Shown piece by piece: positions 1-64,000 of a stretch of 64,000 bases of DNA. The notes beneath the pieces are model-generated. The model was not told the DNA's origin, did no database searches, and was given only the letters and a program-made list of their open reading frames with translations. The position numbers and the translations under genes are program-made. The stretch covers positions 36,146,001 through 36,210,000 of the forward strand of contig OX485806.1 in the NCBI GenBank assembly GCA_950295325.1. Reading direction: 5' to 3'. This DNA comes from Polytrichum commune. Its lineage: Eukaryota > Streptophyta > Polytrichopsida > Polytrichales > Polytrichaceae. Every line of letters starts with the position of its first letter. Position 1 is the stretch's first letter.

Positions 1-888
1 GGGAATAATATTGGGATGAACAATGTTTCATGCAAATATTATCGGGATGAACAATGATTCTTGCACATAGTGTCAAGAGTATATATCCACCCAAATTTCC
101 AAGTTCAGCTTGAATGTATGAATAGTAAACAAATATTCTCACTTTGTTCAAGGGGCACACAAAATATATCTAACATATCCCAGGGTCAAGAAACCGACCC
201 ACATGATTGAATAATGTTACGTTGCACTAAAAAGACAATTTAAAAACCAACATTCCACCTATTCCACACTCAGAATCGCAATGAGGGCATCTCTTACCCA
301 CCTCATAAAAAATATGCTTACCCCTCTCATTTGCTAACCGCCACAACTTTGTGGAAATTTGACCGAAGGAAAGTGACTTTCTTCTAATCTCTATAATTGT
401 GCCATTTCATTTGGATGACAACATGATGGGACTTTTTGGTAGATGGTGATAGCTTGTTGTCTAGCAAGGTTCTTCTCACCTAGATACAAACTAACTTGGA
501 AAGAGTTTGATGAAGACCTCATGTCATACTAGTCATGATGAAGAAAGAATACACAACTAATATAAATATGCAAAAAAACCATCAAGGAAAATGGGCCTCT
601 TGGGTATTAAGAGCTATGTCTTTTTTATAGGGTTCGTCTACATAATCATCTTTCAAGTTAAGCTTGTTGGACTACACCCCTTACTCAAATTATTCAATTC
701 ATCTTGTAAAGTTGTCCGAATCGTAAAACTCATCAATCACAAGTGCAAAATATGCATTGACCAATTTCACATATTTTAGGGTCAACTAAACCTTAACTAT
801 TCGTAGATCCATGAGGTCTTGTGCAATCACAAATGTTTCCTTTCTCATAGGATGTCAAATGCACATTTTTATTCCAAAGTCTAAATAT
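1..888. other. Unassigned AT-rich sequence
   Basis: No coding region, terminal repeat or RNA gene could be supported. A 62-codon open frame at 591-779 shows no recognisable motif and is likely chance. Confidence 0.5.
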
Positions 889-1085
889 AGTTCCGATTCA
901 GCTAATAGTTACAGATGAACTGATTAAGTTTGAGAAATAACCGGTTGAAGTTCAAGTTGAAGTTTGGGAAAATTACCCATCATTTAGGAGGAATATATGG
1001 AATAAACATCAAATTAGTAAGGGAAAACCGGAGGTCACAACATGTAACCGGTTGGACTTGGAAACACTAGGATCCTTACCCTATC
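889..1085 (+). mobile_element. Partial hAT-type MITE, family M1
   Basis: The segment aligns with the M1 family defined by copies at 30528-30752 and 42078-42303. It carries the diagnostic block AGTTACAGATGAAC, then TTTGAGAAATAACCGG, then the AAAATTACC and GTAACCGGTTGGACTT blocks, in the same order. The outer end is degraded, so no target duplication is legible. It is an old copy. Confidence 0.7.
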
Positions 1086-1232
1086 CATTTCAAATTTCGA
1101 CCTCAAATTTATGAATATATAATATAATATGGAGTAAAACATTGAGGCCGATGTTCAAACTTGTAAGTGATTGTGGAAATAACTGAAATTGAGTACCGAT
1201 TTGATAAAATTTGGAATGTACAATAGTAAACT

Positions 1233-1729
1233 CATGGGTAGATCACTCTAAGGCATTTTTGTGCACCACGTGCGGCTGGGGGTTTATTGTTTTGGGGCTA
1301 TTTATCTTCAAGGGATGAATTAAAGCCTCTCTATAATTACTTAAATTTTAAAAATGGCCCATTTGTTTGCACCCTTTCATTACTTATATTGTCCAAGTCA
1401 CTGCAATTTTTTGTACTCTATATTCCTTTTAAGTAATTTTGGATAGACGGAAATCCTAATTAGCATCCATCCCCGTGAGTCCTAAACCCATTTACATACC
1501 ATACTAAACATACCTTCTAGGATCCTTATCTTCAGCCCCTATATTAATTTTACAAAAAAATAATGGCCCACGTTTTATGTCCATCTAACTTACTTATAAT
1601 GGGATTGTCTACATTTAATGGCCCCTTCATTATTTGGAATTCCTTTATAATTTTTATTTCAAATGATTTTAATCCTCTCTATATTATGCCGCACGTCGTT
1701 TTTAAAATGCACTAAGTGATCTACCCGTG
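1233..1729. mobile_element. hAT-type MITE with perfect 8-bp TSD
   Basis: The element starts CATGGGTAGATCACT and ends with the reverse complement of CACGGGTAGATCACT, so the terminal inverted repeats match at 14 of 15 bases; related sequence continues inward to the GTGCGGC block. It is flanked by the perfect direct repeat AGTAAACT at 1225-1232 and 1730-1737. An 8-bp target duplication and TIRs starting CA fit the hAT superfamily. The 497-bp body is AT-rich and non-coding, so it is non-autonomous. Confidence 0.85.
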
Positions 1730-1737
1730 AGTAAACT

Positions 1738-2118
1738 ATGTTTCATATCTCATGTAAGGAATTTGGATTTCTCATTTTCATTTTCATTTCTGTTTTTCAA
1801 ATTTAATCTTTTTAATTTATGTGGAATTATAAGGTACGAGCCTCCAATTCTGTTAGGAACCCAATTCAACACATCAATATTATTCTAAAGGATAAAAAAA
1901 AATTATATATATATATGTATGTGCAACTAGGTTGCCTCTTTACCAATGGTCATCACATCTGGCCCGAATTAGATTACAAAGCTCATAAGTTTGTCTTTGC
2001 ATCCGTATAGCAACCACACTACAAGTAGAAAACTGTAACTACAATAGTAAATGCTCAAAATAATGTGAAATGTTAGTAAATTAGTGTGGGCCAACCTTAT
2101 TGCAGGAAATAATTGTGA
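1738..2118. other. Unassigned sequence
   Basis: AT-rich sequence with a short TA-rich run near 1905. No feature supported. Confidence 0.4.
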
Positions 2119-2335
2119 GGAAATAATTGCATATAAGCATACCTCTCATCCATTCAACATGAAGACTTGACCTCCTATATATTTATAGTCGATCAATGAG
2201 GCCTAGATTAATTTGGGATCTATAAAACTTAACCGGCGTCAAAACAAATAATAGTATATTAAATTACCAAGATACATACTATTCCAGGGCTTTTCTCTTG
2301 GATGAATGAGAGATACGCTCATATGCAATTATTCC
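2119..2335. mobile_element. MITE with ~35-bp inverted ends
   Basis: The left end (GGAAATAATTGCATATAAGC, then ACCTCTCATCCATTC) is repeated inverted at 2301-2335 with few mismatches. Related ends are seen near 9400-9447 and 13475-13520, so this is a dispersed family. No clear target duplication was found, so the superfamily is open. Confidence 0.6.
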
Positions 2336-2629
2336 CTCTCTCTCCATATCATCATAGCTCCTTCTCACATTTACACAATATCATAACCTAGTGTATACAA
2401 ATAACGGCCTAAATTTCGTGAATATGGATCTCAATTTGCAATGATTTGATTATGGCAACAAAGTGAACCTATCACATATTATGCTTTATGATAATAAGAG
2501 CAAGCCCAGTCACTCGTGCACCGACTTGTGGAATTGTCACATGGGGGGTTTGAATGCTGACTCATCACACATGGGCCTTCAAAACTTTTGGCCCAAGTTT
2601 GTTCCGCGGAGACTCCAATTATCCTCCGT

Positions 2630-2667
<38 letters not shown>

Positions 2668-3914
2668 ACCGTCTTCTACTAAATGTAAGCTACTCTAAAC
2701 AAATATATCTTGTTCGTGGCACACTTTATCACAAAGAACCAAGCCCTTGACCTCCATTACTTAAGGTGAGAAAGGAATATATAAGGTAAGAATAAGGATC
2801 ATTTTTGTTTTTTATGGTTGACCTTGGGGGGGGGGGGTAGCTTGAATGGCTAGTTGTGGTAGGTGGACATATCAATACTTAATGTATAAGGGTGTTGTTT
2901 GGTTTGTTCTTCATGTTTTCCAACTTCCACCAATTAGATATACACAATGAAACTTGTCCTTCGTTAACAAATTATACTATGAATCGGGACTACCTTGATT
3001 TGGTTACCAAAAGTGCATGTTTGTTAATTCCTCAATTGAATGCACAAGTCCTCCCACTTGTGTTCAAAATTCAAAGTTTCAACTAAAATCTACTAAAAAA
3101 TTTCTAGAGCAAGTTCTTGTAGGTGCATTGGGATAGCTGGATGCCTCCCCTATAACCGAGGGAGCTTTACCCGGTTTGTAAGAAAAACTTTGGTTATTTG
3201 GTAAAGTCAGGTGAGGAGGGGGCATTATTACCCTTAGCAATTTCTATCACAATTATGCGGTGGAATTTGATACTATTGCCAAGAAAAAAACAAATGTGCC
3301 AAGCAGCTTGGTGACAAAACATCCAAAGTTCCGAAAACAAAAGTGTAAGCCGGCTTGTTGACAACAAAACATCCAAAGATCTGGGGTCGAGCCGTGATTT
3401 GTGCCTGATTTGTGTGATTTGCGGAGTCAAAAGTAGCCTATGAAGAGGGAACACGGGCATGTGGTAAGCATGTGGGTTTGAGTTTTGGTGGGTGGAGACC
3501 TGATTACGTCTCACACAAGGTGAAACACATCAAAGGGAAATTGAAAAATGCAACCGGCAAATCATACTTTTGGGCCCATCACAAGCCCTAATAATATCCT
3601 ACATACCACCAAACTCTTAACAACAATTTGGTAACGAATATGGAAATGTCCAATCAGATTAATGCACGGGCCAAGTCATCATGTGCAGTCTAATAAGTGC
3701 ACTCATCATAAGACATGCATGTGTAATTTGTTTTCTTTTTTTATTCGGACTCCTACATTTGTGTGTTGTGTGGTTAGGTGTCACTACCAATAGATGAGTC
3801 CTTGGCAACTGTCCTGTGTCACTAGAATAAATATTAAAATCTATCATAGTGGTTAAATTGTAGATTTTGTAGTGACGCATGTCAATTATCATGGACTCAT
3901 ATGCTTGCAGTGTG
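2336..3914. other. Unassigned sequence with CT and poly-G runs
   Basis: A (CT)n microsatellite lies at 2633-2665 and an uninterrupted run of about 13 G near 2826-2838. Open frames here are short and lack motifs. No gene or element ends were found. Confidence 0.5.
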
Positions 3915-4385
3915 TGAATCTACGAATTAGATTACCTTCATCTCAAGGATTCTCTCCCTTCCGAATGTGAATTGTATTAAAATCAACCATTGACACTATC
4001 CTAAGGCAAAGTCGTTGTTTTTTATGGCACATTAAATCATAGGCTTGTTATTGAAATTGGTTGGTGGTTGATTAACCCTAGAGATGGCAAGTTATGCTAC
4101 TTTTGCTCTTACAATGTAGTTGAAAACGAGAGATGATTTATGTTGGAGCATTCCTCTGGAACTTCATTAGAGCTAGGTTTCTTGCCCTATTTCAAAATGT
4201 TGTAGTACTAGGCAAGCTCAAGTCTTCCTTCGAATTGGGCCAACAACGATGATATTCGCCTTTATCTCACAGAGAGCCATTGCGCTCCTATACTCCATGT
4301 TATTAGCTTTTGTGCTACTATCTTGATGTAATACTTCAAGTCCCATAAGCCTTTTGGCTTCTTGGATTTTGTGAGGCATCCTAGT
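3915..4385 (+). pseudogene. LINE family B, C-terminal remnant
   Basis: This stretch aligns with 52380-52860, 25020-26150 and the complement of 21190-22142. Those copies together define the C-terminal region of a non-LTR retrotransposon ORF2. A translated piece reads YCYFCSYNVVENE, the first half of a Cys-rich knuckle (C-x2-C) like those after the reverse transcriptase in plant LINEs. A later piece corresponds to the SLKSSFEL...LYLT block of the family. Stops and frameshifts are frequent. The reverse transcriptase domain is absent. Confidence 0.65.
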
Positions 4386-4775
4386 TGGTTACTAAATTTT
4401 CAACGTGTTTGCACAGTTGTTGATACTTAACCGTAGGCTAGTGCATGACCACATGTTATCATTACATGCTCCAACAACGTCCGGGTTTAGCCTACAAATT
4501 GGACCCATGCATACCATTGGTGGGGCTTGGAAAGCCCTTCCAAGATGGAATAGCTTGGGTATATTGTGGTTCAACTCTCAACTCTACAAGACAATCAAGT
4601 ATCAATACCTCACATACTTTGACGAAATAGAATCTTAGCTTCAACAATTTCTATAAAAAGTCATGTATTTTGTAAGAAAGTAGTTTTAATCATGAGATTC
4701 ATAATTTATGAAGCTCATATAAGGTAGATGAGGCTAGTCGGTTAGCTTCCTTAATCGAACACCTATTTTTGGCTT
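4386..4775. other. Unassigned sequence
   Basis: Short open frames occur on both strands (4392-4638) without recognisable motifs. Nothing supported. Confidence 0.4.
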
Positions 4776-5054
4776 TTAATCAGTAGTAGATTCACCGTAA
4801 TTTGGTGGATGGATAATACATGTTGATTTAGCCGCCACCTTAATGATATTTGGGTTAGTCACCTTCGCAAAATTCAAACTACTCCCACCATGGGCTATAA
4901 TTAGGAGTGCTACCCATTGAGCCCTAACACGCTTGATTATTATGGGCGAGATGGGCAAATCAAGAGGCTGCAACTTGGGCAAATTAGGAGGCGGCATGTG
5001 GTTATGAGGTGTTGACACAACTTGTACCATGGGCATTTTATAATGAAAAGCCAA
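4776..5054 (-). pseudogene. Possible pogo-like transposase fragment
   Basis: A 92-codon open frame contains LQPLDLPISPIIIKRVRAQW followed by a GGSSLNF...VT block. The QPLD motif followed by a basic segment and RAQW resembles the end of the DDE domain of pogo/Tigger-type (Tc1/mariner superfamily) transposases. No flanking ends are visible and the frame is short, so this is a remnant only. The alternative is a chance frame. Confidence 0.45.
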
Positions 5055-5575
5055 TTCGGCAACATTTTATCTTAGCCATGACCACTTTAGAGACATGACA
5101 CAATCAATATTGGCATGAAACTTGGTTTTTAATTGGCAAATGACCCATGTAGAATCTACGCCGTCCACTTACATAACATTGAATGATGGAAGAGTTCCCC
5201 CCTATAACATCAAATTGGGATTCATAGAATCTTTGATTCCAAAACCTAGATCAACACCTTCCTCAACTTTGATTTCAAGGATGTCAAATTCTTTGGTCAT
5301 GATTTCGTAATTGCCAACATGCTCAAGCTTCTAATGCTCAAATCCATTGGCTGGAAGATTCCACATGGCCTCATCTACCTTAGAGTGAGCGTGTGGGACA
5401 TACAATGGAACTAGCTAGTCCCCTCTAATTTAGGGATTGGCTACTTGATTTAGCACCCCTTTGTGCTAGCGTGTAGTGTACAACATGTGATCATGCTCCT
5501 TACTACTACAAACAATGAGGTTGCACTCATGTATGGAATACAATATGCACGGCATAGTGGCTATGTGGGCCCCGC
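5055..5575. other. Unassigned sequence left of LINE A
   Basis: No gene supported. It ends at the target duplication of the LINE-A insertion (5576-5587). Confidence 0.4.
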
Positions 5576-5587
5576 AAAACCCCCATC

Positions 5588-7649
5588 ATTTTTTATTTTT
5601 TTGAGACAAAAGGGCAACACAGCTAGTGCCAAGATGAATAAAACCAAGAAAAACATGCCCTCATCGAGGGGAGGCGGGGCCCCTCGGGCACGAGACACCA
5701 CCACGTAAAAAGAAACAAACGACCGACCACCACCAAGGACAACCCACCCAACCCACCAAGCCAAGGACCACCCCCAAACCACCCGGTCAACACCCAAGAG
5801 AGGGCTTGCCCATCTACCTAATTTGTCTTTTCCAATTCCACTCAATATGCAAATTGTGCCTTCTACAAACCACATTCCTAGCTCCCCCGGTTTTGTCTAA
5901 GCCTTGAAGCATGGCCGCCGTTGAGAAGGTGCTAATCTTAATTTGTTCAAAGACTCGTTGCCACGCCGTTTTGGCATAAATGATAAGCTCGTCCCAAATC
6001 CGTTGCTTGACCTTAGACTCATGCCATTGTTCATGGTTAAAGACTTTATAATTACGTTCGATCCAAATGGTCTAGAGTGTAGTGCCTCTAAGGAGGTGCC
6101 AAATTTTGATCATTTTGCCATTATTTTTGGGAATTCTTTCCCCGAACAAAACTTGCTTCCAATTGAAGCTATCATAATTGCCCATTCTAACCCCGCAAAG
6201 TTCATGCATAATGAACGTGGCCCATCTCCATGCCCGCCTCGCCTGGATGCAATCCCAAAATTTGTGTTTGACCGACTCACTAGTATTAGGGAGGCAAAAC
6301 ACACATTGCTTAGAGATTGAGGCCAGTGCAATGCGAGCCCTCCACTCATTGATGGCAACAACTTTGTGCCAAATTGACCACATAAACATGGCTTCTTTTC
6401 CGGACCGGAGCATATCCCATACTTGCGACCAATAGAACCTATAGTTACCCGGTAGGTAGCCTTGCCATTTATCTGCCACGCGAATGGTGTCCAGGTTCCT
6501 ATTAATGATAGAGTCGCGACCATCCTTAGTAGTGTAGTCAAGCAAATGACCTCCATCAATCCATTGCCATCGATCCGGGTCCCATCCGAGGGTGGCTAAT
6601 TTGCCGTAGAAGAAAATTATTTCCTCTTTTTCTCCCGTCCTTTTTGGACCCTTGATTGGTGTGAATAATTTTCACCTTGTGAAAGAAACCCGCCATCTCT
6701 CCAAGGGAGTGTTCCCATTCCTTAAGGCAACGTGAGTGGGTGCTGACTGTGAAACATTGCACCAGGATAGGCAACGTAAGATTATGCCATTGCAAACATG
6801 CAGGTGCGAAATCCGTGTCACATTGGAAAACAAAGTTTGGATATTTTTCACCATCAATGTAGAACCCGAGCCATTGTCCGGGATGGGCGGTGTCCTCGTT
6901 GGCGTCCAAGAGGTGGCGCCATTATCTAGAGGTCTTATTAGTCAATTCCTCCTAGTCTCCCCAACTTCGTTGTTATGAGGCTAAATTTCTCTTGCGTTCT
7001 CTCCCAGTTAAGAAGGTTTTATTGTGTACTATCCCAGATGTCATTAACGCACCGAATTCTTTTGCGATAAAGGTGGATGCCTTTAGTGTAGGCGAACCCC
7101 TTATTGAGTAGTTCCACTCCATCCAATCACCAAATGTTTGAGTGCAATGATTCCATCCGGGTGTGAGGCGGGTATTGATAAAGTCCTTTAACCATAACCT
7201 TCCAGGCTTTACTAATATGGCCCCATACCTTGGATCATGGGAATCCTTGATGCAATTTGCTTGTAAACCAATCAAGGCTAACCTCCAGCTACGTCCTCTC
7301 TGTGGGTTGAACCTTGCCAATCAATACCTAAGCATGAGTTGGAGGTTAGATTCGCCCAGTTCCATTGCCTTTACAATCCACTTGCACAGGAGACTAGTTT
7401 TAGCTGCCTCTGGGTCCACTAGTCCTAGACCACCATATTTCTTCTTTAAGCAACATTCTCTCCAACTTACTTTAGTTCGGGTAAGTTGCTCCTTCCTTGA
7501 CCATTAGTAATTGCGAATTGCACCTTTAATTTTGCTTAAGATTCTGTTACATCCTCCCCAAACTGTGATGAAGAACCAAATGATGGTTAGTAACACCTAA
7601 TTTCATATTACTGCTCTGCCATCTAGTGAAAGTTTCATTGTACTCCAGT
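5588..7649 (-). mobile_element. 5'-truncated LINE, family A
   Basis: Read on the minus strand, this is the 3' part of a non-LTR retrotransposon: decayed ORF2 C-terminal sequence, a 3' UTR (about 5760-5610) and an A-rich tail after TTTTGTCTC. It is flanked by AAAACCCCCATC (5576-5587) and AAAACCCTCATC (7650-7661), a 12-bp target duplication with one mismatch. The 5' part of the element, including most of the reverse transcriptase, is missing, as is usual for LINE insertions. Its tail sequence recurs at 14752-14914, 34745-34858, 35100-35280 and 42326-42456, which makes it the reference copy in this window. Confidence 0.85.
6072..7640 (-). pseudogene. LINE-A ORF2 remnant with CCHC knuckle
   Basis: The reading frame is broken into several pieces. 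From 5' to 3' (high to low coordinate) they include KKYGGLGLVDPEAAKTSLL near 7440-7390, a segment typical of the region after the reverse transcriptase in plant L1-like elements. Next are LARFNPQRGRSW at 7320 downward, a segment at 6909-6556, and finally a 157-codon frame at 6545-6072. In that last frame Cys81, Cys84, His94 and Cys99 form the C-x2-C-x9-H-x4-C knuckle known as zf-RVT, preceded by INEWRARIALASISKQ. The catalytic YADD region is not present. Frameshifts and stops separate the pieces, so no protein can be made. Confidence 0.8.
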
Positions 7650-7661
7650 AAAACCCTCATC

Positions 7662-8330
7662 GTCGCCGTGGCTCAGTCGCGATCGTTGACGTAGTGTGGC
7701 GATAGAATTGACGAGGAAAAGAAATCATGCATTTGATTCTTAACACATTTGCCGTTGGCTTTTCAGCCGTCTGCCTGCTGTGTCAAAAAAAAGAAGTAAA
7801 AACATCATGCACGGCAGCTTCAATTGATGACAACATCCAGACATTCTGGAGCCTGCAATAGAATGATTGAATGCAATCTGGCAAGTTATGAGGGACCAGG
7901 GGCGTGTGCCAAACACATGGTGTGCGGACACAGACAGGGATTCAAAGCATACCTCGGGGAGGGAGGTCTATACAAATATTAGCACATTTCCTACCTTTTA
8001 TAAAGAGGTTCGAATTTTTTTCTTCTTCATTTTACTTTGGAAGCTACCAAAAGCCAGTTCTTTCTTTCCTCAGCTAAATTCTTACATTTATCTTCACCAA
8101 TTGGTAATTTTCTTAGTTTTTAAATTTTACTTCAGTAATTTTCCGAACTTATGTATAGTAAGTTGGCTTTTTGTATTTTTTTGTATTTTTTTTTTATAAA
8201 AGAAAACTGGTGCTATGCTTTTAAGGGGGTGAATATGTGTTGGAAGAAATCTCAAGTATCCATGGAAGGAGTTGAATCTTGGGCCAAGGATGTAGCCTTT
8301 GAAAAATATATGAATCCAAAGAGGGTGAAT
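7662..8330. other. Unassigned sequence
   Basis: Short, partly overlapping frames at 7740-8336 show only hydrophobic, Phe-rich translation of T-rich DNA. Nothing supported. Confidence 0.4.
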
Positions 8331-8562
8331 CAATGAATAGGGAGAACGGACCGCTAGTTACAGATGAACCGGTTGAGTTTGGGGAGATAACCGTTTCAAG
8401 TTCAGGTTTTCAGAAAAATTACCAATCATTTTAAAGGAAAGTATGGAATATACCTCGTATTAATAAAGAAAATTGAAAGATCAAAACATGTAACCAATTG
8501 GACTTTGAAACACTAGGATTTTGACTGCTTGTGCCCAAAAATCTCCCTGGACATTTTTATAC
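8331..8562 (+). mobile_element. hAT-type MITE, family M1, degraded
   Basis: The start (CAATGAATAGGGAGAAC) matches the family start with substitutions. The blocks AGTTACAGATGAACCGG and TTGAGTTTGGGGAGATAACC follow, and the copy ends at AAAAATCTCCCTGGACA. The 232-bp span equals the family length seen at 42078-42303 (226 bp). No target duplication survives. Confidence 0.7.
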
Positions 8563-9214
8563 AGTTTTTACAGGTTGCTTAGTACAACCCTAATCGGCCC
8601 AATGACAACAAAACCAACCATAAATTAGCCTCCATTGTCTTTGGCCTTATGACTCTAATATTACTATGGTAAAATTTTCAGCCCTATCCCTAATCCCTTT
8701 GGCTACTTGCCTATAAAAACTTACTCTCGGTAAATATCCCAAACTATGATGCCTTAACTAGCCATATTGCCAGTCTATTCTCCCTTGAACCGGTTGATTT
8801 CTAACCTTGTTAATTTTACATCGGTACTTCATCCCAATCATTTCAAACTCGTTCAGAAATCTCCAATTTTTTTTTGCTAGCTCGTAACTTAACCTTGGTA
8901 CTCCCTGTACATTGCCTGGACCTGGCCGATGATGGATGAAGATTACTATTTATGCTCCAATTGTACTTTAATGTACCTCGAGTCTCATAGGGCATGGGGT
9001 TCAAGGGGTCTAAATGTAGACTCATTTGTTGTGGATGGAATGGCTCCAATATGAACAAGTTTGGTAGATGTTGAGGGTTGATTCATTCCAATTATACTCC
9101 ATTAGGTGTATTCACAATTTTTGATGTCGTTTTAGAAGTGTTTAATTTTTTTTTTAAAAACACATGAAGACCGTGGACTAGTTCTCTCCATTTTCACCTT
9201 CCTAATGGATGGGT
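8563..9214. other. Unassigned, contains a dispersed repeat
   Basis: About 100 bp at 8925-9030 (including GTACCTCGAGTCTCATAGGG) recurs on the opposite strand at about 35300-35390, so this is part of a dispersed repeat. No coding sequence supported. Confidence 0.5.
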
Positions 9215-9447
9215 TTACATAGAAACTATGAATCCATGGCTCTCTCATCCATTCAACAAAACCATCCTAAAATGGTAATTGGAGTCTCAAGGCCACTTTA
9301 AATAGTTGGTTTCACATTTGAATTACCTTCAAACATCTAAAATGCTTTGGTGGGCGACATTCGAGATCGATCAACATACTTACTAGGGGCATCTTATCAA
9401 CATGGATGGATGAGAGGTACACTCATATGCACCAATTTTCTCTTGCC
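9215..9447. mobile_element. Possible MITE related to 2119-2335
   Basis: The right end (GGATGAGAGGTACACTCATA) is clearly the inverted end of the 2119-2335 family. The left end has only a short match (CTCTCATCCATTCAAC). The borders are approximate. Confidence 0.4.
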
Positions 9448-9584
9448 ATGCTAGTCTGTCTAGTAAAATTATCTTCCCTATGAGTTTATGGTTAGTGCAT
9501 TGTAGTTAGTTCAATCCTAGTTCTCACTAAACATAATCAAAGCAGAGCCCAACATTTTCCTTTTTAATTGCACCCATACCCAGA

Positions 9585-9985
9585 CCATGCCCATCAACAG
9601 TGACCTATGCCCACCCATGCCCACCCATAGCATGACATGTGCGCACCCATGCCCACCCATGCCCACACATAGCATGACATGTGCCCACCCATGCCATTCA
9701 AATTGCGCCCATGTATTCAAAAATTGTGTAATGTGTATTGTGTAATTGTGTAATGTGTCTTGTATGATTGTGTAATTGTGCCCCACCCATGCCCACCCAT
9801 GCCCACCCATTATAATATCAAACCCATGCCCACCCATGAACAATAATATCGCAGTCATGCCCACCCATGCCCACCCATGAACAATAATATCGCAGCCATG
9901 CCCACCCATGAACAATAATATTGCACCCATGCCCACCCAAAACCCATGGGCATGGGTGGGTATGGGCATGGGCATGGGTATGGGC
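9585..9985. repeat. CCCACCCATG minisatellite
   Basis: Irregular tandem copies of a 10-12-bp unit around CCCACCCATGC, with interspersed ACAATAATATCGCAG spacers giving a higher-order unit at 9790-9940. A strand switch occurs at about 9945, after which the unit reads GGCATGGGTATGG. The long open frames across it on the minus strand (9517-10054) are translations of the repeat, not genes. Confidence 0.9.
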
Positions 9986-9989
9986 ACCC

Positions 9990-10709
9990 AATGTAGGGCT
10001 CTGAATCAAAGTCTCTACTGCTACACTAGATTGTCCCATTAGTGTGAACTGCATTCATGTCCCACCATGAGCAAATCTCTTGTTTAAGATAAATGTGGGC
10101 CACATTGAATTATCTGTATGAAATTGATGTGAGTAACTATTTTATTTATTGCTACATGTATCCTTGAACTATGTTGTTATAAAACTATGTCCTTTTGGCG
10201 AAAAAAACTCCATGACAACCAAAGGGAAGATCCAAAGTCTTGAACCCACATCATTCCCACCCTAACTAGACAACTAGAGTGACCCTCATTGATTTTCTCA
10301 CATGTGGTTATTGGATAACTTAACCTAATTGTGGGGTCCAACATGTAAGAAAGATAAATTTCCAAATTATAAGGAGTTCTCAATGTTTTCACTTTCAGCT
10401 CAGATGGTTGCCATGAATCCTTACCCCCAATAAAGCCAGTTTGGTTTCCTAATACCTATTGAGGGCAATAGTGAGAAAAAAACTCTTCTATAAGTGGGTT
10501 TCTAATTCATCCCAAATTAAACTCATAAAAATAATTCAGAGTCCTTGATCCAAATTTAGACATTACTTCATGAAAAGTAGCAATCATAGCTCTAAACTAC
10601 ACTATATATTGTATTTAATGCCTTGAATTCTATTTGTCTTGCTCAACACTAATCATAAACAACTCGTGTTGTGTCACCAACACTCAATGTAAACCTAACA
10701 TTATTTGTC
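9990..10709. other. Unassigned sequence
   Basis: AT-rich. A 71-codon minus frame at 10177-10392 lacks motifs. Nothing supported. Confidence 0.4.
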
Positions 10710-11640
10710 ATTCCTTGTAAAAGAAAATTAGGGCATTATAGATTTATAATGTTGCAATTAATGTCAATGTCGAGGCCACCTTCAACCCTCAGCAACTTAG
10801 ACGGTGTAACCCGCTGCTGACCGGTTTACATGGACACTACACTTATCTAAATTAACTTTTGAAGGTGTTTCCTCTTGGATGAATCTGCTCTTTGCATCCT
10901 CATGAAGTCATTGACCCAAGATTGCAAGTTTATGTTCCCCGAAATCTAATATTAAGGTGTTCCTAAAAACCTAGTTCCTAATCACCTATTATATCTTGCA
11001 TCTTTCATGGTTTGAATGACTAGCAAGATATACTTATCCCAATCCGGAATGTTGTATTAAAGTCTCTTTCTAAATCTTTAAGGAGAAAGTAGCCTAAGCT
11101 TTTAAGCTTATGTTCCCCGAAATCCTAATGTCGAGGTTAAGTGTTGTGAACATAAAGAGTGCTTTTGCAATCAATGTAATGGTATCAAAACATTCTTCAA
11201 TTTCATTTCCAATTCTAAATCCTCATTCAAAGTTCACAATCACATTACTTTGAGTGTTTTCATTAACAATCCATTGCAATGCCTTTAAAGGTGAAAGTTG
11301 ACTACTTGATGGTCTTCAACTTCTCTTTTCTCGAATGATGGCTTTGAAATTCTCTTAATGTCTTCATTCTTCTAAAGCTCCTTTTTGTCTGGTTTTCCTT
11401 TGTATTCTAATCATGAGAGTTCAATTAATCCTTGAACATTCCTAAATTCCTTTCTCTAATCTCCCTAATCTCTTGAGTGCTTCGGTCTCGGATTCGTTAC
11501 GCAATCTCCTTAGTCTTCATATGGCTTTTGGATTTTGTCAATCTCTTAGTATGTTAGCTTTTGATATCTTGACATCTCCTTAATCCAAAAGGGGGCCTTA
11601 GACCTTAGTTAGAAAACTCTTTTAGGCCTTGGTCTAAAAG

Positions 11641-11700
11641 AGCTTTCGATCTTGCGGGGCCTTGGTCTTGAGCTTTCGATCTTGCGGGGCCTTGGTCTTG
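11641..11700. repeat. 30-bp tandem duplication within the LTR
   Basis: Two perfect copies of a 30-bp unit beginning AGCTTTCGATCTTGCGGGGC. A third partial copy (AGCTCTCGGTC) follows. Confidence 0.9.
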
Positions 11701-12442
11701 AGCTCTCGGTCCTCTGGTCCCACGGGTCCTCAGTCTCCCATTCTTGAAACAAGGCCTTTTGTGTCTTCAAGTCTTTATTGTAGCCTCTGATTTGAAAATA
11801 TCTTGGAAGGGCCTTCAAGTTCTCTAGTCTTCTCGGCCACTGGGACCACGGTCCCACAGTCACACGGGCCCTCAGCCGTACGGTTCTTTTATGGCCTCTC
11901 GTCTTCTATCTTCTCGTCTAAGACTAGGTGCTCTTGAGAAAAAGTCTTCAAGTTCTCGTTCCCAAGGTCTCGCGGGCCCTCAGTCCCGCGAGCCTTCAAG
12001 ACTCGAAAACTCCGAATGAATGTCCAAGTCTCTTTAGAGGATTTACAAAGGGGGCTAGGGAGAACTTAACCCTCTAAGGATTAACCCTTTGATGTTCTCA
12101 TTCCCCCTTCGTATTTCTAAGAGATATACTTGATCTTCAAGTTCTTTCGGCCTTTAGTTATTTCCGTCTTGAGAGCTATCTAGAATTTTAGAATTTCCTA
12201 AGGTTCATAAGAACCTTAGTTCATTCGTTCTTGTGAATTTCTTGGCCGCGATCATTTTCTTCTTAACGATAGTTTTCTTCAATTTCCGTCGTTCGGAAAT
12301 TCTTCGCGGCAATCGTTCTTGCAAAGGGGTCTTGTGGTGCTCTAGGTCTTCGTTAAAACGCTCCCGATAATGCTCCTCTTGACGCTCACGTTGGATTGTT
12401 GAAATGAATAATGAGGTGCTATAGGGGTCCGTAGTGCCCCCT

Positions 12443-12449
12443 TTATATA
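12443..12449 (-). promoter_or_regulatory. Probable TATA box of the solo LTR
   Basis: The minus strand reads CCTATATAAAGGGGGC, a strong plant TATA context, placed where an LTR U3/R border would be expected. Confidence 0.5.
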
Positions 12450-12634
12450 GGTTTTGAAATCTTATAATCGGTTGATTTAGCGGTTAGGTGTGGCCCCTAA
12501 TGCCAAATGTCTAATTAGGCTAATTTTAGTCTAAATCAAGTCTGCAGTCTAAATATAGGTCTGCCGAATCTATTTACAGAACTCACACGTGCTAAATATA
12601 GATGTTCGTGAGAATTAGATTGTTTGCAATTCCT

Positions 12635-13679
12635 TCTATTTCCTAGATGTGCCGTGCAATTTCGGTTATCCTCTATAACCCCCCCGTTCATCCAAAGTTT
12701 GTTCATTCACTGTGCAACGGAAATGTTAATCAAATTCATCCAAAATTGGCCGTCCATAAGTCTTTTCATATATCTCCCAAAGGGCATTGTTTGAGCGTAC
12801 TAATCCCCACCCTAGGGTGGCCAAGTGTTCACTAAGTCTAAGCCTAGGTTACTTAATAGCTCAAAACGTCCCCTCTTAGTACCCCTAAACCCTAATTTCG
12901 TGTGTCTCTTCATCTCCTTCCCCGGAGCCGCCCATGTCACCTCGCCGGCTCCTGTCCACGTCATAAATACCCGGCTATAAAGGGTCCTCAGCCAGGTCCT
13001 CGCTTCTACCTGCTCCCGGCCTTGACGAGCTGTAGTCGCTCCCCTTGCGACACCTGTCCTGGTCCTCTTCCTGGTCCTCTCGGTGACCTCTCTCGGCTCT
13101 GTCTGCGGCCCGGTGCCGCTCTGCCTCCCGAGCTTGCTTGGTTCTGTTGCCGGGACTGTTCACCGTTCCCGTTCGAGTATGTTCTCTCTCTCATTCCTCC
13201 ATGTCCTCGAATTCTTGTTCCTCCATTTTGGGTACACAGTCAATTACTAAGTGGTTTTTCATCCAACTTTTTCAATCATCCATGACAATATTTCATTGCA
13301 GAGTTGTTAAGATGCTAGACATACCAAACTTTTTTTCAACAACTGCCATGGATCTCATTCAAACGTCAACCATCCACAACAATTTTTGTAAACCTTTTCA
13401 CAAAAGGTGTCATTAGAAAAGTTGCCATAGTGACATAAAATACCACTGTTTCCCCTCCCCGGAGAGAGGGAGAATTATTGTATACAAGTGTACATCTCAT
13501 TCATCTAACATAATAACTTGGAACTAGTATGCAGTCTAAAGGTTATTTTGTTTTGATTCATTCGACACTGGAATTAGCTTCAAAGACCCTAAATATGTCT
13601 CATCAAAGTCATCTGAAATAAAATGACAACAAACACAAATTACAAATTACAAATTATATTAACAAATACAAATTATATA
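12635..13679. other. Unassigned, with a GC-rich block
   Basis: 12900-13200 is markedly richer in G+C than its surroundings and has open frames on both strands (127 codons plus, 62 codons minus). A low-complexity proline/cysteine/arginine composition argues against a real protein. A CATAAATAC box lies near 12962. A degraded MITE end similar to 2119-2335 lies at 13475-13520. Confidence 0.4.
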
Positions 13680-14340
13680 TATTTTTGGATTCTAGATAAT
13701 TCATCATAATTCTGGAAGATGTAATGAATTTTTTTTAAAAGGACAATTACCAACCACATAGTCATAACTAACCGTTTGTCGTAGTTATGAGTTTGTAATG
13801 TCTCATCAATTAATTCACATGAAGATTTCATAATTCTACAAATGTATATTTATTTTTTAAGGATAAAATATTTAATTCCATCAAATATATTCTATAAAAT
13901 CAATTCAAAGTACCATAAAATGGGACTAAAATATTAACACAAAATTATCGTTCAAAATTTCAATTTAATTAATTAAATGTGCATTAAAATGATATATTCA
14001 AGTGTGTTTTATTTATTAATTAAAAATATATCAAAATTGTATATAAAAAAATCAATTATAAACTTAGATATATTTCACCAAAATAACACCAAAATCCACC
14101 ATAGAAATTTACTCTATATACACCAAAACTTCACAAAAAATATATTTATATATTCATAGTTGGATAAAATGATTTTTCCATTAACATCATCCAATATTAG
14201 AAAATAACTGGTAGAGCTCTTGTTCCAAACTACTTACTACCATCCTAAACGTGCCTAAACTAGAGTCTTCAATATCCCACACTTTCATAATTATGAATCA
14301 TGACAACTTACTTCTCAAACTTAAGGTGATTTCTTAATGA
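13680..14340 (+). repeat. Dispersed ~660-bp repeat, copy 1
   Basis: Aligns in the same orientation with 54785-55435. Shared landmarks are GGATTCTAGATAAT, GACAATTACCAACCACATAG, GTTATGAGTTTGTAATGTCT and the ACTTACTACCATCCTAAAC block. It is very AT-rich and non-coding. The origin could be a decayed non-autonomous transposon; no ends were identified. Confidence 0.7.
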
Positions 14341-14751
14341 TATCAAGTTTGAGAAGTGAGTTGCTACTTCTCAAACTTAAGGTCATTGCTTAATGATTCA
14401 ATATTTTTTTAGATTCTTTAAAACTTTTCAAATCTATGGATTTGAATAAAAAAGGTTTCCAAGTTATCTAACCTGCCTAAACGGATCATGTATTAGAACA
14501 ACTTTGCAAATTTCTGTAGGTTGCAAATTTCTGTAGGTTGCAAATGAAATTATTATTTTGTGAAAATAAAAAGTAGACTCTTCATAGTTTTCTCAGGACT
14601 AAACAAATGACTTTTTGTCGTCAGATTGCATGGTCGTTCAAAGGAGTATTGAGAGTTCAGTTTTTGCAAAGGTGATGAAATGAAAGATCAATCATGGACT
14701 GCTCCCAATCTTTATGGCTTTCCAGCTTTGCAGAATATGGCACGATTATTC

Positions 14752-14914
14752 TTTTTTCTTCTTCTTTTTTTGAGACAGATGGCCAACACAATTAACGGCA
14801 AATGAATAAAACCAAGAAAGACACGGCCTCACCGAGGGGAGGCGGGCCCCTCGGACACGAGACACCGCATTTCAAAACAAACAAACAACCGACCACGTAA
14901 TTATGTCCTGAAAT
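14752..14914 (-). mobile_element. LINE-A 3'-end insertion (163 bp)
   Basis: The minus strand matches the 3' UTR of LINE A: GGTGTCTCGTGTCCGAGGGG, then TTCTTGGTTTTATTCAT, then GTCTCAAAAAAAG. It is flanked by imperfect 20-bp direct repeats (14732-14751 AGAATATGGCACGATTATTC and 14915-14934 AGAATATGGCCTGATTAATC, 3 mismatches). It is an extremely 5'-truncated LINE insertion, or a SINE sharing the LINE tail. Confidence 0.75.
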
Positions 14915-15027
14915 AGAATATGGCCTGATTAATCTGACTGTTGATAGAATCGTGTCCAGCACCGTCTCCATATACGACCTTCACTGTGTAAACCTGTGTT
15001 GCATATCCATGAGATCCAAGGCTGATA

Positions 15028-15515
15028 CAGTCCACCCTCGATAAATGTTACACTTATAAACGTTAACTCATTATATTTGTTAACAAAATTGTACTCCCCT
15101 CATATTGCTAACTACAATGTTAACTATGTTAAATGTTAACAATAATTTACTCCCATGTTTGTTAATTTGCCACTTATAAATGTTAACCTACGAAATACAT
15201 CCAATATTGTGTGATGACATCCATTACATTGGCTCACAACCTTTCAAAGTGGCAAAAGCCACCAAATTTGACTTTTGTGATCAAATTATTCATTTGGACT
15301 ATATTGATTCTTATTTTATTTTATAAAAATAAAAGATTGATTTGATACACATATTTTATATATGATAATTTTGCAAAAGTCTCCCTCCATAATTGTAATG
15401 AATTTATATTTATTAAGCATTCAAAAAGCTCCCTTCATAACTGTTACAATGTTAACTCACTATAAATGTTAAGAAAATTTTACTCTAGAGCCTAACATTT
15501 ATAGAGGGTGGACTG
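15028..15515. mobile_element. Tc1/mariner-type MITE with TA duplication
   Basis: Ends are CAGTCCACCCTCGATAAATG and the inverted CATTTATAGAGGGTGGACTG, near-perfect over about 23 bp. TA flanks both sides (15026-15027, 15516-15517). Internally, motifs such as CACTTATAAATGTTAAC are repeated. The ends resemble those of the pogo-like copy at 39529, so a pogo-family origin is likely. No coding capacity. Confidence 0.85.
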
Positions 15516-15764
15516 TATCCACTTTTATATATAGTGGTTAATGATGGCACCTTTCGTGTTTCCTATGTAAGTACACGAATGCCAATCCATGACAGAGTGA
15601 CAGTGTGAACAGGGGCGGGGGGTGGATGCTAGCTAAATTCAGGGGAGAGATTTGTCTTTTTTAGTATTTGTTATTTATAGCCCTCCTGGCCCCTGGGGAA
15701 GAATGGACAACATCTGATGGAGGATTCCTACCATATAAACTCGTCTTGGGGTCTAGATATGGCT

Positions 15765-15772
15765 TATAAATA
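15765..15772 (+). promoter_or_regulatory. TATA box upstream of 15928 ORF
   Basis: TATAAATA in the context GGCTTATAAATAGAGAG, about 160 bp before the ATG at 15928. A start site about 25-35 bp downstream would give a leader of about 130 nt. Confidence 0.5.
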
Positions 15773-15927
15773 GAGAGTATGAATTCAGGCGTCTTCCTGT
15801 TCAGTGGCACTTCCTGTTGTGTCTTCTGAGTAGGCTGGCTTCAAGGGGAGGTTCTTGAGTGGGTGAGTGACATATGAGTGATTTTCACCAGCAGCGCCGA
15901 CGTTGATCATCGATAATTGATCCAAAT

Positions 15928-16209
15928 ATGGGTGCAGCTCAGGCAGTTCAAGCTGCGGGCGATGGCGGAGTTGGAGACAATGGCAACGTGAACGCTGTCT
16001 ATGGAACAGCTCCGGCCGATCATCAACCCACTATCCAGGCAAGAGGAGCTGTACGCGTACACATTCATCAGCCGGTGCCTCCTCAGTTGGCACTGGAGTT
16101 TCTGTCTTCCATGCCAGATGAAAGCAGATCAAGTTTGGCTGAATTGGGGTCACCTGCGTACCGGTGGCCTTCCGTCGCCGAGCGACGTCCCTCCCAGGGA
16201 TCGGCCTAG
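15928..16209 (+). CDS. Unrecognised Ala-rich protein, gene-like fragment
   Basis: A 93-codon frame whose protein I do not recognise. Its N-terminal part is Ala/Gly-rich with GDNGNVNAVYG. It is followed by QARGAVRVHIHQPVPPQLA, then FLSSMPDESRSSLAELGSP and a WPSV end. The minus-strand frame at 43029-43454 encodes the same arrangement, and the preceding leader (CACCAGCAGCGCCGACGTT) is also shared, which argues that the frame is or was real. In the homologue an ATG stands 12 bases further upstream; here that position reads ATT, so the start used may be a secondary one. A TATA box lies upstream. Homology continues past the stop to a TTCTTTGCAG splice-acceptor-like site at about 16230-16240. No known domain, signal peptide or membrane segment is seen. 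It could be a degenerate gene copy. Confidence 0.45.
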   Translation: MGAAQAVQAAGDGGVGDNGNVNAVYGTAPADHQPTIQARGAVRVHIHQPVPPQLALEFLSSMPDESRSSLAELGSPAYRWPSVAERRPSQGSA

Positions 16210-17408
16210 TCGAGTATTTGAAGAAGTGTTCTTTGCAGTATTTGGAGAAGGACAAGCTTCGACAACCTTAGATCGCATTGTTTGTGGGATCGTGCAATCT
16301 TTAGAGAGTGTTTAGAGCTGCTGTTGGGCGGGTGATCTGCTTCAGGGGAATTTTTGGGCGCTTCATGGAGCGTGATCTACAGCTGCTTTGAAACTTTGGC
16401 AGCAGTCTCAATTTCGCTGCAGGTGCTTTTTGTGACATATGTATATATGTATGTATACACCTAGTAACATTCTTGTAGTTTCTGTAAATTTTACAGATTC
16501 AGCTGTGAAGGTTGAATCAGTGGGCTCATCAAAACGGAATCAAAACTATGCAGTATCTGTTGTTGATCCACATAACTCGACCTTTTGAGCTAGCCCTGCG
16601 CTGCTTCTTTCTTCCTTCTTCCCCTTCTGATCTCGATGGTTGTGGATTCAGTTTTGTGGCTTCATGCAATATCCTTTCTACATTTCAGTCAATACCGGCA
16701 AGTGAAAGAGGGTTAATCTACAGACTACTTGGGGGTAGTGTGATTACAAGGGTGTAATAATGAGATATAATAAGTAGATTATGGCGGCGACGAAGTTTCT
16801 ACCCTAGCTTGCAAGTTTGAGCATCCGAATTAGAGACTCACTAATCTGCCTCCGAAAGCACGTGCTGTGCAGATCGGAGGAAGGGGTGTTACTGTCTATG
16901 TGGGAAGGGGTGGTACTGTTTACGAATGTCCTTTGAAGAAACTGGCATTCAAGATTCTGCAAGAACCTTATATTTGATTAAGAATCTTGCAGCAGAAATT
17001 AGGCAGAGTCTATCTAAGAATACTGTCACAATATTCTTATCCCTTGAATTATAACTGTCACGTGGATCATCTTTAAAACTGAAGAGTTCTCTCTAGTAAT
17101 TGGTGTCAAAGCATATTGCAGTGTTTGACATAGACCACAATAGTCTTTGTCTTATTCCTGGCTTGATGTGCTTGCATGTTTGCAAATTGGAGTTTTATTG
17201 GAGCTTACAGCTGCTTCTCTGTACAATTAGGTTTCAATTAACTCCCAACTTTTCCTTCGAGTGTAGAGGAATCTGTGGACAGAATCATTATGCATGGACT
17301 TGATCTTGGATTGCTGAATGCTTCGATCTCTCCATCGGTCTATTAGTACTAATAACATGCTATTGTAGTCTAACTTGCCTCCGATATTGATCCTGGTTGT
17401 TGGGTGCA
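16210..17408. other. Gene-like downstream sequence, not resolved
   Basis: Moderately GC-balanced DNA with several splice-acceptor-like TTTTACAG/TTGCAG sites (for example near 16490) and frames at 16001-16315 and 16512-16757. No protein family was recognised. It may be introns, exons or 3' UTR of the 15.9-kb gene, or pseudogene sequence. Confidence 0.35.
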
Positions 17409-17416
17409 GGGTTTTG

Positions 17417-17905
17417 CCCGGGGTGGCAACTAGTGCAAAATAATTTGTAATAGATAATCCATCCATATTATCCTTGTACATTCATACCAAAGACTGATTC
17501 TACAGAACTTAGAATGGAGTAATGTAGTGCACATTGAGACAGTCCATAATAAATAATAATATTTTAATTTGAACATGTCTATGTATTATAATACATGAAT
17601 AATTTGAAAATAATGTGGACTTTCTCTTGAATAGGGGGGCTTGTTCATAATCTGGTATCCATCATACCTAATTATAACTTATATAATCTACAAAACATTG
17701 AAGATAATCCAGATTATTTTGGCTTGTAAGCCCTAACCCTAGCTCTCTTCCCGACTTCTCTCCCGCTTCTCTTTTGAAACTCTTGAATCCATATAATTTG
17801 AAACATAATCTAAATTATATGTACGATTATGTGCACATAATATATGCCTTTGTGAAATTTTTGGATGAGCCCCCTATAATTATTTGTTTGAGTTGCCACC
17901 CCGGG
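17417..17905. mobile_element. hAT-like MITE with CCCGGGGTGGCAACT ends
   Basis: Perfect 15-bp terminal inverted repeats (CCCGGGGTGGCAACT at 17417-17431, inverted at 17891-17905) and a perfect 8-bp direct repeat GGGTTTTG at 17409-17416 and 17906-17913. The 8-bp duplication suggests hAT, though the ends do not start with CA as usual. A smaller inverted pair (GGGCTTGTTCATAATCTGG and CCAGATTATTTTGGCTTGT) at about 17637-17737 may be a nested element. Non-coding. Confidence 0.8.
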
Positions 17906-17913
17906 GGGTTTTG

Positions 17914-18430
17914 TTCTTCCTCACTGAACAAACTTCAACTAGGGGATAGATTTTAAGTTGTCATCACAGACAGTTATGGCTAGTGGATTATGTTACCTGG
18001 TTAGCAATCACAAATAAGAAAGATTAGGACGTCAAGTTGCAGAATCCAAGTAGAGATGCAAAAGTTATAAGAGGCCATAGTGAAGGTTAATTTGCAAAGA
18101 TTTTCAGTTTGGGGTTTGAGGGTAACAATTGCAAAGATTTTGCGTTAGGGAATGTTAGGAGTCAACTCAGTTGAATGCTGCTATTTGTTGAGATATATGA
18201 ATACCTAAAGTCCAATAAAGTTGCACACATGCTGGGTTGTTGCATCTAAAAAACATTTACTGGATCTGGCAGAGGGGCTCTTGTTTACATCACAGGGTCT
18301 GATCTCATGTCATTTGATCGTGGTTTAGTTAAAGATAATTGACAAAAAGCTGGTGTGGCCTGGAAGTTGATATTCAAGGAATGCCGTGAGGTTTCCAGTT
18401 TGGCTTATCTGTTCATGCTCGGCTTTTCTG
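17914..18430. other. Unassigned sequence
   Basis: No feature supported; the sequence resumes the flank of the 17417 insertion. Confidence 0.4.
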
Positions 18431-18589
18431 TACCATATAATCCATGCACAAGTTTAATATGAGTTTTGTGTTTCATTTCTATATTTTTGGATTAACCTCT
18501 TGGATTTGAACCGGCCTTTCAACTGAAGGGTTGAAATTTGAGAGCCCTTCAAAACGAAACTCGTATGAGGACTTCAATCTTGAACATTG
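18431..18589 (+). mobile_element. Isolated right end of hAT element H1
   Basis: Aligns with 23545-23707, the 3' end of the complete hAT element, including AAGTTTAATATGAGTTTT and the terminal CTTCAATCTTGAACATTG. No matching left end occurs nearby, so this is a deleted or broken copy. Confidence 0.75.
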
Positions 18590-19432
18590 TCTGTTTGAGT
18601 AGTGCAGTGCAAAGAGACTTAGATCCAATCTGCCCGGAACAACTTAAAGAGCCTGAGTAATGTGGCCAACACTTGTAGGTTTCAGATTCTTTAGTGGACG
18701 CATGGAAGTCTAGCGGCCGTGTCCACGGCCCTCCACATTTTATTGGACCGCCATCATGTAATTGAATAGTGGCTTGTGCTTAACTACATATGAACACCTC
18801 AGACCCATTATTATCTCGAATCTAGTGGACGAGCGGCCTACATGAAAAATCACCCTTAACCAACACTTTAAACTATTGCACGTACACATGGCTATGTGGC
18901 TATGTGGTTATTATTAAAAAAAATAGCCGGAATATATATATATATATATATAGAATACTCAAAGCCATCCCCTTCAGCTACAGCACCGAGCATCATGTCC
19001 CCATGTATCAACCTACTAGTCTAATAACTCTCGACCCCCAAGGCCAACGTACTAACCCTATCTAGTTCAAAGCTAGCCCCCTTGGCTTTGTGGGCCTCCC
19101 TCCTTGGCAGCAAATTGAACCTTGGATACTAACTCGTATTTTCAACATTTATTGCCACTAAGATAACTAAAACTTACTATCAAATACAAGTAATTTATTA
19201 TAAATGATATCTTCCATTAACGTATATGGGTCTTAAATGGTTACAATAATGCATGCCAAATGGTGAGAATGTAGTTCAACAAAAGTCTACAAACTAACCT
19301 AATATATCTTCTAGAGTTTAGGGTTTATTTTGTGATTAAGGTACAACTAGAGTTTAGGATGACATACTTTCCAATCAATTGCACATACAAGGTTGGAAAC
19401 ATACCTTGACCATCGGAGTGAGGCAATAACTT
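18590..19432. other. Unassigned, with (AT)n
   Basis: An (AT)n microsatellite lies at about 18933-18952. No coding sequence or element ends were found. Confidence 0.45.
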
Positions 19433-20056
19433 TTGCAGTGGGTTTTATCACAGTATGATGATGCTCCATTGAAAGACTTAGGGAAGGTGGTGCTCAACAT
19501 TAGACATGCTATCGTGTGCAGTTATGAAGTATGGAGTGAGTTGGATGCACAAATAGTCAATAATTGTTGGAGGATGGTGCGTATACTACTTGCAACACGG
19601 AATGATCATTTTGCCCTAGTTGATGAAAGAGAGAAGAATATAATGCAAGAAGAATCAGATGAACTTGGTGCTTTGATTTCAAAATTTCGATTGGGTGATG
19701 AAGACATGTCAATCGAGACTTACATTTAGATGGAAATGGAAGAGATTACTGAGCTAGAGTTGAGTACTAATGAGTTGGTGGATGATGCTTTGGGAATCAA
19801 TTATGCACAAGGCTTTGATCTTGATGTTGATCTACATTTAGTAGATGTGGATGATGCTCCACCTATAGTATATTTTAGTGATGCTAAACGTCATGCATCA
19901 TTGTTGTCTAATTTCTTATTAGACAACTCTTTACATTTTGGTGTTAATAAAGTTATTAGTTTTCAAAAGCTAGTAGGAAATTTAGATAAGATGACAATTG
20001 CTAACTTGGGTAGGTAACACGGTCATAGATCTTTGAACTCTTATTTCAAGAGTTCT
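19433..20056 (+). pseudogene. pogo-like transposase C-terminal remnant
   Basis: Two consecutive open frames (19433-19729, 19730-20017) in one reading frame, separated by a stop and followed by another. The first contains IRHAIVCSYEVWSELDAQIVNNCWR, matching the conserved pogo/Tigger segment with an aromatic residue, a polar turn and NCWR after the DDE domain. The last part reads HRSLNSYFKSS, a tail like those that end such proteins. A homologous stretch at 39895-40075 has a sense codon where this copy has the stop before HGHRS. The DDE catalytic region and DNA-binding domain upstream are missing. Confidence 0.65.
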
Positions 20057-20290
20057 TGAGAATATTAGTACTTGTTGGAGCTATAATTTATTATTATATA
20101 CAATATATATTGCTCAAACTCGTTGTATATATTTTAAAGCTCATATTGCTTATGTTTTTGTATTCCCTCGATAGTACGACAATTTTACGAGATTTGTCAT
20201 ATTAACGAGAAGATGACACCTCGATAATACGACATTTTTGTGTTTCCCAAACGTGTCATACTAAAGAGGGAGAACATTAGGCTCCTACAA
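20057..20290 (+). mobile_element. 3' end of the pogo-like element
   Basis: Contains CCTCGATAGTACGACAA, CCTCGATAATACGACAT and TGTCATACTAAAGAGGGAG, the subterminal motifs shared with 40150-40290. The terminus itself was not fixed. Confidence 0.5.
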
Positions 20291-20460
20291 TGGATATAGT
20301 TAAACAGCACTTTGCTACTACTTTTATGCGTTTGACTAAAAACTTTATGGTTTTAGTATACCCGGAGCATATTTCCCATATACTTGATTGTGCTTGCTCC
20401 CTTTTGAGACTTGGTAATGTCAAGGTCGGCCTTTCTCTTCTCTTTTTCTTGAGCCACCTC

Positions 20461-21170
20461 CTATCGTATGTCTTGCTTGTGTTCTAGAGCGGCTATGTAT
20501 TCATTGCTACTCATAAATATAGACTTAGAATAATCTATACAAGGTGTGTCACAGCTCCTTTGAGGACTGGACACCATTTGTGGAAGGGCCAAAAACAATG
20601 TCAACCTTAACGTTGCATTTGAATCAACCCCATCCAACACTTGTGAAATCCTAAATTCCTCATTGGTATCTGCCCTCCATTCCCCTACCCCCCATTTCCA
20701 CACCTTGCATTGTGTCCCCCTCATCATCTCTCAATGCCACCATTTATTGAGTTCCGCCTTCTTGAGATTATTTTATCTTTTCGTCAAGCACCTCCTCAAA
20801 ACACTTTGTTTGGCCAAAATCATCATCCATGGTGGTCTAATGTAAAGGCCAAATACATGTAGCAGGAAACTTTCCTAATGTTTGCTAGAGTCATGGACAA
20901 CGACACCCAATTGGCTAGGTCTCCCATCATTGCACCCTTACCCTTATTTCTAAGGGTCCAAAAATCTCGGTATTTCCTAAATGCCATCTTAAACAACTTG
21001 AAAATAATCACATCTAGGGGTTGGATGGCATGGATGTGTGGTTGGGAATTGGTTGAATTAGGGCCCTGTGTGAAATGGTAAGTCCCAACTCTAATGCTCT
21101 CAATGGCTACGATTGTATGAATTGACCTCAAGTGAAATGCAAGGAAATATTTTTTTCTAAAAAATTCCAA
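20461..21170 (-). pseudogene. Second pogo-like transposase remnant
   Basis: The 115-codon frame at 21170-20823 contains HIHAIQPLDVIIFKLFKMAF and then KYRDFWTLRNKGKGAMMGDLANWVSLSMTLANIRK. This matches the QPLD(V/L)-x-F-K segment and following helix of pogo/Tigger DDE domains. A downstream frame (20727-20461) ends with DYSKSIFMSSNEYIAALE, a plausible C-terminal tail. This family differs from the one at 19433. The N-terminus, first catalytic residues and element ends are not seen, and the two frames are not continuous. Confidence 0.65.
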
Positions 21171-21189
21171 GAAGTAAAAAAAAAAACAT

Positions 21190-22146
21190 CATGATGGTTG
21201 CAAACCAACTAATTCTCTAGTGTGGCAGAGTGCAATAGACGCCATGAGATAGAGGCTAATGTCAACTTAGTGGTCCGATTTAAAGAAAGACTTGAGGCTC
21301 CCTAAGACTACATTCTCAAATAATGATGGAAACTTATTTCTACAAGGGACGTTCCAATACAAAATGTGCCTCATTTTCAACTGCATTATAAGAGCAAAAG
21401 TGGCATAGTCTAGCACACCCTAAACTCCGCAATATCAACCTCCATAACATCTCCCACCCTCTAATATCCCAAAACCCTAGTGAACGGGTGTTCGTAGTTC
21501 AAATTTCACTCCTTATTGTCATACTTCTCTCTTGTATATCATGAAACTTGTCATTAAAGCAAACCACCAAAGAAGTCAACCCGCACCCTCACATTGCACC
21601 ATGTGTCAATATGTGGAGTGTCTTCTTCTTCTTCTTCTTCTTGAATGTTGGTGCATGCATCTGCCACATTGCCCGGGATGGCCAAGTGGAGTGGACCACA
21701 CTAGCGTAGATAACGGGAGAACGAATTCAAAATTTCCTCACATCTCCTTTGTGTCATTCCATAATGTCACATGATTACACCAATTCCATAGTATCAGATG
21801 CATCCATGTTAACACTACAAAACTCCGTAATATCACGTGCACTTTGGTTGCCACAGGTGTGATACTACGGACTTTAGAGTGTATCTCTAGAGATAGGAAT
21901 AGTTGACCATCGACCAATTCCATAGCTAATTTATTATTTGAGGTGCGGTAAGCAACAATGATCTTGGGTTGTGGTGGTGTCAATGATTGCTTCAAGTACA
22001 GTTCACATTTGTAGTTGAGAAAATCCTTGGGGTGGAGATAATCTAGTTTATTCCGTGAGAGATGGAAAGAGTTCCACTCTTTAGCAAGAAAGGCATGCTT
22101 TATATCATCGTATACTATTTTAGAGAGTAGTTGGGTTGTCAAGTGA
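21190..22146 (-). pseudogene. LINE-B C-terminal remnant split by a MITE
   Basis: Minus strand: 22142-21895 encodes VYDDIKHAFLAKEWNSFHLS, RNKLDYLHPKDF and LAMELVDGQLFLSLEI. 21440-21190 continues with the LDYATFALI and FENVVLGSLKSFF blocks found at 52560-52760. A TIR element at 21414-21890 separates the two parts. The hAT element H1 begins directly to the right (22155), so two DNA transposons invaded this LINE remnant or its edge. Stops and frameshifts are present in the downstream part. Confidence 0.7.
21414..21890. mobile_element. MITE, family M2 (ACACTCTAAACTCCG ends)
   Basis: Left end ACACCCTAAACTCCG near 21416 and inverted right end ACACTCTAAAGTCCG near 21886. The right 150 bp aligns with parts of 26298-26535 and 42640-42775 (TGACATTATGGAA, AACATGGATGCAT, the GTGATATTA motifs). 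The target duplication is not clear. It also contains a (CTT)n run at about 21625. Confidence 0.6.
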
Positions 22147-22154
22147 CTTGGGAC

Positions 22155-23707
22155 CAGTGTTCAAGATTGAAGTCTTCAATGCCCTTCAAACGCGATTTGG
22201 CCCTTCAAAATATACCTCTCTCAAAACAGCCCTTCAAAATGCAACCCCAAACTCAAAATGAAAACTTCACTTGACGTCCTCAAAATTTTTACACCCGTCA
22301 ACACTGTAGCGCTACAGTGACGAGGAGGTCGCTACAGTGACAACCTCAACACCTAGCAAATGATTCATTCAACATCGATCTGACTTGGAATTCAACTTTT
22401 TAGGTCTTGCAAAAGATTGGAATCCAACCCTTTCTTTGGTAAGCATTGAGTCAGTGTTGTAGTGTGATGTGATTCAATCAATGTGAAATCAGTGCTGATT
22501 TGGGTGAGATGGTTATCCCGTGGCTTGGTCATGGAGAGATTGGTATTTTGTATGCCTGCAATTTTAGAAATTTGGGAGGTTGAAGAACCCACATGGTACA
22601 AGGATCTAACTTCTCTTCAGTTCCAATTTTTCATTCACATGCTAGCTGATATATTATCAGAGTTGAATAAGGTCAATCGCAAGTTTCAGTTTGATCTTGT
22701 AGATATCACTAGCATAGCTTCTATGATTGATGTAACAATCAGCTTGTTTCGTAGACACTATCTGGGTGTAAGTTTTGGCCTGACAACCAAACACCTAGGA
22801 AAGTTTCTCCGCGAGGTGGTACCCAATGGGCAGATATTGTATGTTGATAGTTTTGGGTGCGAAAAAATGCATATCTTGCATTATGATTCCATGCCCGAGT
22901 GTGACGTAGGAGGCTCATTGGAGGCATGCATCATGTTGGGGAGGCAGTATGTGCAGAAGATCATCGATTCACTCAATGATCGATTTCCTGACTTGTCCAT
23001 TTTCAATGCGGCCCGGCTTTTTAGCCCGAAGCACTATCCCGTAGATGAATTGGACAGAGGGACATTAACGGAACAGTGGTTGAACCGGTTGGTGACACAT
23101 TTCCGTTGGAGCGATGACCTTGTTAATCAATGCAATGCGGAATTGCTAGAATTCGTGGAGATGTTATGTTCCGTTTGTGAACGCCGAAGTATGCAAGAAG
23201 CTTGGGTTTTTTGTGGCAATGACCGGGAGCTCATGATTAATTGGCCAACTATGATGTCGCTATGGCAAGCCATACTTGTGATCCCAACTAGCACTGCTGT
23301 TTGTGAGCGTGGTTTTTCAAAGCAAAATTGGGTTAAGAGTGAAAGGAGAACTAGACTCAACCTTGACACACTAGATGCTTTAATGAGGGTTAGTCTAAAT
23401 GGGTTAGGAGTTGAATTCATGGATTGGGATAGTATTTTTGAATCTTGGAAAATTGGCACAAGAACCAACAAGCGTAGGGCATTATCACTAGAAGAGGTGG
23501 AGTTAGATGGTTGATTCTTAATTCTTCACATTGTATTGGAAGCATGCACCATATAAATCATGCATAAGTTTAATATGAGTTTTTTATATTTTATTTCTAT
23601 ATTACTGAATTGACGTCTTGAATTTGAACTAGCCCTTCAACCGAAGGGCTCAAATTTTAGAGCCCTTCAAAATGAAACTCATATGAGGGCTTCAATCTTG
23701 AACACTG
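22155..23707 (+). mobile_element. hAT transposon H1 with perfect 8-bp TSD
   Basis: The element runs from CAGTGTTCAAGATTGAAG to the inverted CTTCAATCTTGAACACTG and is flanked by CTTGGGAC on both sides (22147-22154, 23708-23715). The subterminal regions carry repeated AGCCCTTCAA motifs, likely transposase binding sites. At 1553 bp it is shorter than autonomous plant hAT elements, and its transposase frame lacks the N-terminal half, so it is probably an internally deleted derivative that would need a helper. The perfect duplication suggests fairly recent insertion. Confidence 0.92.
22483..23514 (+). CDS. hAT transposase, N-terminally deleted
   Basis: A 343-codon frame opening on GTG; the first in-frame ATG is at 22531. 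Residues 253-305 (NWPTMMSLWQAILVIPTSTA, VCERGFS, then RRTRLNLDTLDALMRVSL) are the hAT C-terminal dimerisation region. In intact family members this follows an RNase-H-like catalytic domain interrupted by a helical insertion. The segment from about residue 45 (QFQFFIHMLADILSELNKVN) corresponds to the helical insertion and later catalytic part. The BED-type zinc finger and the first catalytic acidic residues are absent; full-length proteins are usually above 600 residues. The frame is uninterrupted, so the deletion is recent or the truncated product was retained. It would act, if at all, in the nucleus. Confidence 0.8.
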   Translation: MKSVLIWVRWLSRGLVMERLVFCMPAILEIWEVEEPTWYKDLTSLQFQFFIHMLADILSELNKVNRKFQFDLVDITSIASMIDVTISLFRRHYLGVSFGLTTKHLGKFLREVVPNGQILYVDSFGCEKMHILHYDSMPECDVGGSLEACIMLGRQYVQKIIDSLNDRFPDLSIFNAARLFSPKHYPVDELDRGTLTEQWLNRLVTHFRWSDDLVNQCNAELLEFVEMLCSVCERRSMQEAWVFCGNDRELMINWPTMMSLWQAILVIPTSTAVCERGFSKQNWVKSERRTRLNLDTLDALMRVSLNGLGVEFMDWDSIFESWKIGTRTNKRRALSLEEVELDG

Positions 23708-23715
23708 CTTGGGAC

Positions 23716-25009
23716 TTAGGACTTGGGACCCGTGTGGATTGGCCTCATAGAACATATACAATATGCAACAAGTACATGGTTTACACATACAGCCTCCACG
23801 TGAGCATGCCTCATAGAACATATACTTAGGACTTGGGACCCATGTGAACCGGCATTATATGGAATCAAATGAATTCTCTAGATCAAGGCATGGGGTTTAA
23901 TTGATGAAATCAGAAACATGAATGAGGGCGAGGTTCCATGTACCAGTCCCGGTCCATTTTCTGAAAAATAAATGGGTGGGTGGGTGGGAAAATAATGGTG
24001 CCATCCCCCTCACCCAAGGACTGGTACCCCACATGGATGGGTGTCCCGTATTGTACATTTTGCAAGGACATCGCTAAAGGACGGGTCGTTTTAACGGTCA
24101 AGAGAAGGACATGTGCCAGTTAGAGAGCTCTGGTGACCAGATTGGCCGGTCACCTTGGGTACTATAGGCCATATTGTTCTTCAAGTCCTTTCTTTTTAGA
24201 GGTACACTCAGGGCCTCTTGCGGTATAGTGATACACTTTTGTGAAGGGCAAGGTACACATCAATCACTTGCATGAGATTTTGCAAGTGTGATGTAATATT
24301 AGTGCTAATTATTATTCTATTGAATTTATTACAATGCATGAAAAATTGTGTATCTCATGATGTTTTCAAGAATTTGGATTTTCAAAATAAAGTAAAATAA
24401 AATAAAATAAAATGTGATAGTAAGTGTTGGGTTTAATTTAAAAAAATCAAAGACTATTCAAATGTATCAAAAATCACTTAGAAACAACGAACAATCACAA
24501 TTTCAACTCAAAGTAAAACATATAAATATTTACATATTTCTATAGATGATATCGGTATCAACCTATGGACACCCAAGAACACATAATTTGGAATTCATTC
24601 GATAAATTCATGTGCAAATCAAATATCAAAAGTTAAATGATGATGACCTTCATTACCAGTCACCTTCATAAATTGTGATATCTTATCACTCACCAAATTT
24701 GGGGGGAAAATAGGAAATCGAAATAAACCAACACCCCACATAGAAGTAACCCTCCATTAAATGGGTTACATCACCCATTTTTTGATGATGTCACCCGTTT
24801 CTCAGCCATTGAAAAAATGGACCGGGCACTGTACATGGAACTTGGCCTTGATACGGGGGAGAACTTTAATATTTTTGTTACATCCTTCCCACATGAATAT
24901 GATCCTTTGCGACCTACCTCATAATTTCACTATTGTGATGATACTCAAGAATTACTTGGTAATGTTAGTTTATTTGTTTCATATTGAGGGTAATGTAAGC
25001 CCTTTAGAT
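23716..25009. other. Unassigned, with possible TIR element
   Basis: About 35 bp around 23931-23967 (GGTTCCATGTACCAGTCCCG) reappears inverted at about 24811-24847, suggesting a 0.9-kb TIR element without clear TSD. CTTAGGACTTGGGACCC occurs at 23716 and 23826. A short ATAAA-type run lies at 24390-24412. No genes supported. Confidence 0.4.
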
Positions 25010-26160
25010 CAAGGCATGTGAACAAACTAATTTATCTCCACCTCAAGGATTTTCTCAAATACGAATGTGACTTGTACTTGAGGTAATTATTGACACCACC
25101 ACAAATCATAGACTTGCCATCAAAATTAGATGGTGGTCAACTGGTTCTATCTCTAGAGTTAATAGATTATGTTACTTTTGCTCTTATCATGAAATTGAAA
25201 ATGAGGCACGCTTTGTGTTGGAGTGTCCCCCATAAGATCCCATTAAAGATAAGTTTCAATCACTATAGTAGAGGCACCTATTCCTGGTCATAACTCCATC
25301 AACAATCTATAGGGTACCAAAATTTTGATAAGGTTGGAACCAATAGTATCAGGACACACGTCGTGATTTTGAGTGCGAAAGTAAGGAGGAATGAGCCATT
25401 AAAATGTGCAATTATGGCAAACTCTATACATTGGTAATATGTTTGGACCAACTTTTGGCTTCAAAAATTCATAGTAATTTCAATTTAAGAAATAAAATTA
25501 TTGAAAAAATTGTAGTCCTTTTGATTCTATCTTCCTAGATGGGAAAAAATTGCACCGCTTTATACTTCTCCAAATCTAGCACCGAATCTCTTAAGTGATT
25601 CATTATGGGCACCTCTACTCTACTTTAGACCTTGGACAACTAGCCAACTAGCATCACCTAGCTAAATAGTTGCCCACATACTTAGTTGTCCAAGGTTTGA
25701 TCACTATATTCGTTAATTTGGGACTTTTTTGGTATTTTGAGACAGTTACAAATAGAAGAATATGGATAAAATCACATAGATATTGGAGAATGTTGTAAGA
25801 TGCAAATACTTTGAAGCGGGTGTTCATATCAAGAACCCAATTAAGAACTCATATCAAGATGGTTTAGGTAGGATGACCCAAACATTAGACCATGTTGTTG
25901 TGGTCTATATATTAATTTGAGACAAGAGAAAGTCTCAAATTAACGAATATAATGATTTTGCTCTATTTGAGAACGTAGTATTAGGAAGTCTCAAGTCTTT
26001 CTTTCAATTAGACCATCAAGTTGATATCAACCTCACAGAGGCTACTGCACTCTGCTACTCTGCCACTCTAGGGAATTAATCAATTTGACACCACCTTGAT
26101 GTATCTTTAGTCCCACAACCTTTCGGCTTCTTGGACTTTAAAATCGATTTCAAATCATTA
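25010..26160 (+). pseudogene. LINE-B C-terminal remnant, interrupted
   Basis: 25020-25270 matches 52420-52660 (CCACCTCAAGGATTT, then the LVLSLELIDYVTFALIMKLKMRHALCW translation). 25960-26150 matches 52680-52860 (GGAAGTCTCAAGTCTTTCTTTCAATTAGACC and on). Between them lie about 700 bp of unrelated DNA including a small TIR element at 25708-25950. Coding is destroyed by frameshifts. Confidence 0.65.
25708..25950. mobile_element. Small TIR element, possibly mariner-type
   Basis: Left TATTCGTTAATTTGGGACTT and inverted right AAGTCTCAAATTAACGAATA, one mismatch, with TA adjacent on both sides. It is about 240 bp and non-coding. Confidence 0.5.
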
Positions 26161-26189
26161 AGTCAATGAGAAACCTGATATGCTTGGGC

Positions 26190-26540
26190 TAAAATTATAG
26201 ATGCTATAGATTGGCGGAAAGGTACAAGTTTAATATGGTATGGTATTATGCGACAACCTTGGATTCTATTTTCAGATGCCCTAATTATAGAATAAATTAC
26301 ACTCTAAATTCCGTAAGATCACGCTCATGGCAACCAAAATTGCATGTGATATTAACGACTTATGTAGTATTAACATGGATGCATGTTTAAGAGAATTAGG
26401 GTAGCATGTGACATTATGGAACAACACAAAGTTAATTATTAAAATCATTGACTTTAATGAAAATTATTACAATGATGACAACATGATATGTGTGAATGTG
26501 TGATTTGAGATATTTAATGGTTTATTTTAATATCAAAACC
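26190..26540. repeat. Dispersed repeat containing MITE M2, copy 2
   Basis: Aligns inverted with 42540-42870 over its whole length, including the flank AGGTACAAGTTTAATATGGTATGG. The M2 portion is about 26298-26535 and starts ACACTCTAAATTCCG. Confidence 0.65.
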
Positions 26541-26786
26541 CATGATATATGAGAGAGACACGTAACAAAAAGAGTGAGATTTAAATTAAGAACATCCATT
26601 CCCTAGGCCTTTAGGCTATAAGAGGAGTGAAGAAAGAAAAGAAAAAGAAAAAATAACACCCGTATCTTTGTACCAGCGTGAATGCGAGCCCGTTGGCCAT
26701 ACATTGATCACGGTATTCCGTGATGCAATGTGCGGTTTTATGCCTCCTTTGGGGAGGTGGGCTCTGAGGAGGGGCACAAGTAATCT

Positions 26787-27440
26787 AGTTTAGTTAGGGG
26801 GAGGTACATGTTTTTGTTTGTTGTCTAGTTTTCTCTTATTTAGTACTAGATAGGTAAGGTATTTGATGGCCTTATGATGTATGTTTTTCATAAGATTTTT
26901 GATGCTTGATTTTGGGATTTTTAGTTTTGTGAGATTATCAATGCAGTGTTCGTGTATGGCTCCTCTTACTCCTGCTGTGATGGTGATGAGGGGGTTGGTA
27001 TTCCAACCGTTATTTTGGATTGTGCTATTTAATGGGTCATATTTGGCGTGTTTGTGCGTCACTAGAAGAAAGCTTGTCCATTTCAACCGGCCTTGCGACT
27101 TGGCCATTGCGACTCATGCTAGGAAAATGCATAAAAAAATATCAATATGATTGTCAATTGGAGTATTTTAGTTAGTCATTATCCAAAACCTCCGGGTGGA
27201 CAACCACAAAGAGATTTTTTTATGCATTTTCCTAGCATGAGTCGCAATGGCCAAGTCGCAAGGCCGGTTGAAATGGACAAGCTTTCTTCTAGTGCGTGAT
27301 GGCTTGTTCAGGGAATCTATCATGGCAGTATGTAAATTCAATGAATTGTATCGTGTGTTTAGGTGATGGTGATATAGGTGGTTGTGTTTGGTTTGGGGCT
27401 CCAATCACACATAAGATGTCTGGTCTTAGCTTAGCTTGGC
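26787..27440 (-). pseudogene. LINE-C ORF2 remnant, downstream part
   Basis: When the CACTA element is skipped, the minus strand reads through PDILCVIGAPNQTQPPISPS, then IEFTYCHDRFPEQAI, then KHAKYDPLNSTIQNNGWNTN, PLITITAGVRGAIHEHCIDN and LTKLKIPKSS. It stops at about 26790. This looks like the extreme C-terminus of the same ORF2; its beginning was separated from 29676 by the solo LTR. The frame is still open except for the two insertions, so LINE C was probably not old when interrupted. Confidence 0.7.
27060..27294. mobile_element. CACTA-type foldback MITE, perfect 81-bp arms
   Basis: Starts CACTAGAAGAAAGC, ends with its exact inverse, and is flanked by the 3-bp duplication CGT (27057-27059, 27295-27297). 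CACTA ends and a 3-bp duplication are the hallmarks of the CACTA (En/Spm) superfamily. The inverted arms at 27060-27140 and 27214-27294 are identical over 81 bp, around a 73-bp loop. Identity implies very recent insertion or gene-conversion-like homogenisation. Confidence 0.9.
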
Positions 27441-27466
27441 ATTGGCATGGTTTTAGGTGACATGTG

Positions 27467-29641
27467 TGTGAGCCAAATTTTTGGTCATTTCAATTCAACT
27501 ATAGGCTTATAGTTCAATTCGGATGGAGTCATCCAATAGGATGAATATAGTTAAACCATAGGCTAGGAAGTTACCACTATAGTCACGGCCATAGAAGGGC
27601 CTAGTTAGGCGGTTATTGTAACTATCATCTTCCTTCCCTCCCCGCCAAGCTAAGAGGGCCGGCGAAGAGGGAGGATGTAGACATTTCCAGATAATTGTTG
27701 AGCGCATTGTAGAACTATAGGCGTGTCTCCCTCATCACCGAGAGCGGGCGAGGACAATTGTTGAACCATTTTCCCTTTTTGAGTAAACACCGCAATGATT
27801 GCGGGTTACCCTATTTGTGAAAGTATATTGTTATTCAAGAATGAAAGTTGATCGGAGAACTATGATTCAGTGAAACTATCTTCTGATTGAGTGAGTAATA
27901 CGAGATGTGACATTGTTGATTATTGTTGAAGTTGCCTTCTTTGGATAGAGAGATGGCGAGTAAGGACGTGCATAACGAGCGAGAGTGAATATGAATTTGG
28001 ATGTGAGCGAGGAAAATAGAGTGTGAGACATAACTGATGAAAATGACGTGAAACACAATTGCCTGTTGTTGTGATTGCAATATGCAAAGATCGTAATTGT
28101 GAGAGAACTCGAGCGAATCAGAGCAATAAGAGTGAGTTGTTGAGAAATGATGAGTGCGAATTAAACCAGAGGGATGGTTGAATTATCTCAGAGAGGGATA
28201 GATAACATGGACGAGAGATAGAAATCAGTAAGGAAGTGAGTGATAATTGAGTAATCTGAGGGGAATGAAGAAGGCAATGTAGAAATCAAGAGCGAAAACT
28301 ATTATCAGTCGAAGTGGAATATTGTGTCACTATTGCCTAAGTGCAAATTCTAGAACATAGTTGAGCCTACCGAAATGATGAATATTGTGATACAAGCGAA
28401 CTATAGTATGAGTGAGAAGCATATCTAGTATGAGAGGCAGTCATTGAGTGGTCAGAACCTCAAGGATGAGGGATTAAGTGGAACTATGGGCAGAGGATCC
28501 CATTGACGTTGGCGCATACGCAGAATCCTTGGCCGAAGAAGGTGGAAGTTAAGGAAAGGAAGTGAGGAAAAACTATTGTCTCCCTGTGAGAGGGTGAATT
28601 AAGAGTGACAAGAGAGAAAGGTTGAAGAGATAAGGCCTGAGAGAGGCAAACCCTGGGAAAGGGAGGAGGAAGACCATGTGTCAGGCCGAGAGTTAAACTA
28701 TTGGCTATAGTTAAGCCTGAGATAGGCATTGAGAGGAAAGGTGTAAGGCCAAAGGCCAGTCCACAAGGAGGAATGATTATCGTTAGCCTGAGAGAAGCAG
28801 GAAGAGTTAAATGAACATAGTTCAGCCACAAGAGATCATAGTTGAACCTGAGATTTAGGCTGATAGAATTATCATTTGAGGAGTGAGTTTAAGGAGAGGT
28901 TCTCAATCAATTGAAGTGATGAGGAATCACTTCTGATCAATTGATTAGGGAAGAAATCGAGGGATGTGAGAGAGAGAGATTAAAGGAATGTAAGATATCA
29001 TTAACTTTGGATTATCAAGGGGACCTAGGCATAAGTTAATTGGATCTTTATTAAGTTTTGATTGTTAAGTAGTCAAGAGATAAGATCTTTGAGTATGAAA
29101 GGTGAATTAATCCAATCAACTATTATCTTGTGTGTTACCCTGGTTGTTGTTGTTGCAGGTTGTGCAGGGCGACCAAGATTATAGCTTGACTGATAATGGT
29201 TAATTGCATAAGTTGTGAGTAATGATTAAATCTGGAATTAATGAATGAACAATTGTTTTGTATTGGAATTAACATTGACCAAGTAATAAAGGAATTCCTT
29301 TGAATTGAAGATGCATTGGCCAATGGTTATCAAAGACAATTGTGATACTCAAAGACTATTGTTCTCGAAAGACTATTGTTATACAAAATCTCATGGCGAG
29401 ATGGAAACTACATCTTACTGACACACATACCCCACTGAACGAGACACAGTGAGAGGAAACCAAGAGAGAAAAGGAGAGTAAAAGACATACCAGTCATGTT
29501 CTAGAGTGAATATAGCAAACCTTTGGTCTAATTAATGAATTATGAAGTGACAAATGCCTGTAATAAACACCAGTTAAGTCTTCCTTGAGAGTCTGTACCC
29601 TGGGTTTTGGGTTATTTAAGTGAGAGCAAAAACTAACTACA
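27467..29641 (+). mobile_element. Solo LTR, ~2.2 kb, purine-rich
   Basis: Begins TGTGAGCC, ends AACTACA, and is flanked by the 5-bp direct repeat ATGTG (27462-27466, 29642-29646). It lies inside LINE C and splits its reading frame, which independently confirms both borders. No gag, pol or primer-binding site lies next to it, so it is a solo LTR. From about 27850 to 29000 the plus strand is strongly G/A-rich (GAGAG, GTGAG motifs). The minus-strand frames here (for example 28484-28831) are by-products of the skew. Confidence 0.85.
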
Positions 29642-29675
29642 ATGTGCATTGGAGTAGCCATTCTGGTATTGTTTG

Positions 29676-30135
29676 TTATTGTGGCTGGTTATTGAGGTGG
29701 CCTGCATTGGTCAGTGTGAAGAACCTAGTGTTTTTGTTGGCTTGTAGTGTTTGAGTGATGAGGTGTACTGCTTTGTAATGCCTTGCGATTCTGAGTCCTT
29801 TAAGGTATGGGTGTTCACATGTAGATAGTAAATGGGGCCACGTGTCACGTTCGTTTTCATGGCATAGTGTGCAGTTGGGATTCTGGTATGTGATAGGCCA
29901 AAATATGTTTTTCATGTGGTTGCCCATGTATTGGGCATACTTGAATTTTAGTGTTTGGGTGATTTGGGTATCTGGCACTTTCTCGTTTTGCCAAAAGTGG
30001 TTGGAGAGCTTCTGATTTATTTGGAAATTTGATATCCATTTGTCTACGTATGGGAATTTATGTTTGGCGAGGATTGTTTCTCGGTTTCCATGTTCTTTGG
30101 TTATGAATGTACGTAGGTTACGGATGGCTCCATCG
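29676..30135 (-). pseudogene. LINE-C ORF2 remnant, upstream part
   Basis: The minus translation is GAIRNLRTFITKEHGNRETI, then KHKFPYVDKWISNFQINQKL, then TLKFKYAQYMGNHMKNIFWP and NPNCTLCHENERDTWPHLLSTCEH. In the 100-codon frame at 29978-29676, Cys36, Cys39, His49 and Cys54 form a C-x2-C-x9-H-x4-C knuckle. This is the post-reverse-transcriptase zinc-binding region seen in plant LINEs, but the surrounding sequence is a different family from A and B. The frame stays open almost to the solo-LTR insertion side. The catalytic RT core is missing (5' truncation at about 30168). Confidence 0.75.
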
Positions 30136-30367
30136 TGTGTGGCTGTTGGACAGCTGGCTAGCCAGTATGGCTATAAGAGGAGTGACAATTAACAAGGTTG
30201 ACATTACGGAGTTTAGTTTGGTTGCCACCCTGAGCATACTATGTCTACTAAGTATTGAAATAAAGGGGTCACAAATTAGCTTGAATCATGTTGTTCATAG
30301 AACCAACAAGGTTGTGGCTGGGTCACATGGGGTTTTCAAGCCCAGTATTTTCTGAACCCCCTATTTT

Positions 30368-30821
30368 CAGTGCCCAGGAAGTTTTCGGGCAGAGTCGGTC
30401 AAGATCCTGGTAATTCTAAACCAGCTGGTTACATGTTGACATCTTCCAATTTTCGTTCATTCATTTCGGGTATATTCTATAGATTCCTCTAAGAATGGTA
30501 ATTCTCCTGAAGTATCGAACTTCAACCCTCCGATCAGGGAGAACCGGCAGTTAGTTACAGATGAACCACTTGAGTTTGAGAAATAACCCGTTGAAGTTCA
30601 AGATTGCAGGAAAATTACCGATCGTTTAGAGGAATTTATAGAATATACCCCAATTTAATAAAGGAAAACTGAAGGATGTCAACATGGAACCGGTTGAACT
30701 TGCAAACAATAGGATCTCAACCAATTATGTCCAAAAATCTCCCCGATCACTGCTTCAACCGGTTATTTCTCAAACTCAACCGGCTCATCTGTAACTAACC
30801 GCCGGTTCTCCCCAGACATAG
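30368..30821 (-). mobile_element. hAT-type MITE M1, outer copy
   Basis: Starts CAGTGCCCAGGAAG on the plus strand and follows the M1 sequence in reverse orientation to CGAACTTCAACC at 30527. It resumes after the inner copy with GGTTATTTCTCAAACTC and ends at TCTCCCCAGACATAG. A clean outer target duplication is not visible because a poly-C run follows. Confidence 0.75.
30528..30752 (+). mobile_element. hAT-type MITE M1, inserted in the outer M1 copy
   Basis: Starts CTCCGATCAGGGAGAACC and ends TCTCCCCGATCACTG (family TIR CAGTGATCGGGGAGA). It is flanked by the perfect 8-bp repeat CTTCAACC (30520-30527, 30753-30760). Removing it restores continuous M1 sequence of the outer copy. At 225 bp it is full length. 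Confidence 0.88.
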
Positions 30822-30892
30822 CCCCCCCCCCCAAAATAGAACATCTACCAAGTTTCAAGAGCGGCCACTCATGAAACTCAAGGGATCAGGAT

Positions 30893-33105
30893 CAGTGTAT
30901 ATGTTTGACAAAGTTTTTGCAAGCTTTTCACATTTGACACGCAAAAACTTGCACAAAAAAAAGTGCATGTCAATTGACATGCACAATTTAGAAGTTGACA
31001 CGTATTGTGACTTGTGAAGAAAAAAAAACACACGTCATTTGACACACTAGAAATTGAAATGACACGTATACTAGACAACTTAAGTATTATAAATTTTAGC
31101 TCAAGTATCCGGAAAACATAAACCATAACAGTAGGAGAACTTCCTACACTCACTTACATACTTAAGTTCAGCTTTGTTCTTACAATTTCTTTGTAACCGG
31201 GAGCTGAGATGGTGATTAGAGATAGAGAGACTAATTGGGAATGAATGAATTATCTGTGGGGGCACAAGGCGAGGCAAATATTTGGTGGTGCAAGAAGCCA
31301 TAGTCAGAGTTTTATGCATCCCAAGACATTTAATCAACCTTCTGTCATGGACGACTTCCAAATCCAACCCGATGTTGTCATTGTGGTGTGCAATATTGGA
31401 ATTTTTATGAGAAATATTAAAACATATCAGTGATGGACTTTTAATAGAGGCACAATCCTCCCCATTTTATTATTTGATGATAGACGAGGCCACTGATCGA
31501 ACTCTTGAACAACATTTAATCATTTGTGTAGTTTATTTATCAAACAATGGGAAAGGACCTCATGTTACACAATTTGTTGAGCTTTTGGCTCTTCGAGATG
31601 GTATAGTAGAATCTATGTATCAGGTGGTCACTAGACTATTGCAGAATATGCATTGGATGACTCTCAACCAAATAGCTTTAGCCACTGATGAGGCTTCTAG
31701 TATGACGGGACACTATACAAACTAGCAACTAGAATGTGTGTAGAGGTTCCAACTTTCATAAATGTGCATTGTATTGCGCATCGTGAAGATTTAGTTGCAG
31801 AAGATGCAGCTAGAGCTTTTCCAAAGTTTCAATTTTGGACCATTTTGCCAACAAAGTTTATGAGTGGGTGGGCCATAGTACAAATCGATGCAACGAGTTG
31901 AAACGATTGTTAAAGGATGTATTTGAAGAAGATTATGTAGTGGTTTTACAAATTCATATAGTACAGTGGTTTTCTTGAGGTAATGTTATGACCCGCTTAC
32001 TACAGTGCGTACCAACATTATTGGAATTTTTCAAAGTTGAAGAGTTGCATTGGTATGAGATCATGTGCTCTTTAAATTTAATTTTTACTTGAACTTGCTT
32101 GTGGATGTTTTACAAAAGTTGAATAAATTGAATATCAAATTCAAATACAATATGGTTGGTATCAGAACTATTAGTATAACCATCGATATCACTATTTCAA
32201 TTTTATCACGTTATTTTTTATACAGGATTGGACCTATGTTTGGTCGTACATGCAAGAATTTGGGAAATTCTTGAGGGAGTATGCAAAAAATCTTCAATTG
32301 AGTTATAAAAACAATACATAAGATCGTATTGTTCATGCATTGGCAACTAATGGGCCCAATGAACTACAACAATGCATGTTATTGGGTGCATCTTATGTGC
32401 AAAGAGTTGTTTATGCTTTGAATGATTGTTTCCCAGACCTTCCAGTATTCAATGCAACCAAACTTTTTAGCCCTTGTAATTATCCAAACGATGATAGTGA
32501 ATGAGTCACAAATACCGAATTGTGGCTAGAAAGGATAATTTTGAAGTTTCAATTTACTAAAGAAGAAACTGGCATGTGTAAAGGTGAACTCCTGGAATTT
32601 ACGGAAACACTTCGACATGGGTGTGAGAACAAAACGATATTTGAGGCTTGGCGCATATGTGGTAGCAGTTTGGAATGGCACACAAATTGGCCTAAACTTA
32701 TGTAACTTTGGCAAAAAATTATACTCATTCCATCAAGTATAGCTATTTGCAAGAGAGGATTTTACAAACAAAATGCAATCAAAAGCCACTTGTGGAATAG
32801 GTTGAACTTGAAGACCCTTGATGCTCTTATGCGGGTTTCTCTTTGTGGGCTACCATCTTCGACATTAGGAGAAACATGCAAGACCGAAGGATACTTACGC
32901 TCGATTGATGGTTATTTTGTTACAAATAAAGATTGCATTTTGATTATTCAAAATATTATTTAATATTGTGTAATCCAAAATTGAGGTGAAATTTTAGAAA
33001 AAAATGTTTATATCAATTGACATACATTTTCGTTCTTGAAAACCTCACATGACACTTTGGATTTGAAGTTGAACGTCAAATGAAATTCATCAAACATACA
33101 CACTA
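30893..33105 (+). mobile_element. hAT transposon H2, decayed
   Basis: TIRs are CAGTGTATATGTTTGA and the inverse of TAGTGTGTATGTTTGA; flanks ATCAGGAT (30885-30892) and ATCAGGGT (33106-33113) form an 8-bp duplication with one mismatch. Subterminal regions carry repeated inverted GTCAATTGACA and TTTGACAC motifs, probable transposase binding sites. The 2213-bp length with a recognisable but broken transposase suggests a once near-autonomous element. Confidence 0.87.
31474..32880 (+). pseudogene. hAT transposase pseudogene of H2
   Basis: Fragments in several frames: MMIDEATDRTLEQHLIICVV opens a segment (31474 on) corresponding to the first conserved block of the hAT catalytic domain, with its Asp (IDEATD). 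IALATDEASSMTG matches the later D-x-A-x-x-M block. INVHCIAHREDL matches the H(C)xAH block. Near 32680-32850 NWPKL, a stop, then LWQKIILIPSSIAICKRGFY and LNLKTLDALMRVSL form the dimerisation region. It is the same broad type as the H1 protein but a different family. At least four stops or frameshifts disrupt it. Confidence 0.8.
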
Positions 33106-33174
33106 ATCAGGGTGGTGGCTATCGGCTGCCACGGCCAAGGGAGCCTGCAAAAAGTATTTTAAAACAATTGGGGG
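33106..33174. repeat. Target repeat shared with 41763-41820
   Basis: The sequence from ATCAGGGTGG through GAGCCTGCAAAAAGTATTTT matches the reverse complement of 41763-41820. Both H2 and its derivative at 33175 inserted in this repeat. Confidence 0.7.
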
Positions 33175-33494
33175 CAGTGTGTATGCTTAACAAATGTCAT
33201 TTGACTTTCAACTACAAATCCAAAGTGTCATGTGACGTTTTCAAAAACAACAATCAATGTCAATTGACATCTACATTTTTTTTTTGAAATGTCACCTCAA
33301 TGTCACATGCCTAGAAGTATGTGTCATTTCAATCTCATGTGTCAATTGAGGTGTGGTTTTTTCCCTCACAAGTCGCACACACTATATGTCTAATTCTAAA
33401 TTGAGTGTGTCGATTGATGTGCATTTTTTCTTGTGCAAGTTTTAGCGTGTCAAATGTCACAAACTTGTAAATACTTTGTAAAAAATACACCATG
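33175..33494 (-). mobile_element. Non-autonomous deletion derivative of H2
   Basis: Starts CAGTGTGTATGCTTAAC and ends with the inverse of CATGGTGTATTTTTTAC; flanks ATTGGGGG (33167-33174) and ATTGGGGC (33495-33502), 7 of 8 identical. Its left half matches the right end of H2 and its right half the left end of H2, both inverted. It is therefore an H2 element with the interior removed, in the opposite orientation, 70 bp from H2. Confidence 0.85.
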
Positions 33495-33502
33495 ATTGGG
33501 GC

Positions 33503-34196
33503 CCCGAGTAGTGTTGATTCTTGAAGGTTGCAGTCCACAAGGTTGACGCTGATATTGCAAGAGCATGCTCACATGTTGTACACCAAATGCTAACATAAAG
33601 GGGTCCTACTAAATCACGTAACAATATTTTAGAGGGGACTAGTAGTCGCACTACATGTAACACACATTCACTTTATATGATAAGATTTATAAATTGTGGA
33701 TTCCATGATCAGAATCAATATCTTATAATACACAAGGCTTTACATAGAAGTAGTGGAAGCTAAAGTTTTATTTGGTCAGAGATTGTAATGTATTTATAGT
33801 TGTTTTTCTTATGGAGGAGTTGAAAGCGAAGCCACAATATACCCAAGTTATTTTGACCCAAGAGGCCTTTCCGGGTCCTGTTGTTATCATTACTAATAGG
33901 CTAACTACTATTATAATGATAACATGCCTAATTGCTATTGTAATGATAACAAGTGGTCATGCTCTAAGCCTTGAAAGCTCCATTTCCGATTGGAGTAGAA
34001 AATAGATGTTTCTACCAATACAAGAGGGACCAACCTTGAAACCAAGCTCCTCAAGATGAGGCACATGTTAAGGCCAAACCTCTTTTACCTGGGCCCACAA
34101 ACTAGGTTCCGTAACTAGTATTTTTGAACATGCATGGCCTTTCACATGTCATTTTGTCATCAATTTGTCATCAATTTGTCATCAAATTTTTTTTCA
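33503..34196. other. Unassigned sequence
   Basis: No coding sequence supported. TCATCAATTTG repeats begin near 34156. Confidence 0.4.
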
Positions 34197-34252
34197 AGTG
34201 GGCCCTCTCTCTAGACTACTAGGCATCAATTTGTCATCAATTTGTCTAGTAG

Positions 34253-34281
34253 TCTATAGACATCAAATTGATGTCTATAGA
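34253..34281. repeat. 29-bp palindrome
   Basis: TCTATAGACATCAA, one central A, then its exact inverse. It sits beside a second stem, AGACTACTAG (34213-34222) with CTAGTAGTCT (34245-34254). Confidence 0.85.
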
Positions 34282-34334
34282 TTTTCATCGCATGTTGCTT
34301 AAAGGAATAGATGAGGGGGCCATTACATGAGGGA

Positions 34335-34858
34335 ATCACCAGGGGGCTTATTAGCCTATCCCTAAAGAAGAGGATTCCATAGGTCTTAATTACTGGAGAC
34401 CAATTACTTTATTAACATCCAACTACAAAATCTTCACCAAAGTTTTACAACTTAGGCTTCAACCTATTTTGAGAGATGTGATTAGCCCGGAACAAATTGC
34501 ATTCCTCCCACTACGGTTCATCTTAGACAACATAGTTTTAACCCAAGAAACACTACATTGGGCCAAGGCATCGAAACAACACACGGTGTTCCTAAACTAG
34601 ACTTTTCTAAGGCATATGACAAGGTATTATGGAGGTTCCTTTTTAGCATAATGCAGAAAATGAATATTTGCGAAAAAATCATTCAATGGGTTAGGCTACT
34701 GTTTGAGAACGCCTTGGAATATGTTCAAAAATATGCATGGAATCTTATGTGGCGGTGTTTCGCGTCCAAGGGGCCCCGCCTCCCCTTGAAGTGGGCATGT
34801 TTTCTTGGTTTTTAATTCATGGGCGTTGGCTCGGTTGGCCTTCTGTCTCAAAAAAAAT
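34335..34858 (+). mobile_element. LINE-A copy joining RT fragment to 3' tail
   Basis: 34385-34740 translates as NYWRPITLLTSNYKIFTKVL, then VISPEQIAFLPLRFILDNIV, then a KLDFSKAYDKVLWRFL segment. These are the first reverse transcriptase blocks, including the first catalytic Asp (LDFSKAYD). At about 34745 the sequence jumps directly to the LINE-A 3' UTR (GTTTCGCGTCCAAGGGGCCC to TTCTGTCTCAAAAAAAATTT). The YADD block, knuckle and remaining ORF2 are absent, so this is an internally deleted copy. The frame has one or more breaks upstream. Confidence 0.75.
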
Positions 34859-35099
34859 TTAAAAAAATGCATGAAATCTAGATATTATGGATAAACTTGA
34901 ATGAAATTTATGATTAATAAATAGCCAAAAATATAACAAAAACTTCACGGACTGTACGCATGGCCAACAAAATAGCAAGACAGCACTGTGGCCCACAAAT
35001 TCAATGGTGGCCCAAATGACAAAATGGCTCAATGGCGGTCCAAAATAACCGTGGTCTGGACAACACAACTGATAATTGTGTTCATCGCAAGTGTACAAA

Positions 35100-35280
35100 A
35101 GAATCATAATCTCTACTTGTGACAGCCAACGCCAAATGAATTAAGAGCCTCATCTTGGCTTTGGCTGCATTGACGTTCTGTCTCAAAAAAAGAAAAAGAA
35201 GAAGAAAGAAGTAAAAAAGAAGAAGAATTAAGAACCATGAAAAACACGGCCACATTGAGGGGATGTGGTCAAGTGGGGTG
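35100..35280 (-). mobile_element. LINE-A tail (host of the 78-bp insertion)
   Basis: With the 78-bp insertion removed, the minus strand reads CCCCTCAATGTGGCCGTGTT, then TTTCATGGTTCTTAATTCAT, then TTGGCGTTGGCTGTCAC, the LINE-A 3' UTR without a clear A-tail. It is a second, older tail fragment in the opposite orientation. Confidence 0.6.
35147..35224 (+). mobile_element. 78-bp LINE-A tail inserted in another LINE-A tail
   Basis: Only the last bases of the LINE-A 3' end (GGCTTTGGCTGCATTGACGT then TCTGTCTCAAAAAAAG and an A-rich tail) lie between direct repeats GAATTAAGA at 35138-35146 and 35225-35233. Confidence 0.75.
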
Positions 35281-35417
35281 GGGCAGAGAGTTGGAGACCC
35301 CACGAACCCCATGCCCCATGAGACTCGAGGTACATTGAAGTACAATTGGAGCATAAATATATAGTAGTAATCTTCTTCATCCGCCGTTGGCCTAGTAGTC
35401 TAGAGAGAGGGCCCACT

Positions 35418-36448
35418 CTAAAATCGCTCTCAGGGTTTGGGAGATTTTTGAGCTCAACCAGCTAAAATTTGCCCCTTCACAACTTCTACCGGTTTTTCCA
35501 CGATTTAACCAGTTGCAAACTTGTTGCCATTGATTTGGTGCGGCCAATATCCCATATTTTTTTTTCAAGTGCCGGCTAATTTCCTCTCCATTATAATGAC
35601 AACTCGCCAAAAACTTGGGCATTGATAAGTAAGCCAATTTCCAATGTAGAAAAATTATATCTACAAACAATATACACCATTCAACAACAACGTCCAAAGA
35701 ACATATCAACATACAACAATAATATGTAATGATATCAACATCCAACAACAATTATCAACAATTCATTACATACAAGAAACAACAACAATGATCAACAATT
35801 TATCCATAGCAAGAGTTGAATCTGAAATAACCCATCAACATGTTGATGGCCATGGATTTATTCTTCTATCATACCTAGGTCTTAAAACCTCATATTAGAT
35901 TTGAGGCCATAACATGAGAAAAGAGTAACCTAACATACCATACTATATACAAAAATGAAATTCATCAACTGTTAGAGTCAAAATCAACAGTATCATCTTC
36001 ACCTTCAAGAGGAAAACACCCTAAAAGGTATCTATGTGGATGTGAAAACAACCATCTAAACTTTGTAGAGTTCCTTCGTAAAGCTATGGCTTCCATTAGT
36101 ACGTTATCAAGATCACCACAAAGATCTTTCATGGACACACGCACAATACATTTTAAACGCTAGCCTTCAACAATGAAGCAAAAGCTTCGCCTGTCTGCCA
36201 TTCACCAAATCGCTACAAGCCTACAATGAACACATAACCTAAACCCTAGAACTAGATGATATCCGGCCCTAGATGAATCAAACCGGATGAACTCCACCTA
36301 TTTCACAATTTGTCTAAGTAAAAATCCTCCTCCTCAAAATGGTTGCTGGTTGAAATCCGTTATTTTTTTTAAAAGCATTGGTTTCACATCCTCCACTTTC
36401 CCAATTCAACTGGACTTTTCACAAAACCAACCGGCCGTCATTACACTA
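35418..36448. other. Unassigned sequence
   Basis: Contains many ACAAC repeats around 35690-35800. No coding sequence or element ends supported. Confidence 0.4.
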
Positions 36449-36530
36449 ATAGGCCCCCCACACATACTGGTGGTGGGCGGCAGTGAACGGGCGAACACCA
36501 TTCACTGCCACCAGTATGTGTGGGCGTGTT
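36449..36530. repeat. Short foldback, copy 1
   Basis: ACACATACTGGTGG at 36460-36473 pairs with CCACCAGTATGTGT at about 36506-36521, with a further inner CAGTGAAC/TTCACTG pairing. An inverted copy lies at 41229-41297. The pair flanks the M1 cluster on both sides. Confidence 0.75.
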
Positions 36531-36900
36531 CGCCTGTACCAAAGGGAGGCTGGACATGTAATTGGCTTGAGTCTGAGAAATAACCAAGGTGAAGTTTAAT
36601 CCGTCGAGCGGTTAGGTACAGATGAACAAGTTGAGTTTGAGAATTAACCAGGTTGAGGTTCGAGAACTAGTGGTTAGGCATAGATGAACGAGTTGAGTTT
36701 GAGATTTAACAAATTTCAAGTTCGAGAATTGGCAGTTAGGTATAATGAACGAGTTTAGTTTGAGATTTAACCAAGTTGAAGTTCGAGATTTCAAGATAAT
36801 TACCAATCATTTTCGGTGAATCTATGGAATATGTCTAATATAAATAAAAGAAATACCAAAAGATGGCAACATGTCAAACTAAACTTACTAAACAAAGCTT
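36531..36900 (+). mobile_element. MITE M1 with left end amplified four-fold
   Basis: The terminal segment of M1 (GGTTAGGTACAGATGAAC to GAGTTTGAGAATTAACC) occurs four times in tandem with about 62-bp spacing (GAGTTTGAG anchors at about 36569, 36633, 36695, 36756). Normal M1 interior (AATTACCAATCATTTTCGG and on) follows. Copies differ by substitutions, so the amplification is not new. Confidence 0.75.
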
Positions 36901-37256
36901 ACTATGTGGAATTACACAATGCTATATCTATTTACTGTACATCTCATGTTTTACCAACAAATGTTAAATTGATAGTTTGGACATTATAAAACATTGACAA
37001 CTTTACTTGGTAGAATTTTATTTCATTAGTAAAAGGATATAGCACCTTGTAAATCCAAATAGTAAGTCACACTAAATATCATATTTGACTAATTGTCCAT
37101 GGAGATTTTTTTGGCATGATCGGTTAAATTTCTATTCTTTCCAAGTCCGATTGGTTACATGTTGCATGAACTTTCGGTTTTTTCTTTATTAATTCGAGGT
37201 ATGTACTCTATATTCCTCTAGAACGCTTGATAAGTTTGGTGATGTCTTGTTCAACC

Positions 37257-37622
37257 GGCTTATTTCTCGAATTCACCGGTTCATATTTGTGACTTAAGGT
37301 ACAAAATTATTGTGAAGTCTCGAACTTCAAGCAGGTTATTTCTCAAACTCACCAGTTCATCTTTGTAACTTAAGGTACAAAATTATCGTGAAGTCTCGAA
37401 GTGCAATTGGGTTATTTCTCGAACTCACCATTTCATCTTTGTAACTTAAAGTACAAAATTATCGTGAAGTCTCGAACTTCAAGTGGGTTATTTCTCAAAC
37501 TCACCGGTTCATCTTTGTAACTTAAGGTACCAAATTATCGTCGAGTCTCGAACTTCAACCGGGTTATTTCTCAAAATCAACTAGTGCATCTCTTTGTAAC
37601 TTTAGGTACCAAATTCTCCTAA
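37257..37622. repeat. 76-bp tandem array of the M1 terminal segment
   Basis: Five units in tandem, each about CTTCAA..GGTTATTTCTC, then AACTCACC..TTCATCTTTGTA, then ACTTAAGGTACAAAATTATC; a sixth lies after the insertion at 41145. The spacing is 76-77 bp. Confidence 0.9.
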
Positions 37623-37772
37623 GAGCGTCCCCACCAGACCGGGTATGGGGCATGCCAACGCCAAAAATGGGGCATCCCGGGTTCTTAGGTGGCGGTACCT
37701 ACATAAATTAAGCCCTACCAATGTCTGGTCCCCCATAATTTAGAACCGGCCCGGGTATGGTAAAGGGGAGAC

Positions 37773-38957
37773 GTTAAAGTTCCCCCCACAAACTTATAGG
37801 GGAGGTAGATTCGGGCAGGGGCAGCCGCCTGGCCAAAAATTCCAGATTTTCTGGACCCGACCGTAAATTGCTGCCCACCTGCCTGATTTCGGAAAAACCA
37901 TTGCCCTTGCATTCTTGAAGGCCACTTATCCACAAATCCCATATTGAGTGCACTTCACCTTCAAGGTCCAAAATCCAATATGTATGTTCACTTCCATTGA
38001 GTAAATAAGCAATTGACTCAGATTTCATTTTCAAAACGAAACCGTCAATAAAGCATGTAAATAACTAGGAAGTCAAAAATATTATAAAACCCTCATTAGC
38101 ACCGAGGTTATGATTTTTGTGACTTGCCATTGCAAGGGTCTTTGTCATTCTAAAATGGAAATAAATTTAGTGGTTTAAAATTAGTATGTTAAATATTATA
38201 GTCTTTTAGTTAATACTTTCTACTTTCACAAAGTTTTCATACGCATTTAAACTAATTAAGTGCGATTGAATGTAATTAAGTCTAGTTAATTCAGATTAAT
38301 CCTAATTAATGATAAAATATACTTACTAGAATTAATCATAATTAATTCTAATAAGTCTATTTTATTATTAATAAGGCTTAATTCATTTGGTAAGCATACA
38401 TTCTGATTTAATTGGGCTTAATTAGTATTAACCAGGATTAATTAGACTTAAATACATTGAATTACACAACTAGTTTAAATTCATATTAATTCTTTGTGAA
38501 AGTAGAAGGTATTAACTCGATTATAATACCTAACATACTAAAAATAAAACAGAAAAATTATGTTCCATATTAAGAATGACAAAGACCCTTTCAATGGCAA
38601 GTCACAAAAATCATAACCTCAGTGCTAATGAGGGTTTTATAATATTTTTGACTTCCAAGTGATTTCCATACTTTAATGGCCGTTTCACTTTGGAAATGAA
38701 ATCCGAGTCAATTGCTTATTTACTCAATGGAAGTGAAGATATATATTGGATTTTGGACCTTGAAGGTGAAGTGCACTCAATATGGGATTTGTGGATAAGT
38801 GGCCTTCAAGAATGCAAGGGCAATGCTTTTTTCGAAATCGGGCGGGCGGGCAACAGCTTACGGTTGGGTCCAAAAAATCTGGAATTTATGGCCCGGCAGC
38901 TGCCCCTACCTGAATCTACCTCCTCTATAAGTTTGTGGGGGGCACTTTAACGTCCCC
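37773..38957. repeat. Long imperfect inverted repeat, ~590-bp arms
   Basis: The arms run about 37773-38340 and 38345-38957 with almost no spacer. The minus frame at 38034-37774 (KMKSESIAYLLNGSE...) and the plus frame at 38690-38950 (MEMKSESIAYLLNGSE...) are translations of the two arms; they agree at most positions. The central part is AATTAA-rich. No known protein family was recognised. It could be a foldback element or a duplicated-inverted host segment whose transcript would form a long hairpin. Confidence 0.8.
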
Positions 38958-39528
38958 CTATAATAAAGACCTTCCCCCGCCATAAATGGTTCATATAACG
39001 GCCCGCCAAGAGATTACTTTAATATCAGATACTCCGATATCCTACTTTATCCCATGTCAGATAATAGGTGTCGTTGTCTTAGGGCCGCTTTACACTACGG
39101 TGGAGAAGTGCACCGGTCAGTCAAGAATTTTCGCCCAAGACATGGTTGTCTGAGGCGGGGGATGGTATGCCGGAGAAGATGAAAAGACAATAAAATAATG
39201 CTTGAAGAAGTCTTGACCGGCCGTAGTGTAACCACCTAGAGGAGAAGTGTATTGGACAAACTTCACCAAGAGGAGAAGTCCACCGTACTACTTCACAAAA
39301 CGGTCAAAGCCGGCCATAGTAGAAACCTTACCCCCTAAATGACCATTGTATTGATATTTAAACAATTTAATTGATAAAAAAATAAAATGTATATGGCAAT
39401 GTTTTAGAACTTCTTTCATGACAATAATTTATTTGAAAATGTTCCACCTCTATAATACATCCAAATTAAGGTAAATAAGTAGGTAACATTATCTTCTTAT
39501 TGATTCCTAAAGAAATAACATGTTGGTA

Positions 39529-40290
39529 TAGTCCAACCTTGTTAATACGACACTCGTTTATACGACACCCTCAATATTACGACACATTTTTACGAGACGA
39601 AAATTTTTAGTTCAAAACTCCCTCTTTTATTTGACTACAACACTCGATAGTGCAATATATAGAATCTCCGTTTTGTCATATTATAGAGGTAGTTAATGCT
39701 AGAATTCCTTTCATCTGCAATGTACATCTAAAATACATCCATCTTCACTTGGGAACCACTTGGGAACTTCACTTATTATTGGGAACTTAATGATAATTAG
39801 GGTTACTAGTGTAGGATGGACATGGTTAGGGTGAGGGTGGCCTCATGCCTAGTATGTTGCCTTGTACACGGGTGATATAGTATCACCAGTATCTTGATGC
39901 TAAACGTCATGCATCATTGTAGTCTAGTTTCTTATTAGAGAACTCTTTATATTTTGGTATTAATGAAATGATTAGTTTCCAAAAGTTAGATGGGAATTTA
40001 GATAAGATGAGAGTTGCTAACTTGGGTAGGCAACACCAAAGATCTTTGGACTCTTATTTGAAGAGTTCTTGAGAATATTTGTAATTGTTTGGAGTTATAA
40101 GTTATTATTTCATACCATCTATATTGCTTAAACTCGTTGTATATATTTTTAAGCTCATATTACTTATGTTTTCATATTCCCTCAATAATATGACAACTTT
40201 ACGTCATTTTTCATATTAATGAGAAGACGATAACTCAATAATACGACTTTTTTTGGATTACCCAAAAATGTCATACTAAAGAGGGAGAAA
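39529..40290 (+). mobile_element. pogo-like derivative
   Basis: The left end TAGTCCAACCTTGTTAATAC resembles the mariner-type ends at 15028. 39895-40290 aligns with 19870-20290, including the transposase C-terminal codons LGRQHQRSLDSYLKSS and TGTCATACTAAAGAGGGAG. The interior is deleted. The right terminus is uncertain. Confidence 0.6.
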
Positions 40291-40310
40291 AATAATGCAA
40301 AGATTTCTCT

Positions 40311-40693
40311 CGGGCTATCACCCCCCCCTTACCTTCATAACCACGTGCGATAAAAGTTTGCTACCCTATATTATATGCCATATATAATTTAATTTGTTTT
40401 TCTACACATGCATAATCATTGATAATATCTTTTGTATATTTTTTGAAATTTTTAGGCATCTTAATTTTTGTAGTAAAATTTTCAAGTCAATTTTGCGCCA
40501 ATATTTTATTTTTATTTTTAAAAATCATCAAATTTGGTTATTATTTGTTTACTATGTAATAGATACTGTGTATATTTACTCATGAAAAAAAATTGATAAA
40601 ATTTTGACCCATTTTGGTGACGCTATATGTAAAAAATAGATTTGTTTTATCGCACGTGGTGTTCAACTTGATAATGAAGTGCATCCCCCCAAG
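40311..40693. mobile_element. Mutator-like MITE M3, copy 1
   Basis: Flanked by GATTTCTCT (40302-40310 and 40695-40703), a 9-bp duplication typical of Mutator-like elements. Partly inverted ends contain ACCACGTGCGATAAAA and TTTTATCGCACGTGGTG with a run of C at each terminus. Homologous to 53511-53904. Confidence 0.75.
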
Positions 40694-41228
40694 AGATTTC
40701 TCTAAGGAAGAAATATATTATTGAAGTTGGAGTTCTCCGGAGGCCAAGTTTCTTGTCTGAGGCTTTGAGGTTGCCCAAGAAACTTGACCTCCGCAGAACT
40801 CCCCTTGGAAAAAGTGTGGCCACGTTGCCAACCATGTCATTATTTCATCCATGTACAAAGTTCTCCACCAAAGGACTCTTGGCCGTAGTGTAAACCACCA
40901 CCGGACAAGAGTGTCACTCTCGGCCAATCAAATTTCATAATTCCCCTAGAATTCTTGACCGGAGGACTTCTCCACCGTAGTGTAAAGCGGCCCTTATTGA
41001 TTGCTTCCTAATTATACCAGGGGTATGCCTAGGCTTTGGTGGGCTTTGACTCAAGATGAATTGCTGCTCAAGATGAAGGGCTCCCCAAAGGTATAAAATA
41101 TTATATACTCTATTTGGCGTGTACCCGATCTGGTGGAGATGCTCTAAAGTCTCAAACTCCAAGCGGATTATTTCTCAAAATCAACCAATTCATGTGAAAC
41201 TAACCGCCGATTCTCCTTGGTTCTCGTG

Positions 41229-41297
41229 CACACATACTGGTGGCAATGAACGGAGTATGCCCGTTCACTGCTGCCCACCACCAGTATGTGTGGGCGG
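41229..41297. repeat. Short foldback, copy 2 (inverted relative to 36449)
   Basis: ACACATACTGGTGG at 41231-41244 and CCACCAGTATGTGT at 41278-41291. Its outer part AGTATGTGTGGGCGG (41283-41297) is the target duplicated by the adjacent SINE. Confidence 0.75.
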
Positions 41298-41705
41298 GTC
41301 AGGCACCACGGGCCTTGGCTTGGTGGTTAGGGCTCATGACCCCCAATGAGGAGGTTGTGGGTTCCATTCCCCATGCTGGCGTGGTGCTCACCACCTTAGT
41401 CCACCCAACTATGGTGGGGGGTCCTTGGACCTTGTTGTATGGGTACCTCAAAGCCCTTTGGGGGGATACCATGTCCGGTATCTTCAAGGCACTAGTGGCT
41501 AGCTAGGAACTAGTATGGTGTGTCACTATAGTGCCCATCCTCGAAAGGGGAGAGTAGTATTGCCTCAATGTCCCCTTGTCCGGTGGGCATCGGGTCATTG
41601 ACATTACGAACGGACACTTTATTCACGCCGGCCCCTTCAAAGGGACCGGAGTTTCTATCTATCTGGGCGGGTCTCCAAATAATTTTTTTTTTAAAAAAAG
41701 AAAAA
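41298..41705 (+). mobile_element. tRNA-derived SINE with 15-bp TSD
   Basis: Flanked by perfect AGTATGTGTGGGCGG repeats (41283-41297, 41706-41720). Near the 5' end are an A-box-like TGGCTTGGTGG (41316-41326) and a B-box-like GGTTCCATTCC (41360-41370, one change from GGTTCGANTCC), spaced as in a tRNA-type RNA polymerase III promoter. It ends GGGTCTCCAAATAATTTTTT and a short A-rich run. At 408 bp it is within plant SINE range. The perfect duplication suggests recent insertion. Confidence 0.87.
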
Positions 41706-41720
41706 AGTATGTGTGGGCGG

Positions 41721-42077
41721 CCTATATAAGACAGCCTATATAAGACAATGGAAAATCTAGGATTTAAAATACTTTCTGCAGGCTCCCCCCGCCGCGGCAG
41801 CCTGCAGCCGCCACCCTGATTGATTCTGTCTGCGGTACCGCACCCCTGCCTTTCAGGAGCAGCCGTTCGGCTTCTGCCAAGTGTCATTGTCCACCTTGTA
41901 AGAACATCATTGGCTGGTTTCCGAGTCATTCAGGCGACCAGTCAGGTTCCTAATATTGGATCTGCATAGAATAGGGGGAGCAGCCGTTGTTTATTGTAGA
42001 TTTTCAGAAAATACAAGGGGGGTTTCAGAAACTACCAGAGGTTCACAATTTGGGGGGCTTGAAACCCCCCTGCGAAC
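41721..42077. other. Unassigned, with shared repeat
   Basis: 41763-41820 is the inverse of the repeat at 33106-33174. The remainder is unassigned. Confidence 0.45.
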
Positions 42078-42303
42078 CAGTGATCGGGGAGATTTTTGGG
42101 CATAAATCGGTTGAGATCCTAGTGTTTGCAAGTCCAGCCGGCTACATGTTGACATCCTCGGTTTTCCTTTATAAAAGTGGGGTATGTTCTATAAATTCCT
42201 CTAAAATGATTGGTAATTTTCATGTAGTCTTGAACTTCAACCGGTTATTTCTCCAACTCAACTAGTTTATCTGTAACTAACTGCCGGTTCTCCTTGATCA
42301 TAG
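42078..42303 (-). mobile_element. hAT-type MITE M1, complete
   Basis: Starts CAGTGATCGGGGAGATTTTT and ends TCTCCTTGATCATAG (inverse of the TIR with changes). Flanks CTGCGAAC (42070-42077) and CTTCGAAC (42304-42311) differ at one base: an 8-bp duplication. At 226 bp this is the reference M1 copy in reverse orientation. Confidence 0.87.
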
Positions 42304-42325
42304 CTTCGAACCTGTCACAAGCATT

Positions 42326-42456
42326 CTACGTGGCATTGTCTCGCGCCCGAGGTGTCATGCCTCCCCTTGGTGAAGGCATGTTTTTTCTCTTGGTTTTATT
42401 AATTTGGCGCTGGTTGCATTGGCCTTTTGTCTCAAAAAAAAAACAAAAAAAAACCA
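42326..42456 (+). mobile_element. LINE-A 3'-end insertion (131 bp)
   Basis: GTCTCGCGCCCGAGGTGTCA, TCTTGGTTTTATTAATTTGG and GGCCTTTTGTCTCAAAAAAA are the LINE-A tail. Perfect 13-bp direct repeats TGTCACAAGCATT flank it (42313-42325, 42457-42469). Confidence 0.88.
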
Positions 42457-42539
42457 TGTCACAAGCATTTGGGTTCAATGAACAACATGATTCAAGCTTT
42501 ATTTGAATACATAGTAGACAAAGTATGATTAGGATAGCA

Positions 42540-42870
42540 ACTACACTCTAAACTTTGTAAACCACCAAAGATTTCAAACCACAAACTTGCACACATCACG
42601 ATGTCATCATTGTAATTATTGTCATTATAGCAATGTTGAGTCTGTGATGTTCCATAATGTCACATGCTACCCTAATTCTTTTTTATCACGCATCCATGTT
42701 AACACTACATAACTCCTTAATATCATGTGCATTTTTGGTTGCCAAAAGCATGATTTTATGGAGTTTAGAGTGAACTTAAGTCTATTATTAGGGTAACTTG
42801 ATATAGAATCCAAGGTTGTTGCATAATACCATACCATGTTAAACTTGTACCTATCTATTGGACCAGAAGG
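42540..42870. repeat. Dispersed repeat containing MITE M2, copy 3
   Basis: CACTCTAAACTTTG near 42544 and the inverse of CACTCTAAACTCCA near 42771 are the M2 ends. The segment is the inverted homologue of 26190-26540. Confidence 0.65.
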
Positions 42871-43028
42871 ACAATCGTGAAGTCATGACCAGAATATGCC
42901 TTCCTACTTCCGATCAGACAGTGTCCTCTCCTCCCTCGTATTCTTAAAGCTGCAAAGAACACTGACCCCAAGAGCTTCAAGTACTTGACTAGGCCGATCA
43001 CTGGGTAGGCCGATCATTTGGCAGGACG

Positions 43029-43454
43029 TCACCGGTTGACAGAAGGCCATAGGTATTCAGGGGACCCCAATTTGGCCGCACTCGATCTGCTTACATCTGG
43101 CATGGAAGCTAGAAAGTCCTGTGCCAAATGAGGAGGCACTGGGTGATGAATGTGTACGCCTACAACTCCTCTTGCCTGTATATTGAATCGATGAACTACC
43201 GGAGCTGCTGCACGGGCGGCGATCACGTTGCCATTGTCTGCAACTCCGCGAACGTCTGCAGCTCGAACTGCTGGAGCTGCTGCACGAGCGGCGTTGATGT
43301 TGCCATTGTCTGCAACTCCGCGAACGCCTGCAGCTCGAACTGCTGGAGCTGCTGCACGAGCGGCGTTGATGTTGCCATTGTCTGCACCTCTGCAATCTAC
43401 GATATTTTCATCCTCACCTCCTCTTGCCACTTCTGCATCCATATTTTGATCCAT
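43029..43454 (-). CDS. Unrecognised Ala-rich repeat protein, paralogue of 15928 ORF
   Basis: A 141-codon frame starting at a good ATG (43452-43454). The N-terminus is acidic (MDQNMDAEVARGGEDENIV). Residues 24-47 and 48-71 are two almost identical 24-residue units (ADNGNINAARAAAPAVRAAG and VRGV), with a diverged third to about residue 97. The C-terminal third (QARGVVGVHIHHPVPPHLAQ, DFLASMPDVSRSS, WPSV) matches the ORF at 15928, which has a single unit. The 24-residue unit has no known domain. Downstream homology includes GATCGGCCTAGTCAAGTACTTGAA and a TTCTTTGCAG site, so the natural protein may continue by splicing. A minus-strand TATATAA lies about 550 bp upstream. It could be a real small gene or a decayed copy. 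Confidence 0.5.
   Translation of the reverse strand: MDQNMDAEVARGGEDENIVDCRGADNGNINAARAAAPAVRAAGVRGVADNGNINAARAAAPAVRAADVRGVADNGNVIAARAAAPVVHRFNIQARGVVGVHIHHPVPPHLAQDFLASMPDVSRSSAAKLGSPEYLWPSVNR
43164..43385 (-). repeat. 72-bp in-frame tandem repeats in the ORF
   Basis: Two near-identical 72-bp units (43242-43385) and one diverged unit (43164-43241); they keep the reading frame. Confidence 0.85.
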
Positions 43455-44000
43455 GCTCGATGATAACGTCGGCGCTGCTGGTGACCTGCATGAGGGACAT
43501 GAAAATCAGTAATATCTCACCTACTCAATCGCAGTTCATTTCAAGCACTCTACAAGAGTGAAGATGTCAATTGTGTAGTTCGAGGGCACAATTAGAATTG
43601 TGGTTGCTATTGGAAACGAGCTCATAAAAGCGACATGACAACTCCAACAAGGAGATTCAGCTCCACCCAATTCACGGTTCGATCGGATACTCGTCTCAGT
43701 GGTCTCACCTCGACATACACAACACAATACCTGGCGGCTCGATCACCCAAACTTCCCAGGCAACACAACCAACTGCCTCACCTACGATCACTCTCCAACA
43801 ACACAAAATTCTCGCACCACCACTCAAATTTGAGACAGTCTCGCATTCACCAGTTAATCATCAGCCTATTGAATGTGTTCCTCGCTACGTCAAAGATTAT
43901 GGGGAGAGGACCCCAGCAGTTACTGATGGGAGAGGAGACCCAAACAGCAACTGATTGCACGCGACTCAAGATCATGCCTCGGTGTCTGTGTCGATGTTTG

Positions 44001-44007
44001 TTATATA
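44001..44007 (-). promoter_or_regulatory. TATA box for the minus-strand gene
   Basis: The minus strand reads GACGAATATATAACAAAC. Its position between the 397-bp array and the ORF makes it a plausible core promoter; the leader would be about 500 nt unless an intron is removed (a TCATGCAG acceptor-like site lies near 43488). Confidence 0.4.
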
Positions 44008-44131
44008 TTCGTCGAGGGGACGTCCTGTAGCGCGATGACATCACCTTTTCTTCTTAGGCCGTCGCGATTCTCCCATCCCAGAAATTCGCTGAATAAACTC
44101 AGACTTGCAAATTCAGACTAAATCCTGACGA

Positions 44132-46710
44132 CGATGTTAATGCAGATCGCCAATTCGACGAACCACTCTGCGATTCTTTCAAGACACTAAGATTTCTGCG
44201 CAGGTAGTGGGTTAACCTAACATGCGTGTCCATGGAGTAGTTTGTGAGCACTAGATTGGCTGCACTTTTTTGACGCGCTGTGATGTATGCCAGACCTCTC
44301 TGTGCGGTGGTCCGTGGTGCGCACGACGGCCCCAGCACAGATTTCTCGCACCAACACTCAACTGTCGAGGTTGCGAGTTCACAAACACAAAACCTCGCTC
44401 CTATCAACTGTGCGAGGGGGGACGCTAACCCTCCCGACAAGGAAATTCAGGTTTCCTCACACCCATTTACCTGGGGACCATTACATGGGGAAAGGAGGTG
44501 GATGTGTTGATGAACTTGTAACTGAGAGCGATGTTAATGCAGATCGCCAATTCGACGAACCACTCTGCGATTCTTTCAAGACACTAAGGTTTCTGCGCAG
44601 GTAGTGGGTTAACCTAACATGCGTGTCCATGGAGTAGTTTGTGAGCACTAGATTGGCTGCACTTTTTTGACGCGCTGTGATGTATGCCAGACCTCTCTGT
44701 GCGTTGGTCCGTGGTGCGCACGACGGCCCCAGCACAGATTTCTCGCACCAACACTCAACTGTCGAGGTTGCGAGTCCACAAACACAAAACCTCGCTCCTA
44801 TCAACTGTGCGAGGGGGGACGCTAACCCTCCCGACAAGGAAATTCAGGTTTCCTCACACCCATTTACCTGGGGACCATTACATGGGGAAAGGAGGTGGAT
44901 GTGTTGATGAACTTGTAACTGAGAGCGATGTTAATGCAGATCGCCAATTCGACGAACCACTCTGCGATTCTTTCAAGACACTAAGGTTTCTGCGCAGGTA
45001 GTGGGTTAACCTAACATGCGTGTCCATGGAGTAGTTTGTGAGCACTAGATTGGCTGCACTTTTTTGACGCGCTGTGATGTATGCCAGACCTCTCTGTGCG
45101 TTGGTCCGTGGTGCGCACGACGGCCCCAGCACAGATTTCTCGCACCAACACTCAACTGTCGAGGTTGCGAGTCCACAAACACAAAACCTCGCTCCTATCA
45201 ACTGTGCGAGGGGGGACGCTAACCCTCCCGACAAGGAAATTCAGGTTTCCTCACACCCATTTACCTGGGGACAATTACATGGGGAAAGGAGGTGGATGTG
45301 TTGATGAACTTGTAACTGAGAGCGATGTTAATGCAGATCGCCAATTCGAGGAACCACTCTGCGATTCTTCCAAGACACTAAGGTTTCTGCGCAGGTAGTG
45401 GGTTAACCTAACATGGGTGTCCATGGAGTAGTTTGTGAGCACTAGATTGGCTGCACTTTTTTGACGCGCTGTGATGTATGCCAGACCTCTCTGTGCGGTG
45501 GTCCGTGGTGCGCACGACGGCCCCAGCACAGATTTCTCGCACCACCACTCAACTGTCGAGGTTGCGAGTCCACAAACACAAAACCTCGCTCCTATCAACT
45601 GTGCGAGGGGGGACGCTAACCCTCCCAACAAGGAAATTCAGGTTTCCTCACACCCATTTACCTGGGGACAATTACATGGGGAAAGGAGGTGGATGTGTTG
45701 ATGAACTTGTAACTGAGAGCGATGTTAATGCAGATCGCCAATTCGACGAACCACTCTGCGATTCTTCCAAGACACTAAGGTTTGTGCGCAGGTAGTGGGT
45801 TAACCTAACATGCGTGTCCATGGAGTAGTTTGCGAGCACTAGATTGGCTGCACTTTTTTGACGCGCTGTGATGTATGCCAGACCTCTCTGTGCGGTGGTC
45901 CGTGGTGCGCACTACGGCCCCAGCACAGATTTCTCGCACCACCACTCAACTGTCGAGGTTGCGAGTCCACAAACACAAAACCTCGCTCCTATCAACTGTG
46001 CGAGGGGGGACGCTAACCCTCCCAACAAGGAAATTCAGGTTTCCTCACCCATTTACCTGGGGACAATTACATGGGGAAAGGAGGTGGATGTGTTGATGAA
46101 CTTGTAACTGAGAGCGATGTTAATGCAGATCGCCAATTCGACGAACCACTCTGCGATTCTTTCAAGACACTAAGATTTCTGCGCAGGTACTGGGTTAACC
46201 TTACATGCGTGTCCATGGAGTAGTTTGTGAGCACTAGATTGGCTGCACTTTTTTGACGCGCTGTGATGTATGCCAGACCTCTCTGTGCGTTGGTCCGTGG
46301 TGCGCACGACGGCCCCAGCACAGATTTCTCGCACCAACACTCAACTGTCGAGGTTGCGAGTCCACAAACACAAAACCTCGCTCCTATCAACTGTGCGAGG
46401 GGGGACGCTAACCCTCCCGACAAGGAAATTCAGGTTTCCTCACACCCATTTACCTGGGGACAATTACATGGGGAAAGGAGGTGGATGTGTTGATGAACTT
46501 GTAACTGAGAGCGATGTTAATGCAGATCGCCAATTCGACGAACCACTCTGCGATTCTTTCAAGACACTAAGATTTCTGCGCAGGTAGTGGGTTAACCTAA
46601 CATGCGTGTCCATGGAGTAGTTTGCGAGCACTAGATTGGCTGCACTTTTTTGACGCGCTGTGATGTATGCCAGTCCTCTCTGTGCGGTGGTCCGTGGTGC
46701 GCACCGGTGG
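44132..46710. repeat. 397-bp tandem array, about 6.5 copies
   Basis: Unit anchors (GATGTTAATGCAGATCGCC) lie at 44132, 44529, 44926, 45323, 45720, 46115 and 46512; the period is 397 bp except one 395-bp unit that lacks AC at about 46046. Copies differ by only a few substitutions, so the array is young. Each unit carries open frames on both strands (105 codons plus, 118 codons minus), but substitutions do not favour any frame and no motif is present, so I do not call them genes. A fragment of the unit (TTCTCGCACCACCACTCAA) also occurs once at about 43809, between the array and the minus-strand gene. Confidence 0.93.
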
Positions 46711-46935
46711 TCATGATTTTGCTCATGGTGAAACCGAACCGGAACACGGCAACAGGAACAGCGGCTAACATGGTTCTCGATCGAGAAGGTTTAGAGCACT
46801 AGATTTGCCAGTACTTTGTTAACGCGCTGTGATGTATGCCACTCTTATCTGTGCGGTGGCCCGTGGTGCGCATCGGAGGTCATGATTTTGCTCATGGTGA
46901 CACCGAACCGGAACACGGCCATATGAACAGCGGGG
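46690..46935. repeat. Degenerate tandem pair downstream of the array
   Basis: GGTCATGATTTTGCTCATGG then GAACCGGAACACGGC occurs twice (about 46708 and 46867), each preceded by a diverged piece of the 397-bp unit (CCGTGGTGCGCA). Confidence 0.75.
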
Positions 46936-47079
46936 GGAGAGCGGACAGGAACAGGAATGATTCAAGAAGTCGGGACTAATCAGTGGGTGGGTGCGGAGGG
47001 AGGAGCATGCGGAGCGGAACCAGGTGAGATGTCTGAGTTACCAGAGTGGGAGCACACAGGTACTAGCGGCGATGTCACG

Positions 47080-47905
47080 GGGGAGGGAGGACAGACAGAG
47101 CTCGAAACTTGGATGAACTTGTCGCCCATCAAGAGGGCTGGCTGACCAGAAACGAAACATTGAAGAAATGAGGGAATAAGGCAAGGCAATTACCTCGGAG
47201 GATGAAGAGACCGAGGAAGAAGGAGGAGGAGGAGAGGAGTGAGGAAAAGAGAGGGCGTACCCACAGAGGAGGCGGCCGTTGGCAAGAGCGGAAGGCTTGG
47301 GTGCTGAGGCTGCGTTGAGTGTGAGATTGGCTCCGTTGAGTGTGAGTAGCTCCGCTTGAGTGTGAGAGTGGTTCCGGCGGGGAAGAATGCGGAGCGGGTC
47401 CCCGAGGCCGGGGGGGGGGGGGAACGGAGCGCGGGTCCCGAGGCGGATGGGGGGGGGGGAACCTCCGGGGACGGGTCCCCCGAGGCGGGGGGGGGGAGGG
47501 AGGACAGACAGAGCTCGAAACTTGGATGAACTTGTCGCCCATCAAGAGGGCTGGCTGACCAGAAACGAAACATTGAAGAAATGAGGGAATAAGGCAAGGC
47601 AATTACCTCGGAGGATGAAGAGACTGAGGAAGAAGGAGGAGGAGGAGAGGAGTGAGGAAAAGAGAGGGCATACCCACAGAGGAGGCGGCCGTCGGCAAGA
47701 GCGGACGGCTGGGGTGCTGAGGCTGCGTTGAGTGTGAGATTGGCTCTGTTGAGTGTGAGAGTGGTTCCGGGGGGGAAGAATGCGGAGCGGGTCCCTGAGG
47801 CCGGGGGGGGGGGAACGGAGCGCGGGTCCCGACGCGGATGGGGGGGAACTCCGGGGACGGGTCCCCCGAGGCGGGGGGGAACGAAGCGGGTCCCCGAGGC
47901 CGGAG
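47080..47905. repeat. 413-bp direct duplication with poly-G tracts
   Basis: GAGGGAGGACAGACAGAGCT starts at about 47083 and again at about 47496, and near-identical sequence follows for 200-300 bp. G-runs of 9-13 lie at about 47408-47495 and 47800-47880. Minus-strand proline-rich frames up to 219 codons (47603-48262) translate the C-runs and are not convincing proteins. Confidence 0.85.
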
Positions 47906-47909
47906 GCTA

Positions 47910-49672
47910 GGGGAAGGTAACAGCGAGGAAGTGGTCTCCAGAAGAGTAGAAAACACATCTACTCGTCTGCAAAGAGTACAAGTACCCCCTGGGAGGGCTA
48001 GGGCTCCCAGGGTGGGGTAAATCAAGTGTACGGTGGTTCCTTGGAGGCAAGGGTTTAGGCATCCAAATAGGAACGAGTGTATGTGTTGGTTCGCAGGACC
48101 CCCCAAAATGAAGTGAAATGAACAAACGAGTAGAGTCGAGTATGGGAGCGTTAGAGCACGAAACAAGATTCGATGGCTAAGTGAGTGGACAAATTCCCCA
48201 CCTGACAGTGCAATGGAATTAGTCGGGAGTTCATACCTAGGATTGGAATCACCTAACCCCACTCTTTGTGTGTCACCAGAGGTAACTCCTAAGACCCAAC
48301 TTTATCCAAATGACAATAAAGGAAAATTTACAATGGCATCCTACCTAGCATAGGACTTGACAGTCCCACCTCATCACAAGTGACTAGGGGCAGGGATGGG
48401 AACAATGAGCCTAAATAGGGACAAGTTGCACTACTAGTTAACATACCCATCCACAATAGTGCTACCAGCCTCGTGGCCCTGGGGAAGCATGTTTTAGCCG
48501 TGGGGAACATACAAACTTAATAAAAACACACGTTTAAAAGAAATTAGATTACAATTTCAAATTGTATCAACTACTCTAATATACTCAATACTCAACACAA
48601 TTAGAGGGACTTGTGTATTCATTTAATGCAGCAGGAACTTATACGTACTTCCATTTATTTTCATAACTAATTCAAGGAAAATCCGAATTTTGTTGGTGAT
48701 TCATCATAGATTTGCTAATGCAACACAAATTTCAAGATATAAATATGATCAATAGAAGATGGAGATAAAAAAAAATTGACTAAATAACACCCACATACCT
48801 TATTCAAACAAAATCCCTCCTTTTTCCTTTTCTTTTTTTTTCTTTCCCCTCCCCCCTGGAAAGACTTATAGGTGGGGGAATAGCAACCGTCGTGCCTAGA
48901 TGCCACACTATAAGGATAAGGAGGGTTAGATCCTAAAGTATGTGGGTGTTATTCAATATCTTTTCTTAATTGGACACCTTATGAATGTGTGAGGATCAAA
49001 GGAGAAACACCATATAAGCATGTGTTTACAAGAGATTGGATTTCTTCAAGTTTTGTTAACTACTCCACACTTAATTGTGAACATAATTAGGAGGACCTAT
49101 GTATTCAAACAAGGAAACAACAAACATGCAATTTTGATAACCATAAGTAAATATAGGAGGTATGATTTTTGCCAATTCTTCCTTGTAGATTTGCTAGTAC
49201 AACACTTTTATTTATTTTTAATTTTAATTTTTGTTGACATGATTGGTAGAAGTTATAGAACATAAAAATAAATTAGATGACACCCACATATCTTAGTCAA
49301 CACCTCCCATTTGACAAGAGCCCAAGAGGCTTGTCATTAGATATCATATTTCTGTGTTGATTATATCAAAAGGGTCTTAAATGACCTACAACAAATGATA
49401 CTTAGCCACATGTCTCCTTTGAATTATTTAAATTGAGAGGTGCAATCACGTAGGCCCCTTCTTACTTGCAGTGCCAACATTCAACTGGCATGACATGGTT
49501 ATTTGTATTGAGTGCCTTATACACTATTTGTCAAGGGCCTAGCTTAGTTGCCTAGAGGCCTACAAATGTCACGTTTGCTATTTGTCAATATGATGTCCAA
49601 TATTTGTCAATATTAGTTAACTTATTGGCATTTGTCACAACACATTGGGGTACTTGAAATGATATTCAACGA
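47910..49672. other. Unassigned sequence
   Basis: The minus frame at 48262-47603 opens with GLGDSNPRYELPTNSIALSG, which I could not assign. A poly-pyrimidine run lies at 48810-48860. No element ends or RNA genes were supported. Confidence 0.35.
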
Positions 49673-50424
49673 GGGGCCATTCACGATCAGGGTACTACTT
49701 TCGGGACAAAGGACTTAAGGACTTTGTCGCATTGATCTTGGTTTTTATCATGATTTACTATTATTTGATCAATAAATTTTACATAAATAAGTAGATAGTT
49801 CATAAGCTTTATCAAGAAAGATTTTTATTATTATTTAATAATCACCCTAAACCCTAAACCCTAGGCCACATCAGTGGCATTTTTTTGCTATTTAGGTGTG
49901 CATTGGTGGTCAATTATTTCCTGTTATGTATCTTGGTACCTTGGTAAAAGTGTCATGTGTCCATTCATATAATTTTTTTGTCCAATTCTAATACTAGACG
50001 TTCCTTTTACGTGTGGCCGTGAGTATATGTATGTTTGGACATGTTTGGTGCCACATGTAGAGTTGGGCAATTGCTATTCAACACATATTTGGTTCTATTG
50101 GTACACACTTGAACGATGAGTGTGAGGAAAAAATTTGGGATCGTTTCGATTGATTTTTGTTGTCCTTTTCATTTCTTGATCCTAAGGTGAACAATTAAGA
50201 CAGCACTCCTGAATGTCCTTTAAGGAATCAAAAGGATATCTTAGATGATCCTATTCCTTCTAAATTAACTTTGTCAGTGTACTCGATATGGAGTATGAAA
50301 TGTAGGTATGATCCAAAATATGCTTCACAATACAAATCTAAGCATACCAAGCATGTGAAGTTATCCAAAAAAATCCGTTTTCCGTTAGACGGCCAAAAGT
50401 AGTACCCTAACCGTGAATGGCCCC
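49673..50424. mobile_element. TIR element, 752 bp
   Basis: GGGGCCATTCACGATCAGGG and the inverse of GGGGCCATTCACGGTTAGGG, with identity continuing to about 29 bp (TACTACTTT). No clear target duplication. The body contains CACCCTAAACCCTAAACCCTA at about 49846-49863, resembling plant telomere repeats. Non-coding. Confidence 0.65.
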
Positions 50425-51179
50425 ACTCACAAACATGTTCTTTGGGACCATGTTTTCTACTCGTGAATTCTACCATGTTTTTTACCATGCGATTTCTAGA
50501 TTCTGAAAACTTAAACTCATGTTAGCTTATATTCATCCCTTTGTAGAATGACATCATAAATGTTGTTGTAATGTGTGGTGTTGGAACCATGTTGGAAGTG
50601 CATGAGAGAGACTTGAATTTAATTCTATCCTCCCATGCTCCCGTATGGAGACATGTACAAGACTTGTTTTGATGGATTCTACCTATACTGATTCAATTAG
50701 CCAAATTTCATTATTGCATTTTAGAACATGACGTCTAAAATTGCCAACATATTAGGTCTTAAACCTTCTATCTTAGATCATCTTACATCTCAAAAATAAG
50801 TTGGGACTTTCAAGAGGTATGAACTAAAAGCCGCAACATGGGTTCAAGGTACTCACTAGACATTAATATGTAGGAAACAAGGAAGTCATGTCCGGGGTCA
50901 AATGTACATTGGCAATTGATTCTACCTGCAACAAAATTTGGAGCATACTTCAAATTTATATATGTAAAGTCGTCCATTATGAAGGAAGCATATTAACCTT
51001 TTATTTTGGTTCAACCCAATTCTCTTCTTTTGGGTGAGTCAATTTTTGGTTTTAGTGCATTAGAATATAAATTTACCACAATGGAAAATGAATTTGAGAG
51101 AATGGCCATCATTGTTGTGAAGGACTTGGAATTGGAAACCATGGCTATGTTTCAAAGAAAATAATTAGTCGATGGTGGA
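50425..51179. other. Unassigned, possibly decayed LINE-B upstream part
   Basis: Position directly before the reverse transcriptase remnant suggests LINE-B ORF2 sequence, but I could not recognise motifs. Confidence 0.3.
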
Positions 51180-52860
51180 ATTGAAAGGGGTCGGAACGAG
51201 AGGACAAGCATACTTTAGGGAAGGTAGATCCACTTTGGACCACACCCTCATATTGCATACTTAATTATACAAGAAGTATTTGGACATTGATGTCTCTATT
51301 CTTGTTTGTTGATGTCAAAAAAGGTTTTGACATAGTCCCATGTGACAAGCTTTGGGCATGCCTCCAACGATTTGGTGAACCACCTCATTTACAACATGTT
51401 GTAAAAACCATGTATATTGCAATCTACACAAAAGTTCAAATAAATGGCGACACACATGGTGAAGTAATGTTCAACATTGGTGTTAAACAAGGATGTCCCC
51501 TCTACTGTTTGGCTAGTATATTGATGAACTTGAAACATATTTGGACGAGATTGATGGAGATTATTTCTGTTTAAATAACATATTGGCTGCCATTCTTTTT
51601 TATGTTGACGTTGTTCTTCTACTCTCTAAATTTGGAGCATGCCTACAATGACTTTTTAACAAGCTATATGAAATTTGCACTTCTTCTAGCCTTAAAGTCA
51701 ATTAAATTAAGACTAAATTATGATATTCGACTGCAACCAAAGAAATTAAACCATGAGGCATTTTATTTAAACAAGGACCCATTGAGATAACCCATGAATA
51801 CAAATACCTTGAAAATGATTTTCATTCACATGGCTACTTTGAGCCATCTAGTGAAAGGTGAAGAATTTGCAGGTATGAAGGCCTTGATGGGCACTTTAAG
51901 GAAAAGATTAGTAGTTGGAGTCACACGTTGGGAATTCAAATCCCATCTATTCAAGGCTTTGGTGCTTCCAACTTTCACATATGGCATTGAAATTTGGGGA
52001 GGTGACTTGAGAATCCCTCGTCATGAGGTTTTGGAGAGGGGCACGAAGATGCATATGATGTCTCACATCAAAGTGCGTTCTTCGACTACCTATCATATTT
52101 TGTTGGTTGAATTTGGAGTACTTCCCATAGAATTACACGCTCTCAAGCCCACTATAAGCTTTCAACAACATCTCACCCTCCTATGCCCCTCTTGGTTAGT
52201 GAGTAAAGTAGCCTCGTTTTCCTGATACTTGACCAAACATGGATTTAACATCTAGCACATATCAACAACCATGTGGAAGAAATCATGGGGTCTATCTCAT
52301 TGGGATGCCCAAGACAACCCAACCACATCTAAAAAAGCATATGATGATAGCAAGGAGGCCTCTTTGCTAAGGAGTGGAACTCTTTCCATCTCTCGGGGAA
52401 GAAACTAGATTACCTCCTCCACCTCAAGGATTTCTCAAATACGAATATGAATTATACTTTAAAGCAACCATTGACTCCACCACAATGCAATATCAATGTT
52501 GCTTACCGCACCTTGAACCATAGATTAGCCATTCAAACTGGCCAATGATCCACTATCCCTATCTCTAGATATACTACACTATGCCACTTTTGCTCCTATA
52601 ATTCATTAAAAATGAGGCACATTTCGTGTTCGAATGTCCCCTATATAAGCCCATTAGAGATAACTTTCCATCACCATTTGAAACTATAATCCTAGGGAGC
52701 CTTAAATCTTTCTTTTTATTGGACCACCAAGTCGACATTAGCCTCTATCTCACAGAGGCTATTGCACTCCGACACTTTAGAGAATTAGGTGATTTGAAAC
52801 CATCCATCATGATGTACTTTCAATCCCATTAGCCTTTTTGGCTTCTTAAACTTTAAAAAT
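51180..52860 (+). pseudogene. LINE-B reverse transcriptase and C-terminal remnant
   Basis: The most complete family-B copy. 51190-51290 translates as GTRGQAYFREGRSTLDHTLI, the RT block with the FR-x-GRST-x-D motif. The frame at 51287 gives FVDVKKGFDIVPCDKLW (first catalytic Asp) and GVKQGCPL. At about 51600 the catalytic box reads FYVDVVLLLS instead of the usual F/YADD, with the first Asp of the pair kept as VD and the second replaced by V. 51794-52225 continues with LVVGVTRWEFKSHLFKALVL then PTFTYGIEIWG, typical of the region after RT. 52560-52800 carries the Cys/His knuckle region split by a frameshift, ending FECPLYKPIRDNF and SLKSFFLLDHQVDISLYLTE. Several frameshifts and stops make it inactive. 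Ends and TSD were not found. Confidence 0.8.
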
Positions 52861-53502
52861 CAATTTCATCTCATTGATTAAATAGATTAGACCAATCTAT
52901 ACGAGAACTTCCGCATGTCAGAGCCCCTAAGTGGCCTTTACTCCTTATTTAAATAAATAAAAGATGTAGGTCACACAAGAAAATGGAAGAGTGTAAGATG
53001 ATCATGTAGTTTAAATGCCTTATAAACTGATTTATGATCCGTCCAATACGTTCCTATCCATCCGGACTCACAACCAATAAGAATTTCATTAGTTCATGGG
53101 TGCAAGCATGGTAAAGTGGACCCAAAAAATGCTCTAGTAAATGAAATCCATCATTTTTTGGCTAAAGGCCTCAAAGTAGTAGCAAATTGTTGTTTAATTA
53201 TAAATTTTTCCATGATGACCTTTATTGTTGTGTTAAATACTCAAATGGAGAATATCAAGTTGAGATTCTCAAAACTTAACATTAAAAGTGATGCTCAAAA
53301 GCAATTGGTTGAATTTTGTTTTGGATGTAAATTTCATGACCTTAGATATTTTGAAGTTGATTTTTTTTTTCATATATCTTGAATATATATGAAAATTGAG
53401 GGCATCATCACAAAACTTTGTAGAAGACCATCAATATTTTATTTTATTTTATTATTTTCAAAAATAGACAATTACTTGTTCAATATCATCTACTTGCACA
53501 CC
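52861..53502. other. Unassigned sequence
   Basis: An 88-codon plus frame (53116-53382) lacks motifs. AT-rich. Nothing supported. Confidence 0.4.
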
Positions 53503-53510
53503 ATTTGCAC

Positions 53511-53904
53511 CTCAGGGCAATCACACCCCCTTACGTTTCATAACCACGTGTGATAAAAGTTTGCTACCCTATTATATGCCATAGATAATTTTAAAATTTA
53601 TGATATTTTTTCTACATATACATAACCATTGTTAATATATTTAGTATATTGTTTTGAGATTTTTTAATCATCTTCATTTTTGTAGTAATTGTTTTAGTTC
53701 AATTTTGCGTCATTCTAGTTAGAAACGGTATGTTTTATAAAAAACACAAAGCATCAAATTTGGTAGTATGCAATAGATATCATGTATATCTACTCATGAA
53801 TAAATTTGATAGAATTTTGACCCGTTTTGGTGATGCTTTATGTAAAAAGTAGATTTTTTTTATCGCACGTGGTGTTCAACTTGACAATGGAGTGCACCCC
53901 CCAT
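53511..53904. mobile_element. Mutator-like MITE M3, copy 2
   Basis: Homologous to 40311-40693: AACCACGTGTGATAAAAGTT near the left, TTTTATCGCACGTGGTGTTC near the right, C-rich termini. Flanking ATTTGCAC occurs at 53503-53510 and 53906-53913, an 8-9-bp duplication. Confidence 0.72.
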
Positions 53905-53913
53905 GATTTGCAC

Positions 53914-54784
53914 TATCTTCTTAATAGTAGACTTTTCTTGGAATTTTTTTTGTCATCATAAATTGCTTGGCTTTGTAGATCAATATTTTTAAAATGTTTA
54001 TGAATTCTTTCTTCACAAAACTCAAAGTTAGTGTATAGTTTTGAATCACTTTCAGCTAAACCTACGCAAGGATCAACAATTGTCCACTTTATTGTGTTTG
54101 CACCCCCATATATGATCCAATTATGAATCAAAGGTTGTTGTGGACCCTGAAAAAATAATCTCAAAGTTATAATGTTTCATATAATTCCAAAATTTTAGAT
54201 TTAGGAAATACATTCAACTTTGAAGTCTCCTATAAAAATTGTAGGACAAGTACGTGAAACATTAACACATATTTTATTTAGAGTGTGAAAAGAATTCACC
54301 TAAGTGCATTTAGGGGGTTTATATAGAGCTAGAGATGCAATGCTTTTTAAGTGTTCAAAATAAACGAAGTGGCAATGAACTTGGCACCATTATGTTTGTA
54401 AACTTCATGATAAGATTAAATTCATAGTTTTATCATACATCATCATTGTATTGTGTTTATTGTAACAAGATCACATTTTAATTTTTTTTGACATCTATCA
54501 ATTATGATCAATTTGTTGAATCTTGTTCACCTTTATGCGAGTTTCATTGAGGCATATTATGTGGGAGAATTGACGATTAAGATCTTACCTTATATCAGCA
54601 TGATCTTGTTGTAAAGATCGAGTATTCAAAGCACTACACCAATGGAATGTGTTCCTCTAAAGTGTTTAAGGATGGGAACACTTAATTTATATTTAGCTCA
54701 TGATTGTAGCCTTTTCATATCATCGACGACCAATTGGTCAACTTGAAAGTTTCTGGATTAGAGTCGCTTCAACAAAAACAAATT
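53914..54784. other. Unassigned sequence
   Basis: An 83-codon minus frame (53913-54164) has no recognised motif. No element ends supported. Confidence 0.4.
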
Positions 54785-54953
54785 ATATTTTGTTTGGATT
54801 CTAGATAATGCATCATAATTTTAGAAAATATAATGAAATTGATTTTTTTTAAGACAATTACCAACCACATAATCATAACCAACCGTTTGTGGTAGTTATG
54901 AGTTTGTAATGTCTCATCAATTAATTCACATGAAGATTTCATAATTATCCAAA

Positions 54954-54993
<40 letters not shown>

Positions 54994-55435
54994 GAATTCC
55001 ATCAAATGTGTTATATAAAATAAAATCAAAGTACCATAAAAGGGACTAAAATATTTAATTATCTTAGAAATTTCAATTCAATCAACTAAGTGTGGATTGT
55101 TATGATATCTTCAAATGGATTCTATTTCTTGGTTAAAAATATATCACAATGTTTTTCAAAAACATCAAATATGAACTTAATTATATTTCATCAAAATAAC
55201 ACCAAAAATTAAATTTACCACATATACACCAAAAATTCACAAAAAGTATATTTATATATTCATAGTTCCACATAATGATTTTTCCACTAACATCATTTGA
55301 TATTAGGTATAACCGGTAGAGCTCTTGTCCCAAACTACTTACTACCATCCTAAACTAGAGTCTTCGACATCCCACGCTTTCATGGATATGATTCATGACA
55401 ACTTACTTCTCAGACTTAATGTCACTGTTACTTCT
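54785..55435 (+). repeat. Dispersed ~660-bp repeat, copy 2
   Basis: Same orientation homologue of 13680-14340, with a (TA)n microsatellite at about 54959-54991 that the other copy lacks. Confidence 0.7.
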
Positions 55436-57229
55436 AGCCATAAGGTCTTGTAAACCCAAGTGAATGTGTAAACCTTGCCTTAAGGCATGGCCCAATAAAG
55501 CCTAAGCTTAAATCTCGACTGACCAAAAAACCCTCCAAGTCAACAAGATACACATTGGACGGCTTCTCCTTATGGCTGCAGATCCAAGTGTCAGCAATTG
55601 TAGCGTCTAGTTAGCAACTAACGTAGGATCCACACCGGGGGAGCTTGTAGCAAATAGTTAACAAACAATTGGGGGCCTAGGCCATGTTGAATGTTATTGG
55701 CAAGATAATGGTTTTTGTTTTTCTAGAACAAAGGAGGTGCAAGGCCACCTTGCTAGTTTTTCCGTCAAGTAGAGAGAAGATTTCACGGCCAAGAATTGAA
55801 CCACCATTCATGCTATTCGGTTATGGGTACCTCTCCACTATCATCTGGTAGTTTAGGATCATCTCAAACCATAGTGGGGCTTTTCACATAGCCCCGGCAG
55901 TGTTCACCCATGATTTGATGCAAAATTTGATACAAAAGACACCTACCGCTGTCTAAGCCAACTTGTAGCCATTGTAGTGTAACCAAACTTTAGAAATAGG
56001 TGCAAGGCTGCAACAAAATATGCAGATCATCTTGAGTATTTTCACCGATTCTTCTTTGAACACCAAAGGATTGTAGACATACAACATGAGATCAATATGC
56101 CCATCGAAGTGAACAAAAGAAAGTGCTGGCAATCAACATGTAAAGAAATTCTTACCCTTTTATTTTTTTATTTTTTTATCTATATGCCCAAACGCAGAAT
56201 CATAAAGCCCTCCAAGATTCCAAGTCCATGGCTCCTACTGAAAGGAGGCCATTGCATGGACGGCAAACAATAATAATATGCGTGGGTAACCCTTTTCGGC
56301 TGATGGTTGTAGAGTGGGTGGAAGCGCAGATCTGGGAACGCTCAAGTGGGAACATAGTTTTCAATGGAGTTTCATCTAGGAACTCCATTGGGAACTATGT
56401 TCCCGATTAAACGCCCATGGAGGCGCTCTCTTTCTCTCTTTGAATAACTTTGAAGGGTGTGATTTCCATACAAGTTGTAAAGTGTGTTGATGGCTACTGG
56501 ATGCGGGTACTAGATCTTGTGGTGCATGATCTTGAAACATGCGTTTAGCAAGAGATGGTTAGCAAGCAGTTTTGAACCAAGGGCATAGCCACTTTTCCTC
56601 ATGATTTTTGGAACTCATATGAGTACCTTATTCATTGTAAAAGTGAAGATTGTCATGTGCAGTAAATGGTCATGGAAGTCCCTCAATTATGTTGATTACT
56701 GTGACTAGAATGGTGATTACAATCGAACACGCGGTCTAATCTCTTTCATGACATGTCTATTCAATGTCCGTTCTTGGAGCCACACCAAACCACATACCAA
56801 CAAAGGTTTTCCATGGAGAGAGGGGACTATTACCAGGGCCACACCAGCAATCCCAGCAGCTCCAGTAAACAGAAACGGTAGCTCTAGTCGTCTTGAAATT
56901 CCAGCCCTGTATTCCCGGAGAATGTAGGGCTGGTGTTTCTGGCTGGGCCTACCGGTGTGGCCCTGGGATGAAGCACCTCCTGGCCTCCTTTTTGCGAGGG
57001 CGAAAGCCTCAGCCGAGCGAAGGCGCCTCGAAGCTTCCCTCATCCGGTCCCTCATCCGGTCCCTCATCCGGGCAAGATGGCCCGCTCCCGGTTCCTGGGA
57101 ACCGCCAATTGCCGGTCTCTAGTGTGATATGGCGAAGTAATTCAGCTGGAGCGGCGAGCTTTTGTTGTTCGCCATTTCATCCTCTTTCTCGCCGAGGGGC
57201 AATCCTAACCTGTGACTGTAGTCTTCATC
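55436..57229. other. Unassigned, with local inverted and tandem repeats
   Basis: Contains a 57-bp hairpin (56348-56404), a CCAGGGCCACACC / GGTGTGGCCCTGG pair (about 56835 and 56953), and the 12-bp tandem CCCTCATCCGGT at 57037-57070 (2.8 copies). From about 56890 the DNA becomes GC-richer, perhaps the promoter side of the 57.2-kb ORF. No TATA box was evident. Confidence 0.45.
56348..56404. repeat. 57-bp hairpin with 9-nt loop
   Basis: GGGAACATAGTTTTCAATGG and on pairs with CCATTGGGAACTATGTTCCC; 24-bp arms with two mismatches. Confidence 0.85.
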
Positions 57230-57565
57230 ATGTCGCTGCGAATGAATCCCTCCCCATTGGGGGCAATCGATTACGATAGCCACTCAGGCTCTTCAAGTTC
57301 GTCGATCACGACGAGCGACGACGTCGATGCAGGTCTCGCGCACGACGAGGCAACTCTGTCTGATCCGCAGCCAGCGGTAAATGCTGCACGAGCTAACAAC
57401 AACATAGATGATGTTGTTATTGTTTCCGAAGTCCGCGAAGAACCGCAGTGCGAGATAACTGTGGTTGAACCTGATCGACCACATCACGCAGCTCATGGGG
57501 TGCAGCAGCAACAATCTGCTGACCTTCAGGTACAGCCATGGCCAGTTATCCTCGAGTACTTGTAG
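57230..57565 (+). CDS. Candidate first exon, Ser- and acid-rich protein
   Basis: A frame of 111 codons from ATG at 57230 (context ATCATCATGTCG). It reads MSLRMNPSPLGAIDYDSHSG, then SSSSSITTSDDVDAGLAHDE, then PAVNAARANNNIDDVVIV, then EVREEPQCEITVVEPD and a Gln-rich VQQQQSADLQ. After DLQ the sequence CTTCAG-GTACAG offers a splice donor at about 57528; if not spliced, translation ends ten codons later. No domain was recognised. Composition is typical of a disordered nuclear or regulatory protein N-terminus. GC content is above its surroundings. A tandem array follows directly and an exon-like frame lies at its far end (59873-60216), suggesting one gene. The NAARA string recalls the units in the 43-kb ORF, but that similarity is weak. 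Confidence 0.45.
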   Translation: MSLRMNPSPLGAIDYDSHSGSSSSSITTSDDVDAGLAHDEATLSDPQPAVNAARANNNIDDVVIVSEVREEPQCEITVVEPDRPHHAAHGVQQQQSADLQVQPWPVILEYL

Positions 57566-60250
57566 AATTCCTTTGTTCATCGCTGCTTTCTTTTTTCAGA
57601 TATTTGTTTTACTTCACTCGAATCTTCACGTGTACAACTCCTAATTGCTATAATGCCAAAGGCATCAGAGCAGCCTTGAAGTTGTTTGCGTTCAGAAGCG
57701 GAGCGGGAGGCAGGTGATATATCATTGACATTCCTCTGAGCCTTCATGCGGGTTGAATTTCTTATCTTTTTGATCGGTCTTATCACTTATCCCAGGACTT
57801 GATTCGGAGTTGGTGGTCTCTGGACATGCCTGCTTTATTCTTCTTTTCGTATCTCCAGGATCGGTAATGGGCATGATTCGGTGCGTCGAAGTGGTCGGCG
57901 TGTTAGGAGGCCCGGAAGTCTTGTTCATCGCTTCTTTTTGTTTTGCAGACCTTAGGAAATGAGAGGAGGATTCATCTTCTGCCACGACGACCTCTTTTTT
58001 TTGTTAGCCCGAATCTTCACGTGTACACCCAATTCTGCCATATTGCCAAAGGCATCAGAGCAGCGTCGAGGTTGTCCACGTTTGGTAGCGGATCAGGAAG
58101 CAGGCAGATGATCGGTGACATTAATCTCCTCTTACAGGATGAATCAGTAATATTTTAAGTTTGGTTACATCACTTTATCCTGCAGTATCCGAGTCGGTGG
58201 TTTCTGTGAATGCCTGCTTGTTTCTATTTTGTGGATCGGCGTGTAAGGAAGCCCAGAATACTTGAACTGCTTTCTTATGTCCCTGCTTATGGTTCTGCAG
58301 TTCATAGGAAGTTAGAGGAGGATTCCTCTTCTGCATGTCACCTCGCTTTCTTCTTTTTCCGAATCTTCACGTGCACAACTCTATCCTGCCATGCCAAAGG
58401 CATCAGAGCAACTTCGAGCTGTTCACGTTTAAAAGCGGATCATGAGGCAGGCAGATGATCATTGACATTAATCTTCTCTTGCAGGATGGATTACTAGTCT
58501 TTTAAATTTGGTTTCATCACTTAACCCAGTAGTTACGGAATCGGTGGTTTCCATCAATGCCTGGTTGTGTCTGTATTGTACCTCCAGGATCGGTTCATTC
58601 GAACTAAAAGGCAATTGGTGATGGGCCTGATCTGGTGCGCCGAAGCGGTCGGCGAGTTAGGAGGCCGAGAACGTAGTACTTGAATTGCTCGGTTTCATCA
58701 CTTAACCTAGTAGTCAAGGACTCGGCGGTTTCCGTCAATGCCTGCTTGTTTCTGTTTAGTATCTCCAGAATGGTTCATTGGAAGTAGGGCCTGATATTCC
58801 GGTGCGTCGAAGTGGTCGGCGAGTAAGGAGGCCCAGAACTGAGTACTTGAATTGCTTTGTTCCCTACTCTTGGTTCCGGAAATCGTAGAATTCGTCTTAT
58901 GTAACGACAAGCACCCCCTCCCCCCAAATCCCATATTTCCAATTCTTCACGTCATGGACAGCTTCGAGCTTGTTCAAGTTTGGAAGCGGATCATGAGGCA
59001 GGCAGTTGAACATTAATATTAATCTTCTCTTGCAGGACGAATCGATAACCCTTTAGACTTGGTTTCATCACTGAACTCCGTAGTTTACGAGTCGGCCGAT
59101 GGTTGCTGTCGATGCTGCTTGTTTCTTTTTGTATCCCAGGGAAAGGGAGGCTCCAGGATCGGGTACATAGACGAATGGGCACTCGGTAATAGGCATGATC
59201 CGGTGCGTCGGAGTGGTCGGCGAGTCGGGAGCCCAGTTAGAGGATAATCTTTCGTTGCTTATTTAATCCGACTTTCGGCTCTTCGGCCATTGGAAGAAGA
59301 GGAATCATCTTACGTCACGATCTTCTTTTCTTCTCCAATCTTCACGTGCACAGCTTATTCCTGCCATGCCAAAGGCATCAGATCAGCTTCGAAGTTGTTC
59401 ATGTTTGGAAGCGGGTCAGGAGCAAGGCAGATGCATTGAAAATTTTCTAGTCATGCAGGATAAAGAATTATTTTTCTTTTATGTTAAATCGCTTAACCCA
59501 GTAGCTTCGGAGTCGGTGGAATATTCTGTCTTGAATGCCTGCCTGCCTCGACTCCTTTTGTTACCTAGAGCCTCCATGTCGATTGTAGCGAGTTGTCTGA
59601 AGCCGTCTGGATTCCTATCATCCTCGGATGGTCAGCAACTAGTGAGGGGCCCCAGAAATCACCGCTTTGTTTCCTACTTTTGATTCCGCAGAGCATAGAC
59701 GAAGAAGACGACCATCTTCTTCTTATTTAGTTTTCCCGAATCTTCAAGATCACAGCTAATTATCCTCCCATGCCATAGATAGGCACATCAGAGCTTCCAG
59801 GTTGTTTACGTTTGGAAGCGGATCAGGAGCTAGGTAGGCAGATCATTGCCATGCATTCTTCTACTCATGCAGGAATTACCAATCTTTTGAGTTTGGTTTC
59901 ACTTAATCCTGTGCAGCTGCAGCAAAACCAAGCTCCTCCTCCTCAGGATCGACTAGCACCTCCAATTACACCGCAGACTGCTGCAGCCGCAACAGATGTG
60001 CACTTTGTTGCAGGAGCCGGTATCCAAGTTGCAGCTGGCGCGGGTCACGTCCCGTGGCAGACCAGGATCCAGAATCAGGTGCGTGGGCTGGGCGCAAGCG
60101 GCAACGAGCCCGCCGATCAGGATTCGGTGCGTCGAAGCGGTACTCGCCAAATTCGAAGACCACGAAAGTTTCTGGATTGTGTAGTACCCTACTTCTGCTC
60201 CCGCAAATCACATTAGGGAAGAAGAGGACACGAGATCACAAATTCGCGAC
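57560..60250 (+). repeat. Tandem array of ~390-bp exon-like units
   Basis: Conserved anchors (GAATCTTCACGTG and derivatives) lie at about 57627, 58018, 58368, 58948, 59343 and 59745; spacing is 391, 350, 580, 395 and 402. The 580-bp unit contains an internal ~180-bp duplication (about 58500-58690 and 58690-58870). Unit order: CACGTG motif, CATGCCAAAGGCATCAGA, GAAGCGGATCAGGAGGCAGG, a TTCTCTTGCAG acceptor-like site, GTTTCATCACTTAACCC, GAGTCGGTGG, TCCAGGATCGG, then GGTGCGTCGAAGTGGTCGGC. The last can encode VRRSGRR(V/A)RRP and occurs at about 57880, 58635, 58802, 59199 and 60128. Units have diverged, with stops in some frames. Confidence 0.85.
59873..60216 (+). CDS. Candidate last exon, Ala/Pro/Gln-rich with Arg-rich end
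   Basis: The frame is open from before 59873 to 60216. An acceptor-like TACTCATGCAG ends at 59872 and a second, CCTGTGCAG, lies near 59918. Translation: GITNLLSLVSLNPVQLQQNQ, then APPPQDRLAPPITPQTAAAA, then FVAGAGIQVAAGAGHVPW, QNQVRGLGASGNEPADQD and VRRSGTRQIRRPRKF before LDCVVPYFCSRKSH. No ATG begins the frame, which supports an exon and not an independent gene. The Arg-rich segment is the intact version of the motif seen in the upstream tandem units. No known domain recognised. It could be part of a gene whose exon 1 is at 57230. Confidence 0.45.
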
Positions 60251-61305
60251 CAGTTCCTGATCTGAAGTTTGCCGAATCCTCACAAGTAGGAGCCTGATTG
60301 ACATTCCCCTCCATCGATTTTGGGTATATTCCGCCATTCCGCAGTGGCGGAAATCTTATGCAAAAAGTTTCATCCCGATTGGGTCTCATCTCGTCATCCA
60401 TTTGGTGATGTTAGTAAGGTTGAAAGTTTGTTTTCAATCATCTACCCCGCCCATTATACGTTCACATATGTACTAGGTTCTCATTCACATTGCCACGTGA
60501 ATGGTTGATAGTTTTTTGGATAGCTCATACAAAGGCCGATATCATATCCGTTCGGTTGGATGCTCAAAAATACCTATAAATTGAACAAGTCGTAAATTAT
60601 CTCTCTTAGAAACAATGATTTGAGATCAATTTTGAGGAGAATGGTGCTTAGGGATTTAGGGGTTAAACATATTGACCATATATGCTTCACTGACCTATGA
60701 ATAAATCACCTTCCTTTCTTTTTGAGATATTTCTTACTACTGAATAAAAATCTATGTAAACAAACCAGTTTTTATGCAATGTCAGGATTCATTGGATGTA
60801 AATAGGTTTGTATGTTACCACACAATTCATAAAATGAGCACTTGCTTACCTCCAACATGGTTTTGTTATGGCATTTGCCTTTCCCAGTGACTTCAAAAAT
60901 GGTGTCCATTCTAGGTAACTCGATACACCTTAGGTCATTCCTTACATTGCGAACCACACTAAATATGATATTTAGTTTCATATGGTATTTTTTGTCACTA
61001 TGGTAACTGTTTGGATGACGCTTCTTATGAATAAGTGAACAAATAGTGTCATGGATGATGGATGAGTTCATCCATTGGCCAAAACCCTACCTTCTCTTGT
61101 CAGCAACTTGTGATGAAATCTCCTGCTACACTAAATATGATATTTAGTGTAGCAGGATGCTTGTTTAGTATGTAAATTATTTTTGGGTGGCAGGCCGATG
61201 AATGTCAATCTTTGTTCTCCTTAAGATTTTGGAAGAGAATGTTGCTCCAGATTACTATATATATATTCATGTTTATTACTGTGTGTTGCCTCGAAATTCT
61301 GTCAA
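60251..61305. other. Unassigned, with palindrome
   Basis: The CACTAAATATGATATTTAGT motif occurs at about 60957 (imperfect) and within the perfect palindrome 61122-61156. A 99-codon minus frame (60772-61071) lacks known motifs. Confidence 0.4.
61122..61156. repeat. Perfect 35-bp palindrome
   Basis: CCTGCTACACTAAATAT, a central G, then the exact inverse. It may form a cruciform or be a minimal foldback. Confidence 0.9.
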
Positions 61306-61605
61306 ATGGAAACATTTTCTATGAGCCCTTATGTAATGTGGGCACTTCCAACTCCACAAACAACGAATGACCAGGGCGTCAAATTGGCTCATCCAGTTAG
61401 CGATTGCGATTCATGCAGAGTGTCATTTCAAGTTTTAGAATTGAAGTTGAGATGCAAAAGATGTAGGAGGTCAAGGTGGAGATTTTATGATCCATTTCTC
61501 AAAAGAGGTCACGTAGACCCTCCCGATTGTTGTGCTGAGATTTTATTTGTTGCTTTGTTGCATGCACATCTAGTACCATCTCATGCAAGAGCACTAATTG
61601 CTTAG
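61306..61605 (+). CDS. Unrecognised 99-codon ORF with CxxC pairs
   Basis: Starts at an ATG; contains CDSC and CKRC separated by 15 residues (DCDSCRVSFQVLELKLRCKR), an Arg-rich segment, and CC later. The two CxxC pairs could bind zinc, but spacing and context match no family I know. No homologue in the window. It may be chance. Confidence 0.2.
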   Translation: METFSMSPYVMWALPTPQTTNDQGVKLAHPVSDCDSCRVSFQVLELKLRCKRCRRSRWRFYDPFLKRGHVDPPDCCAEILFVALLHAHLVPSHARALIA

Positions 61606-64000
61606 GCTTGTAAACATGTTGACTATTGACCTAGTATGGTTTATAAATTTTTAGCACGACTAACACATCATTGAAGCTAAGGCAATAATAGCATCTAAAT
61701 GTCAACTTTGTCTTTAAACTTTAAGGACCCCTTTTCTACATCTGCCTTTACTTCATAATTCTTGTTGGTCTTTTTACATGTACACACCAGAGAAAAACAA
61801 TACCTCTCCCTTATGTATACTATGTACACCAATGCCTCAAACAATACCCCTTTCTACACTCACATTACTTTGGACTCGTATTCAAAGAGTCCACCCTTTG
61901 GGTACTCATCGTCACTAACACGTGTCATTTTGGTGTTCATTCTTAATACAACAAGTTAAGTTACCAAAAAAAGTATATGGACCTAAAACACAAGCTTTTG
62001 GCTCAGAACCCATGATATGAAATATGCAATGCATGTGAGATGTTTAGCTGTATTATAATCTCAAGGATCCAATTCCTTGTTGTGTGGTTCATGTAAAGAT
62101 GCAACTCTGGACCCAAAGCATTGTCATTGTGAGGTGGGGTGGCATTGTGTGTCAAGTCCTATGGTTCTGGGTTGGGTGACTCAGTGAGTTCCTCATGGTA
62201 GTGGAAGCACCAATGGCCAGTCATAGAATCACAAAGTGTATCGTGTACAGTTGTGGTTCGTTTAGCCACTTCCATGCAATAAGCTTTGGTTGTCAGAGTT
62301 CAAGGGGTTTCTCTGTCCCCTAAAATTTAGCCATTTCTTTCCATGGTGTTTGTTTTTCAGACGGTCGCCACATTCTTCAGTCAGGTGACGCTGCTGTTGT
62401 TAGTCACTCTTTCAAGATTCCAACTTGCAGGCGCATAGGAAGCTCATGTTTCTATCTCACCTGCTATGAAAGTGATCCTAAATCCTGCCAGACAGATAAC
62501 TTATTACCCATTGTGCCAACATAATTAAGCTGTTGAAGTCATTGGTAAAGTAAGGCAACTTCAATGGTGTAGGTGTTAACCTGGAAGACAATCACCTGTG
62601 CCATGAGCTATAGAAATTTATCTCCGAGTCTCTTGTTGGAAGGTTTGGCCGGTAATTGTATATCTTGGATATCTATGTTGACCAAACACTATGATGAATA
62701 TGTCTATGATATATCTATGACAAATATATCTATGATGAATGGTGCCCACATGTGTGTTTAGCTCTTAAAACTCATTTTTTAGTGGTGTGGATTTCTTTTA
62801 TCAATTATTCGAATACATAAACAGAGTGTGATTGTTAGTTTAGGTGGGAATTACTTTAGGAGCATACAAGTAAGCTTTTGGTTAGTTAGTAGGGGGGGAA
62901 GATTGTTGGGAAGCGTTATGGGGAAGGGAAGCCAATCCTTGGGCTAAGTTAGGTAGCTGGGTTTTATTTGGTTGAGTTAGGTGTGGGGGCTGTTTGTTTT
63001 AGGGGGGTGGTGACTGTTACCTAGGAAAACAGGGAGGAAGAGTCGGAGGAGGGGAGGCTACCTCGGCAGCGCAGATCATCACCACTCTCTCTCTCTCTTC
63101 GGCGGCAGGGGATCCAAGGTTGGTTTTGAGTAATGGCTGGGTTGGACTGCCGAAAAAATGCAATGTAGGTGGCAGGCAATCGATCTTGGAATCAAGATCG
63201 GAATCAAGGGGTGGGCTAACGGCATGAATGTTGGGCTCAAGGTTGAGCGTTCTCTGAAGAAGGAATTTGCGGCATCCTGGTGGTGCCGGATGGGGGAGCC
63301 ATGCTGAAGCCTCTTGGCTGGTCCAGCTAAATGCGAGCGGCTAATTCAATTTGGGCGAAGGCAGAAGTGAGCTCACACTCAGGAGGTTGAAAACGGGGAA
63401 GGAAGTTGCGGCATTTAGCTGCTCAAAAACAAGGACTTCGCCGAAATTGATAGCCAGTGAAACGAAGAGCGTCTGAATCCGAAGGGAGGGGTCTCAAATC
63501 ACCGAGGCGGCAGGTGGATCCTTGCTTAAGCGGTAGCTGCGGCAGAAAAGGTGTCGCGCACCTCTCCATGAGGAGTGCCCGAAACACCATGGGCACAAGG
63601 GGGACCCCGGAGTGACACCCGGGACTTGTGGCGCCGTTGGTGAGAGGGCCCAAGTGATCCTAGTGTGGGTGGGGGCCCCGGGCGTTGGGAACGCCTCCCA
63701 CCCACGAAGACTAGGAGGCACAAGGGTAAGGCCATCAGCTATGCGTAGCTCATGGCGTGGTGATTCTAAAATGCTCAAGAACACCTCAATCGGAGGTGTG
63801 AGCTAGGAGTTATGGCCATTTGAGTGGGGCGCTCTCCCGGGACAGCGCCCTGGTACAGCAGTGCCTGGGAGTGATTCCCGGGACTGCCAAGGTTCAAACA
63901 GGCATGACTTCGTCAATACTTGCCTGATTGGGGCAAGTGAGGAGTCCATCGGCATCTACGTGAAGCGTAGATGAAGATGGACTGGTTGGTTGTTAGTATC
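61606..64000. other. Unassigned sequence, GC-rich after 62.9 kb
   Basis: 62.9-64.0 kb shifts to GC-rich, G-skewed DNA with a (CT)n run at 63089-63102 and a CTTCGGCGGCAG block. The last 200 bp have a tRNA-like look (CCTGGTACAGCAGTGCCTGG, GGTTCAAAC) but do not fold convincingly. Possibly the 5' end of a transposon or gene that continues past the window. Confidence 0.35.

Follow-up and report, generated by a model that had tools for sequence, protein, structure and literature searches.

The locus holds mobile elements stacked one inside another (Table 1) within a window, by which we mean the whole 64,000-nt stretch of DNA that was analyzed. The nest is real, and nested mobile elements as such are an ordinary phenomenon of a known kind. 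Two Harbinger-type elements, B and A, make up the outer structure. A contains a Tourist-like MITE (level 2) and a SINE; level 2 in turn contains a palindromic MITE and a Harbinger-like element (level 3), and level 3 contains a pogo-like piece and a Mutator-like MITE. Ends and duplications were obtained for several of these repeat families, which are here unmatched to any named family. An Rfam search at gathering thresholds and a tRNA search of the window both gave no match.

Table 1 Features of the nested locus. Positions are those of the window; the strand is given where it was assigned.
Feature	Position	Strand	Description
Repeat K, host of B	35704..36449		35704 is not a defined left border
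Element B, 3' half	36450..36879	-	Harbinger-type; read 5' to 3' on the minus strand; 5' half missing
Foldback end of B	36450..36525	-	followed by a 62-bp array and M1-like sequence
Filler at the B/A junction	36880..36892		13 bp; matches neither relatives of B nor copies of A
Element A, 3' part	36893..41724	+	split by level 2 and the SINE; lacks its 5' part; TAT on its right
76-bp tandem array of A	37250..37622	+	insertion target of level 2; resumes at 41148
Level 2, Tourist-like MITE	37623..41144	+	404 bp without inserts; TAA at 37620..37622 and 41145..41147
Palindromic MITE, 1.2 kb	37765..38958		overlooked previously; arms of 389 bp, 91% complementary
Level 3, Harbinger-like, 1.9 kb	39082..40993	+	TTA at 39079..39081 and 40994..40996
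Pogo-like piece in level 3	39533..40284		approximate borders; name taken from the first-pass annotation
Mutator-like MITE in level 3	40310..40693		exact AGATTTCTC at 40301..40309 and 40694..40702
SINE in 3' foldback of A	41298..41705	+	15-bp duplication at 41283..41297 and 41706..41720

Elements A and B

As the first-pass annotation had recorded, the foldback copies are inverted relative to each other; they lie at 36454-36522 and 41229-41297 (69 bp, 90% identity). That annotation regarded them as separate foldbacks flanking a pair of M1 copies, but they are the 3' ends of approximately 1-kb Harbinger-type elements that themselves carry M1, and the outermost level consists of two opposed elements, both without their 5' halves. 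In A, a core (36893-37240), the 76-bp array, and the foldback 3' end follow in that order. Core and foldback occur in one family with 3-bp duplications: among 29 copies fetched, a recognizable end was absent at five loci, and the flanking triplets were equal in 20 of 24 copies (shuffled mean, 6.9; 0 of 10,000 shuffles as high) and unequal in four. The duplications comprised twelve TAA, two TTA, two TGA, and one each of TAT, ATA, AGA, and CAT, a mixture indicating a target laxer than TWA. A and B thus show the 3-bp duplication of PIF/Harbinger elements. The 3-bp duplication also prompted a comparison with CACTA elements, whose ends begin with CACTA or CACTG; this identity was ruled out, since the ends of A and B begin with TAG(G)CC.

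Longer relatives provided coding sequence. A Myb-like ORF1 (PF12776, above the cut-off) was found in the B-like elements L087 and L088, and a Pfam search of two pieces of another relative, L014, gave no match at E 0.1. In L088, a PF13359 (DDE_Tnp_4) gene adjoins the B-like element and has a similar end of its own; a second end for the element containing this gene was sought and not found, and the end sequence had only one other match, with three mismatches. A search of the genome for an autonomous partner of A and B gave no firm candidate. It is possible, although we would not favor it over its negation, that A and B represent a Harbinger lineage not yet described, whose two ends are asymmetric: the 3' end would be a self-complementary hairpin of approximately 75 bp, the 3-bp target would be relaxed, and an internal M1-like minisatellite would expand and contract from copy to copy. 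Opposed pairs in such a lineage would be prone to deletion fusions of the kind at this locus.

The junction of B and A

B has TAA at its outer side (36447-36449) and sits in a further repeat, K. Parts of 36445-36879 are 90 to 93% similar to four relatives (L010, L011, L012, and L014), and the match to B ends at 36879 in L011 and L014. On the other side of the filler, all 39 other primary matches to A begin at query positions 100 to 104 (approximately 36893), and the sequence to the left of 36893 is common to no A copy. The 40-mer spanning 36870-36909 occurs a single time in the genome at up to three mismatches. The left flank, K, has 38 other matches in the genome; all six fetched copies align up to 36448/36449, continue for approximately 23 shared bases, and then diverge. 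These last approximately 23 bases of K are absent from the window, where a query with the K tail aligned only weakly (30 bp, 80%), to positions 42276-42305, which fall within an M1-like copy. The segment 42073-42303, which is 87% like part of L011, was considered as the lost part of B and dropped: the spacer and 5' end of L011 gave no match adjoining this region, and M1-like copies also occur elsewhere in the window.

Taken together, the single occurrence of the 40-mer, the start of A near 36893, the stop of B at 36879, and the continuation of K in six of six copies are best read as the trace of a deletion that joined two opposed elements and removed the 5' halves of both. The outer structure could instead be one chimeric transposon with two 3' foldback ends that moved here as a unit, which would account for the inverted foldback ends on both sides and for flanking triplets (TAA on the left, TAT on the right) only one base apart. 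We regard this as improbable, because such a junction occurs once in the genome and the end of K, which a single insertion into K predicts at the right edge, was not found there. An assembly error is a still poorer explanation and very improbable: repeats do lie on both sides of a junction found once, but the locus is inside a 59-Mb contig, and a misjoin between repeats ought to leave sequence common to both sides at the join, not 13 bp of filler.

Level 2, the palindromic MITE, and the SINE

After removal of its two inserts, level 2 was matched from end to end (1-404) in 37 of 44 matches. Both TAA copies are present at the borders that had been proposed for this element in the M1 end array. 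Differing ends or missing TAA flanks in other copies would speak against the element; all seven copies fetched shared its ends, and each was flanked by a perfect 3-bp duplication (four TAA, two TTA, and one TCA), the duplication size of PIF/Harbinger elements, in which it is typically TAA or TTA. Excision of 37623-41147 had been predicted to restore M1 and its 76-bp phase. All 29 host copies that were fetched align through the resulting join, but the spacing across it in the window is 79 rather than 76, because the last unit to the left of the insertion has three extra bases. Since the host site lies in a tandem array, alignment across it shows a kept phase and not a unique site.

The list of elements in the first-pass annotation was incomplete, as it omitted the palindromic MITE. 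This element is flanked by TATGGTAAA (37756-37764) and TATAATAAA (38959-38967), each one base from TATAGTAAA; the site was uninterrupted in seven of seven level-2 copies, five of which have TATAGTAAA there. Its 9-bp duplication and long inverted ends are those of a Mutator-like MITE. One arm had 40 matches outside the window, and the borders at six other loci were mostly truncated or indistinct.

The SINE, correctly placed before in the outer foldback, is bounded by an exact 15-bp repeat, AGTATGTGTGGGCGG. Twenty-three of the 29 host alignments came within 10 bases of the SINE join, and 19 of 29 A copies aligned past it. The SINE has 39 other primary matches at 97 to 99%, which begin at query positions 1 to 5 and end at 363 to 370, before the A/T-rich tail; it thus combines a target duplication of the variable-length kind, an A-rich 3' tail, and numerous copies that share their 5' end. 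It entered the same host as level 2 in an event of its own.

Level 3 and its passengers

The placement of level 3 inside level 2 was borne out by the TTA on both sides and by an empty site in seven of seven level-2 copies. Its ends are complementary over 39 bp (95%), and five of nine fetched relatives were essentially full length. Six right ends were viewed in these relatives, those of L082, L083, and L085 being out of view: triplets were equal in the window (TTA/TTA), L070 (TTA/TTA), and L080 (TCA/TCA), unequal in L072, L081, and L084, and ambiguous in L071.

The 5' part of the pogo-like piece was present at the same place in nine of nine fetched level-3 copies, and all or part of the Mutator-like MITE at the same place in eight of nine. 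The 9-bp duplication around the MITE, already reported for the window, recurs without mismatch at both borders in L072, L080, and L084, and with the inverted ends it is that of a Mutator-like MITE. Elsewhere in the window, part of the pogo-like piece is 86% like 19879-20274, near which an ORF (20823-21188) had no Pfam match, and a second copy of the MITE lies at 53515-53906, with eight of nine duplication bases equal. The MITE entered a founder of level 3, and because both pieces are common to level-3 copies on other chromosomes, they predate the arrival of level 3 here. The first-pass annotation had described the locus as four levels formed in succession, these two pieces entering level 3 last. 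The perfect duplication and the existence of MITE-free level-3 copies (a joined query gave 40 primary matches, all without the MITE) fit that history, but under it the same pieces, with the same duplication, would have had to insert independently many times, always at the same base, in the other copies, and it is refuted to the point of being scarcely credible.

Order of events

The empty sites are paralogous, drawn from copies elsewhere in the same 408-Mb genome, and they support the order host, level 2, level 3. Dating by divergence was dropped, as the values for the A core, level 2, and level 3 (2.7-3.3%) do not separate. Nesting gives only a partial order; the earlier claim that relative ages can be assigned at this one locus holds to that extent and fails for the full order.

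We propose the following history, to which we assign a probability of about 0.8. Two Harbinger-type non-autonomous elements would have inserted in opposite orientations, B into repeat K, where its flank is TAA, and A into other DNA, where the flank now reads TAT. At some later stage, whether before or after the other insertions, a deletion probably took both 5' halves together with the end of K and anything in between, and the ends were presumably rejoined by end joining with the 13-bp filler. The 404-bp level 2 would have entered the 76-bp array of A with a 3-bp duplication, and the 1.2-kb palindromic MITE would have entered level 2 with a 9-bp duplication. Level 3 (1.9 kb) would have inserted into level 2 at a different site from the palindromic MITE, already bearing its founder's pogo-like piece and Mutator-like MITE. 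Independently, the SINE would have retroposed into the 3' foldback of A. Cut-and-paste and retroposition are the presumed modes of movement. The locus is a compact example of misleading nesting: even an inner element whose target duplication is perfect may predate its carrier's arrival because the carrier amplified together with its passenger, and comparison of copies within a genome settles the choice between passenger and late insertion.

Comparison with known systems

Like the PIF/Harbinger elements and the Tourist MITEs, mPing among them, described in PMC2836001, level 2 and elements A and B have 3-bp duplications, and longer relatives of A and B encode a Myb-like protein, as does PIF/Harbinger ORF1. 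A and B differ from that description in their foldback 3' end, internal array, and laxer 3-bp target. Tetris, a foldback DNA transposon of Drosophila virilis with a link to satellite DNA, resembles A and B, by description only, in combining a foldback with tandem repeats, and differs in its host (PMC4079207). MITEs nested in larger elements occur both at this locus and in rice, where the MITE Tracker program placed 20 of 17,651 MITEs inside larger elements; in its account of nesting, that paper counts such MITEs without reconstructing their order (PMC6171319). TinT uses nested transposons as a relative clock and, as here, takes the order from element-in-element insertions (PMC3014933). The method as presented there draws on genome-wide frequencies of retroposons, whereas we analyzed one locus consisting mainly of DNA transposons, and, unlike the case TinT addresses, the inner element here can be an older passenger.

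Level 2 and its insertions

Empty-site controls for the window (C4:36146001-36210000) were copies of the same elements elsewhere in the same genome (407.8 Mb, 64 contigs); copy numbers are lower bounds, as DNA searches score the best candidates only, as a rule 40. Level 2, a Tourist-like MITE, lies in A, one of two opposed Harbinger-type elements (A and B) carrying M1-like sequence and a foldback. The joined level-2 query gave at least 44 matches in the genome, and 37 of these 44 span positions 1-404 at 90–93% identity. Equal 3-bp duplications flank all seven fetched copies (four TAA, two TTA, and one TCA); none of the seven has other ends or lacks such flanks, which would speak against the element. 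Level 2 is thus real, with the TAA duplication proposed in the first-pass annotation. Its excision had been predicted to restore the host, and all 29 fetched copies of A indeed continue through the site without interruption; because the site lies inside a tandem array, this crossing demonstrates that the phase is kept, not that the empty site is unique. Three extra bases in the last unit on the left make the unit spacing across the join 79 in the window.

Features of the insertion complex and of the surrounding window
Feature	Position	Description
Level 2, own sequence	37623-37764 + 38968-39081 + 40997-41144	404 bp; TAA on both sides
Palindrome	37761-38962	one large palindrome; arms 389 bp, 91% complementary
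Level 3	39082-40993	
Pogo-like piece	39533-40284	in level 3
Mutator-like MITE	40310-40693	in level 3
SINE	41298-41705	exact 15-bp duplication
Pogo-like sequence	19879-20274	86% like the piece in level 3; near ORF 20823-21188, which we take to recall a pogo-type transposase (Pfam search of this ORF: no match)
Open frame	22468-23514	348 aa; presumably resembles C-terminal part of hAT-type transposase
Tandem repeat	43193-43390	72 bp, 2.8 copies; within 158-aa open frame
Array	44132-46704	397-bp unit, 6.5 copies, 98% matches
Second Mutator-like MITE	53515-53906	79% similar; flanking 9-mers equal at 8/9

Level 2 also contains a 1.2-kb palindromic MITE that had been overlooked. Beyond the window, a query from its left side gave at least 40 matches, several of which form inverted pairs. 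The palindrome site is unbroken in all seven level-2 copies, five reading TATAGTAAA and two TATATTAAA; the flanks in the window, TATGGTAAA and TATAATAAA, both differ from TATAGTAAA at a single base, which fits a 9-bp duplication. At six other palindrome loci, the borders were often truncated or not clear-cut.

The proposed entry of the SINE into the outer foldback was borne out by its exact duplication and by the 29 A-copy alignments: 23 of these come to 10 bases or less from the SINE join, and 19 continue beyond it. The SINE has at least 39 other primary matches (97–99%), closer than the best reported matches for A, level 2, or level 3.

Level 3 arrived with its contents

The site of level 3, a Harbinger-like element, is empty in the same seven level-2 copies, in agreement with insertion into level 2. 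Level 3 is real, but it came loaded. The pogo-like piece and the Mutator-like MITE had been taken for the last insertions here; among nine fetched level-3 copies (L070-L072, L080-L085), however, the 5' part of the former occurs in all nine and at least part of the latter in eight. These shared contents indicate that both precede the insertion of level 3. Five copies (L072, L080, L081, L082, and L084) align across essentially all of 39078-40994 and L083 reaches 40775; L070 and L071 are internally deleted, and similarity in L085 does not extend past 39841. Both 9-bp duplications of the MITE are exact in L072, L080, and L084; the right-side 9-mer is off by one base in L071 and L082, one side is gone in L081 and L083, and L070 lacks the left-side 9-mer and has a changed right-side one.

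All 40 primary matches listed for a MITE-removed query cross the MITE site (87–92%), so MITE-free copies of that part of level 3 are common. The query without both pieces halted at the pogo border in all 40 primary matches listed, the window included; because the right-hand half was displayed for one copy only, this argues only weakly that the pogo-like piece is present in every copy. In the simplest history, the MITE would have entered one level-3 founder, this founder would have been amplified, and a descendant would have landed at this locus. The triplets flanking level 3 are clearly equal only in the window, L070, and L080, unequal in L072, L081, and L084, and ambiguous in L071; these mismatches count against a tidy Harbinger label.

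Junction of A and B

The foldbacks had been read as separate flankers of an inverted M1 pair, a reading that the A family contradicts: core and foldback sit together in elements of 0.93–1.54 kb that begin with TAGCCTCCCCACACC and end, in the foldback, with GTGTGGGCGGCCTA. Both ends are recognizable in 24 of 29 A loci, and the 3-bp flanks are identical in 20 of these 24 (exceptions, L042, L045, L047, and L048); shuffling gave a mean of 6.9 equal flanks, and 0 of 10,000 shuffles was as high as 20. Facing A-family cores with foldbacks between them were seen in L041 (C6:35077188-35078990) and at C2:30698502-30700763.

The left half of the structure runs the other way and matches the sister family B (L010, L011, L012, and L014). 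Similarity of B to L011 and L014 ends at 36879, and each of the 39 other primary matches listed for A starts at around 36893; the window is without the upstream sequence common to the 29 fetched A copies. A 40-mer over the B–A junction occurs once in the genome, up to three mismatches allowed, and the outer triplets are unlike (TAA left, TAT right). The left flank, including 36148-36449, belongs to repeat K, the host of B (at least 38 other matches). In six of six fetched copies, K continues about 23 bases beyond the B insertion point and then ends; queries carrying this tail matched the window weakly at best, for example over 30 bp at 80% (42276-42305) inside an M1-like copy. The best account is a deletion, which we infer would have fused two separate insertions, A and B.

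Order of events

Relative ages at this single locus, as first proposed, can be read in part from nesting: K precedes B; A precedes level 2 and the SINE; level 2 precedes the palindrome and level 3; and the contents of level 3 precede its arrival. No order can be given between A and B, the SINE and level 2 with its contents, the palindrome and level 3, or the deletion and any event after A and B. Counting differences from the family majority (A core, 10/347; level 2, 13/400; level 3, 52/1899) does not help. The structure is of a well-known kind; its value lies in the corrected insertion order and in usable family definitions.

Coding relatives of A and B

Longer relatives of A and B encode a Myb-like protein (PF12776 above cut-off in L087 and L088); none was found in two pieces of L014. 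In L088 (C5:22995900-23001900), the element with the Myb-like ORF adjoins one with a DDE_Tnp_4 gene and a similar end. A second end of the latter was not found, and its end sequence is not repetitive in the genome; the link to A and B therefore remains a candidate, and the pair a candidate lead to an autonomous Harbinger. The Myb-like protein belongs to the ORF1 type known from PIF/Harbinger (PMC2836001).
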